A DNA stretch of 64,000 nucleotides from a virus. The notes under the pieces are model-generated. The model saw only the letters and a program-made list of their open reading frames with translations. It did no database searches and was not told the DNA's origin. The stretch is taken from IMG/VR virus record IMGVR_UViG_3300022074_000020, positions 1-64,000 of that record; one strand, 5' to 3'. The position numbers and the translations under genes are program-made. Shown here in pieces: positions 1 to 64,000 of the stretch (its first letter is position 1; every line of letters begins with the position of its first letter).

Positions 1-1
1 A

Positions 2-61
2 GTCCCTGAAGATGACAACACCGAAGAAGAAGAACCAATTAACTACTATCAAGGAGCATAA
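2..61 (+). CDS. C-terminal end of an upstream gene (partial)
   Basis: An open frame enters from the left edge and ends with TAA at 59-61, giving an acidic tail (PEDDNTEEEEPINYYQGA). The next gene's Shine-Dalgarno sequence (AAGGAG, 51-56) lies inside this tail, and that gene starts 4 nt after the stop, as expected for adjacent phage genes. Function cannot be told from 19 residues. Confidence 0.55.
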   Translation, partial: VPEDDNTEEEEPINYYQGA

Positions 62-65
62 CAAC

Positions 66-272
66 ATGATCATCGAAGATTTCAGTAGAGAGCAATTTAT
101 TTTACTCTCAAAAGCACTTGATAATTATCGTATTTACATGACCGAAGCAGAAGAAACCTTATCTGAAGAAATTTTGGATAATGTCTTTTATCCTAGTATT
201 GGAATCAGTAAACCAAGGAAACCCGCAAAGGTTACAAGTATAGCGGAAGCAATCCGCAAGGGACATAAGTAA
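66..272 (+). CDS. Small hypothetical protein (68 aa)
   Basis: I chose the ATG at 66 because AAGGAG at 51-56 sits 9 nt upstream. An ATG at 12 in the same frame would overlap the preceding gene by 50 nt and has no ribosome site. The protein is short and charged, with a helical acidic middle (TEAEETLSEEILDNV) and a basic C-terminus (AEAIRKGHK). No signal peptide, membrane segment or catalytic motif is visible. It belongs to the run of tiny genes at 1-2700 typical of T4-like cyanophage accessory regions. I do not recognise a family. Confidence 0.7.
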   Translation: MIIEDFSREQFILLSKALDNYRIYMTEAEETLSEEILDNVFYPSIGISKPRKPAKVTSIAEAIRKGHK

Positions 273-291
273 CTATACTATACTAAACAAA

Positions 292-504
292 ATGAGTTGG
301 AATCTTATCCCTTGGAGCGAACAAACAACCAACGTAATGGCAACAATGACCTATGAGGATTTAATCGTTAAGTTACAACAATTAGATGCTAATCAGTTAA
401 AGAAAAATGTTGCTATCTACGATGAACATTTAAATGAGAAGGTATTAGTTCATAACGAATTAATCTTCTTTGATAACAATCAATTCCCTTATTTAAAGAT
501 CTAG
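292..504 (+). CDS. Small conserved-type cyanophage protein (MTYEDL family)
   Basis: A 70-residue frame. The stretch from residue 19 (MTYEDLIVKLQQLDANQL) followed by a short acidic beta segment (VAIYDEHLNEKV) resembles a small-protein family I associate with marine T4-like phages. Family starts suggest ATG 337 or 346 as the true start rather than 292; only a weak, distant GGAG (314-317) is present, so the start is unsettled. The stop directly abuts the ATG of the next gene, implying translational coupling. Function is unknown. Confidence 0.65.
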   Translation: MSWNLIPWSEQTTNVMATMTYEDLIVKLQQLDANQLKKNVAIYDEHLNEKVLVHNELIFFDNNQFPYLKI

Positions 505-750
505 ATGAACTTCCAAAAAGGTGACTATTACTCACTAAATGACTTAAATGGATGGGTTAATTTCATCGATAAAAGTTATATCACTCTAGTCATAAATGAG
601 TGGACTAAATGTGATGAACTAGCAAAAGGTAGTCGTAGTAATGTACATCAAGTGCAGTTACTAATATACCCTCACCAATGGAAAGATATGGTGAAAAGTA
701 ACAGAAATCGCTTCCAAGATGACACCATAAATAACACTCATGAAACGTAA
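505..750 (+). CDS. Small hypothetical cyanophage protein (81 aa)
   Basis: It starts on the nucleotide after the previous stop (TAG 502-504, ATG 505), so it is probably translated by coupling. The sequence looks like a short beta-rich domain (GDYYSLNDLNGWVNFIDKSY, then VHQVQLLIYPHQWKDMV), a pattern seen in small unnamed cyanophage proteins that describe a surface/parameter-like fold. There are no catalytic motifs or membrane segments. It overlaps the next small frame by 11 nt. Function unknown. Confidence 0.7.
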   Translation: MNFQKGDYYSLNDLNGWVNFIDKSYITLVINEWTKCDELAKGSRSNVHQVQLLIYPHQWKDMVKSNRNRFQDDTINNTHET

Positions 751-877
751 TCCGCAACCTATTCTTAATAGCGAGTTTAACACATTTTGGACTATATGTA
801 AAGAACTCGTGGTAAGTACTTGGGAGTTGTATAGAACAACTGTAAGGGACAAAATGATAAGAATAAGGGAAGATTAA
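740..877 (+). CDS. Very small hypothetical protein (45 aa)
   Basis: The ATG at 740 overlaps the end of the preceding gene by 11 nt and the frame runs to TAA at 875-877. The product begins MKRNPQPILNSEFNTFW and has an amphipathic Arg/Lys-rich C-terminus (YRTTVRDKMIRIRED). The short overlap and the otherwise unexplained stretch support a gene, but at 45 residues the evidence is thin. No function can be assigned. Confidence 0.5.
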   Translation: MKRNPQPILNSEFNTFWTICKELVVSTWELYRTTVRDKMIRIRED

Positions 878-880
878 CGA

Positions 881-1063
881 ATGTTGTTAAATATTAAAAT
901 AAATCTATTGTTGTTAACTATACCGAGATTAATCTCTCAGGTAATTGTACTCTTAGCACGCAACTTACCGATTGTCAATGATAGTCAGCAAACACAGATT
1001 TTCTTGACAGATTATCAACAACTATGGTATAATAACTCTGTAAGGGTTCAGAGATTCCTCTAA
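881..1063 (+). CDS. Doubtful small ORF (60 aa), hydrophobic N-terminus
   Basis: An open frame starts 3 nt after the previous stop and encodes a Leu/Ile-rich N-terminus (MLLNIKINLLLLTIPRLI) that could be a membrane or signal segment. Against it, a consensus sigma70 promoter (1004-1033) lies in its 3' part, and composition follows the AT-rich noncoding pattern. Either a small membrane protein overlaps the promoter or this stretch is noncoding leader. I lean slightly to noncoding. Confidence 0.3.
   Translation: MLLNIKINLLLLTIPRLISQVIVLLARNLPIVNDSQQTQIFLTDYQQLWYNNSVRVQRFL
1004..1033 (+). promoter_or_regulatory. Consensus sigma70 promoter
   Basis: TTGACA (1004-1009) and TATAAT (1028-1033) are exact consensus hexamers separated by 18 nt. 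Transcription should begin near 1040, about 30 nt before the ATG at 1071. This is a host-type promoter and should be usable early in infection without phage late factors. Confidence 0.85.
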
Positions 1064-1070
1064 GTAACAC

Positions 1071-1271
1071 ATGCTAAGTAACATCAAAGCACCTAAGAAG
1101 TACTTGGAGTTGTTAACACTTTGGGAGGAAGGATTATGTCCACTAAATGAAGGTATTGCTTTGTTTCAGTTCTTGTTAGATACTGACCAATGTTGGGATG
1201 ATGAGATATTATCTAACACAGCAAGTTATATGGTTGCTGAAGGATTTTGCTATTACGTTTACACCCCTTAA
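1071..1271 (+). CDS. Small hypothetical protein (66 aa), DUF7417-like
   Basis: First gene after a consensus promoter. The pattern IKAPKKYLELLTLWEEG, then GIALFQFLLDTDQCW and a C-terminal SYMVAEGFCYY, resembles the short phage proteins in which a helix pair ends in an 'LFQxLIDTGxxW...GLxY' motif (DUF7417-like, from memory). Such proteins have no established role that I can name. The sequence has no membrane segment. It is followed after 9 nt by another small gene in the same unit. Confidence 0.65.
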   Translation: MLSNIKAPKKYLELLTLWEEGLCPLNEGIALFQFLLDTDQCWDDEILSNTASYMVAEGFCYYVYTP

Positions 1272-1280
1272 TTAACAACA

Positions 1281-1502
1281 ATGACCCAAAAGATGCTCTA
1301 TAAAGTTTATAACAATGACTGCGAACTTGTAGGGGAATTTGTATCAATTTACGATATGGAACATTTTATGGACGATGTTAGAAACTCACGGGGAGAGAGG
1401 TATAAAGAATTGCCCAGATTATCAGTATTTGATTATATTAAATCTATTGGGTATTATATGGAAATTGATTGCCCTGTGACAGTTGACAAAGTGGCACAAT
1501 AG
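1281..1502 (+). CDS. Small hypothetical protein (73 aa)
   Basis: Starts 9 nt after the preceding stop, so it is probably in the same transcript from the promoter at 1004-1033. N-terminal beta strands (LYKVYNNDCELVGEFVSIYD) lead into a helical, Arg-rich middle (MDDVRNSRGERYKELPRL). No catalytic motif, signal or membrane segment is visible. I do not recognise a family. Confidence 0.65.
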   Translation: MTQKMLYKVYNNDCELVGEFVSIYDMEHFMDDVRNSRGERYKELPRLSVFDYIKSIGYYMEIDCPVTVDKVAQ

Positions 1503-1505
1503 GGG

Positions 1506-1533
1506 TTGTAAGGGGTTGCCCACCTGCTATAAT
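1506..1533 (+). promoter_or_regulatory. Extended -10 sigma70 promoter
   Basis: TATAAT (1528-1533) is preceded by TG at 1525-1526, giving an extended -10 element (TGCTATAAT). The best -35 is weak (TTGTAA, 1506-1511, 16-nt spacer). It lies just after the stop at 1502 and 24 nt before the ATG at 1558, which is the right place to drive that gene. The upstream 8-mer AGGGGTTG occurs twice in tandem (1501-1508 and 1511-1518). Confidence 0.7.
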
Positions 1534-1557
1534 TAATGTATACCAAACAAAGGACAC

Positions 1558-1875
1558 ATGAGAAAAATTGAAACTCAAATGAACAACGCAATCCGCAACG
1601 GTTCTAACTTCAGTTCATCCAATACTTCAGTTACTCATGACAATGGCGAAGCGTTTGTTTATCTACATGGAAATCACATCGCTACTGTTAAAGATAATTC
1701 GATTCTTTTATTTGATGGCGGTTGGCAGTCTAATACAACGAAATCCAGACTCAATGCACTACTAGACGAATTTTCTTATGGCATGAGAGTATTTCAAAAG
1801 CAATTTGAATGGTTCGTAGGTTACAAGAATGTTAAAGAAGATTTCATTAACGGTATGGAGTTAGCAATCGACTAG
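1558..1875 (+). CDS. Conserved-type cyanophage protein of unknown function (105 aa)
   Basis: A single-gene unit with its own extended -10 promoter and an AAAGGA ribosome site just upstream of the ATG, followed at once by a promoter/terminator junction. The N-terminus (MRKIETQMNNAIRNG) and core (GEAFVYLHGNHIATVKDN, then LFDGGWQSNTTKSRLNALL) match a small-protein family I recall from marine T4-like phages. The pattern of strands around 'VYLHGN' and 'LFDGGW' suggests a compact beta domain followed by helices. The isolated, strongly promoted and terminated arrangement suggests an early-expressed host-interaction protein, but that is inference. Confidence 0.8.
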   Translation: MRKIETQMNNAIRNGSNFSSSNTSVTHDNGEAFVYLHGNHIATVKDNSILLFDGGWQSNTTKSRLNALLDEFSYGMRVFQKQFEWFVGYKNVKEDFINGMELAID

Positions 1876-1904
1876 TTGACATATAGGAGCAAATAGAGTA
1901 TAAT
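1876..1904 (+). promoter_or_regulatory. Perfect consensus sigma70 promoter abutting a terminator
   Basis: TTGACA (1876-1881), a 17-nt spacer and TATAAT (1899-1904): the optimal bacterial promoter, beginning directly after the stop codon at 1873-1875. Initiation is expected about 7 nt downstream (near 1911), which falls at the end of the 5' arm of the following terminator hairpin. Confidence 0.9.
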
Positions 1905-1932
1905 AGAGGGGTACAAACAACCCCTCTTTTTT
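1905..1932 (+). terminator. Rho-independent terminator overlapping a promoter start site
   Basis: AGAGGGG (1905-1911) pairs with CCCCTCT (1921-1927), optionally extended by one T-A pair, and is followed by a T run to 1932. RNA arriving from upstream carries both arms and should terminate. RNA started at the promoter 1876-1904 lacks most or all of the 5' arm and should not. Confidence 0.85.
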
Positions 1933-1978
1933 ATTGTTTATGACTTAAGGCACTAATCACAGTCACTAATTGTTAAGA

Positions 1979-2080
1979 ATGGCAGTTAAATTGCCCCCCT
2001 TAAATATAAAACAGGGCCATAACCTAACCTACAAAGGTACCCCAGAGCAAGCAATATATTATCAAGATCTTAAATACTAG
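1979..2080 (+). CDS. Possible tiny protein (33 aa)
   Basis: ATG at 1979 to TAG at 2078-2080, product MAVKLPPLNIKQGHNLTYKG then a short Gln/Tyr-rich tail. The 'LTYKG' strand recalls small YRG/YKG-type proteins found in cyanobacteria and their phages, but the match is weak. It is the only reasonable frame in the 180-nt gap after the terminator, and would be the first gene of the transcript started near 1911. There is no clear ribosome site. Confidence 0.35.
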   Translation: MAVKLPPLNIKQGHNLTYKGTPEQAIYYQDLKY

Positions 2081-2109
2081 TAGATTTAAAAAATTTCCCA
2101 GAAAAATTT

Positions 2110-2313
2110 ATGCCCAACAGAGATTATCCCCAAGATCTACGAGTATGGTGTCTAGAAAGTTTGATCAAGATGGAAAGTCAACTCCACAGTGACATGTACC
2201 AGGTTGCAGACATGTACTTGGGTTCGTACACAACTAAAAACCCCGAAGCACTATATACACTATGGATGGGGTGGAAACTAAAACGTCCCTCCAAGAATAC
2301 GAACCCCCTGTAA
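2110..2313 (+). CDS. Small hypothetical protein (67 aa)
   Basis: A helical small protein (DYPQDLRVWCLESLIKMESQ, then MYLGSYTTKNPEALYTLW). It ends with a basic tail and is followed 5 nt later by the next small gene. It is presumably carried by the promoter at 1876-1904. I recognise no family and see no motif, membrane segment or signal. Confidence 0.6.
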   Translation: MPNRDYPQDLRVWCLESLIKMESQLHSDMYQVADMYLGSYTTKNPEALYTLWMGWKLKRPSKNTNPL

Positions 2314-2318
2314 AATAA

Positions 2319-2486
2319 ATGTCACAAAGATTCTACACAACACTCGAAGAAGACGACTTTGGCGATCTAATCCTTACGATACCTTATGAAGTGTGTGAAG
2401 AACTTGGATGGTCCGTCAATACTAAACTAGATTACACTATAGAGGAAGACTCCTTTACACTGAAGAAACACCAAGATGAACAATGA
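2319..2486 (+). CDS. AbrB/MazE-like small protein (55 aa)
   Basis: ATG 2319 to TGA 2484-2486. After an N-terminal FYTTLEEDDFGDLILTIP comes 'YEVCEELGWSVNTKLDYTI' and a final strand pair (EEDSFTLKK). The order 'strand - IP - helix ELGW - strand' is that of the swapped-hairpin AbrB/SpoVT/MazE fold, and similar 50-60 residue proteins occur widely in marine T4-like phages. In bacteria the fold binds DNA as a dimer, so a transcriptional regulator is possible; a purely structural reuse is not excluded. It overlaps the next gene by 11 nt, which supports translational coupling. Confidence 0.7.
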   Translation: MSQRFYTTLEEDDFGDLILTIPYEVCEELGWSVNTKLDYTIEEDSFTLKKHQDEQ

Positions 2487-2709
2487 ACAAGAAGTAGCAG
2501 AAGCACTCAATGCGATCAACGATTGTCTAATTGCACTAGGTAAGCGTTTACAAGAGGTTGAGGAGTATGTTGCGACTATGAATTTTAGTGAAAAGATATT
2601 GTATAAACCAAACGGACAGGAAAAGTACTTAAATATAAAGGAAAACTACGATCTTATCTACGAAAGATTAGATAAACTAGAGAAAGAAGGACCATGGGAT
2701 GTAAAATAG
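2476..2709 (+). CDS. Small coiled-coil protein (77 aa)
   Basis: It overlaps the preceding gene by 11 nt and the following large gene by 16 nt. The product is acidic and helical throughout: heptad-like spacing in NDCLIALGKRLQEVEEYV and in the C-terminal YDLIYERLDKLEKEG suggests a coiled coil. It might be an assembly partner of the virion protein encoded next, because the two are translationally linked; this is inference from overlap only. No family recognised. Confidence 0.65.
   Translation: MNNEQEVAEALNAINDCLIALGKRLQEVEEYVATMNFSEKILYKPNGQEKYLNIKENYDLIYERLDKLEKEGPWDVK
2628..2639 (+). promoter_or_regulatory. Weak candidate late promoter
   Basis: CTTAAATATAAA contains TAAATA and lies 55 nt before the ATG of the first large structural gene (2694). 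The identical 12-mer also occurs at 1999-2010. It deviates from the clearer T4-type sites elsewhere in the window and is inside a coding region, so it is only a candidate. Confidence 0.3.
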
Positions 2710-5285
2710 TCGATGGAAGTGCTGATCAGATTACTGATGTATGTCAGGATGCTGATGGTTGTCCACGCTTTGAACCTTTACCTGCTGATAGAACGATCGG
2801 TATCAAGTATCGTGAATACCCAAAGAGTAGTATTCGTGGTAGTCTGAATAGTTTAAACAATGTCAAGGTAAATATCACTGGTGCTGAAGGACAAGCAGTG
2901 ATGTATCCTTCCATCTTAGTCGGTAATGAAGGCGGTCGTGCTACATTTGGTGGCAATCCTGGAACATTCTCACAACCTGTGTCTGCAGCAAACTGTGGTA
3001 AGGTAACGAGAGCAGGTACACAATGCCTCAGTTTCAGTAATGGTGCTGTTGCAGTGTATGATTATTTCCCTACAGACCTCTCATTTAGTTTTCAGAACAG
3101 TGATACTTGGTTTTCTTACATCTACACGATGAATAGTAACTCAGGTCAGATTGGTATTGCCTCTTATATCATTGAGGATGAACAGCGGGGAACCACTGGA
3201 GGTACTTCGGATGGTACTCCAACGGGCGATCCACTAAGTAACAGTGCCATTGCCAATACTATTTGTCACCCTTGTGCAGGATTTACTTGTACCCCCGCTT
3301 CCACACAGTGCTCATATACTATTGAAAGTGATGTAGATTACACTGGAGATGAAGATTGTCCCCACCCGACGCTGTTTGGCATTGGTACAGGAAGTTTTAA
3401 AGTGGTGTTTACCTATGATTCGCTATCCACTACGATTCCAAACGGTGTAACGGACCTCTCAGTGTCCTATGATGGCACGAATTACTCCGATGCATGGAAC
3501 GAAGGTGAGAACTTTGGTATCTCATTTGACTCTCCCCAGAATACTTGGCAAGCAGGAGATGAAGCAGCAGACACCTTTACCGTGTATACACTTGAAGCAA
3601 CAGGTAAAACTGGTCTTCAACTGAATATTCGTATCGCACCGATCGTCGATGAGTCGGGATCCACTGTTGCATTCACAGGAACACGTTGGACTGTCTTAGA
3701 TATTGTTCAACCTGGCACAGGATATGCACAAAATGATACATTTAACATCACTCATGAGCATACTCACCCCGATAATACGACTACAACCTTTACATTAACT
3801 GTTAAAATCACTGCTGTTGGACCAATCGAGTCTCAATCTGGGTCAATTGCTGATGTTTTGCGTAGTGGTGATACATTAAATGGTCATGAAGTGACTCGTG
3901 TTCTTCATGGACCTTCAATTGATAGTGATTATGGTACTGACAAAGGTCTCTTCCCTTATCATTTTGCTTATTTGGATGGAAATGGTAACGATTTTACGAA
4001 AGACACCTCTTATACAAGTAGTAGAGCACACCAAGTAACTGCAATTGCAGGTTACGGAATCAAAGATGTAGGATTTTTTGGTGGACTTTATGAGTTTACG
4101 GATAAGTCTGTTCAATATACTACTGGTTTTGTTGACAGGAATGCTCCTGACGTCTATAATACCCTTGTTCAACCTTCATGTACCGTGAAATTAGACAACG
4201 GAAGAGTTGATCGTGTCGAGATTGACAACAACGGAGGAGGTTCGGGGTGGAATACACTCGGTAGAATCCCTGAGTTGAGTATTACCGCACCAACTGTAGA
4301 CTCTGGAGTGGCAGCACAGGTCGTTGGTGAGTTTCAAAACGGTGTTTTGGTGAATGTTACCGTCACAAATCAAGGAAGCGGGTACGTTGAGAGCAATCTT
4401 CCTCAAGTTTCCGTTACAAATATCCATAAAACAACGAATTTTACTGTTGAAGACGCTGCTGTGCGCGAATTTGGGTTCGATAACCTCACTCAGTTCTATA
4501 AAACGTTCCCAGAAGCAGTAGATGCGTTCCCAGAACTTGATCAAACGGCAATTCAGACAATTTTATCGGAACATGAGACACTAAAATCAAATGTTGAACC
4601 AGTAAAGGCGTATGAAAGGAACGAACCTAACGTAGAAATCAAAAAAGACCCCAATTATAAGCGTAGAGACGAGATGGTGCAGCGTCTTTTTAATAGACAG
4701 GACGTAGAAGGACTAAAAGTAACACTTAATCCCCCACAAACTTACAAAAGTATCGATACAGTTGATTTTGGACCGTCTAAAGAAGCGCAAGACCTCAAAA
4801 AGTCTGCTAGAGAACTGATGGAAACACCTGCAATTGATAATGAGGTGCAAATTGAGAGTTTAATCCAAGATGTAGTCCCTGAAACTAGCATTTATGACGA
4901 ATCTTACGTCGAAACTGTGCGTGGACCCTTTTCAGAACTGCCATATTCGTCTGACCTCACTAAATACTTCATGAGACAGTTTATACCAGATGGAAGAGGA
5001 GAAGTAAAGGTTAATGTTTCACTTGGTGTGACACAACAGAACGTAGGAAATGCACATTTCACTTGTACCGCATCCGCAACTACAAGAGCAAACGAAACAG
5101 ACCCTACTACTGGCGCGGTTACATCATCTACATTCTCATTTCCCTTTGGTCAAGTTCCTCAAGGACCTGGTTGTCAGAATTGGAGTTGTAGCGGAAACAT
5201 GACTATCCGCAATGACTTTACCAATGCATCACAAACCATGGCAAGAGCAACAGAAAAATACGGTAACCCTTATAACGTAACGTAA
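2694..5285 (+). CDS. Large virion/baseplate-associated structural protein (863 aa)
   Basis: First gene of the structural cluster, ending at the base that starts the PAAR-like gene (shared A of TAATG). The Cys-rich N-terminal quarter (CKIVDG, DVCQDADGC, later TICHPCAGFTC and STQCSY) precedes beta-rich sequence. It then carries units of the GxGY repeat shared with other tail proteins here (PGTGYAQN near residue 345, GGSGWN near 515, QGSGYVES near 563). From about residue 600 it becomes helical and acidic (AIQTILSEHETLKSN), then ends in a small Cys-containing beta region (GPGCQNWSCSGN). Its place next to PAAR, gp25 and gp6 suggests a baseplate hub, spike or peripheral fibre part. Marine phages often carry a poorly named large protein here (sometimes labelled VrlC-like); I cannot confirm that identity. 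Confidence 0.8.
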   Translation: MGCKIVDGSADQITDVCQDADGCPRFEPLPADRTIGIKYREYPKSSIRGSLNSLNNVKVNITGAEGQAVMYPSILVGNEGGRATFGGNPGTFSQPVSAANCGKVTRAGTQCLSFSNGAVAVYDYFPTDLSFSFQNSDTWFSYIYTMNSNSGQIGIASYIIEDEQRGTTGGTSDGTPTGDPLSNSAIANTICHPCAGFTCTPASTQCSYTIESDVDYTGDEDCPHPTLFGIGTGSFKVVFTYDSLSTTIPNGVTDLSVSYDGTNYSDAWNEGENFGISFDSPQNTWQAGDEAADTFTVYTLEATGKTGLQLNIRIAPIVDESGSTVAFTGTRWTVLDIVQPGTGYAQNDTFNITHEHTHPDNTTTTFTLTVKITAVGPIESQSGSIADVLRSGDTLNGHEVTRVLHGPSIDSDYGTDKGLFPYHFAYLDGNGNDFTKDTSYTSSRAHQVTAIAGYGIKDVGFFGGLYEFTDKSVQYTTGFVDRNAPDVYNTLVQPSCTVKLDNGRVDRVEIDNNGGGSGWNTLGRIPELSITAPTVDSGVAAQVVGEFQNGVLVNVTVTNQGSGYVESNLPQVSVTNIHKTTNFTVEDAAVREFGFDNLTQFYKTFPEAVDAFPELDQTAIQTILSEHETLKSNVEPVKAYERNEPNVEIKKDPNYKRRDEMVQRLFNRQDVEGLKVTLNPPQTYKSIDTVDFGPSKEAQDLKKSARELMETPAIDNEVQIESLIQDVVPETSIYDESYVETVRGPFSELPYSSDLTKYFMRQFIPDGRGEVKVNVSLGVTQQNVGNAHFTCTASATTRANETDPTTGAVTSSTFSFPFGQVPQGPGCQNWSCSGNMTIRNDFTNASQTMARATEKYGNPYNVT

Positions 5286-5830
5286 TGTCAGTACAAGCAG
5301 CAGCACTATTCATGGGAACATGTAGTGGACATGGTAAAGCAAATGGTGTCAACTGGCACCCAGGTCCAGGTGGAGGCATTCTATCTCCTTGCCCTCATCC
5401 ATCTCTTGCACCTTATATTGTACCAAAGGGTATGGAGATTGCGGATAATTTTGCAACATGGTTACCTACAGCACAACTTCCGTTGGAACCTATTGTAAGA
5501 AACGTGGTAATTAATAAGAAGATCCCTATTATTGATCAGGATAACTTAACTCCGCATCCTACAGTCACACAGCATGTTACTATGTCAGTAGGATTCAAAT
5601 GTTTCACGACAAGAAATACTCCTGCGTGGCATTGTACTATTGGAACAGGTGGAGGTGGTCGAGAAGCACCTACAGGTCATGCTCGAAGACTTTTTGCAAC
5701 TACAAAGACAGTATTCATTAATGGAAAGCGTGCAGGTAGGATGGCAGATCCATTTGGAAATAAAACAGTTCCATTTCCATGTTTGAGTGTAGTTGCAGGA
5801 GCAAGTAAAGACGTATTCATCGGAAGTTGA
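5285..5830 (+). CDS. PAAR-like tail-tip protein (181 aa)
   Basis: The C-terminal half has the PAAR signature: TVFINGKRAGRMADPFG, then PCLSVVAGASKDVFIGS. The N-terminus has Cys/His-rich turns (CSGHGKANG, WHPGPGGG, SPCPHPS) that could bind a metal. PAAR proteins form the sharp zinc-stabilised cone on the central spike of contractile tails and type VI secretion systems. At 181 residues it is about twice a minimal PAAR domain, with extra N-terminal sequence. It sits between a large structural protein and gp25, where a spike tip is expected. The stop codon overlaps a late promoter (5829-5836). Confidence 0.85.
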   Translation: MSVQAAALFMGTCSGHGKANGVNWHPGPGGGILSPCPHPSLAPYIVPKGMEIADNFATWLPTAQLPLEPIVRNVVINKKIPIIDQDNLTPHPTVTQHVTMSVGFKCFTTRNTPAWHCTIGTGGGGREAPTGHARRLFATTKTVFINGKRAGRMADPFGNKTVPFPCLSVVAGASKDVFIGS

Positions 5831-5836
5831 TAAATA
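5829..5836 (+). promoter_or_regulatory. T4-type late promoter (GATAAATA)
   Basis: GATAAATA matches the T4 late promoter TATAAATA at 7 of 8 positions. It begins at the stop codon of the PAAR gene and would start RNA near 5842, upstream of the small gene at 5891 and of gp25-gp6. Confidence 0.7.
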
Positions 5837-5853
5837 AAGTGGGATAGCAACCC

Positions 5854-5893
5854 CATTAAAAGTTCTAATGTCCTATGCATTACACTTTTAATG
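5854..5893 (+). promoter_or_regulatory. Leader stem-loop covering a start codon
   Basis: CATTAAAAGT (5854-5863) and ACTTTTAATG (5884-5893) are perfect 10-bp complements around a 20-nt loop, and AATG/CATT (5867-5870/5878-5881) can pair inside the loop. The 3' arm contains the ATG at 5891. The element lies just downstream of a late promoter, so late RNA should contain it. Confidence 0.55.
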
Positions 5894-6031
5894 ATTAATC
5901 CCGATCGCGATCCAAAGTACATGTTGGAAACACATGGAACTGTAGGTCTAGTCACAGATTACGGTTCGACTGCCTACATAGAGAAAGCAAAAACTAAAAA
6001 AGAAGTTAAACCACTTAGCAAATGGCGTTAA
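5891..6031 (+). CDS. Small hypothetical protein upstream of gp25 (46 aa)
   Basis: The frame ATG 5891 to TAA 6029-6031 overlaps gp25 by 10 nt, which is typical of real, coupled phage genes. The product reads MINPDRDPKYMLETHGTVGL, then TDYGSTAYIEKAKTKKEV, and ends with a basic tail. An internal ATG at 5921 is an alternative start. No recognisable ribosome site precedes either start, and the first ATG lies in a potential hairpin. No function can be assigned. Confidence 0.55.
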   Translation: MINPDRDPKYMLETHGTVGLVTDYGSTAYIEKAKTKKEVKPLSKWR

Positions 6032-6441
6032 AGGATATTAAAGGTCAAAACTTTAAGAGGTCTCGAAGATTCGACGACCTTAATATTGCTTTGACTAGAA
6101 ATCCTTTTACAAAAGATGTCTATAGTGTGAAAAACGACAACGCTATTAAACAAGCAATTAAAAACTTGGTTCTCACCTCTCCTGGTGAGAAACCATTCCA
6201 ACCTCTTGTAGGTTCAAGGGTAAGTCAGTTACTTTTTGAACCTTTGGATGCATTTACCGCAGATGCAATTAAGCAAGAGATCATAAATACCATTACACAG
6301 CATGAACCAAGAGTAAATCTTACTAAAGTCGATGTAACACCGATCTATGCGAATAACAAGATCAACATAACGGTAGAATATCAGATTGTCGGATTGCCCA
6401 TTGTTGAATCGATATCCTTTGTCTTACAGAGACCCGAATAA
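6022..6441 (+). CDS. gp25: Baseplate wedge protein gp25
   Basis: A 139-residue GPW/gp25 family protein, the normal size for the family. The core includes DVYSVKNDNAIKQAIKNLV, the TSPGEKPFQP motif, and the conserved EPR turn (HEPRVNLTKVDV). gp25 is a lysozyme-fold wedge component that helps nucleate the sheath at the baseplate in T4 and related contractile systems. Its TAA overlaps the ATG of gp6, so the pair is translationally coupled, as in other marine T4-like phages. Confidence 0.95.
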   Translation: MALKDIKGQNFKRSRRFDDLNIALTRNPFTKDVYSVKNDNAIKQAIKNLVLTSPGEKPFQPLVGSRVSQLLFEPLDAFTADAIKQEIINTITQHEPRVNLTKVDVTPIYANNKINITVEYQIVGLPIVESISFVLQRPE

Positions 6442-8474
6442 TGCAACCGAATAACTTAACAGCACTAGACTTTGAAGATGTCAAAGCAAGTATTAAGTCA
6501 TACCTAAGAACTCGGAGTGAGTTTACGGATTATGACTTTGATGGTTCTGCATTATCGTATATGGTTGATGCACTTGCTTATAATACTTACTATACAGCAT
6601 TCAATGCTAACATGTCACTGAATGAAGCATTCTTGCCTTCATCTACAGTTAGAGATAACGTCGTTAATATTGCCAAGTTAATGAATTACACTCCTAGAAG
6701 TGTAATTTCATCTAGAGCGTCTGTAAAAATTGATGTTCAGACTTCTCAAGCAAATGGAGTGTACCCAAGTAGTGTTACCTTAAAGAAAGGTTCTATTGCG
6801 ACTGGTGGTAACTTCGTTTGGAACATTTTAAGAGATACTACTGCTGAAGTTAGTCCCACTACAGGTATTGGTACCTTTCCTGAGGTTTGTATCTACGAAG
6901 GACAAATTGTAAACTTCCAGTACATTGTTAATACCTTTGCAAGACAAACATATTCAATCCCTTCTGCAGAAGCAGACCTTGCAACACTCAAAGTTAGTGT
7001 AAAAGCAAACGAGACTGCCACAGCATCGGATATTTACAACCAAGTAGACACTGTTACTGGTCTAACCGCATCTACCCGCGCATACTTCCTTTCTGAAGGT
7101 GAGGATATGCGCTTTGAGGTTAGGTTTGGTGATGATAGTGTCGGAAGAGCATTAAAAGACGGAGAAGTCGTACAATTCGAGTATCTGGTGACTTCTGGTA
7201 AGGAAGCAAATGAAGTTAACTCATTTGGTTACGTTGGAACTGCGGTAGATGCTACAGGAACTAATGTTGTTACTTCTGATGTAACTTTAACGGTTTTACA
7301 TCGTTCTCAGATGGGAACTAGTGCGGAAAGTATCGAATCTATCAAATATAACGCTCCAAGATACTACTCCTCTCAATATAGAGCAGTTACAGCGCAAGAT
7401 TACGCTTTAATCACTCAAAGGATCTATGATAATGCGGATTCCGTTGTTGCTTATGGTGGAGACAGTTTAAATCCTCCTATTTACGGAAAAGTCTTTATTG
7501 CAATCAAAACTAAAACAGGATCCCTTCTAAATGACGCTACAAAGAAGGAAATTTCTGCTAACCTTAGGAAGTATGCCATGGCATCGATTGACCCTGTTGT
7601 AGTCGATCCTGATAACGTATACATCTATACTAAGATCTTTGCTCTATACGATACTGGAGCAGGAAGTAGTTCTTCACAGATTAAAACCGATATTCAGTCA
7701 TCAATTAATGATTGGGCAACTCAAACACAGATTAATAACTTCAACTCAACCTTTAGAGGTTCTGCATACGAGAAAGCAATCACTCTTGCTAATAATGCCA
7801 TCACTGACGTTTCACTACAGACAACTACTCTAAAATACATTACACCAAATAGTAACCAGACCAATACTTACTGTATTAGCACTGGTAGTGGACTTTATAA
7901 CTCCGCACCTTCTAAAGATGGTGATGACGGTACTTGTAAGAAAGAACCTGTCTTGTTATCAGGAACATTTAGAACTGCAGACCGTCCTGGAGTAGATCAG
8001 CAGTTTGAAGACGATGGATATGGAAATCTACGCATTTTCTATAATACAGGTACTAAAAAGGTATATACGAACAACTCAATCGGTACAGTCAACTATGATA
8101 CTGGAGAAATCTGTTTTGGTCCAGTAAATGTGATCAGTACAGGAACAAATGTTCCGTCTTCTTCGGCAGTAAATATCACAGACACTGTAACTGGTGCAGG
8201 TAGTGTTACAGATCCTTCACTTCTCCCTGGAGACCTAAGGATTCCTGTTGTTACTATTCCTGCCAACAGTGGCACCATTCCTGCTTCAACCCCAGGAACG
8301 ATTATTAATATTATTAGTCCTGAGGTAACAGTATCACCAATTGGTACAACACCACCTGCCTCTGTCCCTCTAAATAGTTTGACACCAACGATATTTGATG
8401 ATACCCCCTCAGTTGTGGAGGTTGCACCAATTGATAACAGCGGTGGTCTAAACACATCAACCTGTTTCTCGTAA
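6441..8474 (+). CDS. gp6: Baseplate wedge protein gp6
   Basis: A 677-residue gp6/baseplate J-like protein. Recognisable features are DFEDVKASIKSYLRTRSEF near residue 10, the GSALSYMVDALAYNTYY helix near 35 and the MNYTPRS turn near 85. These form the conserved gp6 core that dimerises to link baseplate wedges into an iris-like ring. The C-terminal 100 residues are Pro/Thr/Ser-rich and repetitive (PASTPGTIINIISPEVTVSP), probably a flexible extension. It overlaps gp25 by one base and is followed 8 nt later by the giant gene. Confidence 0.93.
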   Translation: MQPNNLTALDFEDVKASIKSYLRTRSEFTDYDFDGSALSYMVDALAYNTYYTAFNANMSLNEAFLPSSTVRDNVVNIAKLMNYTPRSVISSRASVKIDVQTSQANGVYPSSVTLKKGSIATGGNFVWNILRDTTAEVSPTTGIGTFPEVCIYEGQIVNFQYIVNTFARQTYSIPSAEADLATLKVSVKANETATASDIYNQVDTVTGLTASTRAYFLSEGEDMRFEVRFGDDSVGRALKDGEVVQFEYLVTSGKEANEVNSFGYVGTAVDATGTNVVTSDVTLTVLHRSQMGTSAESIESIKYNAPRYYSSQYRAVTAQDYALITQRIYDNADSVVAYGGDSLNPPIYGKVFIAIKTKTGSLLNDATKKEISANLRKYAMASIDPVVVDPDNVYIYTKIFALYDTGAGSSSSQIKTDIQSSINDWATQTQINNFNSTFRGSAYEKAITLANNAITDVSLQTTTLKYITPNSNQTNTYCISTGSGLYNSAPSKDGDDGTCKKEPVLLSGTFRTADRPGVDQQFEDDGYGNLRIFYNTGTKKVYTNNSIGTVNYDTGEICFGPVNVISTGTNVPSSSAVNITDTVTGAGSVTDPSLLPGDLRIPVVTIPANSGTIPASTPGTIINIISPEVTVSPIGTTPPASVPLNSLTPTIFDDTPSVVEVAPIDNSGGLNTSTCFS

Positions 8475-8481
8475 AGCGTAG

Positions 8482-11400
8482 ATGAACATTAATAAGGTTT
8501 CCCAGTCGATTGAGTCTCAATCACCAGACTTTATTGGATCAGAATATCCTCTGTTTAATAAGTTTCTTGAGTATTATTACAAATCTCAAGAGAAGACTGG
8601 TTTAGGGCAAAATATACTTAATAACTTCCTCCAGTATCTTGATATCGACAAACTTGATATCGGTATCCTAGATGGTGCGACAACGCTTGTAGAAGCGATT
8701 ACAGACAGTTCAGATAAGATTGTTGTTGAGAGTATCAACCCGTTCCTAGAAACGAATGGGTCTATTCTAATTGGCGATGAAGTCATATATTATGAAGGTG
8801 TAGATAAATCTCCAGAAATCTCACTTTCCCCAGGTATTTCATATGAACAGGTAAAACTTAAGTGGACTACTCTTGCTAGTCTTATCAACAGTTTTGATGG
8901 TACCACTACATCATTTGCAATAACATCTCAAGACAGTCCAATTGCTCCCCCTTCAGCACAGCATTTGGTTGTTTCTTTGTATGGTAATATTTTAGTTCCA
9001 AATATTGATTATACAGTTAGCGGATCAAATATTGTATTCACTACTGCACCTAGAACAAAAATTCCTGCTGATGATGCAGGTTCAACTTATATCTTCTATC
9101 TCAGCGGTTTTGTTGAGAACACCATTTATGGATTGGACAATCTGTCTGGTGCTTTTGGTGATGGTAAGAAGCAGTTCAGTCTAACTCGTAATGGAGTTAA
9201 GTATGAACCAGAAGTTGAAGAGTATTTGAATGTAATTTATGATAATCGTCTCTTAGTTCCTAAAGTTGATTACTTTATTGATGAAGACCAGTTTGTATTT
9301 AAAGTAGCACCCCTTAACGGTCGTTTCTTATCAATTTATTCAATTGAGGCACCCATCCCGTCTTTCGGTAATGGTGCAGTTGGTTTTTCTCGTATTAATG
9401 ATAATGGACTTTTAACAAGTGTTTCATCTAGTGCTATTGGTACTGGATATCGCTTTGAATATCCTCCTCAAGTTAGCATTGACTCTGAGCAAGGTTCAGG
9501 TGCTGCTGCAACTGCCCTTGTCAATGGTTTGAAGTCAATCACCCTACTAGAGGGTGGAAGGGGTTACAGTTCGACTAACCCTCCTGTTGTGCAGGTTCAA
9601 TCTCCTACCAAAACTGGTTCTAGTCAAGCAACTATTAATGCAACGGTTGTTGACGGTGCAGTTACTGCGCTGAATATTAGCAACTCTGGTTCTGGTTATA
9701 CTTTTACTCCTAGAATTACTTTTGTTCAACCTGGTGGTGCAAAACTAGGTACTCCTGTAATTACTAATGGTCAAGTTACTTCCATTCCTGTTACTGATGG
9801 AGGTTTTGGTTATACTACTGCTCCAACTGTTTATATTGACGAATCAACTGGTTCAAACCCAATTAAGGCAGCATTGAGAGCAAATCTTACTGATGGTAAG
9901 GTTACCAGCATTACAATTTTGAATGCAGGGCAAGGATATACTACTACACCTAGGGTTGCTATTATTGACCCTGTAGGTGCACAGGTATTAGAAACTATTG
10001 TTGATGGTGATGGGCGTGTTATTAGAGTTGATCTACTGAATGGTGGCAGCGGATATGATGATGTGCCTTCAGTCTACATTGTAGATAATAGAACTAACGG
10101 TGGTACTGGTGCGACTGCAGTTGCTTCTATTTTCAACGGTCAAATCACTGATCTTAATATTAATGCCTTTGGTAGCGGTTACTCTGCTGCAAATCCTCCA
10201 GAGATTGTAATTCAAGCACCTCCTCAAGCAAAAGCATCTGTTGAAATTGGTCTTAATGAAGTTACAGGTTTCGTAGTTACTGAGTCAGGTAAAGGATACA
10301 ATAAGGCAGCATTTACTGGATGTGCGAGAGCAGCATCTGGTATTACTAAGTACACTGAAACAGGTAATGCAGTATTCAGTAATAACACTGTAGCAGCATC
10401 TGCAACGGTTGGTTCAAGCGTTAAGTGTTTAGATGCGCTATTTGTTAAGAGACTACTAGACAAGTATACAGAACAGTTCTTACCTGATGTTCCAGAACTT
10501 GACTACTCTAAGATTGATGTTCGTACATCGATCAAAACTATTAAAGATTTTTATTCATCTAAAGGTACTTCGTTCAGTATTGCTTATCTGTTCAAGTTAC
10601 TTTATGGTGAAACTGTTACGGTCACATATCCAAAAGACCAAATCATCAAACCCTCTGCAGCAACTTGGTCTATCGACACAATTTTGCGTGCAACCCTAGT
10701 AAGTGGTAATGCTGATAATATTAGAGATGGTTTGTTAACTCAAGAAGCAGATATTGCAGATCCTAACGTAACTGCTGCAAGTGCCTTAGTTGAAAACTAT
10801 ATTTCAATCAAAACCTCTGATGTAGAGATTTTTGAACTTGTTCTCTCAGAAGAAACTATTGTTGGGACGTTTACCGTACCATATAAGACAAAACTTGCTG
10901 AACCTCTTAATACAACCGATTCAATCATTACGGTTGACTCTACAATTGGTTGGCCAGAACGAAATGGTGAATTTGTTATTGGTGGTGGTACAACAACTGA
11001 ACTTGTACAGTATAAAGAGAAATCACTCAACCAGTTCATCGAATGTACTCGTTCTGCAAACGGTATTGTAGAAGACTGGGATTCTGCAACTCAAGTTGCT
11101 TCTAACTTCACGGTATATGTGAATAGAGGAACTCCTCAAGAAGTAGTACTGAATGTTGTTGGTATTGTTGATGCACAGCAAACTGTTCTTACTGACACTG
11201 GTTCATACTACCTACCTGGTGATAAACTCACTGTGTCTAAGTTAGGTGGAACTAGTATTGATCCTCATTTAACTACATGGTTATATAACGTCAAAAAACT
11301 TATCAATGTTTCCACAGTTACCTTTGGAGGCGTTAATAATAGATTTGCAACTATTACTTGTTCAAACAATCACGGTTTATTGGTTGGTGATCAGGTTACA

Positions 11401-14400
11401 GTTTATGGTGCAAACCCAATCATCTATAATGGCACATTCCTTGTAACATCTAGGGATAGTGCAACAGTATTCCAATATCAGTTACCCCAACCCGCAACTG
11501 TGGTACCACAGGGTAATATCCTAGTATCTGTTGACTTGAACAAAGGTAAGTCTACAAGTAGTGCTGTATTGAATGCTATTGGTCCTTATACGACTAACGT
11601 TCAAAACTCATTCTTCAATACAAACTATGCATACCTAGCATCTACAGGTATTCCAAACTATAATATTGGTCCTTTCCCAGGATCTGCTCTACTTCCAGGA
11701 AACCAACGTAAGTTGAATCGTTTCCCGATTACTTCTACAACAATTTCTACAAAGAACACCGTTTCTCCAGGTCCTATCGGAACTTGGGTTAATGGCGTTT
11801 CTATCTGGTCTTATAAGTCAACTCTCAAGAAAACCTTTGGTGCTGTAACTAGCGTTGCTATTACAAATGCAGGTAAAGAATATGATGCTGCATCTCCACC
11901 AGTATTAACTATCAGTGGTGGCGGAGGAACTGGTGCAACTGCTGCGGTTGTTGTTAACGGTTCTGTTAATGAAATTACTGTATCTACAGGGGGTTCTGGG
12001 TTTACTTCTTCTCCTCTAGTCTCTATCGTTGGTGGAGGCGGTTCTGGAGCGTCTGCAACTGCTATTATTACAAAAGGGGTTGTTTCTAGAATTCTAATCA
12101 ACTCAGGTGGTACTGGATACACCTCACAACCTTCTATTACTGTTGTTGGTGGCGGTGGTACTGGTGCTGCAGCAACTGCATCTGTTCGTGGTCCTATTCA
12201 GTCTGTTTCTGTTGGATCAGGTGGTATTTCTTATACTTCTACTCCTACTGTATCGTTAAGTTCTGGTAGTGGTGCTGTTGCACAAGCAATTGTACAGAAT
12301 GGTCGTATTATTTCGATCGCTATCATTTCTGCAGGTTCTGGATACACAACTGCTCCCGAAATTACTATTCAGGGTGAAGGTTTTGGTGCTGTTGCTAGAG
12401 CATCTATTGATACTGATGGTGAAAACGCAGGTAGAGTTACAAGCATTACTATTGTTAACCGAGGTATTGGATATCTTCAAGGAACAACTATTATTAACCT
12501 GAACTCTGTTGGTTCTGAAGCAACTTTCACTGCAAACGTATTTGAATGGACTTATAACTTACAATCAACTACTACATTTGATGCTGCTAAGGGTTCTGTC
12601 TTTGAAGGATTTAATAATCAGTATGGTGGTGAGTATGCTCACTTATCAAACCCTCAAACACTAAGATATATTCTTGGTGACAACTTATTTGAAAATACAT
12701 CAGGCGTAATCAAAGAAAAGGAAGACGGTTTAATACACTCTCCTATTATTGGTTGGGCATTTGATGGTAACCCAATTTACGGTCCTTATGGTTACTCCGA
12801 TCCTACTGATCAGTCATCTGCGATTCAAAAACTTAATACTTCATATAGATTAAAGACAAATCTTGTTTATAATGTAGATTCTAACCCAAATCCTGTTAGA
12901 ACAGCAGGTCCTTTACTATCTGCTGAGGCAGCAGGTAAATTTGTTGAAGACTATGAGTATGTGTTCGGTCTTGGTGCATTAGATCAGTATAACGGTAGAT
13001 TCTGTAAGACTCCTGAGTATCCCGAAGGTAGATATTCTTACTTCGTTACTATTGATGCAACTGACGATGGTAATCCATTATTCCCTTATGTTATGGGTCC
13101 TAGTTTCAACTCTGTTGTTGATTCTTGGAACTTGAATGCTGATGCTGTACAACAAAATATTCCAGAAGGTGTTGTTAGATATCGTGACCCTTATGAGAAT
13201 GTTGATATTGACGTTGAGAGGGCACCTAATGCTTCTACAAACGCTCTAACACTAGAGAATGGAGATGTATTACTATTTGATATAGAAGACGAAGATAGAA
13301 GTGGTGTTATTGAAGCGGATGAGATTGCTGATCCTGATCAGGTCTTTGAAGAGTCACCATTACAGTTATTTGATTACTTCCCCAAAGTCAAGTTTGACTC
13401 TAAGGTTGATATTGAAGTTGAAACAACTACTAAGTTTGAAGATGCTTCTGTAACTGGATTTACAGTTGAAAACCCAGGTATATCTTATCAGGTTAATGAT
13501 AGACTAATCTTTGACAATACTGATACTGATGGTAGTGGTGTTTCTGCTCGTATTTCTAGAATTAAAGGTGAAGCGGTTGAAGCATATACATTTGAAAATG
13601 TAAGTGGTAATAACTTCGGTGTTCTTACCACAGTCAATCCTCATAACCTACAACCAGGTGACAGCGTATTTGTTGACTACACTCCTGTCATGGACAGCAC
13701 TAATAAAACATTTGTTGTTCGTCAATTTAAAGGTATTGAAGAGATTGTAGTTAATCAAACTGGATCTGGTTATAATACTGATATTCCTCCTACTATCATT
13801 ATCGATGGTAATGGAACTGGCGGTAGACTTGAAGCAGTTGTAACTTCTGTTGGTTCTATTGAAAATGTCAATATTATCAACTCTGGTTATGGATACACAA
13901 GCAATCCTAGAGTTATCCTTTCACATCCTCAAGTTTTCAAAAAAGCAGACTACTATGTCGCTAAGTTTACTAATAGAAACTATGTGAGGATCAGTGATGT
14001 ATACATTAATGATTCTAAAGAAACTTATATTTGCGGTAAAACTTATGATGCTGCATCTAATGATGTTGCATTCATTGCAAAACTCTCTGCTACGGGTGTT
14101 AAGGAATGGGAAGCATCCTTAGAACTTCCAGGTGGTCAACAAGACTCTGAATTCCTCAAATTATATGTTGATGGTAAGAGTATCTGGGTTGTTGGTCAAA
14201 ATAGTCCAAATAGTGCTATTCTTTCCTCTTATAACCCTGATGTTATTCTTTGTAAGTATACTGAAGCAGCAAACGGACTAAGTGCAGCATTAACCTTCCA
14301 AAAAGGTTATGCAGGTATCTCTGGTTCTACTCGTGGTGACTTTATCACTGCTATTAAGAAATACTCTGATACTAGATTCATTATTGGAGGATATACCAAT

Positions 14401-17400
14401 ACTAACTCTGGTGCACCGTATGATGCTTTCATTGCATCTATCGATACTAGTGGTAACTTTGCAATCAAGAGAAAGATTGCATCTTCTAACAAATCGGAAA
14501 AGATTACTGATATTGTTATCGATGGAACAGACGTTTATGCATCTTTAGAACTTGCTGCTACTCAATCTAACGCAGATATCGATACTGGTGTTGCTAAGAT
14601 TGCTTTTGGTGTCAATACTATTACTGTAACTTGGATCAAGCAATTTACTAATAGTCTGTATTCTATTATGGATACTAGTCTTGCTATTGATGAATTCAAA
14701 GAACTTTATGTTACTGGTGGTCTAAGACTTAAGTCAGACGATACTACTAGAGATAGTTTCTGGGTTGGTAAGATTGATACAGATGGCACATTTATCTGGA
14801 ACTATCGCTATCTTGCTCCAACTGGAGGATCTATTACTGTTACTCCTAGTTCTGCAATTGATATCTTTGGTGATTTAAACATTGCGTTTACTAGCATCAA
14901 TAATACCAATACTTTACCTACAGTTGATACTGTTAAGATTGGTTATGACGGAAAAATTAAAAATCATACGACTAACCAATTTACACAAAACAATACTGAG
15001 GGTATTACTGCTTACTCTGTTGATGTTGATAACTCTGGTGATATTAATATTGTTGGACAAACTCAATGGAATAGAAACGAGTTTATCTTCCCCTTCACTG
15101 GAGGATCTCAAGTTGATACAACCAGTCACTACACATTAACTTCTACATCAACAAGCAACTCTATCACTTATGCCAATGATGTTGCTAAGATCCATGGTTA
15201 TGCAGATGGTCAAACTACTTGGACTCAAGGTAATCTTCAAATTACTTCTGCTCAATTAGGAGCAAGACTTAATAGTGACTTCACTGTTGAGATGATGGTT
15301 TATAAAGATACTAATACATCAAGTTTAACTGGTGGTAGTATCACTCAACATACTCTTCTTGCTATCGGTGATGCTGAAGAGGCAACTGGTGCTCTTTGGT
15401 TATATTATGACGTAAGTAGCGGATACTTAGAACTTGTTGTAACTAACGGATCTACTAAACTCAATAGTGCATCTGGTGCAGGACAGTCCTCCCTCAACAA
15501 TATGTTTGCCGACAACACTTGGCAATTCATTGGATTGAAGAGAGAAGGTAATATCTTTACTGTTTATGTGAATGGAATTCAAGCGATTCAATCTACAGTT
15601 CCTTCTACTGCTCTTGGTAGTAAGCATCTTTATGTTGGTCAGATCCCTGGTAGATCTGGTAGTGCAGGTAACTTTAGAATCAATGAGCAAGGTCAGTTCC
15701 ATGTTGATAACTTTAGATTAAGAAACAGAGCGATTACTCCTTCTGTTCCTTCTGATGTTAGTGCATTCCCATCTGCAGGTGGATTTGGTTTCCAATACAC
15801 TTGGACTGATACTGCATGGTTCACTACTAACCTTAACAGATATGATCTGATTGATTATGATGGATTCTCACTTAAAATTGATAAGAATGCTGATGCTGCA
15901 AGAATCGGTACAGTTTCTACTCAAACTAATACTCAACTAGGATTTACTAGAACTGCTGTTACTCCTGTAACTGGTAGTACTCTTACAATGCAGAATACTG
16001 GTTATGCTTTATCTGAGGCAGGATTCCAATCTCTTGACTTTGATGATGCTACAATCAATATGACTCCTGCAACTGAGACTCTTACTTATACTCAGGATGT
16101 TTGGAGTTCTAGAACTGCAACTGTTCCTTCTCCTGGATCTCAGAAACTTAATGTATCTGCTGTTGTTAAAGACAGATATTTCTTCAAGGTTACTCCTACA
16201 ACTAAGATTGATAACATTCAAGAGTTAACGATAAATCAGGCATTTAGGTTTACTGTTGGTAGTAAGTTACGTCTAAACAACGATTCTGGGTCATTTGTCA
16301 ACAGCGGTTATATCGTAAGAGTTGATGATGCAAATAATAAAGTATATCTTGCTGTAAACAATAATACATGGACAGATGATACTGCTACTGGAAACTTAGT
16401 AACTGAACAGTTTAGTGAGCAATCAACTTATGGTATTGTTGGACCTATTCCAAATGATATCAACGTTATTGAGGGTTATACATTCCCATTAGTTAATAAT
16501 ACAACTCCAGGAACTTTTGATATTGATCTTGACAAGTATAACTTAGATGGTACTTACAACGCAGCAGGTAGTCAAAATCTTGACTCATTTGCTAAATTCA
16601 AACCATTTGCAACTATTGATTACTCTGTAAGAATCGATGAAGTATCTGGTTCTTCCCCATTCATTGTTGGTTCTGTTGTACAACTGACTTCTAGTGATAT
16701 CTCATTCAATGCAGCATATAGCACAACAACGATAACAAACTTAACTGGCGTAACCAAAATTACATTAGTTGCTAATCTTGATAAGATCTTGCAAGTTTCT
16801 TCTGTTGCAAACAGTGATGAAGTTTACGTTATTACAAGTACTAGTCATTACCTTTCTGTAGGAGACGTAATTTATGTTGATGGTAACCCATCTCAGACTG
16901 TAGGTAGTGTTGTATACGATGAATATGATGGTGCGTTCCCTGTTGATCGTGTTATCAGTCCTCTTGAATTCACTTATAAGTTAAATCAAGCAGCAATTAC
17001 TTCACCTGCCACATCTGCAGGTAGTGTAAACATCTTTATGAAGTCTCCGACTTTGAAGATGTACTATGGTCACCAATATATCTTTGACTTAAGTCATTCT
17101 TCACTTGTTGGTGGTAACCTTTCCTTTGCTAAGGATAGTCTATACAAACTTGAATATTCATTCAACTCTATTGAAAGGGTTGGAACCCCTGGTGTCACTG
17201 GAGCAGGAGCACCTACTCCATCTGTGAAACTAAAAGTTGACCCAACAATTGTTACTAATATTTCTTACTACTTTGACCCTTCTAGAACTGGTTCTGATTC
17301 TCCTGTTGTGCCTGGTAGTTACCTCGATGTTGTAGACTCTCCATATAAGGGAAACTTTGAGATTTCCTCTATTGCAGGTCAGACTATTACTCGTGGTGCT

Positions 17401-20400
17401 GATATTATCAAGTTCCCTCTTCTTAACGAACCAGAGGGTGCTGCTGATATCAACCAAGCAAGTTATGCAACTTCTTCCTTAAGAGCAGTTGGATCAATTA
17501 ACGCTGTTCGTATTGTAAACCCAGGTGGTTTCTATACTAGATTACCTATCGTTTCTAGCATTCAATCAACTAGACAGATTGAAAGAGTTCAAATTAATGA
17601 TCCTGGAACTGAATATGCTGTTGGACAATACACCAGTGTACCTATTACAGGTGACGGTGAAGGTGGATTTGTTACTATTAATGTTGCTGATGGACAAGAT
17701 GCCAATGGCGTAACTATCCCTGGTCAGATTCAACTAGTAACTGTTACATCTCCTGGTAAAGGATACACTACAGCAAGTATTGATATTGAGTCAGTGTCTG
17801 GTATCTTAGGATCTGGTTTGACTGGATCTGGTGCTGAAGTTGTAGTTGTTATCCCACCATTCGGTTCTGGTGCATCTATCTTCACTCAAGGATCTAGTGT
17901 TGGTAAGATTAAGAAACTTAAAAATAATAACTTTGGTTATGACTATCCTCATGACTACACATTACGTCCTGAGATTACATTCCCAATCAATGCTCAGTTA
18001 ACATCTACAAGTATTCTCGATAGTATTACAGTTACCGATCCTGGTACTGGATATTCTCAAGCACCTGCTGTTGTCATCACTGGAGGTGGTGGTAGTGGTG
18101 CTATTGCAGAAGCAACAACTAAGAACGGTCGTCTTGATACTATTATTGTTAAAGATCCTGGTGCAGGATATTCTTCAACTCCTACTGTATCACTAAGATC
18201 TTCATTCAACTATGTTGTTAACCTTGACTTGGGACTCTTACAGTTCGCTTTCCCACATGGTATTACAAACGGATCTGCTGTCACACTGAATGTTGTTGAC
18301 ACTGGAGACGGTGTTGCATATCCTCTATCTGCAGGTGCTGTTGGTAGATTGAATGGAACTACTACTTACTATGCTATTGCAGGTTCTGCTAACTCTCTTG
18401 AAAATGATCAATTAAAACTCGCGATTACTTCTGCTAACGCTGCACTTGGTGATGCATTGGCATATGTAAACGCAGGTACAGGTCGTCAACAGGTTCTTAC
18501 CGAATCATTTGGTGGTGCTGCTACAGCAAACGTTGTTACATCTACTTTCTTAGAAGGAGAACTTGTATATCAAGGTGAATCTTTATCTACTTCAACTGCA
18601 ACTGGATATGTTTCTACTAACGCAGGTTGGCAAGTTGGACCTAGAGTTCTTAAGATTGTTGACTATACTGGAGAGTTCTCTACTGGTCAAAGAATCACTG
18701 GTGTGATTTCTAAGTCTTCTGGTATCATGACTGATATCAAAGTTGCTAAAGGTGTTCTTGAGATTGGTTCTGTCACTAAAACTACAGGTCAGTTTATCGA
18801 TGACGTTGGTAAACCATCTGAGATTATTCAGAAGATTCAAGATAGTTACTATTATCAAGACTTCTCATATGCTGTTAAGTCTGCTGTTTCTATTGGTGAA
18901 TGGAAAGAGATTCTTATCAAGAACGTTCACCCCGCATCATTCAAAGTATTTGGTGAGTTAGATCTCAATGATTATGGATTTATTCCTAATAAAGAGACAT
19001 TCTTCCAGTTAACTAAGTCTGTTGAACTTGCAAGAGATGCAATTGTTCCTAATATTCAAAACTTTGCTCTTGTTGAACCTGTTTACTCTGAGTTCAATAA
19101 TACTGAAGTACTATTCAGACAAAAACGACTAACTTCTTCTGAGAACATTCTAACTTCTGTTGTACAGAGACTTGATGATATTTCTAGTCAGTTTGATGGT
19201 CAAAAGATTTCCTTCCCTCTAACTGTTGATGGTAACAACGTTGTTGCGAATGCTAACCAGTTGATGATTGTTCTTAATGGTGTTGTTCAAACTCCAGGAA
19301 CTGCATTTGAGATTCAAGGTGATTCAGTTGTCTTTGCAGAACCACCTCAACCTCCTGCAAGTGTTAAGTATGTAAACGTTTCTATCAATCAGATTGCAAC
19401 TGTTGCTCTAACATTCAATAATATCAGTGGTATTTTCCCAACTGCAGGTATGACCGTAGTTGGCACATCGTCTCAGGCAAGATTGACTGTTACCACTGTT
19501 GTTGGTAATACTATCAATGGTTTCATCACTCAAGGAACATACACTATCGGTGAACTAGTAACTGTTGGTGCAACTGGTTTTGCTGCTAACGTTGCTACTG
19601 TAACTAGCATTTCTAATATCGGTCTGTTTGTCTTCGGTGAAAACATTACGAACCTTACAGGCGATACTGCAAAAGTTGAACAAATTAACCTCGCCAGCGG
19701 TGCAGAAACTCCACTTGCTCAGTTACGATACACCATCGGTGCAGCGACTACAACTATTGAGATGGTTGCATACAAGACAGATAATACTGGTACTGACTAT
19801 CAAGTCACTGCAGGTGTGTTTGTTGCAGCAACTAACTATCAATTAGGATCTGAAATCTTCAGAGTAGATTCTGTTACTCAAAATACTGACTCAACAACTC
19901 TTGTTATAACCAGAGGTCAGAACGGAACTACACCAGTTTCTCATCAAGAAGATGCTCCTAGTTACAGTACTGACATTTCTATTACTAATGCACTTACATT
20001 AAGTAAGATTGCAGGTACTTATCAATCAACACCTGGATTATTCGATATTCAGTTAAATGATGTTATTATTGGTGCACAGTCTGGTGTTGTTGCTCGTGTT
20101 ACCCAAACTTCAACCTACCAAGATCCTACAACTCAAGAGTTTATTGGTCAGGTTAACATTTCCGAAGGTTCTTCCTTCTTTGGATTACTATTCAACAGAA
20201 TCACTTCTCAGACATATCCGAACGTCGTTCTTGATGATATCTCCAAGTCTCAGATTGGTATTGTTGATTTCACTGACAACAGTACTGCATTCGATAGTAG
20301 TTTCCCTGCTAATGAGCAAATAAACAACTATGTCATTCCTTATGATAACTTAACTGGTACATTCCAAGAGAATGAGTATATTCGTAACTATAAGATTGAA

Positions 20401-23400
20401 TATGGTAATAACCAAGGTGAATTCCTTCCTACAGAATCTGCTAAGATCAGAAAACTTACTTTCACTGACAGAATCGGTTCTGGATTCTTCCAAGCAGGTC
20501 AAATTATTAGATCTAGAGATACTAAGGCAGAAGTTATTGGTGCAAACTCTGCACGTTCTACTATCTTCCTCGGTAAGGTTGGTAGATCACAGCGTGGTGG
20601 TTTAGATTATAATATTCCAACTTGGGAAGGTGAAGCACAGATTGATACTTCAACTAAGAAGTTTGGTACTGCATCTCTTCTTTTAGGTAGAGCAAATCAT
20701 ACTCACACATTTGTAAGTGGCGTTGCTAATGCCATCCAAGCATCAAACGGTGCTACTTCTACACATACTGCTGTAGCGGGTACGACTTATGATCCTGAGG
20801 CAGGAACATTAGTCATCAATATTGGAACCCATAGTTTGACTACAAGTAATAAAGTTACTATTGCTGACGGTGGTTTAACCTTTACTTGTACTGCTGATAG
20901 CAATACAACAAATCATCCATATCCAAGATCAACTGATCCTGCGTCTGGACAAGCATTAACAATCTCTGCGGTAACTTCAAATACGATTACTGTAGATGTT
21001 GGTGTTGCACAAGTTTCTTTAGATTACTTAAGTGTTGATTCTAGCAGTGATTTTGCATGGGGAACTGCAGGATATACTATTGAACTTTATATCAAGGCAG
21101 CAGCATCCTCTATCAGTGGTATTCATTCTATCCTTGACTTTAGAACAGCATCCACTGATGCTGCAGGTCATCTCTACTTAAATGCAGGACAAGTTCGTTA
21201 TAACGTAAGTAACTCTGATGTTGTAACTTCTGGTGCAACTACGATTGCTCAAGATACTTGGACTCATATCGTTGTTCAAAGAACTTCTACTACTGTTAAG
21301 ATCTTCATCAATGGTGCTGAAGCAGGAACTGGAACTGATAGCACTAACTATGCTGCCAAACCATTTGTTCTTGGTGCATCTTATGCCCTTGGAAATGCAT
21401 TCTATGGTCATATCGACGAACTTAGATTGAGTGCTACTACTCGCTATTCTACTATTCCGTTTACTCCTGTAAATGGTATTTTCCAAGGTGATACTAATAC
21501 TAAGATTCTATGGCACTTTGATGGTGCTGATAAGCAAGTATTCTTAGAAGACTGGTCTGGTACTCAAGATTTCACTATCAACGAATACATTAATAACGAT
21601 GCAATCCGTGCAACTGCTAGATTGATCGGTGGTGTTCATAAATTTGTTTCTGCATCGAGTAATGCAGTATCTGTAACTGGATCAAGTAGTTTCACTCCAA
21701 CTGCAGTTGATTATGATGCAATTACAGGTTCGATGGAAATTAATATCGGATCTCATAGTTATACAACATCTGATACTATCACGATTGCTGCAAACTCTTT
21801 AACCTTCACTTGCTCGAAAGATAATCATGCTACTCAGCATACTTATCCTCGTCTGACTGATCCTTCTTACGGTGCAACCCTTGCTATCACTGCAGTTACA
21901 GGAACTACAATTACTGTCAACGTTGGTGTTGCGAGCAGAGGATTCAATAAAAAGACACACAGATATATCAATGCTGCTGATAACCTCATCTTAAATAAAG
22001 ACTTCATTGCTCAAGAAGCAGTGTATATCATGAAGGAACGTTATCCTTACTTCACTGTTCTTGGTGGAGAAGTTAACTGTGAAGATGATGTTAAAGACAT
22101 TGTAAGTGCAATGATTGAAGACTTTAGAAATGGATCTAACAGTCACATTTGGGATGCTGCTGCACTTTATGTTAATAGAACTACAAACCCAATCACTCTT
22201 CTACATGTTTCCGATGATCTAGTAGAATCTCTGTATGTATTGGAGACTGTTGGTAAACTACTTAAGTATGTTATCACTAACACTCCATGGGATGTTCAAG
22301 GTGATCATGGTTTCACTCAGAAGTTTGATTCTACAATTACTGAGTCTGACTACCTTTCACAATCAGTAACTCAGTTTACTGCAACAGGGGCAACATATAA
22401 TCCTGCTACTGGTGACATGGTTATCACCTCTAGTGGTCACAACTTAGTAAGTGATACTACTATCACAGCATCCAATGCAACTTATAATGCTACAACTGGT
22501 ATATTGGTCATCACTTCTAATGGTCATAACTTAGAAAATGGTGATAGTATTCAACTTGCTGATAATTCATTGACATTCACATGTACAATGGATGGCAATT
22601 CTACAAACCATACCTATCCAAGACCTAACGATCCTGCTGCTTTAGGTTGGTTAGAAGTTCAGAATAAGACTACAAATACTTTTGAACTAAATGTAGGTAA
22701 GTCACCTACTGTTAACTATCAACCAACAGGTGCAACTTACGATCCTTCAACTGGTATCGCTGTTCTAACACTTCCTAATAATAACTTGGAAGTTGGTCAG
22801 TCAATTAAGATTACACAAGATTCATTGACCTTCTCTAGAGCAACTGGTGGAAATGGAACTCTTCCTGCTTCTGATAAGATTGTTTCTATCACACAAAATG
22901 GTGTAACATCAACTGCTACAGGAGCATCTTATGATCCTGCAACTGGTGTTTTACAAATCACTCAGAATGCTCATGGATTTGTTGTAGGAGATAAGATCAG
23001 AATTGCTGATAATTCACTCTCATTCACCTGCACTAAAGATGGTAATCATGAGACTAAGACTTATCCTCGTTCCACTGATCCTTTCTCTGGAAGATTCTTA
23101 AGAATCTCTGCTAAGACAGACAATACATTTACAGTTAATGTTGGTCCTTCTGCTGCTGCAGATCAATATGCTCATACTTTCGTATCTGCATCTGCAAATG
23201 GAATCATTAAGAAGAACAATACTATCACGGTTGACATTGGAACTGATTCCAATACAAGCACACATACATTTGCAAGTGCAACCTCCAGTGCAGTCGTTTC
23301 TGGTGGTAACTACACTCACACCTTCGTATCTGCAACTTCAAATGGTATAACTAAAGCAGGTGACGCAGTATTCCTTGCTGACGGTGCTATATCCTTTACT

Positions 23401-26400
23401 TGTTCCAAAGATGGAAACCAAAAAATTACCGCATACCCAAGATCTACTGATCCTGCTTCTAAGCAAGTCCTCAAGATCTCTGCCCACACCACGAATACGT
23501 TTACTATCAACGTTGGCGCATCAAGTGCTGATGATCAATACACTCACACCTTCTCAAGTGCAGTAAGTAATGCTATTACTAAATCTGAGTACAGTCTTAC
23601 TGATTGTGCTGATGTTATCACTACTGCTGATAATCTACTTGATATCGTCACTGACACCCTAACATATGCTTCTGCTGCATCACCTGTTGATTATCTTGCA
23701 ACTGTAACTAAATCTCTACCTGCATATGAATTTGTTGGTGGTACAGTCAATTCCTTCTCAGAGGTTCCATTTGTTGTTGATTATCATAATGGTACAACAG
23801 ATCAAATCTACACTAATCAGATTGATGAAGATGCTCGTGGTAGATTCCGTGATGCTGCTAACTTAATTAGAGCAAATAGAAAAGTTATTGTTGATAAAGC
23901 AGCATATGATATGCTCACAAGATATCCTGATCTTGCACTTTCTATGCCTAGAAATGCTAACGGTACATCTACTGATGGTACGTTGCGTTGTAAGACTGAC
24001 CTTGGATTAATCTTGGATGGACTTGCTGATGATGTCTATGACGGTGGTAACTTAGAAACTATCACTGCTGCTAAGTTCTATATTGGAAATAGTGGTGAGT
24101 TGCAATATATTAGGTTGCAAGTTTGGCAATCTGTTTATGCACATGAAAGACTTGGATTCTATGCCAAGCAAGCAGTTACTGGTGATCTAACTTATGACAA
24201 CACTGACGGTATTATCGTTGGTGACTGGGGTATTACTAATGACGCAGGTGGATGTGCAAACGTCAAGACTGCTATTGACAACCTCGTAACTACAATCAAT
24301 GATATTATCGCTCCTACTGGTGCTGATTTTGAGGTTGCTGCTGATAGACTTTACTTCAATAGAAACTTTATTGCAGAAGAAATTACTGGTCTCATCACTA
24401 CTGAGTTTACATATCTTCTGAACAATGTTCAGTATCAAGCATTCACATATCCTAACGGTGCTCTTGGTGAAGCAAAATGTCAGAGAGACTTGAAACTCAT
24501 CATTGAAAGTGCAATTTCTGACTTACAGACTGGTGGAAACAACTCTACTATCGATGCTATCAGTAAGTATCTAACTGCTGCTTTAACTCTTAATATCGTT
24601 GATGGAGTTGAGCAAGAGTTACTTGCAACTGTATATGGTATTCAGCAACTTTCTTCACTTGGTGAGAAAGCAATTGATAACTTACTCTACGCAAATGGTG
24701 AAGATACAGGTGGCACAGCAGGTGCATACAGTGCATTACATACTGATGATGCTGCAGTTCGTGATTCATTATCACTAAGTTCTGCGATAACTGTTAAGAA
24801 TAGATGGAAAGAACTTATTGAACTTGCTATTAATATTCTTGCACCCGCTAGACAGATTGGTAGAAGTGCTGCAAAACATGTCCTTTACAACCGTAACTAC
24901 TTCTTACAAGAGATTCAAACACAAACTCTTGCTCAGTTTGGTACAGGTTCATGGGTTTATGATGATTTCGTCAACACTACTGTTAATGATATCGTTCATG
25001 ATCTTGTTACAACTGACACTAAGAAGAAAACAACTGCATATAATATTACAATTCAGAGTGTAAGTTCAACAGCATTCCAAGTCGGTGAAGTTGTAAGATC
25101 TAACGTTGGCGGTTATGCAACTGTCCTTGAATATGATTCTGACACTAACTTCTTCGTTGTTGGTCCTTTTACAGGCACTGCATGGGTTGCAACTAATACA
25201 CTGACAGGTAAGACATCAGGTGCAACTGCTACTATCTCTAGTGGTGGAGTTGGTAGTGCTTATGACTGGTACACTGAAGTTGCTAACGTTAGAACTCTTG
25301 CAAGCGCAAGACTTATTACTTCTAATATCTCTGGTCAGATTGCAGGTACAAACCTCTGGACTAACCCTGAGGCATATGGAATCAACTGGACTCCTACAAC
25401 TAATGTAACTATCACTGATAACGCAGGTCTTGCTCCAGATGATACTCAAACTGCAGAAGACGTTACTCCTAATAATGGTCAAAATGGACAGCATGAAATT
25501 AACAGAGATTATAACTTAACAGCATTTGAAACCTTTGACTCTGGCACAGTTACTTTCGATACTACTAACGAATCGTTTGATACTGGTTCTCCTGGAACTT
25601 CTGCAACACAGCAGTTTACTTTCTCTGGATTTGCTAAAGCATCTGGTTCACAATCGATTAGATTCCAACTACAACTTGATCCAGGTGGTGCAGGTGAACA
25701 GAACGCATTCTTCGATCTCAACCTTTCAAACGGTACAACTGGAACAGTATTTACTCCTCAGGGTGGTATTACTGCCGATGCATTCGGTGCTATTCCTCTT
25801 GGAAATGGTTGGTACAGATGTTACATCACATGTACATTCTCCTTCGGTTTCAATACTCTAAGATCTAAGTTTATCATTAAGAGTGGTGCAGGTGCTACTG
25901 TTTGGACTGGTGATGGTTCTACTGGTATTCTTGTTTGGGGTGCAAAACTTACTAAGGGTGCACTTGATCCTTATCAAGCACAAAGTGGTAAAACATTCTT
26001 CTCTGATACTGAGTTTAATACTAAAAACTACATTCTTGAATTGCTACAGCAATACATGATTGCTACTCTTGATAATAGTTTGACATCTCCTTCTACTGCT
26101 GCAGGATTCTACTCCTTCTACAGTTCTACTGATGCTGCAAACTATACTAAGGCATCTGTTTCTGCGATGCTCAGAACTAACCTTAGAATCATCACTAATC
26201 AGTTAAGTAACGATACTTCTTATATCGGTATTACAACTTATAATGGAATCTCTATTCCTACAAAAGCATACGGAAATGCAGTTGTTCCTGTTGGTGTCAA
26301 CGGTGGACTTAATCCTGCTGACTTTGTATACGGTTTACTCAGCAACGCATATTGTGAAGTTGAATCTGTCACTCTCAATGAGGGTCTAGTCGCACAGGTC

Positions 26401-28248
26401 TACTCTAGATTTAGAATTGATGGTGATATCACTGATGGTCCTTTCACTATGAATGAAGTTGTTGCCAAGCAAGGTGCACCTTCGATCACGGGTGTTGTTT
26501 ACGGGTTCCATGAGGATGCTAACTTCAAGTATCTTGATGTTAAGATTACAGCAGGTCCTTGGGCAATTACAGATAACGTTGTTGGTGCAACTAACTCCAC
26601 TACTGCTCAGATTAGTGCTCTTGAAACTCGTGTTCATATCATTAATCTGAAGGGTGATTTTGTTGCTGACATTCCATTCAAAGGTTATACCTCTGGTGCT
26701 ACTGCACAACCTACTTCATTCTTGAAGACAGAAGCAGCAATCACTGATAATACTGGTGGTAAGTTGACTGTCGATACTGCATCTCTCTTAGGTAACTTTG
26801 AGACAACTGCAGTTGTTTATCCTTCATCTTCCAGACAGTATATTACGGTTTCTAAGTACGCAGGTCTGGACATCGGTGTTGGTGACAGAATCGCATCTGT
26901 CGGATACAAGAGATTTGGTATTAATATTATCAGTGGACTTAATAACTTCACTGTTGGTAACAGACTTTATAAGGTTGTATCTGGTGTTCAAGATTCTGCC
27001 ACATACGGTATCATTACTGATGTAGACATTGCAAATAACTACGTCTACATGGTTGAGTATCAAGGAACATTTACTCAGGGTGATCAGATTGGTGATTACG
27101 GGTTAGCAGCAACATTCCCCGTGGGATATGCTTCTATCGCAACTATCGTTACAACTGCAGGTGCAGGTGCTGCTCTTGTACAGGATGTACGTCCAGACGG
27201 TGTTAATAAGCGTCTGTATCTAAGTGACGTTGCAGGAACATTCGGTGTTAGAGATGCTATCAAGGGACCTGATTCATATGGTTCTGTCATCGTCACTCAA
27301 GTTGATCTTAAGGCAAGAGTCAAGAGATCCTTCAAGGGATTTGATGGTACACAGACTACATTCAATCTGTCACAGAACAATGGCACCTCATACCTCCCAG
27401 ATCCTGCAGGACACCTCCTAATCTTCGTTAATGGTATCTTACAACCACCAGGTGCTACTAACGCATACACAGCGTTCTCTAACCAGATTCAGTTTACTGA
27501 AGCACCTGATCTTGGAGCATCCTTCACTGGATTCTACATTGGTAAACTTAGACAGTTGGATGACATCTCATTCGAGTTTGACTCATTGAGACAGTCCTTC
27601 AACCTTAAGCGTAATGACGTGTTCTACTCATTGACACTGACTGATGGTGTTCAGTCTAGTGTGATCAGACCTGAGAACAACATCATCTGTTCGCTCAACG
27701 GTGTGATCCAAGAACCTGGAGTTGGTTTTGAGATTGTTGGTTCTAGAATCATCTTCTCTGAGATTCCTAGATTCGGATCTACTTTCGTCGCATTCTCTTA
27801 TGTTGGTTCTGAAGCAGACGTTGACGCTGCTGAGGTTGTACCTCCAATCGAACCTGGTGACTTTATTGACATTCAAGGTGAGACTTCAGACAGAGAAGTT
27901 GCTGTTATTGAATCTTCTAACTCTCTAATCACATTTGATTATCTTGGATCTGTATTCGGTCAGAACGCATCTGCAACTGCGGTCTTGACATCTGGATTCA
28001 TTGACACAGTTCAAGTCACTGGTGGAGGTTCTGGATATACTTCTAGACCTACCGTAAGAATCGACTCCATCTCTGGATTCGATGGAAACATTCGTGCCTT
28101 GGTTGGTGTTGCAGGTGTTGAACTCAGTGCAACTGGTTCTGGATATCAAAATCCAGGCATCAGCGTTGACACTGTTGTTCCTGATGATTATGTTGCTCCT
28201 GACCTTTCAACTTACGGTGAAGAGTTAGTAGACCCCGAAACCCCATAA
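8482..28248 (+). CDS. Giant multidomain tail/baseplate protein (6588 aa)
   Basis: One uninterrupted frame of 19.8 kb in the position after gp6. Residues 1-50 (FNKFLEYYYKSQEKTGLG, NFLQYLDIDKL) and about 660-740 (KTIKDFYSSKGTSFSIAYLF, LLYGETVTVTYPKD) look like the conserved N-terminal module of a marine-phage baseplate protein. The rest is modular: GxGY arrays (about 307-623 and 1120-1350, with more units later); a YHYH domain (GWAFDGNPIYGPYG, about 1420-1540); a beta-propeller-like region (about 1820-2210); a LamG-like domain (2260-2430); a second LamG (4180-4355); repeated 'SLTFTC...YPRSTDP...NVG' modules (4070-5040); and helical repeats (4490-5510). The C-terminus has 'FNLSQNNGT...VNGILQPPG' type repeats. 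It is probably a baseplate-anchored fibre with glycan-binding modules; this is inference. The start has only weak ribosome-site support. Confidence 0.9.
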   Translation: MNINKVSQSIESQSPDFIGSEYPLFNKFLEYYYKSQEKTGLGQNILNNFLQYLDIDKLDIGILDGATTLVEAITDSSDKIVVESINPFLETNGSILIGDEVIYYEGVDKSPEISLSPGISYEQVKLKWTTLASLINSFDGTTTSFAITSQDSPIAPPSAQHLVVSLYGNILVPNIDYTVSGSNIVFTTAPRTKIPADDAGSTYIFYLSGFVENTIYGLDNLSGAFGDGKKQFSLTRNGVKYEPEVEEYLNVIYDNRLLVPKVDYFIDEDQFVFKVAPLNGRFLSIYSIEAPIPSFGNGAVGFSRINDNGLLTSVSSSAIGTGYRFEYPPQVSIDSEQGSGAAATALVNGLKSITLLEGGRGYSSTNPPVVQVQSPTKTGSSQATINATVVDGAVTALNISNSGSGYTFTPRITFVQPGGAKLGTPVITNGQVTSIPVTDGGFGYTTAPTVYIDESTGSNPIKAALRANLTDGKVTSITILNAGQGYTTTPRVAIIDPVGAQVLETIVDGDGRVIRVDLLNGGSGYDDVPSVYIVDNRTNGGTGATAVASIFNGQITDLNINAFGSGYSAANPPEIVIQAPPQAKASVEIGLNEVTGFVVTESGKGYNKAAFTGCARAASGITKYTETGNAVFSNNTVAASATVGSSVKCLDALFVKRLLDKYTEQFLPDVPELDYSKIDVRTSIKTIKDFYSSKGTSFSIAYLFKLLYGETVTVTYPKDQIIKPSAATWSIDTILRATLVSGNADNIRDGLLTQEADIADPNVTAASALVENYISIKTSDVEIFELVLSEETIVGTFTVPYKTKLAEPLNTTDSIITVDSTIGWPERNGEFVIGGGTTTELVQYKEKSLNQFIECTRSANGIVEDWDSATQVASNFTVYVNRGTPQEVVLNVVGIVDAQQTVLTDTGSYYLPGDKLTVSKLGGTSIDPHLTTWLYNVKKLINVSTVTFGGVNNRFATITCSNNHGLLVGDQVTVYGANPIIYNGTFLVTSRDSATVFQYQLPQPATVVPQGNILVSVDLNKGKSTSSAVLNAIGPYTTNVQNSFFNTNYAYLASTGIPNYNIGPFPGSALLPGNQRKLNRFPITSTTISTKNTVSPGPIGTWVNGVSIWSYKSTLKKTFGAVTSVAITNAGKEYDAASPPVLTISGGGGTGATAAVVVNGSVNEITVSTGGSGFTSSPLVSIVGGGGSGASATAIITKGVVSRILINSGGTGYTSQPSITVVGGGGTGAAATASVRGPIQSVSVGSGGISYTSTPTVSLSSGSGAVAQAIVQNGRIISIAIISAGSGYTTAPEITIQGEGFGAVARASIDTDGENAGRVTSITIVNRGIGYLQGTTIINLNSVGSEATFTANVFEWTYNLQSTTTFDAAKGSVFEGFNNQYGGEYAHLSNPQTLRYILGDNLFENTSGVIKEKEDGLIHSPIIGWAFDGNPIYGPYGYSDPTDQSSAIQKLNTSYRLKTNLVYNVDSNPNPVRTAGPLLSAEAAGKFVEDYEYVFGLGALDQYNGRFCKTPEYPEGRYSYFVTIDATDDGNPLFPYVMGPSFNSVVDSWNLNADAVQQNIPEGVVRYRDPYENVDIDVERAPNASTNALTLENGDVLLFDIEDEDRSGVIEADEIADPDQVFEESPLQLFDYFPKVKFDSKVDIEVETTTKFEDASVTGFTVENPGISYQVNDRLIFDNTDTDGSGVSARISRIKGEAVEAYTFENVSGNNFGVLTTVNPHNLQPGDSVFVDYTPVMDSTNKTFVVRQFKGIEEIVVNQTGSGYNTDIPPTIIIDGNGTGGRLEAVVTSVGSIENVNIINSGYGYTSNPRVILSHPQVFKKADYYVAKFTNRNYVRISDVYINDSKETYICGKTYDAASNDVAFIAKLSATGVKEWEASLELPGGQQDSEFLKLYVDGKSIWVVGQNSPNSAILSSYNPDVILCKYTEAANGLSAALTFQKGYAGISGSTRGDFITAIKKYSDTRFIIGGYTNTNSGAPYDAFIASIDTSGNFAIKRKIASSNKSEKITDIVIDGTDVYASLELAATQSNADIDTGVAKIAFGVNTITVTWIKQFTNSLYSIMDTSLAIDEFKELYVTGGLRLKSDDTTRDSFWVGKIDTDGTFIWNYRYLAPTGGSITVTPSSAIDIFGDLNIAFTSINNTNTLPTVDTVKIGYDGKIKNHTTNQFTQNNTEGITAYSVDVDNSGDINIVGQTQWNRNEFIFPFTGGSQVDTTSHYTLTSTSTSNSITYANDVAKIHGYADGQTTWTQGNLQITSAQLGARLNSDFTVEMMVYKDTNTSSLTGGSITQHTLLAIGDAEEATGALWLYYDVSSGYLELVVTNGSTKLNSASGAGQSSLNNMFADNTWQFIGLKREGNIFTVYVNGIQAIQSTVPSTALGSKHLYVGQIPGRSGSAGNFRINEQGQFHVDNFRLRNRAITPSVPSDVSAFPSAGGFGFQYTWTDTAWFTTNLNRYDLIDYDGFSLKIDKNADAARIGTVSTQTNTQLGFTRTAVTPVTGSTLTMQNTGYALSEAGFQSLDFDDATINMTPATETLTYTQDVWSSRTATVPSPGSQKLNVSAVVKDRYFFKVTPTTKIDNIQELTINQAFRFTVGSKLRLNNDSGSFVNSGYIVRVDDANNKVYLAVNNNTWTDDTATGNLVTEQFSEQSTYGIVGPIPNDINVIEGYTFPLVNNTTPGTFDIDLDKYNLDGTYNAAGSQNLDSFAKFKPFATIDYSVRIDEVSGSSPFIVGSVVQLTSSDISFNAAYSTTTITNLTGVTKITLVANLDKILQVSSVANSDEVYVITSTSHYLSVGDVIYVDGNPSQTVGSVVYDEYDGAFPVDRVISPLEFTYKLNQAAITSPATSAGSVNIFMKSPTLKMYYGHQYIFDLSHSSLVGGNLSFAKDSLYKLEYSFNSIERVGTPGVTGAGAPTPSVKLKVDPTIVTNISYYFDPSRTGSDSPVVPGSYLDVVDSPYKGNFEISSIAGQTITRGADIIKFPLLNEPEGAADINQASYATSSLRAVGSINAVRIVNPGGFYTRLPIVSSIQSTRQIERVQINDPGTEYAVGQYTSVPITGDGEGGFVTINVADGQDANGVTIPGQIQLVTVTSPGKGYTTASIDIESVSGILGSGLTGSGAEVVVVIPPFGSGASIFTQGSSVGKIKKLKNNNFGYDYPHDYTLRPEITFPINAQLTSTSILDSITVTDPGTGYSQAPAVVITGGGGSGAIAEATTKNGRLDTIIVKDPGAGYSSTPTVSLRSSFNYVVNLDLGLLQFAFPHGITNGSAVTLNVVDTGDGVAYPLSAGAVGRLNGTTTYYAIAGSANSLENDQLKLAITSANAALGDALAYVNAGTGRQQVLTESFGGAATANVVTSTFLEGELVYQGESLSTSTATGYVSTNAGWQVGPRVLKIVDYTGEFSTGQRITGVISKSSGIMTDIKVAKGVLEIGSVTKTTGQFIDDVGKPSEIIQKIQDSYYYQDFSYAVKSAVSIGEWKEILIKNVHPASFKVFGELDLNDYGFIPNKETFFQLTKSVELARDAIVPNIQNFALVEPVYSEFNNTEVLFRQKRLTSSENILTSVVQRLDDISSQFDGQKISFPLTVDGNNVVANANQLMIVLNGVVQTPGTAFEIQGDSVVFAEPPQPPASVKYVNVSINQIATVALTFNNISGIFPTAGMTVVGTSSQARLTVTTVVGNTINGFITQGTYTIGELVTVGATGFAANVATVTSISNIGLFVFGENITNLTGDTAKVEQINLASGAETPLAQLRYTIGAATTTIEMVAYKTDNTGTDYQVTAGVFVAATNYQLGSEIFRVDSVTQNTDSTTLVITRGQNGTTPVSHQEDAPSYSTDISITNALTLSKIAGTYQSTPGLFDIQLNDVIIGAQSGVVARVTQTSTYQDPTTQEFIGQVNISEGSSFFGLLFNRITSQTYPNVVLDDISKSQIGIVDFTDNSTAFDSSFPANEQINNYVIPYDNLTGTFQENEYIRNYKIEYGNNQGEFLPTESAKIRKLTFTDRIGSGFFQAGQIIRSRDTKAEVIGANSARSTIFLGKVGRSQRGGLDYNIPTWEGEAQIDTSTKKFGTASLLLGRANHTHTFVSGVANAIQASNGATSTHTAVAGTTYDPEAGTLVINIGTHSLTTSNKVTIADGGLTFTCTADSNTTNHPYPRSTDPASGQALTISAVTSNTITVDVGVAQVSLDYLSVDSSSDFAWGTAGYTIELYIKAAASSISGIHSILDFRTASTDAAGHLYLNAGQVRYNVSNSDVVTSGATTIAQDTWTHIVVQRTSTTVKIFINGAEAGTGTDSTNYAAKPFVLGASYALGNAFYGHIDELRLSATTRYSTIPFTPVNGIFQGDTNTKILWHFDGADKQVFLEDWSGTQDFTINEYINNDAIRATARLIGGVHKFVSASSNAVSVTGSSSFTPTAVDYDAITGSMEINIGSHSYTTSDTITIAANSLTFTCSKDNHATQHTYPRLTDPSYGATLAITAVTGTTITVNVGVASRGFNKKTHRYINAADNLILNKDFIAQEAVYIMKERYPYFTVLGGEVNCEDDVKDIVSAMIEDFRNGSNSHIWDAAALYVNRTTNPITLLHVSDDLVESLYVLETVGKLLKYVITNTPWDVQGDHGFTQKFDSTITESDYLSQSVTQFTATGATYNPATGDMVITSSGHNLVSDTTITASNATYNATTGILVITSNGHNLENGDSIQLADNSLTFTCTMDGNSTNHTYPRPNDPAALGWLEVQNKTTNTFELNVGKSPTVNYQPTGATYDPSTGIAVLTLPNNNLEVGQSIKITQDSLTFSRATGGNGTLPASDKIVSITQNGVTSTATGASYDPATGVLQITQNAHGFVVGDKIRIADNSLSFTCTKDGNHETKTYPRSTDPFSGRFLRISAKTDNTFTVNVGPSAAADQYAHTFVSASANGIIKKNNTITVDIGTDSNTSTHTFASATSSAVVSGGNYTHTFVSATSNGITKAGDAVFLADGAISFTCSKDGNQKITAYPRSTDPASKQVLKISAHTTNTFTINVGASSADDQYTHTFSSAVSNAITKSEYSLTDCADVITTADNLLDIVTDTLTYASAASPVDYLATVTKSLPAYEFVGGTVNSFSEVPFVVDYHNGTTDQIYTNQIDEDARGRFRDAANLIRANRKVIVDKAAYDMLTRYPDLALSMPRNANGTSTDGTLRCKTDLGLILDGLADDVYDGGNLETITAAKFYIGNSGELQYIRLQVWQSVYAHERLGFYAKQAVTGDLTYDNTDGIIVGDWGITNDAGGCANVKTAIDNLVTTINDIIAPTGADFEVAADRLYFNRNFIAEEITGLITTEFTYLLNNVQYQAFTYPNGALGEAKCQRDLKLIIESAISDLQTGGNNSTIDAISKYLTAALTLNIVDGVEQELLATVYGIQQLSSLGEKAIDNLLYANGEDTGGTAGAYSALHTDDAAVRDSLSLSSAITVKNRWKELIELAINILAPARQIGRSAAKHVLYNRNYFLQEIQTQTLAQFGTGSWVYDDFVNTTVNDIVHDLVTTDTKKKTTAYNITIQSVSSTAFQVGEVVRSNVGGYATVLEYDSDTNFFVVGPFTGTAWVATNTLTGKTSGATATISSGGVGSAYDWYTEVANVRTLASARLITSNISGQIAGTNLWTNPEAYGINWTPTTNVTITDNAGLAPDDTQTAEDVTPNNGQNGQHEINRDYNLTAFETFDSGTVTFDTTNESFDTGSPGTSATQQFTFSGFAKASGSQSIRFQLQLDPGGAGEQNAFFDLNLSNGTTGTVFTPQGGITADAFGAIPLGNGWYRCYITCTFSFGFNTLRSKFIIKSGAGATVWTGDGSTGILVWGAKLTKGALDPYQAQSGKTFFSDTEFNTKNYILELLQQYMIATLDNSLTSPSTAAGFYSFYSSTDAANYTKASVSAMLRTNLRIITNQLSNDTSYIGITTYNGISIPTKAYGNAVVPVGVNGGLNPADFVYGLLSNAYCEVESVTLNEGLVAQVYSRFRIDGDITDGPFTMNEVVAKQGAPSITGVVYGFHEDANFKYLDVKITAGPWAITDNVVGATNSTTAQISALETRVHIINLKGDFVADIPFKGYTSGATAQPTSFLKTEAAITDNTGGKLTVDTASLLGNFETTAVVYPSSSRQYITVSKYAGLDIGVGDRIASVGYKRFGINIISGLNNFTVGNRLYKVVSGVQDSATYGIITDVDIANNYVYMVEYQGTFTQGDQIGDYGLAATFPVGYASIATIVTTAGAGAALVQDVRPDGVNKRLYLSDVAGTFGVRDAIKGPDSYGSVIVTQVDLKARVKRSFKGFDGTQTTFNLSQNNGTSYLPDPAGHLLIFVNGILQPPGATNAYTAFSNQIQFTEAPDLGASFTGFYIGKLRQLDDISFEFDSLRQSFNLKRNDVFYSLTLTDGVQSSVIRPENNIICSLNGVIQEPGVGFEIVGSRIIFSEIPRFGSTFVAFSYVGSEADVDAAEVVPPIEPGDFIDIQGETSDREVAVIESSNSLITFDYLGSVFGQNASATAVLTSGFIDTVQVTGGGSGYTSRPTVRIDSISGFDGNIRALVGVAGVELSATGSGYQNPGISVDTVVPDDYVAPDLSTYGEELVDPETP
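9400..10320 (+). repeat. GxGY repeat array 1 in the giant protein
   Basis: About eight divergent units of roughly 40 residues, each ending in a Gly-x-Gly-Tyr turn and Pro: IGTGYRFEYPP, GGRGYSSTNPP, SGSGYTFTP, GGFGYTTAP, AGQGYTTTP, GGSGYDDVP, FGSGYSAANPP, SGKGYNK. The alternating strands between turns suggest a stacked beta structure. Confidence 0.85.
11840..12540 (+). repeat. GxGY repeat array 2 in the giant protein
   Basis: About six units with the same architecture as array 1 but richer in glycine (SGGGGTGATAAV type linkers): AGKEYDAASPP, GGSGFTSSP, GGTGYTSQP, GGISYTSTP, AGSGYTTAP and RGIGYLQG. Further isolated units occur near 13.8, 17.5-18.2 and 28.0-28.2 kb. Confidence 0.85.
20690..23590 (+). 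repeat. Repeated 'FTC...YPRSTDP...NVG' modules
   Basis: A module of about 75-90 residues recurs about six times, some copies partial. Each has a 'YDPxTGxLxIT' lead, an 'ADNSLTFTCTxDGN' strand, 'YPRSTDP', and a closing 'NTFTVNVG'. Copies are separated by 'THTFVSATSNGIT' linkers. A LamG-like domain (about 21030-21540) and one helical repeat unit are inserted between copies. Confidence 0.8.
21960..25030 (+). repeat. Diverged helical repeats in the giant protein
   Basis: Four helical segments share an 'A-x-x-L-x-x-N+x-F/V-I-x-x-E/K' opening and a later 'C-x-x-D-L...I...GGN' pattern: AADNLILNKDFIAQEAVY (21.97 kb), DAANLIRANRKVIVDKAAY (23.85 kb), AADRLYFNRNFIAEEI (24.34 kb) and AKHVLYNRNYFLQEI (24.87 kb). 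They stand out in an otherwise beta-rich protein. Confidence 0.65.
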
Positions 28249-28251
28249 ATA
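28244..28251 (+). promoter_or_regulatory. T4-type late promoter (CATAAATA)
   Basis: Matches TATAAATA at 7 of 8 positions, overlaps the stop codon of the giant gene and lies 20 nt before the ATG at 28272. It would restart transcription after the 20-kb gene. Confidence 0.7.
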
Positions 28252-28271
28252 ACTAAAAATCGTAGCGAGTA

Positions 28272-29516
28272 ATGGCTAAGCAAACTCTTGGTCTTGGCAC
28301 ATCGGCAAATGACAACACAGGGGATACCCTGCGAGTTGGTGGCGATAAAGTCAATGACAACTTCAATGAAATCTATGCAGCGTTAGGTAATGGTACGACA
28401 CTTACTGTCGATACCACTAACCCTGCTGTAGGGCAAGTATTAAGGTATAACGGTGCCACATTTTTGCCATCGGATTACACCAACCTGACTGCAGCGTTGG
28501 ATGTAAATGGTAATAGTATCATTTCATCTTCAAACGGTAATATCCCACTCGCTACGAACGGAACTGGCGATATTACTCTTGCTGCAGGTGGTGTTACTTC
28601 TACTTTCGATGGTGCGACTGGTGGTGTAGATATTCCAACTACGATTTCTTATAAGAACGAATATAACGCATTAGGTTCTGCCCCTGCTGCAGCAACTTAT
28701 ACTGGTTATTATTTCACGGTTAATGGTGATGATAATCCATATGTAAATATTAATATTACTGCAGGTGGTGTTGGAGATACAAGAGCAAAGTTACTTACTG
28801 AGTATTCTAGTGTTAACATGCTATCTGATGTTGATACAACTACAACTCCTCCTAGTAATGATCAAGTTTTAAAGTGGAATACTTCTACTTCTAAATGGTT
28901 ACCTGCTGATGATGCTGCAGGTATCGGTAGTATTAACGTATTCGCTTCTGTTGCAGGTGATACAGGATCAACAACAGCAAATAGTCAAACAGATACATTA
29001 ACTATTGCAGGTGGTAGTAACATTACTACTGCAGTCGTTGGAGACACTGTAACAGTGAACTTCTCTGGAACTTTAACAACAACACTTGCTGCTCTGACTG
29101 ATACTAACACATCAGGTCTAACTCAAGGTGATATGCTGTATTGGTCTGGATCTGAATGGATTCCAACTCCTACATCTGGTCCTATCATTTGGTATGAGGT
29201 AGGTGCACCTGTAGAGAACTCAAGTAGTGACTTCCTAATCAACGGACCTGGACTTCCTGCAGGAGAAAACCGTGACCCAACGTTATATCTGCATAGAGGA
29301 TTTACTTATGCATTTGATAATACCGTTGAAGGTGGAGGACACCCATTTAGGATTCAATCCACACAGGGTTTATCAGGAACACCATATACAACAGGACAGA
29401 CTGGTAGTATCACTGCAGTATTATATTGGACTATTCCTTTTGATGCTCCATCAACTCTTTATTATCAGTGTACACTCCATGCTGCAATGCAAGGAACCAT
29501 TAACATCGTATCATAA
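28272..29516 (+). CDS. Structural protein with C-terminal cupredoxin-like domain (414 aa)
   Basis: The N-terminus (GLGTSANDNTGDTLRVGGDK, then NDNFNEIYAALG) is a tail-fibre/virion attachment motif common in marine T4-like phages. The middle is beta-rich and repetitive, with a fibre-like 'LAALTDTNTSGLTQGDML' segment. The last 110 residues look like a cupredoxin: LYLHRGFTYAFDN, GGGHPFRIQ (His357), PFDAPSTLYYQCTLHAAM (Cys400, His403, Met406). That His-Cys-His-Met set is what a type 1 copper site needs. The domain might bind copper or be a structural reuse of the fold. It is separated from the next gene by only 3 nt. Confidence 0.8.
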   Translation: MAKQTLGLGTSANDNTGDTLRVGGDKVNDNFNEIYAALGNGTTLTVDTTNPAVGQVLRYNGATFLPSDYTNLTAALDVNGNSIISSSNGNIPLATNGTGDITLAAGGVTSTFDGATGGVDIPTTISYKNEYNALGSAPAAATYTGYYFTVNGDDNPYVNINITAGGVGDTRAKLLTEYSSVNMLSDVDTTTTPPSNDQVLKWNTSTSKWLPADDAAGIGSINVFASVAGDTGSTTANSQTDTLTIAGGSNITTAVVGDTVTVNFSGTLTTTLAALTDTNTSGLTQGDMLYWSGSEWIPTPTSGPIIWYEVGAPVENSSSDFLINGPGLPAGENRDPTLYLHRGFTYAFDNTVEGGGHPFRIQSTQGLSGTPYTTGQTGSITAVLYWTIPFDAPSTLYYQCTLHAAMQGTINIVS

Positions 29517-29519
29517 TAA

Positions 29520-32500
29520 ATGGCAAGAACTGTCCCAGGAACAGGTGCATCGATCGAACCTATCTTTGATGAGGTGTTCGGTGTTCGTGCTGTAAAAGTT
29601 TTAAACGGAGGATCAGGTTATGATCCTGCGGATCCCCCTCGCCTAACAATTACAGGTTGTGGTACACCAACTGTAGCAGCATTATTATATCCGATCATCG
29701 GTTCTGGTGGACAAATTGTTCATGTAAGAGTTTTAGAAAGAGGAAGTGGATATGATCCTTTACGTTTGCAGATCATTCCAGAACAAGAAACACCAAACGT
29801 AGTAAATTCATTTGATTTCAATAGAATATGGCAACGTCATCCTAACTCATTAACACAAGGAACTTTTGCATTATCTGGTACTGCAAAAACTGATAGATTA
29901 ACTATCGTATCAGATAATCATCCAAAACCTTCACAGGTTTATGTAAATGAAAGACAACCTGGAGGTTCTACTGATGTTGTAGATAGAAACTTCAATCAAG
30001 AGTTTGTATTTCGTGGCGGTAAAGACGTTCCAAATCCAGGAACTAGAGAATTTCAAGAAAATAAAGCAGTTGGTATATTAGCAAATGGTGGTCTATTACA
30101 TACTGCTGATTGGGGCGTGGCAGGTAATGCATTTACAAACTTCCCCATTGATGTAATTAAATATGATTATGTAAAAAATACTACTGCATATGATACTATC
30201 AATGATAGTGGAGTTCATTATTATCATACCAGTAAAACTATAGATGAGTTTAAAATTGGAAAAGGTGTATTTGAATGGGGTTTATTAAGAGTATTCATTT
30301 GGAATGTTAAGGTAGAATTTGATAATGTAATGCTACCTGTAGATCAGATTGATGAGACTCTTGGTGCTATTGAAGTTGGTAGAATTGTTGATGATATTGC
30401 GGGAACTGGGCGTGGGGAGATTGCAAAGATTGTTAGAAATAGTCTAGGAGTTATAACAAGAATTTATCTAAGACTTCTTACTGGTGATAGTTTTGCTAAT
30501 GGTGATCTTTGCCTAGGTTCTAACGGGTTTAAGTTTAGAGTATCTGCAGATCCTATTACTTTCACCAATGGTCTGTTTTATATCGACTTTGGTACTCATG
30601 CAAATGAGTTTGGTGCTTTTACATCAGGTCAGTACTATCTTGCTCCAGAAGATATTAAAGTTCACCAGAATAATCTTATTATATGGAATCAGTCAGATAG
30701 TTCAAATAGTCAAGGTAATGCACCACATCCTATGCAGTTCTCTACAACTGCAGATGGAACTTTAAATGGTGGTACATTATATTACACAAGCACAGGATCA
30801 TCAGGAAACGTTGTTGCAGATTACGAAAATAGCTTGCAACCATGGTTCATCATGAATGGTGATGAGACGCAGAAAATATATTACTATTGTGCTAATCACA
30901 GATATATGTCTGGGTATGCAGGTGACGAAGGTTATATTCAACTTGATACTGCAACACAAACTGGAACAGCAGGAGTTACCCCTAACACATATTATATCAA
31001 CGGTTATTACGGAAGTGGAGCAACGTTAGATTATTCAAGATATGCAGATGGTCACTCTAGAATCCTTGGTATGTCCTTTGATGGATACCCGATCTATGGA
31101 CCATGGGGATACAATTCTTCTGGTGCAGTAGCAAGGGAAACTTCTAGTTTCCGTTTAAGGACTACAGCAGAAATTCAAGGTGCTAGACCTATTGTAAACA
31201 CTGCAAGCACTGTGACTTATGCAGTTACTGTTGCTAACGGTGAGTTTGCATTTGATGGATCATCGCCAGAATTTCTGAATCTGTATAGAGGAAAAACTTA
31301 CATTTTTAATCAAGATGACTCGACAAATGACGACTCAAACCATGTCCTATTCTCTACTCAGACGGATGGTTGGCACAGTAGCAATCCTGCTGTTATTGGT
31401 GATACTTCAGTTCTCTATTCTGGCAATGGTATCTCGTACTGGATTGATGGAGCGAGCGTTACATACGCACAATACCTCAGTGGTTTCAACCTTGCTACTA
31501 CTAGAGAGATACGATTTACAGTTCCAGTAGATGCACCTACAGTACTATACTTATTTGGTTACCTCAGACCTGGATATGGAGTCAGACTAGTTAACGATGG
31601 TTATATTTTAGGAGATCTTACATCAGATTATATTTACGATTCTACTGTAGGAACCTTAGATGCATATAATGGTAAGTTTGGTGTAACGCCAGAGTATCCT
31701 AACGGAACTTATGCTTACTTCATGACTGAGGATGGTAGTGGTAATCCTGTGTATCCATATGCTATCGGTCCACAGTATTATGGTGCTCCTATATTTGAAG
31801 GTGATACTGTTCCTGCACAACCATCAACATTCCCATCACTAGCAACAGGTGATGTTGTACTTGCAAGTAACGGTTCTGTTGCTTATGTCAAGATGACTAG
31901 AAAAGGTGATAACTTCTTTGGTCCTGCTAAAGCAAAAATTCTTGGTGGTGAAGGATCTGGTGCAGTAGGTACTCCTACTGTTCAAACTGTTACTGGTCTA
32001 TCTCTGCTCAATCAAGGTAGAAGTTATGCATCTCCTCCAACGCTCATCTTTGAAGGTGGTGGTGGACAAGGTGCACAAGGTGCTGCTGCGATTGATACCT
32101 TAGGTAAAGTTACAGGTGTCAATATTGTTGATCCAGGTGAGTTCTATCAAGAAGAACCTTATGTTCTCATTTCTGGTGGTGGAGGTATTGGTGCAAAAGC
32201 AGAGGCAAATATATCACAGGGTGTTATTACAGGTATTAATATTACCGACCCAGGTGAAGGATATACTTCTGTACCAAATGTTATCTTCACTAAACTTGTA
32301 AATCTTAAGCGTAAGACTAGAGCAAGACAAGCATTTAACTCTAGTGCAATTTACCTTACTGGTCTTGTCAAAGATGTTAGTGCAAATGATACAAGCATAT
32401 TTGTTGACTCAACAGATGCATATCCTGGATCTGGTCAAATCATTGTCAACAAAGAGACTATTGCATATACTAGTAAAACTGCAGGTAAATTTACTGGTCT

Positions 32501-33689
32501 AACTCGTGGTGTAAACTTCAACTATGATCAGAGAGTCGTATTAGATACTATTCAAAACTTACCTGATGGAACTTCTAACTATAAGTTCAACGTTGGTGAC
32601 AGAGTTATACGTCGTGTTGAGAATGCTAATAATAAAATTGCAAAAGTATATGATTTCGACGCTGCTACTAGAGAACTTCTAGTTACATTTGAAGTTGATG
32701 AACTAGCATTTATTGATGGTGGTAGACCTTCGACTGAAGATGCTATTGTACAGTTTGATGCAGGTGTTGCAGCATCTTCTGGTGCAGGTATTTTACCACA
32801 CGTCGTTATTGATTCAGTAGGAAATAGTATTCCTACACTTACAATTCCTCTCGGATCATTAACTGATAAAGACTTTGAAGATGATGATGAGAATGCAGGA
32901 GCAGGTGACGGTATTCCTGACTTGGTGAATACTTCTACTGACTATGCTAGTCAAATTAATCTTGATGGTGGTATATTCAGTTCACTTTATGGTATTGAGG
33001 AGACTCAAGGTGGTACTAACACAACTCTATTCCAAGTTGGTGACAGTATTAAGGATGCTGATATTCCATTCAAGTACGCAACTGTCGTTGAGGCAGGTGG
33101 ACTTGCTGACGGTGTAGCACACCCTTCTATCCTAAATATCACATTAGATGTTGCAAGTGGTAATGCACAAAACTTCCAGACTAATGAAGTTGTAACTGGT
33201 GCTATTTCTGGCGTTAGAGCAACTGTTGTTTCTTGGAATTCTACAAATGGAGTTCTACAAGTTAACAATGTTATACCCTTTAATACTGGAAATGTTAACA
33301 TCGGTATCGCGGGATTACTCTATGAGTTCTCTCAAAATAGCAGTATAATTGACTTTATTATTGCAAATCCTGGAACTAACTATACTGGAGTCCCAACAAT
33401 AGCGATCGAGAACACAGGTGATATACAGTCAACTGGTACTGTAGTTATGACGACTGCAGGAGACCAAGTTGCATCTATTACTATTGGTAATGGAGGGTAT
33501 GGAATCCCTCAAACTGTAGATGGCACCTACAATCTACACCCAACCGTTACATTTACTAATGCAGGCGGTGATAGCACTGGAGCGAACGCTGCTGCACAAG
33601 CAGTATTAGGTGGTGAAGTTCTTAATGGTAATGGCGGTGCCTCTTACAGGATTAAGAGCATTGAATATCTTACAACAGTTCGCTCGTAA
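29520..33689 (+). CDS. Multidomain structural protein with cupredoxin-like and YHYH domains (1389 aa)
   Basis: Contains GxGY units at both ends (GGSGYDPADPP, RGSGYDP; later QGRSYASPP, PGEFYQEEP, PGEGYTSVP, PGTNYTGVP). A cupredoxin-like domain has APHPMQF (His403) and YYYCANHRYM (Cys457, His460, Met463). A YHYH domain (MSFDGYPIYGPWGYN near residue 520; LDAYNGKFGVTPEYPNGTYA near 720) is split by a second cupredoxin-like insert that has lost the Cys ligand (YLFGYLRPGYG). Residues about 940-990 carry the 'DTSIFVDST...LTRGVNF' module also present in gp15. Its location before gp8 implies a baseplate or fibre component. The role of the copper-site residues is unknown. Confidence 0.85.
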   Translation: MARTVPGTGASIEPIFDEVFGVRAVKVLNGGSGYDPADPPRLTITGCGTPTVAALLYPIIGSGGQIVHVRVLERGSGYDPLRLQIIPEQETPNVVNSFDFNRIWQRHPNSLTQGTFALSGTAKTDRLTIVSDNHPKPSQVYVNERQPGGSTDVVDRNFNQEFVFRGGKDVPNPGTREFQENKAVGILANGGLLHTADWGVAGNAFTNFPIDVIKYDYVKNTTAYDTINDSGVHYYHTSKTIDEFKIGKGVFEWGLLRVFIWNVKVEFDNVMLPVDQIDETLGAIEVGRIVDDIAGTGRGEIAKIVRNSLGVITRIYLRLLTGDSFANGDLCLGSNGFKFRVSADPITFTNGLFYIDFGTHANEFGAFTSGQYYLAPEDIKVHQNNLIIWNQSDSSNSQGNAPHPMQFSTTADGTLNGGTLYYTSTGSSGNVVADYENSLQPWFIMNGDETQKIYYYCANHRYMSGYAGDEGYIQLDTATQTGTAGVTPNTYYINGYYGSGATLDYSRYADGHSRILGMSFDGYPIYGPWGYNSSGAVARETSSFRLRTTAEIQGARPIVNTASTVTYAVTVANGEFAFDGSSPEFLNLYRGKTYIFNQDDSTNDDSNHVLFSTQTDGWHSSNPAVIGDTSVLYSGNGISYWIDGASVTYAQYLSGFNLATTREIRFTVPVDAPTVLYLFGYLRPGYGVRLVNDGYILGDLTSDYIYDSTVGTLDAYNGKFGVTPEYPNGTYAYFMTEDGSGNPVYPYAIGPQYYGAPIFEGDTVPAQPSTFPSLATGDVVLASNGSVAYVKMTRKGDNFFGPAKAKILGGEGSGAVGTPTVQTVTGLSLLNQGRSYASPPTLIFEGGGGQGAQGAAAIDTLGKVTGVNIVDPGEFYQEEPYVLISGGGGIGAKAEANISQGVITGINITDPGEGYTSVPNVIFTKLVNLKRKTRARQAFNSSAIYLTGLVKDVSANDTSIFVDSTDAYPGSGQIIVNKETIAYTSKTAGKFTGLTRGVNFNYDQRVVLDTIQNLPDGTSNYKFNVGDRVIRRVENANNKIAKVYDFDAATRELLVTFEVDELAFIDGGRPSTEDAIVQFDAGVAASSGAGILPHVVIDSVGNSIPTLTIPLGSLTDKDFEDDDENAGAGDGIPDLVNTSTDYASQINLDGGIFSSLYGIEETQGGTNTTLFQVGDSIKDADIPFKYATVVEAGGLADGVAHPSILNITLDVASGNAQNFQTNEVVTGAISGVRATVVSWNSTNGVLQVNNVIPFNTGNVNIGIAGLLYEFSQNSSIIDFIIANPGTNYTGVPTIAIENTGDIQSTGTVVMTTAGDQVASITIGNGGYGIPQTVDGTYNLHPTVTFTNAGGDSTGANAAAQAVLGGEVLNGNGGASYRIKSIEYLTTVRS

Positions 33690-33693
33690 CTAC

Positions 33694-33701
33694 GATAAAT
33701 A
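33694..33701 (+). promoter_or_regulatory. T4-type late promoter (GATAAATA)
   Basis: Lies in the 38-nt gap between the 1389-aa protein and gp8, 26 nt before the gp8 ATG. It is followed by an AGAGGA ribosome-site-like sequence. Confidence 0.7.
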
Positions 33702-33727
33702 AACAAGAGGACAAATAGTATCCGCAA

Positions 33728-35260
33728 ATGGCAGCCCTATTAACTGATCAGTTTAGAATATTTTCTGCGAAAAAGTTCATCAAGGCACTTGAAGGTCCCG
33801 ACGCGACTCAAAGTGACGATGTAGCAGGTACAACGAGAGATCGTTTGTATCTGTTTATTGGAAGACCGCAACCCTGGGATAATGAGAACTCACCGCCTCA
33901 GGCAGTGGACTCTTTCTCAGAGTTTTCTGGTTCTTATGACGACATGGTATCAATGAAACGTGTCCTCGCTTCAGATACCGTTCAAGTTTGTCGTAGAATC
34001 GACTGGGTTTCTCCAGAACAAACTACTGGTGGATTGGGTTTTACTTATGACATGTATCGTCATGACTATTCCCCAAGTAAGACTGCTGCTTCAGGTGCTA
34101 CTAAACTCTATGATTCTGATTTTTACGTTGTAAACTCTCAGTATCAAGTATACAAATGTATCTACAATGGTACATCACCCTCTGATCCTAATGGCAAACC
34201 TTCTACTGTCGAGCCTACTGGGACTAGTACTAGCATCATCACTACTGGCGACGGGTATCGTTGGAAGTATATGTACACTATTCCAGTTGCAAGCGTTCTT
34301 AAGTTTTTCTCAAACGACTACATGCCCGTCTTCACTAACGCAGCGGTTCAAACCAATGCAGTCGCAGGTGAAGTCGATACTGTTGTTATCAACGCTGCAG
34401 GGTCTGGTTACAACAATGGTACTTACGACAACGTAGCGATCAACGGTGACGGAACTGGTGGTCGTGTCTCAATCGTTGTTGACGGTGGTAAAGTTATCTC
34501 TGCTACTGTTACATCTGGTGGTACTGGATACACATTCGGTAAAATCAGTATTGATAATATCACTGGTATCGGTACTGGTACTGGTGGACAGGTTGACGTT
34601 ATCTTGCCTCCTCCTGGTGGGCACGGTGACACTGCTGTTACTGAAATCGGTGCCTTTAGGGTAATGATTAATGCCAAACTCTCATATGATGAGGGTGCGG
34701 GTGACTTCCCTGTTGATAACGACTATCGTCGTATCGGTTTGATTACAAACCCACTTAAATTTGGTACATCTGAACTTATCTCTGACTTGACGATCTCTGC
34801 TGCTAAAGCAGTTATCTTCTCTCCTACATTCCAAGGTAACTATGTTCCTGATGAAATTATTACACAAACACGAGTTGTTGGTGGAACCAACGTTACTGCT
34901 CGTGGTAGAGTAATTTCTTGGAATCCTACAACTAAACTTCTGAAGTATTATCAGAACGCAGTTGATGGTATCTTCCCAGAAGTTACAGGTACACAGAATG
35001 AGTTTGACGGTTCTAACGTTATCAGTGGTGCAACCTCTGGTGCTGCAGGACAACCCGACGTCAACTTCCCTGCTGTTCCAAACTCATCTTCTAGAACTAT
35101 CAACAATACAGAATATGATCTAGGTATGAAGTTCAACAACGGTTATGCAAAACCCGAAGTTGCTTCAAACACTGGTCAGGTTGTGTACATAGATAATAGG
35201 AGATCAATCAGTCGTGCTAACGACCAAGTAGAAGACATCAAAATCGTAATCGAGTTCTAA
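33728..35260 (+). CDS. gp8: Baseplate wedge protein gp8
   Basis: A 510-residue gp8-type wedge protein: LLTDQFRIFSAKKFIKALEG at the N-terminus, LYLFIGRPQPWDNENSPP near residue 40, DSFSEFSGSYDDMVSMKRV near 65 and the GYRWKYMYTIP motif near 175 are typical of marine T4-like gp8. In T4 gp8 joins gp10, gp7 and gp6 in the wedge. The middle (about 215-300) holds two GxGY repeat units (AGSGYNNG, GGTGYTFG) absent from T4 gp8, and about 375-440 holds units of the 'GxxVxGxTSG' module. Its stop codon overlaps the next gene's ATG. Confidence 0.92.
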   Translation: MAALLTDQFRIFSAKKFIKALEGPDATQSDDVAGTTRDRLYLFIGRPQPWDNENSPPQAVDSFSEFSGSYDDMVSMKRVLASDTVQVCRRIDWVSPEQTTGGLGFTYDMYRHDYSPSKTAASGATKLYDSDFYVVNSQYQVYKCIYNGTSPSDPNGKPSTVEPTGTSTSIITTGDGYRWKYMYTIPVASVLKFFSNDYMPVFTNAAVQTNAVAGEVDTVVINAAGSGYNNGTYDNVAINGDGTGGRVSIVVDGGKVISATVTSGGTGYTFGKISIDNITGIGTGTGGQVDVILPPPGGHGDTAVTEIGAFRVMINAKLSYDEGAGDFPVDNDYRRIGLITNPLKFGTSELISDLTISAAKAVIFSPTFQGNYVPDEIITQTRVVGGTNVTARGRVISWNPTTKLLKYYQNAVDGIFPEVTGTQNEFDGSNVISGATSGAAGQPDVNFPAVPNSSSRTINNTEYDLGMKFNNGYAKPEVASNTGQVVYIDNRRSISRANDQVEDIKIVIEF

Positions 35261-38200
35261 TGGCACAAAACACCAATCTAAACGTCACTCCATACTACGA
35301 CGATTTCGATAAAGCTAAAAACTTTTATCGAGTGCTATTTCGTCCTGGGTTCCCTATCCAAGCACGAGAACTTACTACCATGCAGAGTATTCTGCAGAAT
35401 CAGGTAGAGAACGTCGGATCGCATCTATTCAAAGATGGATCGATGGTCATTCCTGGTCAAGTAGGTTATGATCTAAATGTCGAAGCAATTCAGTTACAAG
35501 AATCATTCTTGGGTGCTGATGTTGAAAACTATCGTACTCAGTTGAATGGCAAGATCGTCACTGGTCTTACATCTGGGGTAAAAGCAAAAGTATTATTCAG
35601 TATTTCTGCTTCAGATTCCACAAAAGGATATATCACACTATACGTTAAGTATATCGAATCTGGTGGCACACAAAATACACAACAAACATTCTCAAATAAC
35701 GAGCAGTTAATTACTGACACTGAGATCACTTTCGGTACAACTTTGATTGAAGTTGGATCGCCATTTGCTCAGTTGTTACCTACTGCTGCACTACAGAAAG
35801 GTTCCGTAGCATATATTCAAGAAGGTGTTTACTTCATCAGAGGATTCTTCGTTGATGTACAATACCAATACTTACTCCTTGATCAGTATGGATCAAACCC
35901 CTCCTATCGTATCGGACTTGATATTCAAGAATCCATTATTACTCCAGAGGATGACCTTAGTCTCAATGATAACGCTGCTGGAACAAGTAACTATGCTGCT
36001 CCTGGTTCTCATAGATTTAGAGTCTCCACAAGATTAGTTAAGAAACTACTCACAGATGATGCTGATAAGGACTTCCTTGAACTCTTAAGAATCAACAATA
36101 GTAAAGTTGAAAAACTTGTTGATAGAAGTGCATATGATGAACTAGAAAGATCCATGGCAACCAGAACTTTTGAAGAGTCTGGTGACTATGTTGTTAAAGA
36201 TTTTAAAATCACTGCTAGAGAAAACCTCGATGATGGTTTTAACAACGGTGTATATGAAACAGGTTCTACAACTGCTCAGGGTAATACCACTGCAGAAAGA
36301 ATGTATGCTGTTGAGTTCGGACCTGGAACTGCATATGTTAGAGGATATAGAGTTAAGACTCTATCACCAACCTACGTTGACTTAGATAAACCAAGAGATA
36401 CTGCAGCATCACAGAATACTATTATCCCATTTGAGATGGGTAATAACATTATTGTGAATAATGTTTATGGTTTCCCTAATTCCACAGGTTCATCTCTTAG
36501 CAATGCATATCAAACTATTGAATTAAGAGATACTTTCACTTCAACTCCTGGAAACGGTGCAGGCAATATTATTGGTTTTGCAAGACTTGCTTGCATGGAG
36601 CATACCTCTGATGGTGATGACACTACTTTCGGTAATGCTGATGACACTTACAACACTAACATCTTTGATGTTCAGATGTTTAATGTTCTTGAGTTAGCAT
36701 CTGCTGTAACTATTCAAGCAGGTTCTGTACTGATCGGTGCAACCTCTGGTGCAAGAGCATATCTTGTAGATGGTGTTTCTGCTACAGATCATATCAAATG
36801 CTATCAGGTTGAAGGTGCTTTCGCTGTAGGCGAAATGATCGTAGTTGATGGTTTAAACGTTGATACTGTTGAAGTTTCTCATACTTATGCATTCTCTGAT
36901 ACTAGACAGATTGTATCTAGAGATGAAAGTACAAATGCTACTGAGTTTACTGCTGATATTATCTTAGATGATATTCAGGTTGTTCAAGGTACTACATTCA
37001 CTTATGATGCTACAGGTTCTGCTGAAAAAATCACTGGTCAATCTTCTAACTTTGCGTTAGATCTTAAACCTGGCGACAGAATCTTCTTTAATGGAACTCA
37101 GTATGTTGATGTTGATAAGATCAACCCTACCTCATTAACTGGTTCTCAGAATTCTACTATCTTTAACTATCAAGCACAGACAGTTAATGTAACTCCTGGA
37201 CCTGGTGGTGCTGCTCCTTCTGCAGGAACTTACGCTGCCTTACTCAGACAACGTTCTAGGTTGAACAATGTTCAGAATGCAGATCTCTTAAGTGAGATGC
37301 CTAAGAAGTACATCAAGAGTATTTCTGATGAATCAATGATTGTCAGAAGAACTTTCGATGCTCAAACAGTTGCTTCTAACTCTATCTCCATTACTCTTCC
37401 TGAGAATGAACAGTTCCAAGCAATCTCCGATACCAATTATACTCTTACTGTACTTGCAGGTACAAACAGCACTCACCCTGTTGGTGATCAAATCACTATC
37501 AATACTGTCAGTTCTGGTACTATTGGTTATACCACGTTCACCTCTTCTGATAGAACAACTATTCAGATTGATAACTTAACTAACATTACTTCGATTAAAG
37601 TTACTGCAACTATCTCGAAGAACGTTACTCAAAGAAAAACAAAATCTGGTCAGCAGATGTTTGTTCTTAAAACCATTAAGACAATTGAAAATCTTGACAA
37701 GCAAAATTATAATCTAACTTATTCAAACCTTTACGGTACTAGAATTCAAGATAGGGATCTTTCTCTTGGTCTTGTAGATGCTTACAGATTACATGCTGTA
37801 TATGAATCTAACGATGACAATGATCCTGTTCTTCCTTCTGTAACTCTGGTTGAACCAACTTTCTTTGCTACAGGAACTATCGTTACTGGTAGAACTTCTA
37901 AAGCAAGAGCAAAGGTAGTTGCATTTAGTTCTGGAACTCTAAAACTAAGTCTTGTTTATGTCAGCGGTCAATTACAGTCAGGTGAAACCATTGATGGTTT
38001 TGACAGTAATGGAACTGCTATTAGTGCGATTATTAATGATAGTGTTGGATCTGTTATTGAAGGATCAAAAGTTATCACTGATAATTACTTCTTAGAAGTA
38101 GCACAAACTGGTTTCATCTACGATGTTTCTAGAGTTACTCGTAAGAAAGGTGTTGCAACTCCAATCAGAAAACTTCTGATGGTTATTGACTACTATACAC

Positions 38201-41200
38201 ATTCTGCAACTGGTGATTACTTCGGTGGTCAATCATATCTTGACACAACATATGGTGATATTCCATTCTTTGAAACTAAGTTCCTCTCAGATTACTTAGA
38301 CTTTAGACCAGGATGTAAGAATCTTTATAGTGGTACTGGTACAGTTGCATCTCCTGCCTTTGTTAACTGCTCAACATTTGACTTTAAGTCAAGAGTGTTT
38401 AATGTATCTGGATCTCCGAATGCTACTATCTTCGACGTTCCTAAAATTAACAGCGACTTCCGTGCAGACTTTGACTGGTATCTACCTAGAATTGATAAAG
38501 CATTCTTAACACCTGCAGGTGAGTTCCAAGTTATTAAAGGTAAGTCTTCTGAGTTACCTCAAGAACCTGATGATCTGAAAGATGGTATGCTATTGGCAAC
38601 CATGTCTCATAAACCATATGGTTTTGATCCTGAGTCTGACATTGTTATCACTAGATCGGATAACAGACGTTATACCATGCGTGACATCGGTGGTATTGAA
38701 CGTAGATTAGATCAAGTTGAATATTATACTTCACTCAACATGCTTGAGTCTGATACTTTCAACACTAAGATTATTGACTCTGATGGTAAAGATAGACTTA
38801 AGAATGGATTTATTGTAGACGATTTCTCAGATCACAGTAAGTCTGAAACTTCTCATGAAGATTTCAATGCTGCATTGGATTTTGCAGGTGGTCAGTGCCA
38901 TCCTTCACACTATACAACTAACATTCCTTTACAGGTTAATACAACCTTATCTCAAAACTATCAGCAGACTGGACCGATTATCACTCGACCATATAGTGAG
39001 TTGACAATCATCAATCAACCATATGCTTCTAGAGTTGAGAACATCAACCCATTCAACGTATTCACTTACATTGGACGTATTGATTTAACTCCTGCATCTG
39101 ATGACTGGTTAGATACACAAAGATTACCTCAAAGAGTTACACAGATTGAAGGTGATTTTGAATCTGTATCATCTGAAATGAGAGTTGACCAAAATGGTTT
39201 TGCTCCTATTCAGTGGAACGCATGGAGAGATCAGTGGACTACAAATAGAACTATCGGATCTAGAGTTACCAGAAACTCCTTCTGGTTAGAGATGGACCGT
39301 GGTAGATCACCAAATGCAGGTGTATGGGGTGGTCGTGGTATGAGACGTGTTAACAGAACGACATCTTTCCTTGCCACTACTAGACAGACTAGATCTGGTA
39401 TTAGATCCAGAGTTATTCCTAGAATTGACAGACAATCTCTTGGTGATAGCGTTATTTCTTCTACTTCTATTCCTTGGATTAGATCCAGAAACGTTAAGGT
39501 TAACGTTGAAAGACTGAAACCCAGAACTCGTTTCTATTCATTCTTCGATGGTAAGAAGGTATCTGATTACTTCACTCCTAAGTTGATTGAACTTATTAAG
39601 AACCCTTCTACTGATGCTCGTACAAACTCTACACCTTTCATTCCTGGTGAGACTGTAAGAGGACAAAGTAGTGGTTGTGTTTTAAAAGTTGCAAACCCTG
39701 ATGATCTATATGTAAACAACCCATATGATGATACTGCAATGGCAACATCATATGCTTCTACTACTGCATACTTGAACATTGATACTGATGCACTAGCATC
39801 TAACGCTGTCGGTGAGTTCTATGGTAATGTGCAAGTTGGTGAAGTATTAGTTGCTAACTCTGGTGCTAGAGCAATTGTTAAAGATCGTCGTCTTGTTTCA
39901 GACCGTTTTGGTAAGTTCCAAGCATCATTCTTTATTCCACCTCCATCTGTAGATACTAATCCACGTTGGGCAACTGGTACAAGATCTATTAGACTTTCTA
40001 CTTCTGATTCTGATTCACGTCTTGCAGGTGCAGTTGCATCTTCTGCTGAAGCAGAATACGAAGCAAGTGGTACATTGAACAGAGTTCGTGAGAACGTTCT
40101 TGCTGTTAGAAATGCTGAAGTTGTTCGTGACACTGTTAACCAGACTAGAAACTTCAATACAATCAGAACTGAGACTAGACAGATTGGTTGGTATGACCCT
40201 CTTGCTCAGTCATTTATTTCTGATGAAGAAGGTGGTGTGTTTATTACATCTGTCGAAGTATACTTCTTTAAGAAAGACACAAATATTCCTGTATCCATGC
40301 AGATTAGAACCATGGAAAATGGATACCCTACCACAAGTATCCTACCTTTCTCTGACGTAACCTTAGAACCAAGCGTTGTTCAGTTATCTGAAACTGCTGC
40401 TGTTGCAACTAAGTTTACCTTTAAGGCACCTGTCTATATTCCACAGTCGATCGAACATTGTTTCGTTCTTCTTTCTGACTCTAACGAGTATCAGATCTGG
40501 ATCTCTAGAATGGGTGAGATTGATATTACTGGTGACAGAACTATTTCTGAGCAACCATATGCAGGTGTGCTGTTCAAATCACAGAACGCATCTACATGGA
40601 CTGCTGACCAGTATGAAGACTTGAAGTTCAAAGTTAATAGAGCAGAGTTTGATACTACTTCATTATCTACTGTTACTCTTAATAATGCTCCTCTTGATAT
40701 TGGTAACGGTGGTAAGTTAAGGTTACAACCAGATCCAATCCAGACATTCATTCCTGAGATTGATCTTGTTCTTAACTCTACTTCACTTCCATATACTATT
40801 GGTGCTAGAATTTATCAGAAGACTACACTTGCTGAAGGTACTATTGCCAAGAGAACTGTAACATCTGGTGGTGTTGTCTTGACAATCAAAGACATCACAG
40901 GAACGTTTGCTGCAGGATCTAACACTGGTGGTGTTATTTCAAACAGAATCGTATCTTCTAAGACAACAGCAACTCTCATAGTTACTGGTGCATCTGGTGA
41001 CTTTACTGTCGGTGAGACAATTACAGGTAACTCTGCTACTGCTCCTACTGCTGAAGTTGTAACTTGGACTGCAAATACAAACACTCTTGAACTGAAGTTT
41101 ATTTCCACAGACTTTATTACTTCACCTGCTGAAACTATCACTGGTGGAACATCTACTGTTACTGCAACTGTTTCATCCGTAACTTATTCTGGTGACTCTG

Positions 41201-42489
41201 TTGAAGCATCAGCAATTAGTGACGCTTATCCTACTGCAACTCCAACGTACTCTACTTCCCAAAGAAAAGTTCGTATTGCACATAGCAATCACTGCATGTA
41301 TTCTGCATCAAATAACGTTATCATTACTGATGTCAAATCAGAAGTGTCTCCTACTTACTTGACTGCTGCTATCTCAGCAACTGATACATCTCTGAATGTT
41401 AATGATGCTTCTGCATTCCATACAGTCATTAATGGTGCAACTGTTGGTAGTACTAATAAAGGATATGTAAGAATCATTAGTAATGCAGGAACTGAGGTTG
41501 TTTCATACACTGGTATCTCAAGTGACTTCCAAACAATCACTGTAAGTGAAAGAGGACTTGATGGTACAACTGCAGTATCTCACGTTGATGAGTCTGTAGT
41601 TGAGTGTTACAACCTTGACGGTATTCCTCTGATTGAAATCAACAAGACTCATCAAGGTATTCTTAATCCAACTCTCGATACTTACGAGATCTCCACAAGT
41701 TCTATTGCTAGACTTGGTATTAGATCTGGTGGTCCACTTGCGATTGCTACACAGAACGTTCAGTATGATATCTTGGTTCCACAAGTTGAGAGAATGTTAT
41801 TACCTGAAACAGGAATTACTGCAAGAATTAATGGCATTAGTGGTACATCTATCAATGATGGTACTACTAGATTGCAAGAATCGTTCTCAAATGATGGCGT
41901 ATTCTCTGATATTATCTTGAGTGAGGATAATACATTAGGTTCTCCTCAACTTATCTGTTCTGCAATCAATGAATCTAGTGAACTTGCAGGTGCTAAGTCA
42001 TTCAGATTGGATCTGACAATGACTAGTACTAAGTCAAATGTATCGCCTTTAATTGATACAGACAGAATGTCAATGACTACTGTTATGAACAGGATTAATA
42101 GTCCTGCTAATCCTAACACTGCTAAGTTAAGTGTTGGTGATTCACATGATGCAGTATACATTACTCGTGCTGCTGACCTTGTTAATCCATCAGGTGCAAT
42201 CAAGGTTCTGTTCACAGGTTATCGCCCTGCAAACACTTTCATAAAGGTGCTATATAGAGTACGTCCAACTGGTTCTACCGATCACATCACGACATTTGGT
42301 TTCGAGTTCTTCCCTGATGCACAGGCACAAATTCCTGCTACTACAGAGAAAACTATCTTTAAAGAGTACGAATACGAAGTGTCTGGTTTAGCATTTGATC
42401 AATATCAAATCAAGATTGTGTTCACATCACCGAATCAGTCTTTAACTCCTGTTATCCAAGACTTCCGAGCAATTTCTCTCGCTGTATAA
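35260..42489 (+). CDS. Large baseplate/tail structural protein, DUF4815-like (2409 aa)
   Basis: The N-terminus (NVTPYYDDFDKAKNFYRVLF, then FPIQARELTTMQSILQNQVE) is the hallmark of the DUF4815 proteins that lie next to gp8 in marine T4-like phages, where gp9/gp10-like baseplate proteins are expected. Residues near 1000-1250 (YLDFRPGCKNLY, DFDWYLPRIDKAFL, RYTMRDIGGIERRL) look like the conserved core. Residues 1230-1350 are Arg-rich. Repeat modules are inserted: 'IVTGLTSGVKAKV', 'FTVGETITGNSA' and, near 2035-2120, 'ATDTSLNVNDASAF...ERGLDGTTAVSH', which is also found in gp15. The unusual length reflects these inserts. The exact baseplate role is inferred from position. Confidence 0.88.
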   Translation: MAQNTNLNVTPYYDDFDKAKNFYRVLFRPGFPIQARELTTMQSILQNQVENVGSHLFKDGSMVIPGQVGYDLNVEAIQLQESFLGADVENYRTQLNGKIVTGLTSGVKAKVLFSISASDSTKGYITLYVKYIESGGTQNTQQTFSNNEQLITDTEITFGTTLIEVGSPFAQLLPTAALQKGSVAYIQEGVYFIRGFFVDVQYQYLLLDQYGSNPSYRIGLDIQESIITPEDDLSLNDNAAGTSNYAAPGSHRFRVSTRLVKKLLTDDADKDFLELLRINNSKVEKLVDRSAYDELERSMATRTFEESGDYVVKDFKITARENLDDGFNNGVYETGSTTAQGNTTAERMYAVEFGPGTAYVRGYRVKTLSPTYVDLDKPRDTAASQNTIIPFEMGNNIIVNNVYGFPNSTGSSLSNAYQTIELRDTFTSTPGNGAGNIIGFARLACMEHTSDGDDTTFGNADDTYNTNIFDVQMFNVLELASAVTIQAGSVLIGATSGARAYLVDGVSATDHIKCYQVEGAFAVGEMIVVDGLNVDTVEVSHTYAFSDTRQIVSRDESTNATEFTADIILDDIQVVQGTTFTYDATGSAEKITGQSSNFALDLKPGDRIFFNGTQYVDVDKINPTSLTGSQNSTIFNYQAQTVNVTPGPGGAAPSAGTYAALLRQRSRLNNVQNADLLSEMPKKYIKSISDESMIVRRTFDAQTVASNSISITLPENEQFQAISDTNYTLTVLAGTNSTHPVGDQITINTVSSGTIGYTTFTSSDRTTIQIDNLTNITSIKVTATISKNVTQRKTKSGQQMFVLKTIKTIENLDKQNYNLTYSNLYGTRIQDRDLSLGLVDAYRLHAVYESNDDNDPVLPSVTLVEPTFFATGTIVTGRTSKARAKVVAFSSGTLKLSLVYVSGQLQSGETIDGFDSNGTAISAIINDSVGSVIEGSKVITDNYFLEVAQTGFIYDVSRVTRKKGVATPIRKLLMVIDYYTHSATGDYFGGQSYLDTTYGDIPFFETKFLSDYLDFRPGCKNLYSGTGTVASPAFVNCSTFDFKSRVFNVSGSPNATIFDVPKINSDFRADFDWYLPRIDKAFLTPAGEFQVIKGKSSELPQEPDDLKDGMLLATMSHKPYGFDPESDIVITRSDNRRYTMRDIGGIERRLDQVEYYTSLNMLESDTFNTKIIDSDGKDRLKNGFIVDDFSDHSKSETSHEDFNAALDFAGGQCHPSHYTTNIPLQVNTTLSQNYQQTGPIITRPYSELTIINQPYASRVENINPFNVFTYIGRIDLTPASDDWLDTQRLPQRVTQIEGDFESVSSEMRVDQNGFAPIQWNAWRDQWTTNRTIGSRVTRNSFWLEMDRGRSPNAGVWGGRGMRRVNRTTSFLATTRQTRSGIRSRVIPRIDRQSLGDSVISSTSIPWIRSRNVKVNVERLKPRTRFYSFFDGKKVSDYFTPKLIELIKNPSTDARTNSTPFIPGETVRGQSSGCVLKVANPDDLYVNNPYDDTAMATSYASTTAYLNIDTDALASNAVGEFYGNVQVGEVLVANSGARAIVKDRRLVSDRFGKFQASFFIPPPSVDTNPRWATGTRSIRLSTSDSDSRLAGAVASSAEAEYEASGTLNRVRENVLAVRNAEVVRDTVNQTRNFNTIRTETRQIGWYDPLAQSFISDEEGGVFITSVEVYFFKKDTNIPVSMQIRTMENGYPTTSILPFSDVTLEPSVVQLSETAAVATKFTFKAPVYIPQSIEHCFVLLSDSNEYQIWISRMGEIDITGDRTISEQPYAGVLFKSQNASTWTADQYEDLKFKVNRAEFDTTSLSTVTLNNAPLDIGNGGKLRLQPDPIQTFIPEIDLVLNSTSLPYTIGARIYQKTTLAEGTIAKRTVTSGGVVLTIKDITGTFAAGSNTGGVISNRIVSSKTTATLIVTGASGDFTVGETITGNSATAPTAEVVTWTANTNTLELKFISTDFITSPAETITGGTSTVTATVSSVTYSGDSVEASAISDAYPTATPTYSTSQRKVRIAHSNHCMYSASNNVIITDVKSEVSPTYLTAAISATDTSLNVNDASAFHTVINGATVGSTNKGYVRIISNAGTEVVSYTGISSDFQTITVSERGLDGTTAVSHVDESVVECYNLDGIPLIEINKTHQGILNPTLDTYEISTSSIARLGIRSGGPLAIATQNVQYDILVPQVERMLLPETGITARINGISGTSINDGTTRLQESFSNDGVFSDIILSEDNTLGSPQLICSAINESSELAGAKSFRLDLTMTSTKSNVSPLIDTDRMSMTTVMNRINSPANPNTAKLSVGDSHDAVYITRAADLVNPSGAIKVLFTGYRPANTFIKVLYRVRPTGSTDHITTFGFEFFPDAQAQIPATTEKTIFKEYEYEVSGLAFDQYQIKIVFTSPNQSLTPVIQDFRAISLAV

Positions 42490-42713
42490 TGTATCAACCT
42501 GTCAAAGGACATGATAATTGGTTTAGGGATTCCTCATCGGGGTTCTTTAACTGTGCTGATGAAGATACTTACACAAAGTATATGAAGGCACATGCAGCAG
42601 AGAAAAGAGCGAAGGATGATTTTAACACTTTACAAAATGAAGTTTCTGAGTTAAAATCGGATATGAGTGAGATTAAATCACTTCTACTAACGTTAGTCCA
42701 AAAATCTGATTAA
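42489..42713 (+). CDS. Small coiled-coil protein (74 aa)
   Basis: The ATG shares a base with the stop of the preceding gene. The N-terminus (GHDNWFRDSSSGFFNC) is followed by a clear heptad region (FNTLQNEVSELKSDMSEIKS), predicting a coiled coil. Similar short proteins sit between the DUF4815-like protein and the tail fibre in other marine T4-like phages, as I recall. It may be a fibre or baseplate assembly factor, but that is inference. Confidence 0.75.
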   Translation: MYQPVKGHDNWFRDSSSGFFNCADEDTYTKYMKAHAAEKRAKDDFNTLQNEVSELKSDMSEIKSLLLTLVQKSD

Positions 42714-42716
42714 ATT

Positions 42717-42947
42717 ATGACCACATCAGCACCTGTTGAAAAGGTTTCTCAAGAGGAGATGCTTAAACAGTTCAAAGAACAATACGCAGGATTTATTAAA
42801 GAGAACCAAGAACTCTCTGCAAAAATCAAACAGAATGAAGTCCAAGCACTGAAACTTCAGGGGGCAATCGAGACCCTCGAATACTACAGTGCAGGAGACG
42901 AACCTGAAACAATGTCACATCCTCCTGACGAAGAAACGGAAGAATAA
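42717..42947 (+). CDS. Small coiled-coil protein (76 aa)
   Basis: Starts 3 nt after the previous stop. A long charged helix (EEMLKQFKEQYAGFIKENQE, then IKQNEVQALKLQGAIETLEY) ends in an acidic tail (DEPETMSHPPDEETEE). It is the last gene before a strong terminator. Together with its upstream neighbour it forms a pair of small coiled-coil proteins ahead of the tail fibre, which makes an assembly or chaperone role possible but unproven. Confidence 0.75.
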   Translation: MTTSAPVEKVSQEEMLKQFKEQYAGFIKENQELSAKIKQNEVQALKLQGAIETLEYYSAGDEPETMSHPPDEETEE

Positions 42948-42952
42948 TGACA

Positions 42953-42976
42953 GGGGGTTCATAGGAACCCCTTTTT
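42953..42976 (+). terminator. Strong rho-independent terminator
   Basis: GGGGTTC (42954-42960) pairs perfectly with GAACCCC (42965-42971) around the 4-nt loop ATAG, followed by TTTTT (42972-42976). It ends the baseplate transcription unit 6 nt after the stop codon at 42945-42947. Confidence 0.95.
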
Positions 42977-42981
42977 ACTAG

Positions 42982-42989
42982 CATAAATA
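42982..42989 (+). promoter_or_regulatory. T4-type late promoter (CATAAATA)
   Basis: Lies 6 nt after the T run of the terminator and 38 nt before the tail-fibre ATG (43028). Terminator and promoter are adjacent, not nested, at this junction. Confidence 0.75.
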
Positions 42990-43027
42990 ACTTGGAAGCA
43001 TAAACCGTATAGAGTTGTCCTAACAAA

Positions 43028-46000
43028 ATGGCAAATAGAATTCAGTTAAGAAGAGGGGGTGCCCAAGAATGGGCAAACTCAAACCCAACCCTTGCTCAAG
43101 GTGAACTTGGCATTGAACTCGACACTGGTCGATTTAAGATTGGTGATGGAGTTACTGCGTGGAACACTCTTCGGTACGAACGACCTGTCGAATCGACGTC
43201 TAATACTGCAAACACTCTTGTTCAGCGTGATGCTGATGGTAACTTCGCTGCAGGTACGGTAACTGCAACTCTTATTGGTAACTCTTCTACTGCTGCACGT
43301 CTTGCTTCAACTAGACAAATCCAAATCTCTGGTGACGTACAAGCATCTGGTGTATTTGACGGTTCACAAAACCTTAACTTAACGTCTGCTATCAGTCTGA
43401 TTTCCACATTACCACATTATGATGGTACTGACACTGCAACTGGAACTTATACAAAAGTAACTCTTGATGCTAAAGGTAGAGTTACAAATGCTTCAAACCC
43501 AACAACTCTTGCAGATTATAACTTAAACGGAACTGTAGAAGGATCTTCTGCTCAACCGTATGACTTAGACCTTGTTGCTGTTGCAGGTCTTACCACTACA
43601 GGTTTGATTTCTAGAACTTCTGGTGGTGCAATGTCAACCAGAACTATTACAGGTACAGCAGGTAGAATCTCTATCAACGATGGTGGTGGTATCAATGGGA
43701 ACCCCACAATCGATATTATTACAACAGCAGTTGTCCCAGGAAATTATAATACTGAATCTTTAACATCTGTCTCAGGTGTGGGATCCAGTTCAGAACCATT
43801 CGGTACTCAGACTGTAAACGCTACGAAATTTACAGTTGACGACAGGGGTCGTCTAACCAGTGCTACGAATGTACCAATCGCTACTGCGACAGAGGGAAGT
43901 AAGTACGCTAACTATGGTGCAGGTACTACTTACGTTAGGTATGATATTATTCAGAATGCCTCTAAGGTATACCAAGCAATCACTGGTATTGCTGCAGGTT
44001 CAGGTGCTCCTACTCATTCTAGTGGTGATTCAGGCGGGTGGAGATATCTCGCTGCCGAGGCGACTGAACAGAAGGGACTTGCGTCCTTTGCACAGGAAGA
44101 CTTTGACGTCGATGCCAATGGGCACGTTACAATCGCTGCAGTAGGTGTAGATAATAATCAATTACAAAACAATAGAATCGGTTTTGCTGATGGCAACACC
44201 GTAGAAAACTTTGAACTCGATCAAGAACTTACAGCAACAACTGGTTACAGAGGATTCAACTATCTAAATTATGTTAAAGTTAATGATACTAGTGGCAACC
44301 TACTGTTTGGCGCGAATAATACAGGCGACGGTGGGGCTGGTGAGGTTGATATCAATGTCCGTACCGTTATATCTGATCCTGATATTATTCTTGATGGAGC
44401 AACTGCTCAACAAATTGATAAGACTGGGGATGGAAACCTCAATATTGAACTAACTCAGAATACTGCAACTAATAGAAACTTTACTGTTGCTTCTACAAAC
44501 GCAGGTTCTGGCACAAGCACACTAACATTAACAGCAGAAGATGTTGTTGACATCGATGCATCTGCTGCTACTGGTAAAGTACACGTTGAAGATTCGAGAT
44601 TCCAAGATAATTATATTGCAACTTCTAATGCTACCATGCACCTGGATCCAGGTGATGATAGAGCAATCACTGGATTAGTCAGAGTTCATGGAGACTTACA
44701 AGTAGATGGAACAACTACAACAGTTAATTCAACGGTTACGACAGTTGATGATCCCATCATTACTCTCGGTGGTGACACTGCTCCTGCTAGTGATGACAAT
44801 AAAGATCGTGGAGTTGAGTTCAGATATTTCGACTCTGAGGCGAGATTGGGATTCTTTGGTTACGATGATTCGTACACAGATCTTGGAGGACACGTCGGAG
44901 GATTCTCCTTCCTCCACAACGCCACTAATACCTCAGAGGTCTTTAGCGGGACCGCGAGTGGTATAACTGCAGGTAACTTAAAACTTACAACGAACACAAA
45001 CTCAACATCTAATACTACTGGAGATTTGGTAGTTGCAGGTGGTGCAGGTATTGGAGACGATGTTAATATTGGTGGATTACTAGATGTTGACGGGACATTC
45101 AGGGCAAACAGTACATCTAGATTTGATGATAATATTGTTTTACAAGGTGCTTCTAAGACATTACAACTAAACAATGGATCTGGAACTACTAAGATTGAGT
45201 TTCAATCTACAACTGGTAACGGTTCTCTTGCAGGTATCTTAGATGTAACTGGTAACTTCAACGTTAATACTAATAAGTTTAATGTTGTTGCTGCTTCTGG
45301 TAACACAACTGTTGCAGGTACACTGGGTGTTACAAACATTGCTACCTTCTCTAATAATATTGATGCAAACGGTGACGTTGCAATCGCAGGAAATATACAT
45401 TCAGAAAGTACAAATGATATCACCACTGCTAAGAACGCAGGAACTGGTGTATGGGAGATTCAATCAAATGATTATGGTTCATTAAGAGTTGACGGTGGTG
45501 CATACGTTGCAGGTTCTGCTCTGATCGATGGTACGTTACACGTTAACGGTCCTCTTGAGATTAAGGATAGTGCGACAGAGACTGAATCTAGATTGAACTG
45601 GTTGAGAGTTAGATACAGAGGTCGTTTCGGTGACACTTATCAGGCATCTCCTACCTACGCATCTCATAACTTCTCCACCTTAAAAGCACACGGTGGTGCA
45701 GGTATTATGAAATCCCTGTACGTTGGTGCTACTGGATCTAACGAAAGATTCTCTGTTGGTAAACTCAATAGTAATGATACTGAGAAGTTCACTGTTATTG
45801 GTGCAACTGGTAATACAACTATTCAAGGTACATTACTTGTTGAAGATAATGTAAACTTCAATGGCACGCTAGACGTTGATGCTGATTTTGCAGTTAGAAA
45901 CGGAACGACTGATAAGTTCTTTGTTGATAACGTAACTGGTAATACTAATATTGAAGGTACACTGACTGCTGATGGTCACACAGAATTAAATAGCACTCTT

Positions 46001-49000
46001 AACGTTGATAATAATACAACACTTGGTGGCACACTGACTGTTGCTAACAACACAGAAATCAATGGCACCTTAGATGTAGATGCAAACTTTGCAGTCAGAT
46101 CAGGTTCAACTGATAAGATGACTGTTGCATCTTCCACAGGTAACATTGCAACTGATGGTACACTAACAGTTCAAGGTGAAACACAGATCATTGACTCTCT
46201 AATCATCAATGCATCTAACGAAGAGTTTGCAATTCAGAATGGTTCTGGAGTAGATAAGTTCACAGTTGATACTGATAATGGTAACACTATTATTGCAGGT
46301 CAAACAACGATTGGTGGTGCAACTCAAATTAATAATACTGTTGGTATTACTAATGTCACTTCAATTACTAGAAACACTCAGCAAACTCTGACTGGAAGTT
46401 ATGCTGCTGATGGTGCATTCCGTTTAACTGGTGGTGCAGGTATCGGTAAGAACCTTGCTATCGGTGAAGGATTAAGAGTTTATGGTGGCACAGAATTAAC
46501 AGGTGCACTTGACCTTAATAGTAGTGCTGATATCTCTGGAGGATTAGTAACTCATGATAACGTAACGGTTACAGCAGATAATAAGTTCTTTAAAGTTCAG
46601 AATGGTTCTGGTGTAGACAAGTTTACTGTTGATACAGATAATGGTGATGTAGTTTCTCAAGGTCAACTAACTGTTGCAGGTGATACCGCATTACAATCTG
46701 ATCTTGTAGTTACTGGAAACTTAACTGTAAATGGAACAACTTCTACTATTAACAGCACTGTCACTACAATCGATGATCCTATCATCACTGTTGGTGGTGA
46801 CACAGCACCCGCGTCTAACGATGGTAAGGATCGAGGTGTTGAATTTCGTTATTATGATGGTTCTGCTAAACTCGGTTTCTTCGGTTTTGACAGATCCACC
46901 TCAGAATTCGCACTCTTAACTAGTGCAAGTAACTCTTCTGAAGTATTCAGTGGTACTGACGGTGCATTAAGAATCGGTTCTATTCATGTTACAGGTGCAG
47001 GTACATCTGTTGACATTGACAATAACTTAAATGTTGATGGTACAGCAACAGTAGATGGTCAGATTATCTCTCAGGTATCATCTGGTCCTGCTCTTGTTAT
47101 TCCTACAACTGATAAAATCAATAATCTTAACGCAGACTTACTAGATGGTATGACAACTGCGACTGCTGCAACAGTCTCTACAGTTGTAAATCGTGACTCA
47201 TCTGGTGACTTTGCTGCTAATCAAATCACTGCTGCTAGTGCTACAGGATCTGGTGCAGGTTTCTTAGGTAACGCTTCTACTGCTGATGCATGGAAGACTG
47301 CTAGAACATTTACCCTCAACGGTGTTGTTCAAGGTTCTGTATCTGTAGATGGTAGTTCTGCCCCAACAATCACAACAACATTCGTTGATGCTGATAGCAC
47401 TGGTCTTGCTGCTATGTCTGGAACTGGTTATGTCGTAAGGACAGGAACTGGAACCTATGCACAGAGAACATTTGCTGTTACAGCGTCGTCAGGTATTACA
47501 CTTACTAATGCCGATGGTGTTGCAGGTAACACTACGATCAACGTTGCTTCATCAGCATCTAACTCTTCTAATAACCTTGTAATCAGAGACGCATCTGGTA
47601 ACTTTGCTGCAGGAACTATCACTGCAAACCTTACTGGTCAAGTATCTGATATCAGCAACCATAACACTGGTGATCTTACTGAAGGATCTAACCTATACTA
47701 CACCGACGAAAGAGTTGACGATAGAGTCAATGCTCTTATCATTGCAGGAACTGGTATCACTAAGGCATATAATGACGCTGCAAACACATATACACTGACC
47801 GTAACTCAAGCAGACATTGATACTGATAATGTAACTGAAGGATCATCTAATCTCTTTACTACTGCTGCAAGAACTAGAACTCACTTTACCTACGGAACTG
47901 GTATTACTCATAGTTCTGGAACTTTATCAGTAACTCAAGCAGATATTAATACAGACAATGTAACTGAAGGATCGACCAACCTGTTCACCACTGCTGCTCG
48001 ATCAAGGACACACTTTACCTACGGAACAGGTATCGAATTGTCTGGTAGTGGTGAACTTTCTGTTACTCAAGCAGATATCAACACTGGCAATATCACTGAA
48101 GGATCTAATCTCTTCTATACTAATGCTAGGTTTGATACCCAGTTAGCAACTAAGGACACTGCTGATCTTGCAGAGGGCACCAACCTCTACTTCACTAACG
48201 CTCGTGCTGATGCTAGGGCAGATTTAAGAATTGCTGCTGCTGATACAGATAATTTATCAGAAGGTTCTTCCAACCTATACTTCACTAATGCTAGGGCAGA
48301 CGCTAGAATCGCTGCTGCATCTACAAGTGACCTATCAGAAGGAACTAACTTATACTATACAAATGCAAGAGCAGATGCAAGAATTGCTGCTGCATCTACT
48401 AGTGATCTTAGTGAGGGTACAAACCTTTACTACACAAATGCTCGTGCTGATGCAAGGGTTGCTGCTGCTACTGGTGCAAACCTTGATCTTTCTAGCAAGA
48501 GTACAACTAACCTTGCTGAAGGAACTAATCAATATTATACAGAAGCAAGAGTTCAAGCAAAACTTGACAATGCATTTGAACAGTTAAGTGCAATGTTAAA
48601 CAACCTTGCTACAACAACTACACTCACACTAGCACTTAGTGGAGATCCAACACCTGGTGCAGTTGTTACAACAGGAGTCAGTGTTGGTGGTGGCGGGGGA
48701 TTCACAGGAGCAACAGGAGTCGCAACTTCTGGTGGAACTGGATCTAGTTTGACTGTTGATACTACAGTTGATGCTGATGGAAACATCACTGCTGCTGCAG
48801 TAAACGCAGGCGGTTCTGGATATCTAATCACAGACACCGTTACAATCACCAATGCCAATGCAGGTAAAGTGTTATCACTTAACTTGGCATCCTTGGCAGG
48901 TGGATCAAATTATGTTACAGGAACTGCTCTAGCAACGACTGGAGGTTCTGGATCTGCAAGTTTGGTGGTAAATATTACTGCATCTGCAGGTGCGATTACC

Positions 49001-49330
49001 AACGTTACTATCAATGACGGTGGAACTGGTTATGCTGTTGGTGAGACAATCACTATTGTTCAACCAACTGGTCTTGATGGATCAAACCCAGGATCAGGTG
49101 GTACAGTGAATACTGCTACCGTTGCAACCAATGCAACTCTAACTCTTACTGATATCACAACGATGGAAGTTGGAGCAACAGTTACTGGTGCTACTTCTGG
49201 TACTACTGGAGTTATAACCGCTATCGGTACTAACTCAGTAACACTTGATAATGTTGACGGATTCTACAAAAAAGGAGAAGTCGTCAGTGCTAATGATGTT
49301 ACTACTTTGACAATATCCTCATTCAGTTAA
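43028..49330 (+). CDS. Tail fibre protein (2100 aa)
   Basis: Begins with the phage-fibre attachment motif IQLRRGGAQEWANSNPTLAQ, then GELGIELDTGRFKIGDG and AWNTLRY. The shaft is built from repeats: 'NGTTTTVNSTVTTVDDPI...GGDTAPAS' appears twice (about residues 560-620 and 1235-1290), there are many 'FAVRNGTTDKFFVDNVTGNT' strands, and tandem 'EGTNLYYTNARADARIAAAS' units follow near the end. The last 200 residues contain GxGY units (GGSGYLIT, GGSNYVTG, GGTGYAVG) and a 'GATVTGATSG' module. No separate adhesin or chaperone gene follows, so the receptor-binding part must be in this protein or elsewhere. A fibre of this length would be long and thin, probably trimeric. Confidence 0.9.
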   Translation: MANRIQLRRGGAQEWANSNPTLAQGELGIELDTGRFKIGDGVTAWNTLRYERPVESTSNTANTLVQRDADGNFAAGTVTATLIGNSSTAARLASTRQIQISGDVQASGVFDGSQNLNLTSAISLISTLPHYDGTDTATGTYTKVTLDAKGRVTNASNPTTLADYNLNGTVEGSSAQPYDLDLVAVAGLTTTGLISRTSGGAMSTRTITGTAGRISINDGGGINGNPTIDIITTAVVPGNYNTESLTSVSGVGSSSEPFGTQTVNATKFTVDDRGRLTSATNVPIATATEGSKYANYGAGTTYVRYDIIQNASKVYQAITGIAAGSGAPTHSSGDSGGWRYLAAEATEQKGLASFAQEDFDVDANGHVTIAAVGVDNNQLQNNRIGFADGNTVENFELDQELTATTGYRGFNYLNYVKVNDTSGNLLFGANNTGDGGAGEVDINVRTVISDPDIILDGATAQQIDKTGDGNLNIELTQNTATNRNFTVASTNAGSGTSTLTLTAEDVVDIDASAATGKVHVEDSRFQDNYIATSNATMHLDPGDDRAITGLVRVHGDLQVDGTTTTVNSTVTTVDDPIITLGGDTAPASDDNKDRGVEFRYFDSEARLGFFGYDDSYTDLGGHVGGFSFLHNATNTSEVFSGTASGITAGNLKLTTNTNSTSNTTGDLVVAGGAGIGDDVNIGGLLDVDGTFRANSTSRFDDNIVLQGASKTLQLNNGSGTTKIEFQSTTGNGSLAGILDVTGNFNVNTNKFNVVAASGNTTVAGTLGVTNIATFSNNIDANGDVAIAGNIHSESTNDITTAKNAGTGVWEIQSNDYGSLRVDGGAYVAGSALIDGTLHVNGPLEIKDSATETESRLNWLRVRYRGRFGDTYQASPTYASHNFSTLKAHGGAGIMKSLYVGATGSNERFSVGKLNSNDTEKFTVIGATGNTTIQGTLLVEDNVNFNGTLDVDADFAVRNGTTDKFFVDNVTGNTNIEGTLTADGHTELNSTLNVDNNTTLGGTLTVANNTEINGTLDVDANFAVRSGSTDKMTVASSTGNIATDGTLTVQGETQIIDSLIINASNEEFAIQNGSGVDKFTVDTDNGNTIIAGQTTIGGATQINNTVGITNVTSITRNTQQTLTGSYAADGAFRLTGGAGIGKNLAIGEGLRVYGGTELTGALDLNSSADISGGLVTHDNVTVTADNKFFKVQNGSGVDKFTVDTDNGDVVSQGQLTVAGDTALQSDLVVTGNLTVNGTTSTINSTVTTIDDPIITVGGDTAPASNDGKDRGVEFRYYDGSAKLGFFGFDRSTSEFALLTSASNSSEVFSGTDGALRIGSIHVTGAGTSVDIDNNLNVDGTATVDGQIISQVSSGPALVIPTTDKINNLNADLLDGMTTATAATVSTVVNRDSSGDFAANQITAASATGSGAGFLGNASTADAWKTARTFTLNGVVQGSVSVDGSSAPTITTTFVDADSTGLAAMSGTGYVVRTGTGTYAQRTFAVTASSGITLTNADGVAGNTTINVASSASNSSNNLVIRDASGNFAAGTITANLTGQVSDISNHNTGDLTEGSNLYYTDERVDDRVNALIIAGTGITKAYNDAANTYTLTVTQADIDTDNVTEGSSNLFTTAARTRTHFTYGTGITHSSGTLSVTQADINTDNVTEGSTNLFTTAARSRTHFTYGTGIELSGSGELSVTQADINTGNITEGSNLFYTNARFDTQLATKDTADLAEGTNLYFTNARADARADLRIAAADTDNLSEGSSNLYFTNARADARIAAASTSDLSEGTNLYYTNARADARIAAASTSDLSEGTNLYYTNARADARVAAATGANLDLSSKSTTNLAEGTNQYYTEARVQAKLDNAFEQLSAMLNNLATTTTLTLALSGDPTPGAVVTTGVSVGGGGGFTGATGVATSGGTGSSLTVDTTVDADGNITAAAVNAGGSGYLITDTVTITNANAGKVLSLNLASLAGGSNYVTGTALATTGGSGSASLVVNITASAGAITNVTINDGGTGYAVGETITIVQPTGLDGSNPGSGGTVNTATVATNATLTLTDITTMEVGATVTGATSGTTGVITAIGTNSVTLDNVDGFYKKGEVVSANDVTTLTISSFS
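47790..48570 (+). repeat. Tandem fibre-shaft repeats
   Basis: First come three 'VTQADINTDNVTEGS...' units with 'RTHFTYGTGI' spacers. Then about five units of 20-26 residues follow: 'EGTNLYFTNARADARA', 'EGSSNLYFTNARADARIAA' and two nearly identical 'ASTSDLSEGTNLYYTNARAD' copies, ending in a divergent unit (NQYYTEARVQAKL). Confidence 0.85.
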
Positions 49331-49336
49331 TAAAAA

Positions 49337-50143
49337 ATGTCTGCTACTAGACCCGCAAGTAAAACCGAATTAAAGAACTATGCTCTTCGTAGATTAGGAT
49401 ATCCTACGATAGACATCAACGTTGCGACTGAACAACTTGATGATCTAATCGAAGAAGCAATTGATTATTACCAAGAGTATCACTACAATGGTAGTTATAA
49501 AACCTTCATGAAAATTGAGGTTACTGATGCTATCAAGACTGCAGCACAAGGAAATACACAAGCAGGTTCTTCGGCATGGTATGAGCAAGATAATTATGTT
49601 GATCTACCACCTGGAACTTTAGGTGTAAACCATGTATATTCTCAGATCGGTGCATCAAGTATCGTTCCTGGAAATATCTTTAACATTAAGTATCAAATCT
49701 TTTTGAATGACATCTATGCTATGACGCATGGTCACATTCTACATTACTTCTTAACTTCACAGTATCTTGAAACTCTTGACTGGGTAACTAACTCACAAAG
49801 AGATCGTAGAGTAAGATTTAATGAACATCAAGGTAGATTATATCTTGATATGGATTGGGGAGACATGACAGCAGGTGACTTCTTATTAGTTGAATGCACT
49901 CTTAGACAAGATCCAGTTACATTCACAAGCATGTTTAATGACAACTGGTTGAAGGATTATGTTGAAGCATTATTCCAACAGCAGTGGGGAAGAAACCTAA
50001 GTAAGTATGATGGTATTCAAATGCTAGGTGGTGTCACCTTAAATGGTAGACAAATCTTAGATGATGCTAGTAAGTTCAAGACAGATCTTGAAGAAACACT
50101 TCGCTCAACTTATGAACTTCCACCTTTAGACTTGGTAGGGTAA
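49337..50143 (+). CDS. gp13: Neck protein gp13
   Basis: A 268-residue gp13-type neck protein. The N-terminus (TRPASKTELKNYALRRLGYP, then DLIEEAIDYYQEYHYNGSYK) and the later DLPPGTLGVNHVY, DIYAMTHGHILHYF and LYLDMDWGDM motifs are conserved in marine T4-like gp13. With gp14 it forms the ring under the portal that seals the packaged head and accepts the tail. It starts 6 nt after the fibre gene and is followed 6 nt later by gp14, so neck genes are co-transcribed with the fibre. Confidence 0.92.
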   Translation: MSATRPASKTELKNYALRRLGYPTIDINVATEQLDDLIEEAIDYYQEYHYNGSYKTFMKIEVTDAIKTAAQGNTQAGSSAWYEQDNYVDLPPGTLGVNHVYSQIGASSIVPGNIFNIKYQIFLNDIYAMTHGHILHYFLTSQYLETLDWVTNSQRDRRVRFNEHQGRLYLDMDWGDMTAGDFLLVECTLRQDPVTFTSMFNDNWLKDYVEALFQQQWGRNLSKYDGIQMLGGVTLNGRQILDDASKFKTDLEETLRSTYELPPLDLVG

Positions 50144-50149
50144 ACCGTA

Positions 50150-51076
50150 ATGGCAATTTCCAACACTCCCGCACAGGATTATGTACAATCGGACTATAGC
50201 AACAGTGCAAGACTGAATATTAACGGTTCTGCTCAAGAGCAAAAGTTCATCGAAAACCTTATTGTAGAAACTATTGAGATTTATGGGCAAGACATTTACT
50301 ATGTTCCGAGAACGCTTGTCAACCGTGATTCGGTCTTTGGAGAAGACTCGGATTCAAAATTTGAAAGCGCGAAACCTATTAGAGCATACGTCAATAATGT
50401 TGAAGGATGGGAAGGACAAGGTGAGTTACTTAGCAAATTTGGAATCCGTATCGAAGACAAGACAACTTTTATATTCTCCCGTGAGAAATTTAAAACTGCT
50501 GTTGACGACAGTACGGTCCTTAACGTCGAAGGACGACCGAACGAAGGGGACTTAATCTGGTTTCCAGTAACTAAACACTTATTCTCAATCCAGTTTGTAG
50601 AAGCAGAGAAACCTTTCTATCAATTAGGAAAAGGATATGTTTGGGAATGTCAATGTGAACTATTCGAGTACAGCGACGAGGAAATCAATACTGGTATTGC
50701 AGATCTCGATGCTGTAGAAACTGCATTCGCAAATGCGATTACAGTTGGTCTTGTAGCAGGAGGTTCTGGTACATTTACAGCAGGTGAGACTATCACTGGT
50801 GGAACATCAAATGTAACTGCAGAGGTTAAGTCCTTTGACTCTGGTACTAGGACATTGATCGTAATCAACAGATCAGGCACCTTCCAGGTCCCTGAGACGG
50901 TCACTGGTGGCACTTCTAGTGCATCTTGGACAACTGCTACATATAATACGATTCAAAATGTCAACTCAGAGTTCGACCAGAACAACGACTTTGAGACTTT
51001 AGATAATGACATCATCGACTTTACCGAATCAAATCCATTTGGTTCAGTCGGATCTACTACTGATACTACAATCTAA
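50150..51076 (+). CDS. gp14: Neck protein gp14
   Basis: The 308-residue product has the gp14 core: QKFIENLIVETIEIYGQDIY, YVPRTLVNRDSVFGEDSDSK, EGWEGQGELLSKFGI and YVWECQCELFEYSDEE. After that conserved core (about residue 195 onward) it carries two units of the 'FTAGETITGGTSNVTAEVKS' module, which also appears in gp8, the DUF4815-like protein and the giant protein. The final DFETLDNDIIDFTESNPFG is again typical of gp14. gp14 works with gp13 at the head-tail joint. Its last base overlaps gp15. Confidence 0.92.
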   Translation: MAISNTPAQDYVQSDYSNSARLNINGSAQEQKFIENLIVETIEIYGQDIYYVPRTLVNRDSVFGEDSDSKFESAKPIRAYVNNVEGWEGQGELLSKFGIRIEDKTTFIFSREKFKTAVDDSTVLNVEGRPNEGDLIWFPVTKHLFSIQFVEAEKPFYQLGKGYVWECQCELFEYSDEEINTGIADLDAVETAFANAITVGLVAGGSGTFTAGETITGGTSNVTAEVKSFDSGTRTLIVINRSGTFQVPETVTGGTSSASWTTATYNTIQNVNSEFDQNNDFETLDNDIIDFTESNPFGSVGSTTDTTI

Positions 51077-52110
51077 TGTTAGGAAATTATTCATACCACG
51101 AAATATTCAGAAAGACTATTGTTGCGTTTGGTACGCTATTCAACAATATCGAACTTCGTCGTCAAGATGAAGTGATGAAGGTGCCTTTGGCATATGGACC
51201 AAAAGATAAGTTCTTAGCACGTCTAGACCAAGTACCCGATCCTACAAACAAACGGGTATCAATTACCTTACCCCGTATTGGTTTTGAGATCACTGGTATC
51301 ACCTACGATTCTTCTAGAAAGGTAGCACCAACACAGAAAATTAAAATTGCAAGTACTACAGCATCAAAGAATAAAAATACTTTCATGCCTGTCCCATATA
51401 ATATTGGATTTGAGTTAGCAATCATCTCTAAGAATCAGGAAGATGGATTGCAAATTATCGAACAAATTCTACCAGTATTTCAACCTCATTATAATCTTGC
51501 AGTTAAGTTACTGCCCGAAATGAGTGAGATCAGAGATATCCCTGTTGTGTTAAACGATATTGATTATGAAGATTCATATGAGGGAGACTTCTCTACCCGT
51601 AGAGCAATCATTTATACTTTACAATTTACTGCAAAGACATACTTATACGGACCTGTTACATCAGCATCGACTATCAAGAAGTCTACTCTCGAATACTATT
51701 CAAGTACAGATGTCAACAAAGCACCAAGAGAAGTACGTTATCAAGCAACACCTATATCCTTACAGGATAGAGATGGAACTGTTGTTACTACTCTTTCTGC
51801 TGCTACAGATACAGATGATAATCTAATAGCAGTTGCTGATGCTAGTGGTATCGCTAAGTTCGATCACATCTATGTTGATACTGAACTTATGAGAGTTAGT
51901 AAGAAATCTGGTAACAATCTCACAGTAATTAGAGCACATGAAGGAACTGCTGGTGCAGCACACACTTCTGGTTCTAGTGTATTCTTAGTCAATCAAGCAG
52001 ATGCTGATCTCCTAGATAGTGACGACGACTTTGGTTTCGGTGAAATGAAGTCAGAGTTTACAGATAATAAGAAACGAAACTTCGTAAGTGGTAATGATGA
52101 GGCAATTTAA
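51076..52110 (+). CDS. gp15: Tail sheath stabiliser / tail terminator gp15
   Basis: A 344-residue gp15: LGNYSYHEIFRKTIVAFGTL at the N-terminus, EVMKVPLAYGPKDKFLARL near 35, ITLPRIGFEITGITYD near 70 and YTLQFTAKTYLYGPV near 185. gp15 caps the tail tube and sheath and joins the neck. Residues about 238-308 are an extra domain ('DDNLIAVADASGIAKFDHIY', 'TVIRAHEGTAGAAHTSGS') with the same signature as modules in the giant, DUF4815-like and 1389-aa proteins. The ends overlap gp14 and gp16 by one base each. Confidence 0.93.
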   Translation: MLGNYSYHEIFRKTIVAFGTLFNNIELRRQDEVMKVPLAYGPKDKFLARLDQVPDPTNKRVSITLPRIGFEITGITYDSSRKVAPTQKIKIASTTASKNKNTFMPVPYNIGFELAIISKNQEDGLQIIEQILPVFQPHYNLAVKLLPEMSEIRDIPVVLNDIDYEDSYEGDFSTRRAIIYTLQFTAKTYLYGPVTSASTIKKSTLEYYSSTDVNKAPREVRYQATPISLQDRDGTVVTTLSAATDTDDNLIAVADASGIAKFDHIYVDTELMRVSKKSGNNLTVIRAHEGTAGAAHTSGSSVFLVNQADADLLDSDDDFGFGEMKSEFTDNKKRNFVSGNDEAI

Positions 52111-52538
52111 TGGCAGATCCCTTCAGTGGTTTGAATGAAACGTTCGGAGCAGAACCCTCTGAACTACAGAAACATGTTGAAAATGTAAAACCAACTCTTA
52201 AGAAAACAGATTCTCAAGATGTAAAGCAGGACTATGAAATTAGTCGTGCTCAACTACATAATCTTGTAATGAAAGGACAGGAGGCAGTAGATGGAATACT
52301 TGATGTGGCACGAGCGTCAGATCATCCTCGTGCTTATGAGGTGGCAGGGCAACTCATCAAGAATGTGGGAGATGTAGCAGACAAGTTAATTGATCTTCAA
52401 AAAAAGATGAAAGAACTTGATGATGATCAAACTAAGATTACAAACAATACTACTAATGCCTTGTTCGTTGGTAGCACTGCTGAGTTACAGAAAATGTTAA
52501 AGCAGCAAAAAGAGATAAATAAAAAGGACACGAAATAA
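52110..52538 (+). CDS. gp16: Small terminase subunit gp16
   Basis: A 142-residue helical protein with the gp16 pattern: SRAQLHNLVMKGQEAVDGIL, VARASDHPRAYEVAGQLIKN, then VADKLIDLQKKMKELDDD and a polar C-terminus. It recognises phage DNA and regulates the gp17 motor as a ring. In this genome 5.8 kb separates it from gp17, with an accessory island between. It overlaps gp15 by one base, and a late promoter lies in its last codons. Confidence 0.92.
   Translation: MADPFSGLNETFGAEPSELQKHVENVKPTLKKTDSQDVKQDYEISRAQLHNLVMKGQEAVDGILDVARASDHPRAYEVAGQLIKNVGDVADKLIDLQKKMKELDDDQTKITNNTTNALFVGSTAELQKMLKQQKEINKKDTK
52514..52521 (+). promoter_or_regulatory. T4-type late promoter (GATAAATA)
   Basis: Lies inside the 3' end of gp16, 29 nt upstream of the ATG at 52551, and so probably starts the transcript of the accessory island's structural part. 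Confidence 0.6.
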
Positions 52539-52550
52539 CACGACACGACA

Positions 52551-53090
52551 ATGCCCGTATTAAAAGTATTGAGTACTAACGCTATTGCAGGATCTGCAAC
52601 TGAATATCAAGTAGTACAAACAGGATATTATAGAGTGCTTGCCACTGCTGCAGCATCTACAGTATCATTTAATGGTGGACCTGCTATCACACTGGTACAA
52701 AACGAAGCACTCCTCCTTAAATCAGGAGCAAAACCTGGTCAAGCAAGAATTACTAAAGCAGTAGATGATAGTACTGCTGATTATCAACTTGGAGTTAACC
52801 TTGGTGAGATGACAAATACTCATCCATTCTCTGTTGATGATTTCATCGCTGTAGAAGATGATTCTACATCTCCTGCAATCAACTCAAACTTCCTATCTGC
52901 AGGAACAGTAGGTAAGAAAGTTACTGCTGTAACTCCTAACAGTATTAGTACTGATGTTGATTCATCTAGTGCACCTGCTGATTACAGTTACGCATACTCT
53001 GGTAAGCAAGCAGTGGTCAAGCGTGCAGTTGGAATCACTGCAGGTTCTGGCGCAATCGTCGTTGAGGAAATCCAAGTAGTCGGAGGTTAA
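52551..53090 (+). CDS. Putative virion protein of unknown function (179 aa)
   Basis: The product is beta-rich, Ala/Ser/Thr-rich and acidic. It begins VLKVLSTNAIAGSATEYQVV, then GYYRVLATAAASTVSFNGGP, and ends GSGAIVVEEIQVVGG. It has no Cys, no membrane segment and no catalytic motif. Its own late promoter, its small size and its compact beta pattern fit a minor capsid, decoration or tail protein made in quantity. I do not recognise a named family, so the structural role is inferred from regulation and composition. Confidence 0.75.
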   Translation: MPVLKVLSTNAIAGSATEYQVVQTGYYRVLATAAASTVSFNGGPAITLVQNEALLLKSGAKPGQARITKAVDDSTADYQLGVNLGEMTNTHPFSVDDFIAVEDDSTSPAINSNFLSAGTVGKKVTAVTPNSISTDVDSSSAPADYSYAYSGKQAVVKRAVGITAGSGAIVVEEIQVVGG

Positions 53091-53091
53091 C

Positions 53092-53757
53092 GTGGCAACG
53101 GTTAATCAAGAGGCAGAACGTATTGTTCGTGGAATGAAAAAGAACCAACATAGGTTCAAAAAACTCTACGGAAAACGTGACAAAGAAGTTATGTACGCTA
53201 CTGCAAACAAACTTGCACAAAAAGAACAATTGAAAGTTATGTATTACAAAGATTTTATTAACATTGTAGAAGGCAATCCCACTACTAGAATGCTAACCAA
53301 GTCTAAGACACAACAGACTGGAAACATTTCTGCTGACAGAGGAACCGATGAAAAGAAAAATAGAGCAAGTAGAAAAGGACTTGAGAAAGACCTTAAAAAG
53401 AAAGGCATCGGTTACAAAAAGGGTGTCGGTGAGTATAAATATTCCTCAGGCGAAGGCACAGGACGTGAGGTTTCATACCAAACAAGTCCTGGCAAAGGAA
53501 TGTCGAAGCGTCGTTTCGGCAAAGTCATGCGTCGTCTCGGTAGAAAGCATGGTCAGGAATCTGTAATCACTAAAGATAAGGACAAACCTGCAAGACTGCA
53601 TGATACCGAATCTAAGAAGGGTAAAGAATATAAGTCTTTCGCTTTAGGTAAATCTAAGGCAGGAAAGAATCCTTCTGGTCAAGGAGAAACTTCTGGAACT
53701 AAAGTCAGAAGTGGAAAACTTGGAAAAACTAACAAACCTGCAATGCATTATAACTAA
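53092..53757 (+). CDS. Basic Lys/Gly-rich protein (221 aa, GTG start)
   Basis: Begins with GTG one nucleotide after the previous stop (GTG GCA ACG), preceded by a GGAGG ribosome site that overlaps that stop region. The N-terminal 60 residues are helical (AERIVRGMKKNQHRFKKLYG, then VMYATANKLAQKEQ). From about 85 the protein is very basic and Gly/Ser-rich (GKGMSKRRFGKVMRRLGRKH, GKSKAGKNPSGQGE). Such a composition suits binding to DNA or another polyanion. It could be a packaged, injected protein or a DNA-associated factor. No family is named here. Confidence 0.75.
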   Translation: MATVNQEAERIVRGMKKNQHRFKKLYGKRDKEVMYATANKLAQKEQLKVMYYKDFINIVEGNPTTRMLTKSKTQQTGNISADRGTDEKKNRASRKGLEKDLKKKGIGYKKGVGEYKYSSGEGTGREVSYQTSPGKGMSKRRFGKVMRRLGRKHGQESVITKDKDKPARLHDTESKKGKEYKSFALGKSKAGKNPSGQGETSGTKVRSGKLGKTNKPAMHYN

Positions 53758-53759
53758 TC

Positions 53760-55076
53760 ATGAAATGTGCACCTGCCACTAAAGGAGAAAAAAGATACTG
53801 CAGACTATGCAGTAAGAAAGAAACACGCAATCAGTGTGCCTATGGTGGTAGGATGTGGGATAGATACGCAGTAAAAGATGCATCTAAAGAAGAAACAGAA
53901 TCAGCAGCAGAAGAATCAGGTATCACTAATGGGTCTTCTGAAGGAGGCGAAGGAGTCTCCGAAGGCACGAAGAGTGGTGATAGTTCTTTGCGTGACTGGT
54001 TTTCTAAGAGTCGCTCTAGTGATGGGAAGCCTGGTTGGGTTCAACTCGGTGGTAAATACGCAGGGAAACCCTGTGCCAAACAACCTGGACAGACAACAAA
54101 ACCTAAATGCGGTTCCAGTAAAATGAAAAAGAACCTAAATAAAGATGAGGAAGACTCAGCGTTTCGTCGCAAACAAAAGCAAGATCCTAACCCAAACAGA
54201 AAAGGAAAAGCAATTAACGTGAAAACAGAATCTACACAAATACATGAAGGCGAAAAAGACGCATGTTACACTAAAGTAAAATCTCGTTATTCAGTTTGGC
54301 CAAGTGCTTATGCAAGCGGTGCACTTGTCAAATGCCGAAAAGTTGGTGCAAAGAATTGGGGAAACAAGAGTAAGAAAGAAGAGTTTGAAGGACTCAAAAC
54401 TTTCTCTGAGTTTCAAGCAGAATGTTGGAAGACACACAAAAAAGTTGGTATGAAAATGAAGGGTGGTAAGTTAGTACCTGACTGTCGCCCTAAGAATGAA
54501 GAAGTTCAAGTTGATGAAGCAAAGGTAGATAAAGGACGTAGCGATTACGGTAAAGCATCTATCAGAAACTACAGGAGAAGTGGACCTGGACATGATGATC
54601 CTGGTATGTTTGACCCTGAAGGTAAAAGGGGAAAGACTATCGAGAAACGTAGAGAAGAGCACAAAGCACGTCGTGGTGTGAAAGGTGCTAAGGTCCCTGC
54701 ATATAAGAGAGAAGAAACTTCCTTTGAAGAAGCGAAAAAGTGTTGGAAAGGTTATGAGAAAAAAGGCACTCAAAAACTTTTTGGTAAAACGTACAACCGC
54801 TGCGCTAAAAAAGAGGAGACATCACATGTCGAAGAAGGAGCAGCATGGACAAAAAAATCAGGAAAGAACTCCGAAGGAGGACTTAACGAAAAAGGACGAA
54901 AGTCTTATGAAAAGGAAAATCCAGGATCTGACCTTAAAGCACCTTCAAAAAAGGTTGGAAATCCCAGACGGGCATCCTTCTGTGCAAGAATGAAAGGTAT
55001 GAGAAAGAGACAGAAACCATCTAATAATACAGGCGACGATAGACTATCTAAGTCACTACGAGCATGGAATTGCTAA
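53760..55076 (+). CDS. Basic Cys/Lys-rich modular protein (438 aa)
   Basis: A string of short Cys-containing modules. Residues 2-27 have C-x10-C-x2-C-x8-C spacing (YCRLCSKKETRNQCAYGG). Next comes a 'SLRDWFSKSRSSDGKPGWVQ' module with GKYAGKPCAKQ and KPKCGSSK. Then DACYTKVKSRYSVWPSAYAS and ALVKCRKVGAKNWGNKS, a KCWKGYEKKGTQKLFGKTYN module, and a C-terminal GGLNEKGRKSYEKENPGSDL with RRASFCARMKGMRKR and SLRAWNC. These cassettes recur in many marine phages and giant viruses and have DUF names (I recall DUF5872 and DUF6321) without known function. High Lys content suggests nucleic-acid or head association. It overlaps the next small gene by 13 nt. Confidence 0.85.
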   Translation: MKCAPATKGEKRYCRLCSKKETRNQCAYGGRMWDRYAVKDASKEETESAAEESGITNGSSEGGEGVSEGTKSGDSSLRDWFSKSRSSDGKPGWVQLGGKYAGKPCAKQPGQTTKPKCGSSKMKKNLNKDEEDSAFRRKQKQDPNPNRKGKAINVKTESTQIHEGEKDACYTKVKSRYSVWPSAYASGALVKCRKVGAKNWGNKSKKEEFEGLKTFSEFQAECWKTHKKVGMKMKGGKLVPDCRPKNEEVQVDEAKVDKGRSDYGKASIRNYRRSGPGHDDPGMFDPEGKRGKTIEKRREEHKARRGVKGAKVPAYKREETSFEEAKKCWKGYEKKGTQKLFGKTYNRCAKKEETSHVEEGAAWTKKSGKNSEGGLNEKGRKSYEKENPGSDLKAPSKKVGNPRRASFCARMKGMRKRQKPSNNTGDDRLSKSLRAWNC

Positions 55077-55201
55077 AACGTTTTCTTGCATGGGATAGAG
55101 ACCTTGCTAAGAAATGGCAGAAGAAACTTAAATTATCTGACTATCAAATGCTTTGGTTAGCATTTGCTAAAGGGTTGCTCATAGGAGCAATCTTGCTATA
55201 A
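55064..55201 (+). CDS. Small membrane protein (45 aa)
   Basis: ATG 55064 overlaps the 438-aa gene by 13 nt and the frame ends with TAA at 55199-55201. An amphipathic basic helix (ELLKRFLAWDRDLAKKWQKK) precedes one membrane segment (YQMLWLAFAKGLLIGAILL). Short proteins with this 'basic helix then WxAFAKGLLIG' pattern are common in T4-like cyanophages. It presumably inserts in the host membrane. Function unknown. Confidence 0.8.
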   Translation: MELLKRFLAWDRDLAKKWQKKLKLSDYQMLWLAFAKGLLIGAILL

Positions 55202-55203
55202 TT

Positions 55204-55211
55204 AATAAATA
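55204..55211 (+). promoter_or_regulatory. T4-type late promoter (AATAAATA)
   Basis: AATAAATA followed by ATAC lies 25 nt before the ATG at 55237. The 12-mer AATAAATAATAC is repeated at 56371-56382, before another small gene, which argues that it is functional. Confidence 0.6.
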
Positions 55212-55236
55212 ATACTATAACAACGCATATCAATTT

Positions 55237-55482
55237 ATGGACTCTTTCAGTGCAAAAGAGTGTCCCCAGTGTAATGCCAAATGGATGGGTGAACAACTCT
55301 ACTGGTCAACTGGAGCAGAAGGATGCCCTCATGATCTAGCAGGTCTAGTGTGCAATGACTATGGTGATGAAAGATGCATCAACCCATGCAAAGGTTCTAC
55401 AAGCGGACAGACATGGGAATTTCGTCGTGGAATGATTGCAGGATTGATGCAAGAACATGACAGGAAATCCGAACAAGACTAA
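55237..55482 (+). CDS. Cys-rich small protein (81 aa)
   Basis: Eight Cys residues are arranged as CPQC near residue 9, then GCPHDLAGLVCND and RCINPCKG, which fits one or two zinc-binding knuckles. The C-terminus is helical and charged (FRRGMIAGLMQEHDRKSEQD). Similar proteins with a 'CPHDLAGLVCN' motif occur in cyanophages. It may bind nucleic acid or a host protein through the zinc site, but this is inference. It has its own late-promoter candidate. Confidence 0.75.
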   Translation: MDSFSAKECPQCNAKWMGEQLYWSTGAEGCPHDLAGLVCNDYGDERCINPCKGSTSGQTWEFRRGMIAGLMQEHDRKSEQD

Positions 55483-55503
55483 GTGTAAATACTCAATTTA
55501 CTT

Positions 55504-55511
55504 TATAAATA
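55504..55511 (+). promoter_or_regulatory. Exact T4 late promoter (TATAAATA)
   Basis: An exact TATAAATA lies 27 nt before the GTG of the 31-aa membrane protein and 119 nt before PTOX. It should drive the small membrane protein, PTOX and the coiled-coil gene as a unit. Confidence 0.75.
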
Positions 55512-55537
55512 GTTACGTCATTTGAACATTTGAAACA

Positions 55538-55633
55538 GTGGAAAGACATACAATTGTATCAGCAAGTATCATCTTTGGTATCATTGGGATTTCTCTAGTT
55601 AAACTAGTACCACTAGCATACGCGATTGGATGA
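55538..55633 (+). CDS. Tiny membrane protein upstream of PTOX (31 aa, GTG start)
   Basis: GTG 55538 to TGA 55631-55633, overlapping the PTOX ATG by 4 nt (ATGA), so it is likely coupled to PTOX. The product is almost one membrane helix (IVSASIIFGIIGISLVKLVP) after ERHT. It lies directly downstream of an exact late promoter. Small single-pass proteins of this type often accompany photosynthetic membrane complexes in phages and cyanobacteria, but the sequence matches none I can name. Confidence 0.5.
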   Translation: MERHTIVSASIIFGIIGISLVKLVPLAYAIG

Positions 55634-56139
55634 AAACATTTAACAACTTAATACTATCTCTCACTGTGGCAGTCATCGACTTCCTCTATCGGGGGAGAGA
55701 CATACCTAGATTTTGGGTGCTTGAGGAAATTGCTCGTGCACCCTATTTTTCTTTTATGAGTGTGTTGCATTTCCGTGAGTCATTAGGTCTCAGGGGTCCA
55801 GAGCACATCTATCTAATGAAAGAACATTTCGCTCAAACTCTCAACGAAACAGAACATCTTGAAGAGATGGAATCTCGTGGTGGAAACAAGCACTGGGTTG
55901 ATCGAGCATTTGCTAGACACTTAGTGTTACTTTACTACTGGATCATGGTTGTTTATTATGCCATCTCTCCAGTTAACGCATACCACATTAACGAACAAAT
56001 CGAACATCATGCTGCCGAGACTTATAACAAGTACTTGACAATGTATCCTGATGATGCTAAGATAGTAGCGATTCGTGACGATGAACTGAAACACGCAGAA
56101 GAACTTCGTCAGGCAATGAAACTGGTATTAGCATTATGA
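55630..56139 (+). CDS. ptox: Plastoquinol terminal oxidase (PTOX)
   Basis: A 169-residue member of the alternative oxidase/PTOX di-iron family, matching the compact size of phage PTOX. Candidate ligands are all present: Glu32 (VLEEIARAPYF), Glu73 and His76 (NETEHLEEME), Glu125 (QIEHHAAETY), Glu152 and His155 (RDDELKHAEE). HFRESLGLRGPEH follows the first ligand, and a hydrophobic hairpin (LVLLYYWIMVVYYA) fits membrane-surface binding. The enzyme oxidises plastoquinol and reduces oxygen to water, relieving over-reduction of the host electron chain in infection. ATGA overlaps join it to a 31-aa membrane protein upstream and a coiled-coil gene downstream. Confidence 0.93.
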   Translation: MKTFNNLILSLTVAVIDFLYRGRDIPRFWVLEEIARAPYFSFMSVLHFRESLGLRGPEHIYLMKEHFAQTLNETEHLEEMESRGGNKHWVDRAFARHLVLLYYWIMVVYYAISPVNAYHINEQIEHHAAETYNKYLTMYPDDAKIVAIRDDELKHAEELRQAMKLVLAL

Positions 56140-56375
56140 AAATGAGACCTAAAGAAACTGAAAACCCAGAACAGTTACTAGCACGTTTTGATAAACGTAT
56201 CAAACAACTGACTGCAAGAAAGGATGAATTGCAAGGGTGGTTTGATGAGTACGTCAAACTTGAAAAAGACTTACAAAGACTACAGGGATCTGTAGATGCT
56301 GTTACCTATATTTCTACTGGTGCTTTGCCAGGAGATGGTAACCATACTGGTATGCAAGACCACAAACCAAAATAA
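56136..56375 (+). CDS. Small coiled-coil protein (79 aa)
   Basis: Overlaps PTOX by 4 nt (ATGA). The helical body (QLLARFDKRIKQLTARKDEL, then VKLEKDLQRLQGSVDAV) predicts a coiled coil, and a short glycine-rich tail follows (GALPGDGNHTGMQDHK). Co-translation with PTOX is implied, but nothing in the sequence points to a shared function. No family recognised. Confidence 0.7.
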   Translation: MKMRPKETENPEQLLARFDKRIKQLTARKDELQGWFDEYVKLEKDLQRLQGSVDAVTYISTGALPGDGNHTGMQDHKPK

Positions 56376-56378
56376 ATA
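56371..56378 (+). promoter_or_regulatory. T4-type late promoter (AATAAATA)
   Basis: Overlaps the stop codon at 56373-56375 and precedes the ATG at 56401 by 22 nt. It shares AATAAATAATAC with the site at 55204. A strong AAGGAGA ribosome site follows. Confidence 0.6.
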
Positions 56379-56400
56379 ATACACTATATCAAGGAGAGTT

Positions 56401-56574
56401 ATGCACCACTACACAGTAGGTTGGCATGACAACCAACAGCATCATTTTGAAATTTGTGAGTATGCCGAAGATGCTTTCAATGCTTTAAGACAAGCAAAGG
56501 AAGACATCCCATCTTTTAAAAATACGCACATGGCAGAATATTGCATTAAAGAGGATGATATTAAAACCCCTTGA
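56401..56574 (+). CDS. Small conserved-type cyanophage protein (57 aa)
   Basis: ATG 56401 is preceded by AAGGAGA, the clearest ribosome site in this stretch. The product (MHHYTVGWHDNQQHHFEICE, then YAEDAFNALRQAKEDIP) matches a small family I recall from cyanophages, with a 'HYTVGWHDNxxHHFEICEYAEDA' opening. It is His-rich and soluble with an alpha/beta pattern. It overlaps the next membrane-protein frame by 20 nt. Function unknown. Confidence 0.8.
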   Translation: MHHYTVGWHDNQQHHFEICEYAEDAFNALRQAKEDIPSFKNTHMAEYCIKEDDIKTP

Positions 56575-56761
56575 GCATCAAAGTGATCCTGTTTGGTCCG
56601 TAATTATCATGCTTATCATACTCCTCATTGGAGTATCTTGGTACATCTACTATATACTAAGAATGTCCTTTAAGGAGTTACAGAACGATGGGAGCGATGA
56701 TACCCCCAAGCAGGAAGAGTTGTTACAACTTTCGAGTGACGGAGATAAACCGTGTTCTTGA
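56555..56761 (+). CDS. Small membrane protein (68 aa)
   Basis: One membrane helix (VWSVIIMLIILLIGVSWYIY) near residues 13-33, then a polar acidic tail (FKELQNDGSDDTPKQEELL). It overlaps the preceding gene by 20 nt and the nuclease gene by 74 nt in another frame. The overlap with the nuclease is long but the nuclease start has good ribosome-site support, so both can be real. No family recognised. Confidence 0.6.
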   Translation: MILKPLEHQSDPVWSVIIMLIILLIGVSWYIYYILRMSFKELQNDGSDDTPKQEELLQLSSDGDKPCS

Positions 56762-57146
56762 CGGTGATACTATTGACGTCACCATTGATCTTGGGTTTGA
56801 CTTATACAAGAAAGAAAGAGTTAGAATTGCAGGAGTTGATACACCTGAAAAAAGGACACGAGATCTCGAAGAAAAAGCGTTGGGTATCGACGCAACTAAC
56901 TGGCTTAAGGAGAAACTTGAGGGGGCAATAGAAGGCGACGAAGAACTTTCAATTAGAACAGAACTTAAAGGAGGTGTCGGTAAATATGGCAGACTCCTAG
57001 GATGGTTATATATTGGTGATGCACAAATGTCTCTCAATGAGGCAATGATTGATGAAGGTTATGCTTGGGAGTATGATGGTGGCACAAAACAAAAGAACTT
57101 TGATGACCTTAGGGAAATTAGAAGACAGAGAGGGACTCTGCTCTGA
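56688..57146 (+). CDS. Staphylococcal-nuclease-like (thermonuclease) protein
   Basis: A 152-residue SNase-fold protein. The motif VLDGDTIDVTIDLGFDLYKK supplies the calcium-binding acids (Asp25, Asp27), RVRIAGVDTPE the catalytic Arg/Glu region (Arg44/Arg46, Glu54), and GKYGRLLGWL the second Arg (Arg102). A final AWEYDGGTKQ is typical of the phage branch. The start at 56688 is supported by AAGGAG at 56671-56676. It has no obvious signal peptide, so it is probably cytoplasmic; it may help degrade host DNA or process phage DNA. It overlaps the bilin reductase gene. Confidence 0.88.
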   Translation: MGAMIPPSRKSCYNFRVTEINRVLDGDTIDVTIDLGFDLYKKERVRIAGVDTPEKRTRDLEEKALGIDATNWLKEKLEGAIEGDEELSIRTELKGGVGKYGRLLGWLYIGDAQMSLNEAMIDEGYAWEYDGGTKQKNFDDLREIRRQRGTLL

Positions 57147-57807
57147 TTTAGATATTCTTATTAGAGCAGCAACTATAGGTCTACCTGAATGTAATGAAGA
57201 GTTTGCCACTGAATACTCAGAGGTTCATAGAGATGGTGTCTCCATTTACAATCGTATGTGGAATTGTAGAGGACTGAGAAGAATACATTTAGAAAGAGCA
57301 ATCACACCTAAGGTAGAGATACTTCATGCAGTCTTTTGGCCAGATCCAAACTACAATCTACCTATCTTTGGGTGTGATATTGTAAGTGCAGGTGGCAATA
57401 TAACTGCTGCTATTGTAGATATCTCTCCTGTTCGTGGCACAGAAGATATGTACGAAAAGATTGCTGAGGCAAGTAATCGCTATAAATTTAGTAATGTCAG
57501 GCATTTACCAGAATGGGGAGATGTGTTTTCACCTTACTGCAAGTTTCAGAAATTGAAGACAAGTGACGATAGATACAACTTTTATGCCTGCTGCAAAGAA
57601 TACATACAGATATACACTCAAATGGTTCGGGAATCTGATGGAGACATTGAATGGATTGATATCATGAAACGATATGATGATCAAGCATACTATGTTAGTC
57701 AACAAAGAAGAAATACCAAAACTAAAGCAGTGTTAAGTCAGTGGTTTGATGATGTTTGGGCGGACACCTATATAGAGCAGGTACTATTTGATAAACCAAA
57801 GTTATGA
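57103..57807 (+). CDS. pcyA: Ferredoxin-dependent bilin reductase, PcyA-like
   Basis: Clear FDBR family member: RGLRRIHLERA, ILHAVFWPDPNYNLPIFGCD, AAIVDISPVRG, PEWGDVFSPYCKF and a terminal WADTYIEQVLFD all line up with Synechocystis PcyA as I remember it. The PcyA catalytic trio is intact: Glu in HLE, His in ILH and Asp in GCD (Asp codon 57376-57378), corresponding to Glu76, His88 and Asp105. PcyA reduces biliverdin to phycocyanobilin with electrons from ferredoxin. The Glu argues for PcyA over PebS or PcyX, but memory-based alignment is not proof. I chose ATG 57103 (234 aa, 44-nt overlap with the nuclease); TTG 57049 or ATG 57052 would overlap it by about 95 nt. No heme oxygenase or ferredoxin gene is in the window. 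Confidence 0.88.
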   Translation: MTLGKLEDREGLCSDLDILIRAATIGLPECNEEFATEYSEVHRDGVSIYNRMWNCRGLRRIHLERAITPKVEILHAVFWPDPNYNLPIFGCDIVSAGGNITAAIVDISPVRGTEDMYEKIAEASNRYKFSNVRHLPEWGDVFSPYCKFQKLKTSDDRYNFYACCKEYIQIYTQMVRESDGDIEWIDIMKRYDDQAYYVSQQRRNTKTKAVLSQWFDDVWADTYIEQVLFDKPKL

Positions 57808-58019
57808 GAGAGCAGTTAATTCGTGCACTTATTGCTCATGCACAAGGAGACATCCAAAAGCATAAAGCAAATGTGGAAGTATACCTTACTCATCCAGTAG
57901 GTATTGGTGAGCACTCAAACATCGTTGAAGCAATCGAACAAGAACTTGATATGATTGCTAAGTATCAAGACCAGATTGACGTTATTAACAAATACTTTAA
58001 CAAAAAATCCGATCAATGA
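57804..58019 (+). CDS. Small helical protein (71 aa)
   Basis: ATGA overlap with the bilin reductase and another with the next gene, so it is translated in a coupled chain. The sequence (LIRALIAHAQGDIQKHKANV, GEHSNIVEAIEQELDMIAKY) is helical with regular Leu/Ile spacing and no Cys or membrane segment. Similar small proteins sit upstream of the large terminase in marine T4-like phages. Function unknown. Confidence 0.75.
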   Translation: MREQLIRALIAHAQGDIQKHKANVEVYLTHPVGIGEHSNIVEAIEQELDMIAKYQDQIDVINKYFNKKSDQ

Positions 58020-58240
58020 TAGACGACCATCCAGATTTTGATGAGATAGATGATCATGATTATCATCTAAAACTATATCATCAAGATCTTAGACTACTAC
58101 ACAGTTGTGTAGAAAAATCTATTCAGTCTTGGCCAGGCGGTGATCCTAGAGAACAAGAAGCAATGTTTGTGATGCGAGATATTTTATATAAAGGTTTATT
58201 GGAACACCAATATCACCAGTTGAATGTAGACAGAGACTAA
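58016..58240 (+). CDS. Small acidic protein (74 aa)
   Basis: Begins with a His/Asp-rich stretch (DDHPDFDEIDDHDYHLKLYH) and continues as helices (LLHSCVEKSIQSWPGGDPRE, MFVMRDILYKGLLEHQYHQL). It overlaps the preceding gene by 4 nt and the next ATG by 1 nt. The His/Asp cluster might bind a metal, but there is no recognised site. Family and function unknown, although the position before gp17 is shared with other cyanophages as I recall. Confidence 0.75.
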   Translation: MIDDHPDFDEIDDHDYHLKLYHQDLRLLHSCVEKSIQSWPGGDPREQEAMFVMRDILYKGLLEHQYHQLNVDRD

Positions 58241-58332
58241 TGGAACTACTAATCGGAACAGCATGTTTTGGTGCATTTACCTTTTGGGGTGTATGTGTTG
58301 CCAAATACCTTGATGCAAGAGAGAACAACTAA
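58240..58332 (+). CDS. Tiny membrane protein before gp17 (30 aa)
   Basis: TAATG junctions at both ends: the ATG overlaps the previous stop and its stop overlaps the gp17 ATG. The product is one membrane helix (LLIGTACFGAFTFWGVCVAK) with a charged tail (YLDARENN). The exact packing into the reading chain supports a real gene despite its size. Function unknown. Confidence 0.65.
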   Translation: MELLIGTACFGAFTFWGVCVAKYLDARENN

Positions 58333-59984
58333 TGGCAGTTAAACAGGAAATTTACTTAGGTAATCCCAATCTAAAAAAGGCAAACGTTTCTACGAACTTT
58401 ACGAAGAAACAGATTGCTGAGTATTTGAAGTGCGCTCAAGATCCTGTTCATTTCATTAGAAAATATATCAAGATTGTTTCTCTTGATGAGGGTGTCATAC
58501 CATTTACAATGTATGACTTCCAAGAAGACATGGTAACTAAGTTCCATGAGAAAAGATTTAATATTGCCAAACTTCCAAGACAGTCTGGTAAATCTACAAT
58601 CGTTACAGCATATCTACTATGGTATGTACTATTCAATGACAATGTAAATGTCGCAATCCTCGCAAACAAGGCAGCAACTGCAAGAGAGATGTTGGGACGC
58701 CTACAGTTATCTTACGAGAATCTTCCTAAATGGTTGCAACAAGGTATACTGGGGTGGAACAAAGGATCCCTCGAACTGGAGAACGGTAGTAAGATTTTGG
58801 CTGCAAGTACTAGTGCTTCTGCTGTTCGCGGTATGTCCTTTAACGTTATATTTCTGGACGAATTCGCGTTTGTTCCGAATCATATTGCTGACCAGTTTTT
58901 CAGTTCTGTCTATCCTACTATATCTTCTGGTAAGTCCACAAAGGTTATTATCATTTCTACCCCTCACGGGATGAACATGTTCTACAAATTGTGGCATGAT
59001 GCGGAACGTGGTCAGAATGAATATCTACCAACAGAAGTACATTGGTCACAAGTTCCAGGCAGAGATGAGGTCTGGAAAGAACAAACTATCAAGAACACAT
59101 CAGAAGCACAGTTCAAAGTTGAATTTGAATGTGAATTCCTGGGCTCTGTTGACACATTAATCAGTCCTAGTAAACTCAGGACTATGGCATACCATGATCC
59201 AATTAAAGAGAACAGAGGTCTTGCACTGTTTGAATCTGTACAAGAAGACCATGATTATATACTAACTGTTGACGTGTCTCGTGGTGTAGGACATGATTAC
59301 TCAGCATTCGCAGTATTTGATACCTCAGAACTACCATATAAAATGGTTGCTAGATATAAGAACAACGAGATCAAACCAATCGTCTTACCAAATGTTGTGG
59401 TGGACGTAGCAAAGAATTTTAACAATGCATACATCTTATGTGAAGTAAATGATATTGGTGGACAGGTTGCGGATATTATTCAGTATGATCTGGAGTATGA
59501 AAATCTACTGATGGCATCGATGCGTGGTAGAGCAGGACAACAATTAGGTCAAGGGTTCTCTGGTAAGAAGACTCAACTAGGTATCAAGATGTCAAGTGCT
59601 ACCAAGCAAGTTGGATGTTCCAACCTTAAAGCATTGATTGAAGATGATAAATTAGTAATTCCAGACTACGACACTATTGCAGAACTAACTACCTTTATCG
59701 CAAAGGGTCAATCATTCCAAGCGGAAGATGGATGTAACGATGACCTAGCAATGTGTCTGGTTATATTCTCATGGATGGCAACACAACCATACTTCAAAGA
59801 GATGCATGATAATGATGTGCGTGCGCGGATCTATGAAGATCAACGAGACGCAATCGAACAAGATATGGCACCTTTTGGGTTCGTTTCTGATGGTATGGAT
59901 GACGAGTACTTCGCAGACGCTCAGGGCGATGTCTGGAAAGTCGCGGAATATGGAGATAAATCATACATGTGGGACTATAGATAG
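58332..59984 (+). CDS. gp17: Large terminase subunit gp17
   Basis: A 550-residue gp17-type packaging motor. The ATPase has Walker A RQSGKST at 83-89, Walker B VIFLDEF at 172-178 and the coupling motif STPHG at 209-213. The RNase H-like nuclease follows, with ILTVDVSRGVGHDYSAF near 315, LCEVNDIGGQV near 375 and GCNDDLAM near 480 supplying the acidic metal ligands. It pumps DNA into the prohead through gp20 and cuts headful lengths. Length is in the normal range (T4 gp17 is 610). It is coupled by one base to a tiny membrane protein upstream. Confidence 0.97.
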   Translation: MAVKQEIYLGNPNLKKANVSTNFTKKQIAEYLKCAQDPVHFIRKYIKIVSLDEGVIPFTMYDFQEDMVTKFHEKRFNIAKLPRQSGKSTIVTAYLLWYVLFNDNVNVAILANKAATAREMLGRLQLSYENLPKWLQQGILGWNKGSLELENGSKILAASTSASAVRGMSFNVIFLDEFAFVPNHIADQFFSSVYPTISSGKSTKVIIISTPHGMNMFYKLWHDAERGQNEYLPTEVHWSQVPGRDEVWKEQTIKNTSEAQFKVEFECEFLGSVDTLISPSKLRTMAYHDPIKENRGLALFESVQEDHDYILTVDVSRGVGHDYSAFAVFDTSELPYKMVARYKNNEIKPIVLPNVVVDVAKNFNNAYILCEVNDIGGQVADIIQYDLEYENLLMASMRGRAGQQLGQGFSGKKTQLGIKMSSATKQVGCSNLKALIEDDKLVIPDYDTIAELTTFIAKGQSFQAEDGCNDDLAMCLVIFSWMATQPYFKEMHDNDVRARIYEDQRDAIEQDMAPFGFVSDGMDDEYFADAQGDVWKVAEYGDKSYMWDYR

Positions 59985-59995
59985 CATTTCATTTT

Positions 59996-60003
59996 TATAA
60001 ATA
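59996..60003 (+). promoter_or_regulatory. Exact T4 late promoter (TATAAATA)
   Basis: An exact TATAAATA lies between gp17 and gp18, 46 nt before the gp18 ATG. With T4 spacing, RNA would start near 60009, inside the 5' arm of the leader stem at 60005-60039. Confidence 0.85.
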
Positions 60004-60004
60004 A

Positions 60005-60039
60005 TCCTAGACAACAAGTGCAGGGCACTAAATCTAGGA
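60005..60039 (+). promoter_or_regulatory. gp18 leader stem-loop covering the ribosome site
   Basis: Outer stem TCCTAGA (60005-60011) with TCTAGGA (60033-60039), 7 bp; inner stem AGTGC (60017-60021) with GCACT (60025-60029), 5 bp and a 3-nt loop. The Shine-Dalgarno sequence TAGGAG (60035-60040), 9 nt before the ATG at 60050, is mostly inside the 3' arm. Confidence 0.65.
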
Positions 60040-60049
60040 GTTTTAAACA

Positions 60050-62305
60050 ATGGCAGCTAATCAATCCTCACCTGGAGTCGTAGTCCAGGAAAGAGATCTG
60101 ACAACTATTACAACATTATCCACCGCGAACGTTGGTGTGATTGCAGCACCTTTTGAATTAGGTCCTGTTGAATCAGTGTTGGAAATCGGTTCTGAAAGAG
60201 AACTTGTAGCACAGTTTGGTGAACCAAACGACTACAACTATGAGTACTGGTATACTGCAGCGCAGTTCCTATCATACGGTGGAGTACTAAAAACCATCCG
60301 TGCTGACAGCGATACTTTAAAGAATGCTGTTGATACAGGCACTGCACCAAAGATTAAGAATTTACAAGACTACGAGACTACATACGAGACTGCAAGTAAT
60401 AACTGGAATTGGGCAGCAAGAACTCCTGGTACTAAAGGAAACTCAATCGGTATCTTCATGACAGACTCTGGTGCTGACCAGATCGCTGTTGTTCCTGCTC
60501 CTGGATCAGGTAACGATCACGAGTTCGTTTCTGGTGAAGCACTTAGCGTTTCTGCTACTGGTGCAGCAGGTAAAGTTTTCAAATATAGCATTGTCCTTAC
60601 AGTTGGATCTGTAGTAGGATCATTCGTTCCTGGAACTACAACTTCAATCAGTATTTCTGGTTCTGCACAAACAGTTAATGTACTTGCATATGATGCAGGT
60701 AACAGAAAGATTGAAATCGGTCTTCCTTCTGGTGGTGTTACTGGTATCATTGCTGATGGTCAGACTATTACTCAGGGTTCTAACACTGCAGTAATCGAAA
60801 CTTCTGGTATCGAAAGACGTGTTTATGTCGCAAAAGACAAAGGTTCAGTTGACTTTGCTGCTGCTGACAGTATCGCTGATACTAACTCTACTGCTGTTGC
60901 AGTTAGTTTAGTAAGAGTTGAGTATGATGAGCGTGAGTATCTTCCAGGTCAGAAATGGGTTGAAGTTGCTCCTAGACCTTCAACTTCTTCTTTCACTAGT
61001 GCAAACGGTGGATTTAGAGACGAACTTCACATCCTCGTAACTGACGTTGATGGTAAGATCACTGGTAACGCAGGTACTGTTCTTGAGAGATACATCGGTG
61101 TTTCTAAAGCATCTGATGGTAAGTCTTCTCTTGGAGAGACCAATTACTACGTTGAAGTTATCAAGCAGAAATCTGCTTATGTCTTCTGGGGTGAGCACGA
61201 AACTACACTGTTTGCTGCTACTGCTTCTGCTTCTGCAGGTAACTGGGGACAAAGTGCTGCTTCTAGACAGTTCAACTTACTTCGCTCAACTGCAGGTACT
61301 GTAGATTATCCTGCAGGTGCAGTTACTCTTGGATCTGACGAGAACGCTACTTTCTACTACAGACTTGGTAGTGGTGCTGACTATGCACTTTCTGGTGGTG
61401 AGTATACTATTACTTCAGCAGGTCTTGCTACTGCATATGGATTGGTAGATGACCCAGAATCACAAGTCATCGACTTCATCTTAGCAGGTCCTTCTGGCGC
61501 AACTGATTCTGCTGCTATCTCTAAGGTTGCTGCTCTAGTCAGTATTGTTGAAGAAAGAAGAGACTGTATGCTATTCGTTTCTCCTCGTAGAGGAAACGTG
61601 ATTGGCGTCAGTAGCGCAGCAACTCAAACTGTTAATATCATTAACTTCTTTGATCAACTACCTAGTTCTTCTTACATGGTATTTGACTCTGGTTATAAGT
61701 ACATTTACGATAAGTACAACGACGTATACAGATACGTTCCTTGTAACGGTGACGTTGCAGGTCTTTGCTTACAAACAACTGAAGTTGCAGAACCATGGTT
61801 CTCACCTGCAGGTTTCGCTCGTGGTCAAGTTAGAAATGCTATCAAACTTGCATTCACTCCTAACAAGACTCAGCGTGACAGACTTTACTCTGCAAGAGTT
61901 AACCCAATCGTTTCCTTCCCAGGTCAGGGTATCGTTCTTTACGGTGACAAGACCGCACAGGCATTTGCTTCTGCATTCGATAGAATCAATGTTAGACGTC
62001 TCTTCCTCACTATTGAGAGAGTTATCTCTGGTGCTGCTAAGTCACAACTCTTTGAACAGAACGATGAGCAACAAAGAGGACTCTTCCTCAACATTGTTGA
62101 ACCATACTTGAGAGATGTTCAAGGTCGTCGTGGTGTAACTGACTTCTTAGTTAAGTGTGACAGCGAGAACAACCCACCTGAGTCTGTTGACAGAGGTGAG
62201 TTCAACGCTGAAATCTTTGTGAAACCAACAAGGACTATCAACTACATTACTCTGACTTTCGTTGCTACTAGAACTGGAGTTTCTTTCCAAGAAGTCGCAA
62301 GTTAA
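60050..62305 (+). CDS. gp18: Tail sheath protein gp18
   Basis: A 751-residue gp18-type sheath protein: SSPGVVVQERDLTTITTLST at the N-terminus, AAPFELGPVESVLEIGSERE near 33, YEYWYTAAQFLSYGGVLKTI near 65 and a conserved C-terminal half (AISKVAALVSIVEERRDC, NVRRLFLTIERVISGAAKS, NIVEPYLRDVQGRRGVTDF). Sheath subunits polymerise around the tail tube and contract on infection. It is longer than T4 gp18 (659) because of beta-rich inserts near residues 160-300. It has its own exact late promoter, fitting a protein needed in many copies. Confidence 0.95.
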   Translation: MAANQSSPGVVVQERDLTTITTLSTANVGVIAAPFELGPVESVLEIGSERELVAQFGEPNDYNYEYWYTAAQFLSYGGVLKTIRADSDTLKNAVDTGTAPKIKNLQDYETTYETASNNWNWAARTPGTKGNSIGIFMTDSGADQIAVVPAPGSGNDHEFVSGEALSVSATGAAGKVFKYSIVLTVGSVVGSFVPGTTTSISISGSAQTVNVLAYDAGNRKIEIGLPSGGVTGIIADGQTITQGSNTAVIETSGIERRVYVAKDKGSVDFAAADSIADTNSTAVAVSLVRVEYDEREYLPGQKWVEVAPRPSTSSFTSANGGFRDELHILVTDVDGKITGNAGTVLERYIGVSKASDGKSSLGETNYYVEVIKQKSAYVFWGEHETTLFAATASASAGNWGQSAASRQFNLLRSTAGTVDYPAGAVTLGSDENATFYYRLGSGADYALSGGEYTITSAGLATAYGLVDDPESQVIDFILAGPSGATDSAAISKVAALVSIVEERRDCMLFVSPRRGNVIGVSSAATQTVNIINFFDQLPSSSYMVFDSGYKYIYDKYNDVYRYVPCNGDVAGLCLQTTEVAEPWFSPAGFARGQVRNAIKLAFTPNKTQRDRLYSARVNPIVSFPGQGIVLYGDKTAQAFASAFDRINVRRLFLTIERVISGAAKSQLFEQNDEQQRGLFLNIVEPYLRDVQGRRGVTDFLVKCDSENNPPESVDRGEFNAEIFVKPTRTINYITLTFVATRTGVSFQEVAS

Positions 62306-62326
62306 AATTAAATAAAAACCTCTGAA

Positions 62327-62363
62327 AAAACGCTTTGTTCTAAATAATAGGACAAAGCGTTTT
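62327..62363 (+). terminator. Terminator hairpin with a late promoter in its loop
   Basis: A 14-bp stem joins 62327-62340 (AAAACGCTTTGTTC) to 62350-62363 (GGACAAAGCGTTTT), with one T-G wobble. The loop 62341-62349 is TAAATAATA. The A-rich 5' side and T-rich 3' side give terminator character in both directions, although the + strand T run is only four bases. Confidence 0.8.
62339..62346 (+). promoter_or_regulatory. Late promoter (TCTAAATA) inside a terminator loop
   Basis: TCTAAATA matches TATAAATA at 7 of 8 positions and lies across the last stem bases and loop of the hairpin. RNA would start near 62352, after the 5' arm, so gp19 transcripts would not contain the hairpin. Confidence 0.65.
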
Positions 62364-62376
62364 ATATTAACCTACC

Positions 62377-62982
62377 ATGGCAGGAATTCAATCATTTAAA
62401 TCTAGAGTCAGCGGTGATTTTTCTAGACCTAACCTGTTCAAATGCGTCATTGACTTCCCATCGGTAGTCGCAGGCGGACAAGAAGCAGCAAAACTCGGTG
62501 AGTTTACCGTGAGAGCAGCGAACTTACCCGCAACACAGTTGGGTATTGTCGAAGTCCCTTACAGAGGTCGCGTACTCAAGATTGCAGGTGACCGTACATT
62601 TGAACCTTGGACCATCACTATCATGAACGATAAAGACTTCGTTCTTCGTAACGCATTTGAAAGTTGGGCACAGGGTGTTCAAGAGTATACTCAAAACGTT
62701 ACTACTGCAGGATCAGACGTTGGATCCTATTTCAAGGACATGAGAGTTATTCAGTATGATAGGTTTGGCGATCTAAAAGATTCAGCAGATGCAGAGGCAG
62801 ATCCTAAGGTTCTTGCAGAGTATCGTTTCTATGATACTTTCCCAACTAACGTTGCTGCAATCGATCTTGATTACGGAAGCAATGACGCTATCTCCGAGTT
62901 TACCGTAGAACTTCAAGTCCAGTACTGGAAACCAGTTTACAAGGGCGAGAAGACTGAAGGCGGAAAACAAACTAAAAAATAA
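62377..62982 (+). CDS. gp19: Tail tube protein gp19
   Basis: A 201-residue gp19-type tube protein: FKSRVSGDFSRPNLFKCVID at the N-terminus, ANLPATQLGIVEVPYRGRVL near 50, FEPWTITIMNDKDFVLRNAF near 75 and YGSNDAISEFTVELQVQYWK near the end. It assembles hexameric rings to form the DNA channel inside the sheath. The size fits the family (T4 gp19 is 163), with a small C-terminal Lys-rich extension (GEKTEGGKQTKK). It is preceded by the terminator/promoter hairpin, which separates its expression from gp18. Confidence 0.95.
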   Translation: MAGIQSFKSRVSGDFSRPNLFKCVIDFPSVVAGGQEAAKLGEFTVRAANLPATQLGIVEVPYRGRVLKIAGDRTFEPWTITIMNDKDFVLRNAFESWAQGVQEYTQNVTTAGSDVGSYFKDMRVIQYDRFGDLKDSADAEADPKVLAEYRFYDTFPTNVAAIDLDYGSNDAISEFTVELQVQYWKPVYKGEKTEGGKQTKK

Positions 62983-62993
62983 GGTTTTAGAAA

Positions 62994-63014
62994 GTTCCTA
63001 AATAAGACAGGAAC
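62994..63014 (+). promoter_or_regulatory. Late promoter (CCTAAATA) within a small hairpin
   Basis: CCTAAATA (62997-63004) overlaps a 5-bp hairpin: GTTCC (62994-62998) with GGAAC (63010-63014). RNA would start near 63010, at the 3' arm. There is no T run, so it is not a terminator. Downstream, ATACTATAGTAT (63019-63030) is a perfect palindrome just before the gp20 ATG. Confidence 0.6.
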
Positions 63015-63033
63015 AACAATACTATAGTATAAA

Positions 63034-64000
63034 ATGTCTCAACTCTTCGGATTTTCACTCCAGAGAGCAAAGAAGGTTCCTAAGGGACCTTCTTTTGTTC
63101 AGAAGGATAGTATGGATGGTACGCAACCGATTGTCGGTGGCGGTCACTATGGATACTCTGTTGATTTTGATGGGACTATTCGTAATGAATATGAACTGAT
63201 CTCTCGTTATAGAGAGATGGTTCTCCAACCAGAATGTGACAGCGCAGTAGATGATGTCGTTAACGAAACCATCTGCGGTAACTTTGATGATGTACCAGTT
63301 GAGGTTGAACTAAGCAACCTTAAGCAATCAGAAAAGATTAAGAAGTTAATAAGAGAGGAGTTCGATGAGATTCTCCGTCTTCTAGACTTTGATAATAGAT
63401 CTTATGAGATCTTCCGTCGTTGGTATGTTGACGGTAGATTATTCTTTCATAAGATCATCGACCCTAAGAATCCTCGTAGCGGACTTACAGAACTGAGGTA
63501 TATCGATCCTCGTAAGATTCGTAAAGTGACTGAGTTTGAATCGAAAGATCCAAACGCAATGCGTAGTGCAGATCTTAACACTCAACTCACGCAAACGTCC
63601 CATACTTACTATCTCTATAATCCTAAAGGATTAAGGAATACTACTAATCAGGGCATGAAGATTGCACCTGATTCTATCACTTATTGTCATTCTGGTATTC
63701 AGGATCTCAATAAGAACATGGTGCTATCGCACCTACATAAAGCGATCAAGGCAGTTAATCAACTCCGTATGATCGAAGACTCTTTGGTTATCTACCGTTT
63801 GAGTAGAGCACCAGAACGTCGTATTTTCTATATTGATGTTGGTAACTTACCTAAGAACAAAGCGGAGCAATACCTTCGTGAAGTTATGGGAAGGTACCGT
63901 AACAAGTTAGTGTACGATGCAAATACAGGAGAAATTAAAGATGACAAGAAGTTCATGTCAATGCTCGAAGACTTCTGGTTACCCAGACGAGAAGGCGGAC
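63034..64000 (+). CDS. gp20: Portal protein gp20 (N-terminal part, cut by window end)
   Basis: An open frame from ATG 63034 to the window edge, 322 codons. The sequence has gp20 landmarks: SQLFGFSLQRAKKVPKGPSF, ISRYREMVLQPECDSAVDDV, the IFRRWYVDGRLFFHKIID segment near residue 130, LRYIDPRKIRKV near 155 and IEDSLVIYRLSRAPERRIFY near 248. gp20 forms the dodecameric portal that initiates head assembly and through which gp17 pumps DNA. About 240 residues are expected beyond the edge, judging by the usual family length of about 560. Confidence 0.96.
   Translation, partial: MSQLFGFSLQRAKKVPKGPSFVQKDSMDGTQPIVGGGHYGYSVDFDGTIRNEYELISRYREMVLQPECDSAVDDVVNETICGNFDDVPVEVELSNLKQSEKIKKLIREEFDEILRLLDFDNRSYEIFRRWYVDGRLFFHKIIDPKNPRSGLTELRYIDPRKIRKVTEFESKDPNAMRSADLNTQLTQTSHTYYLYNPKGLRNTTNQGMKIAPDSITYCHSGIQDLNKNMVLSHLHKAIKAVNQLRMIEDSLVIYRLSRAPERRIFYIDVGNLPKNKAEQYLREVMGRYRNKLVYDANTGEIKDDKKFMSMLEDFWLPRREGG

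Follow-up and report, generated by a model that had tools for sequence, protein, structure and literature searches.

A late promoter in the loop of a terminator-like hairpin between gp18 and gp19 of a T4-like cyanophage lineage

The gap between the tail sheath gene gp18 and the tail tube gene gp19 in a lineage of T4-like cyanophages contains a real, conserved and lineage-specific composite element, a variant of known promoter-plus-stem-loop devices. Judging from its sequence and from comparison with relatives, the element is probably a compact gene boundary, in which an intrinsic terminator for gp18 late RNA would hold in its loop the gp55-type late promoter of gp19.

The gp18-gp19 gap

The DNA analysed here is a 64-kb window (the whole stretch studied, 64,000 nucleotides) of a 77.9-kb viral contig and represents late-region DNA of a T4-like cyanophage, where the annotated genes near the site are on the + strand. 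Across gp18-gp20 it shares 99.9% identity with Synechococcus phage metaG-MbCM1 (Kyanoviridae, Galenevirus) and 88.7% with Cyanophage P-RSM1. The contig is partial; in the genome of its 99.9% identical relative metaG-MbCM1 the late sigma factor gp55 is annotated at 118892. A gap of 71 bp separates gp18 from gp19 in the window, and the features in and around it are the following.

59996-60003, + strand: late promoter of gp18, TATAAATA, 54 nt 5' of the gp18 ATG, conserved in relatives
60050-62305, + strand: gp18, tail sheath protein (ORF; 99.9% identical DNA annotated as tail sheath in metaG-MbCM1)
62324-62330, + strand: upstream box GAAAAAA, 16 bp before CTAAATA, in partial overlap with the 5' arm
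62327-62342, + strand: hairpin 5' arm (RNAfold), 16 of 16 pairs kept in every aligned nested-clade sequence
62339-62346, + strand: late promoter of gp19, TCTAAATA (motif match), with CTA in the stem and AATA in the loop
62343-62347, + strand: hairpin loop AATAA (RNAfold)
62348-62363, + strand: hairpin 3' arm (RNAfold); in the core, 62331-62342 pair with 62348-62359
62352, + strand: predicted late transcription start (T4/Aeh1 spacing); the RNA would exclude the 5' arm
62360-62367, + strand: U-rich tail TTTTATAT, 6 T of 8, predicted termination zone
62377-62982, + strand: gp19, tail tube protein (ORF; tblastn matches to annotated gp19)
62997-63004, + strand: late promoter of gp20, CCTAAATA, within a weak 6-bp hairpin (62992-63012)

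The segment 62327-62363 (AAAACGCTTTGTTCTAAATAATAGGACAAAGCGTTTT) is a near-perfect inverted repeat. The preliminary description had proposed a 14-bp stem with the loop TAAATAATA, which is right; RNAfold extends it by two pairs to 16, including the A/U ends, with a 12-bp G+C-anchored core and a 5-nt loop, AATAA. The minimum free energy of 62310-62390 is −22.2 kcal/mol (z = −5.9), and none of 200 shuffles was equally stable. At −19.2 kcal/mol this is also the most stable simple hairpin of the window, where two simple hairpins reach −15 or better against 0.35 expected from shuffles. The core stem (−14.8 kcal/mol) has a CGC/GCG base and runs directly into a U-rich tract, as in an intrinsic terminator. 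A simple terminator scan missed it because the A-run in the 5' arm can pair with four T of the tail TTTTATATTAACC, and the stem found by the scan absorbs them. A scan for σ70 promoters gave no σ70-like site at 62327-62363, with a total about that expected by chance, and an Rfam search of the whole window matched no family.

The box TCTAAATA upstream of gp19 matches CTAAATA, is conserved across relatives and runs from the stem into the loop, as had been claimed. In T4 the late promoter TATAAATA spans −13 to −6 (PMC1524935, PMC2988020), and CTAAATA starting at −12 is the proposed late-promoter consensus of phage Aeh1 (PMC1524935). The box-to-start spacing of Aeh1 and T4 (−13/−12 to −6) therefore predicts a late start for gp19 at 62352, the very position near which the preliminary description had placed it.

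Conservation of the hairpin and the likelihood of chance nesting

In P-RSM1 the hairpin is identical to that of the window at 37 of 37 bases, although the comparable fourfold-degenerate sites differ in 18% of cases in gp18 and 40% in gp19. A sister lineage (L171-L176) has a gp19 of about 60% identity, and 64% of its fourfold sites differ; there the core and loop are unchanged save for one U-A to U-G change, and in the outer stem next to the core an A-U pair has become U-A through a change in each arm. None of the 16 pairs is lost in any of the six rows of the nested-hairpin alignment. The covariation score of this alignment was reached by 31 of 500 shuffles and rests on one two-sided change, and we regard the covariation as real but thin. 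A pattern scan found the hairpin in 30 contigs, which represent only eight context variants.

For a test against chance we took 622 late-promoter-like sites that precede ORF starts in T4 and 13 cyanophages (14 T4-like genomes), scored the stability of the hairpin holding the box in its loop, and compared it with 62,200 flank shuffles. Loop-nested hairpins at −12 kcal/mol or better occur at nine sites against 0.22 expected, making strong nesting about 40 times commoner than chance, with the reservation that the nine include kin pairs (metaG-MbCM1 and P-RSM1 share one site, S-PM2 and Syn1 another) and T4 gene e, and are not all independent. At −8 or better there are 14 against 2.4 expected, and no shuffle reached −19, the value of the gp18-gp19 site. 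The idea that nesting is a general trait of late promoters was rejected, since most of the 622 sites lie outside hairpins (14 nested at −8 or better).

The gap in related phages and the origin of the nested form

Our survey of the gp18-gp19 gap covered 23 named T4-like phage records, the window among them, as well as Syn9 and 156 IMG/VR loci (91 distinct gaps). Most cyanophage gaps carry the late promoter [CA]TAAATA. In 63 of the 91 distinct IMG/VR gaps a strong hairpin stands apart from the promoter motif, about 20–30 nt ahead of it and in most cases with a T-run (for example GAGACCCTACGGGGTCTC then TTTTTTT), and many unrelated stem sequences fill this position across relatives. The same pairing of separate terminator and promoter is seen in Syn33, S-SSM5, S-RIM50, S-BM1, S-RIM2, S-RIM8, S-RIM12, MbCM100, ACG-2014b and Syn9. 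The simple hairpin finder overlooks terminators with large or interrupted loops, and three gaps scored as holding the motif only (L217, L280 and L285) are likely to contain a separate terminator after all. In the P-SSM4 group this gap holds the promoter and no strong hairpin, so termination at the junction is dispensable.

The nested form at gp18-gp19 is limited to the window's group, which has no second terminator there. In a tree of the gp18 C-terminal region and gp19 the seven nested rows form one clade (SH-aLRT 99), and its sister rows and surroundings are separate-terminator phages. Core stabilities in the nested clade are −14.5 to −14.8 kcal/mol, while relatives' separate terminators have a median of −11.1, and the stem starts 25 nt after the gp18 stop codon, against a median of 19 nt. 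Most relatives have T7 runs, which are stronger than the tail TTTTATAT: every nested-clade member has 6 T of 8, where relatives usually have 7, and this count is kept although the tail sequence varies. Since relatives keep both signals side by side, the window's lineage seems to have merged them. The simplest history would be that the separate terminator was lost and a new hairpin formed from the flanks of the old promoter. Just upstream of the hairpin, CCTCTGAAAA looks like the 3' arm found in the terminators of some relatives (for example ACCTCTGAAATTTTTC at locus L216), and we infer that it may be a leftover of the old separate terminator. Looking for the same nesting in other gp18-gp19 gaps, as the preliminary description had proposed, we found promoter and terminator side by side outside the window's clade, or the terminator absent, and nesting of this kind at other gene junctions.

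A further box, (C)TGAAAATA, lies exactly 16 bp 5' of the gp19 late promoter and is conserved across very different gaps; it reads GAAAATA in most relatives against GAAAAAA in the window, at equal spacing in most gp18-gp19 gaps. To our knowledge, T4 late promoters are without an upstream element. The idea that GAAAATA at −28 is a second element shared by cyanophage late promoters in general was rejected, there being no signal at the positions of other genes across the genomes.

A probable gene boundary and its alternatives

In the proposed mechanism, late polymerase coming from the gp18 promoter (TATAAATA, 59996) would transcribe both arms, the hairpin would form, and most polymerase molecules would stop and be released in a Rho-independent manner at or near the U-rich tail, at about 62360–62367. 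Polymerase starting at the nested promoter (about 62352) would make an RNA without the 5' arm, so that nothing would fold and the polymerase would run on into gp19. The sheath and tube genes would thus gain independent RNA levels within a 71-bp gap, and in this lineage the composite element has replaced an ancestral separate terminator followed by the same promoter about 20–30 nt later. Sequence and comparison establish the nesting, the preserved pairing, the conserved promoter and this replacement; termination, its efficiency, the start site and any benefit of compactness we infer. In Escherichia coli the terminator tR2 became fully efficient once its distance from the stop codon exceeded 27 nt (PMC4824070); with a hairpin that begins 25 nt after the gp18 stop, some ribosome interference is therefore possible. 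The preliminary description had presented the element as a switch. Its logic holds insofar as the presence of both arms in read-through RNA and the lack of the 5' arm in promoter-started RNA follow from the sequence, and the combination of terminator and promoter gains support from the conserved promoter, the usual terminator at this junction and the nested hairpin that takes its place in one clade. The word switch is too strong, because nothing indicates toggling between two outcomes; from its parts one would expect a terminator and, after it, a start independent of it.

A different role for such a hairpin is known from T4, where the late promoters of genes e, soc, 49 and I-TevI are encoded in the 5' strand of a hairpin whose 3' arm hides the ribosome site (PMC3014915), so that only read-through RNA can fold. 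The gp19 promoter likewise lies in the 5' strand and loop of its hairpin, and our nested-hairpin scan recovered gene e and a second T4 site, taken to be gene 49. Translational masking of the gp19 ribosome site in read-through RNA would match this topology, and it fits other nested cyanophage sites (S-CAM1 126730 and ACG-2014d 153078). At gp19, however, 13 nt separate the end of the 3' arm from the ATG and a U-rich tail follows the arm, whereas the T4 arm hides the site, and the gp19 arm has no Shine-Dalgarno sequence at a usable distance. The energy computed for opening the start region (−15 to +12) is 5.7 kcal/mol in read-through RNA and 3.2 kcal/mol in promoter-started RNA, compared with 16.3 and 1.6 at T4 gene e; the hairpin thus adds about 2.5 kcal/mol at gp19 and about 15 at gene e, and at gp19 neither the Shine-Dalgarno sequence nor the AUG is sequestered in a helix. 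Because of this distance and this small change in opening energy masking is a poor fit, and there is no obvious need for a block to early translation, since gp18 and gp19 are both late virion genes. We consider it quite unlikely here, and the terminator features fit the hairpin better.

It is also unlikely that the hairpin terminates weakly and serves chiefly in processing or 3'-end stabilisation, the RNA being cut or trimmed back to it so that gp18 mRNA is protected, with limited effect on polymerase. Its long stable stem and modest U-tail would suit that role and the conservation data are compatible with it, but relatives' hairpins at this position carry strong T-runs typical of intrinsic terminators, and the nested clade holds its 6 T of 8 despite changes in the tail sequence. 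Only the promoter might be functional, with the inverted repeat incidental or serving DNA extrusion or protein binding; the promoter is indeed older than the hairpin and found without it in relatives, and GGAC-like sequences recur in initiation regions and can pair with upstream bases. The failure of all 62,200 shuffles to reach −19, together with a hairpin left unchanged beside diverged neighbours and one compensatory change, makes this reading very improbable.

Nested promoters at other junctions

The nested architecture recurs most clearly upstream of gp13, where S-PM2 (NC_006820, about 66791–66823, L084) and Syn1 (NC_015288, about 104714–104746, L146) carry CCCTRYCTG-ATAAATA-CAGGTAGGG and a T-run, with GATAAATA in the loop of a terminator-like hairpin. 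We find this element in 33 IMG/VR stretches (L359–L391) representing 19 context variants, nearly always with a T5–T6 run, and AAG/CTT against AAA/TTT is a two-sided change from A-U to G-C. Like the gp18-gp19 element it holds a late promoter in a terminator-like loop, but its stem sequence is unrelated, its T-run stronger and its junction another, and it is probably of independent origin. At gp19-gp20, Syn9 (NC_008296, about 113904–113931), S-RIM4 (MK493321, about 106646–106670) and some contigs nest the gp20 promoter in 7–10 bp hairpins without a U-tail, and in most other genomes the pairing is weak or absent. In the window the first codons of gp20 contain a 12-bp hairpin of −15 kcal/mol (63069–63095).

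Two further nested late promoters lie closer to their start codons. In S-CAM1 (NC_020837, about 126730, − strand) 8 nt separate the end of the 3' arm from the ATG, and the opening energy is 25.1 kcal/mol in read-through RNA and 7.7 in promoter-started RNA. In ACG-2014d (KJ019120, about 153078), upstream of an annotated NAD synthetase, the arm ends 4 nt before the ATG and the corresponding values are 16.7 and 5.5. In the window the gp18 leader (59996–60049), TATAAATAATCYTAGAC...CTAGGAG, is strongly conserved, and bases just 5' of the predicted gp18 start could pair with the gp18 Shine-Dalgarno sequence solely in read-through RNA, a possible gene e-like mask.

Relation to known elements and implications

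Compared with the tandem terminator and late promoter of most T4-like cyanophages, the nested element shares the junction, the promoter and the presumed job, but it is one overlapping element where they have two neighbouring, separate ones. Promoter-early stem-loops (PeSLs) are said, by Arbiol 2010 and Comeau 2014, to be early promoters that mediate shuffling in variable regions. Like them, the gp18-gp19 element packs a phage promoter together with a stem-loop terminator into a short intergenic segment, but its promoter is of the late (gp55) type and lies inside the loop, whereas PeSL promoters are early and σ70-type, and it stands once per genome between core virion genes, not in variable regions. 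PeSL elements of T4-type phages are cited in passages of PMC4503421 and PMC5931544. A mobile or repeated PeSL-like cassette was rejected, as the pattern search hit only once in the window contig and once per matching genome, at a core junction that is conserved. No earlier description of the element was found in the literature searched, a search made without the PeSL papers and the Syn9 transcriptome.

For annotation the element carries a warning, in that terminator finders whose stem absorbs the T-run overlook one half of such elements and promoter finders blind to structure overlook the other. It also offers an evolutionary before-and-after, from tandem to nested, within one gene gap, and a concrete model, open to test, of the way in which T4-like cyanophages adjust the amount of each structural protein separately from that of its neighbour. 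Whether these phages have recurring composite late elements, with a gp55 promoter in the loop of an intrinsic terminator, arising several times independently and sometimes by collapse of a tandem pair, we judge to be evenly balanced. If so, about 40 bp would suffice to end each late cistron and begin the next at gp18-gp19, upstream of gp13 and possibly at gp19-gp20.
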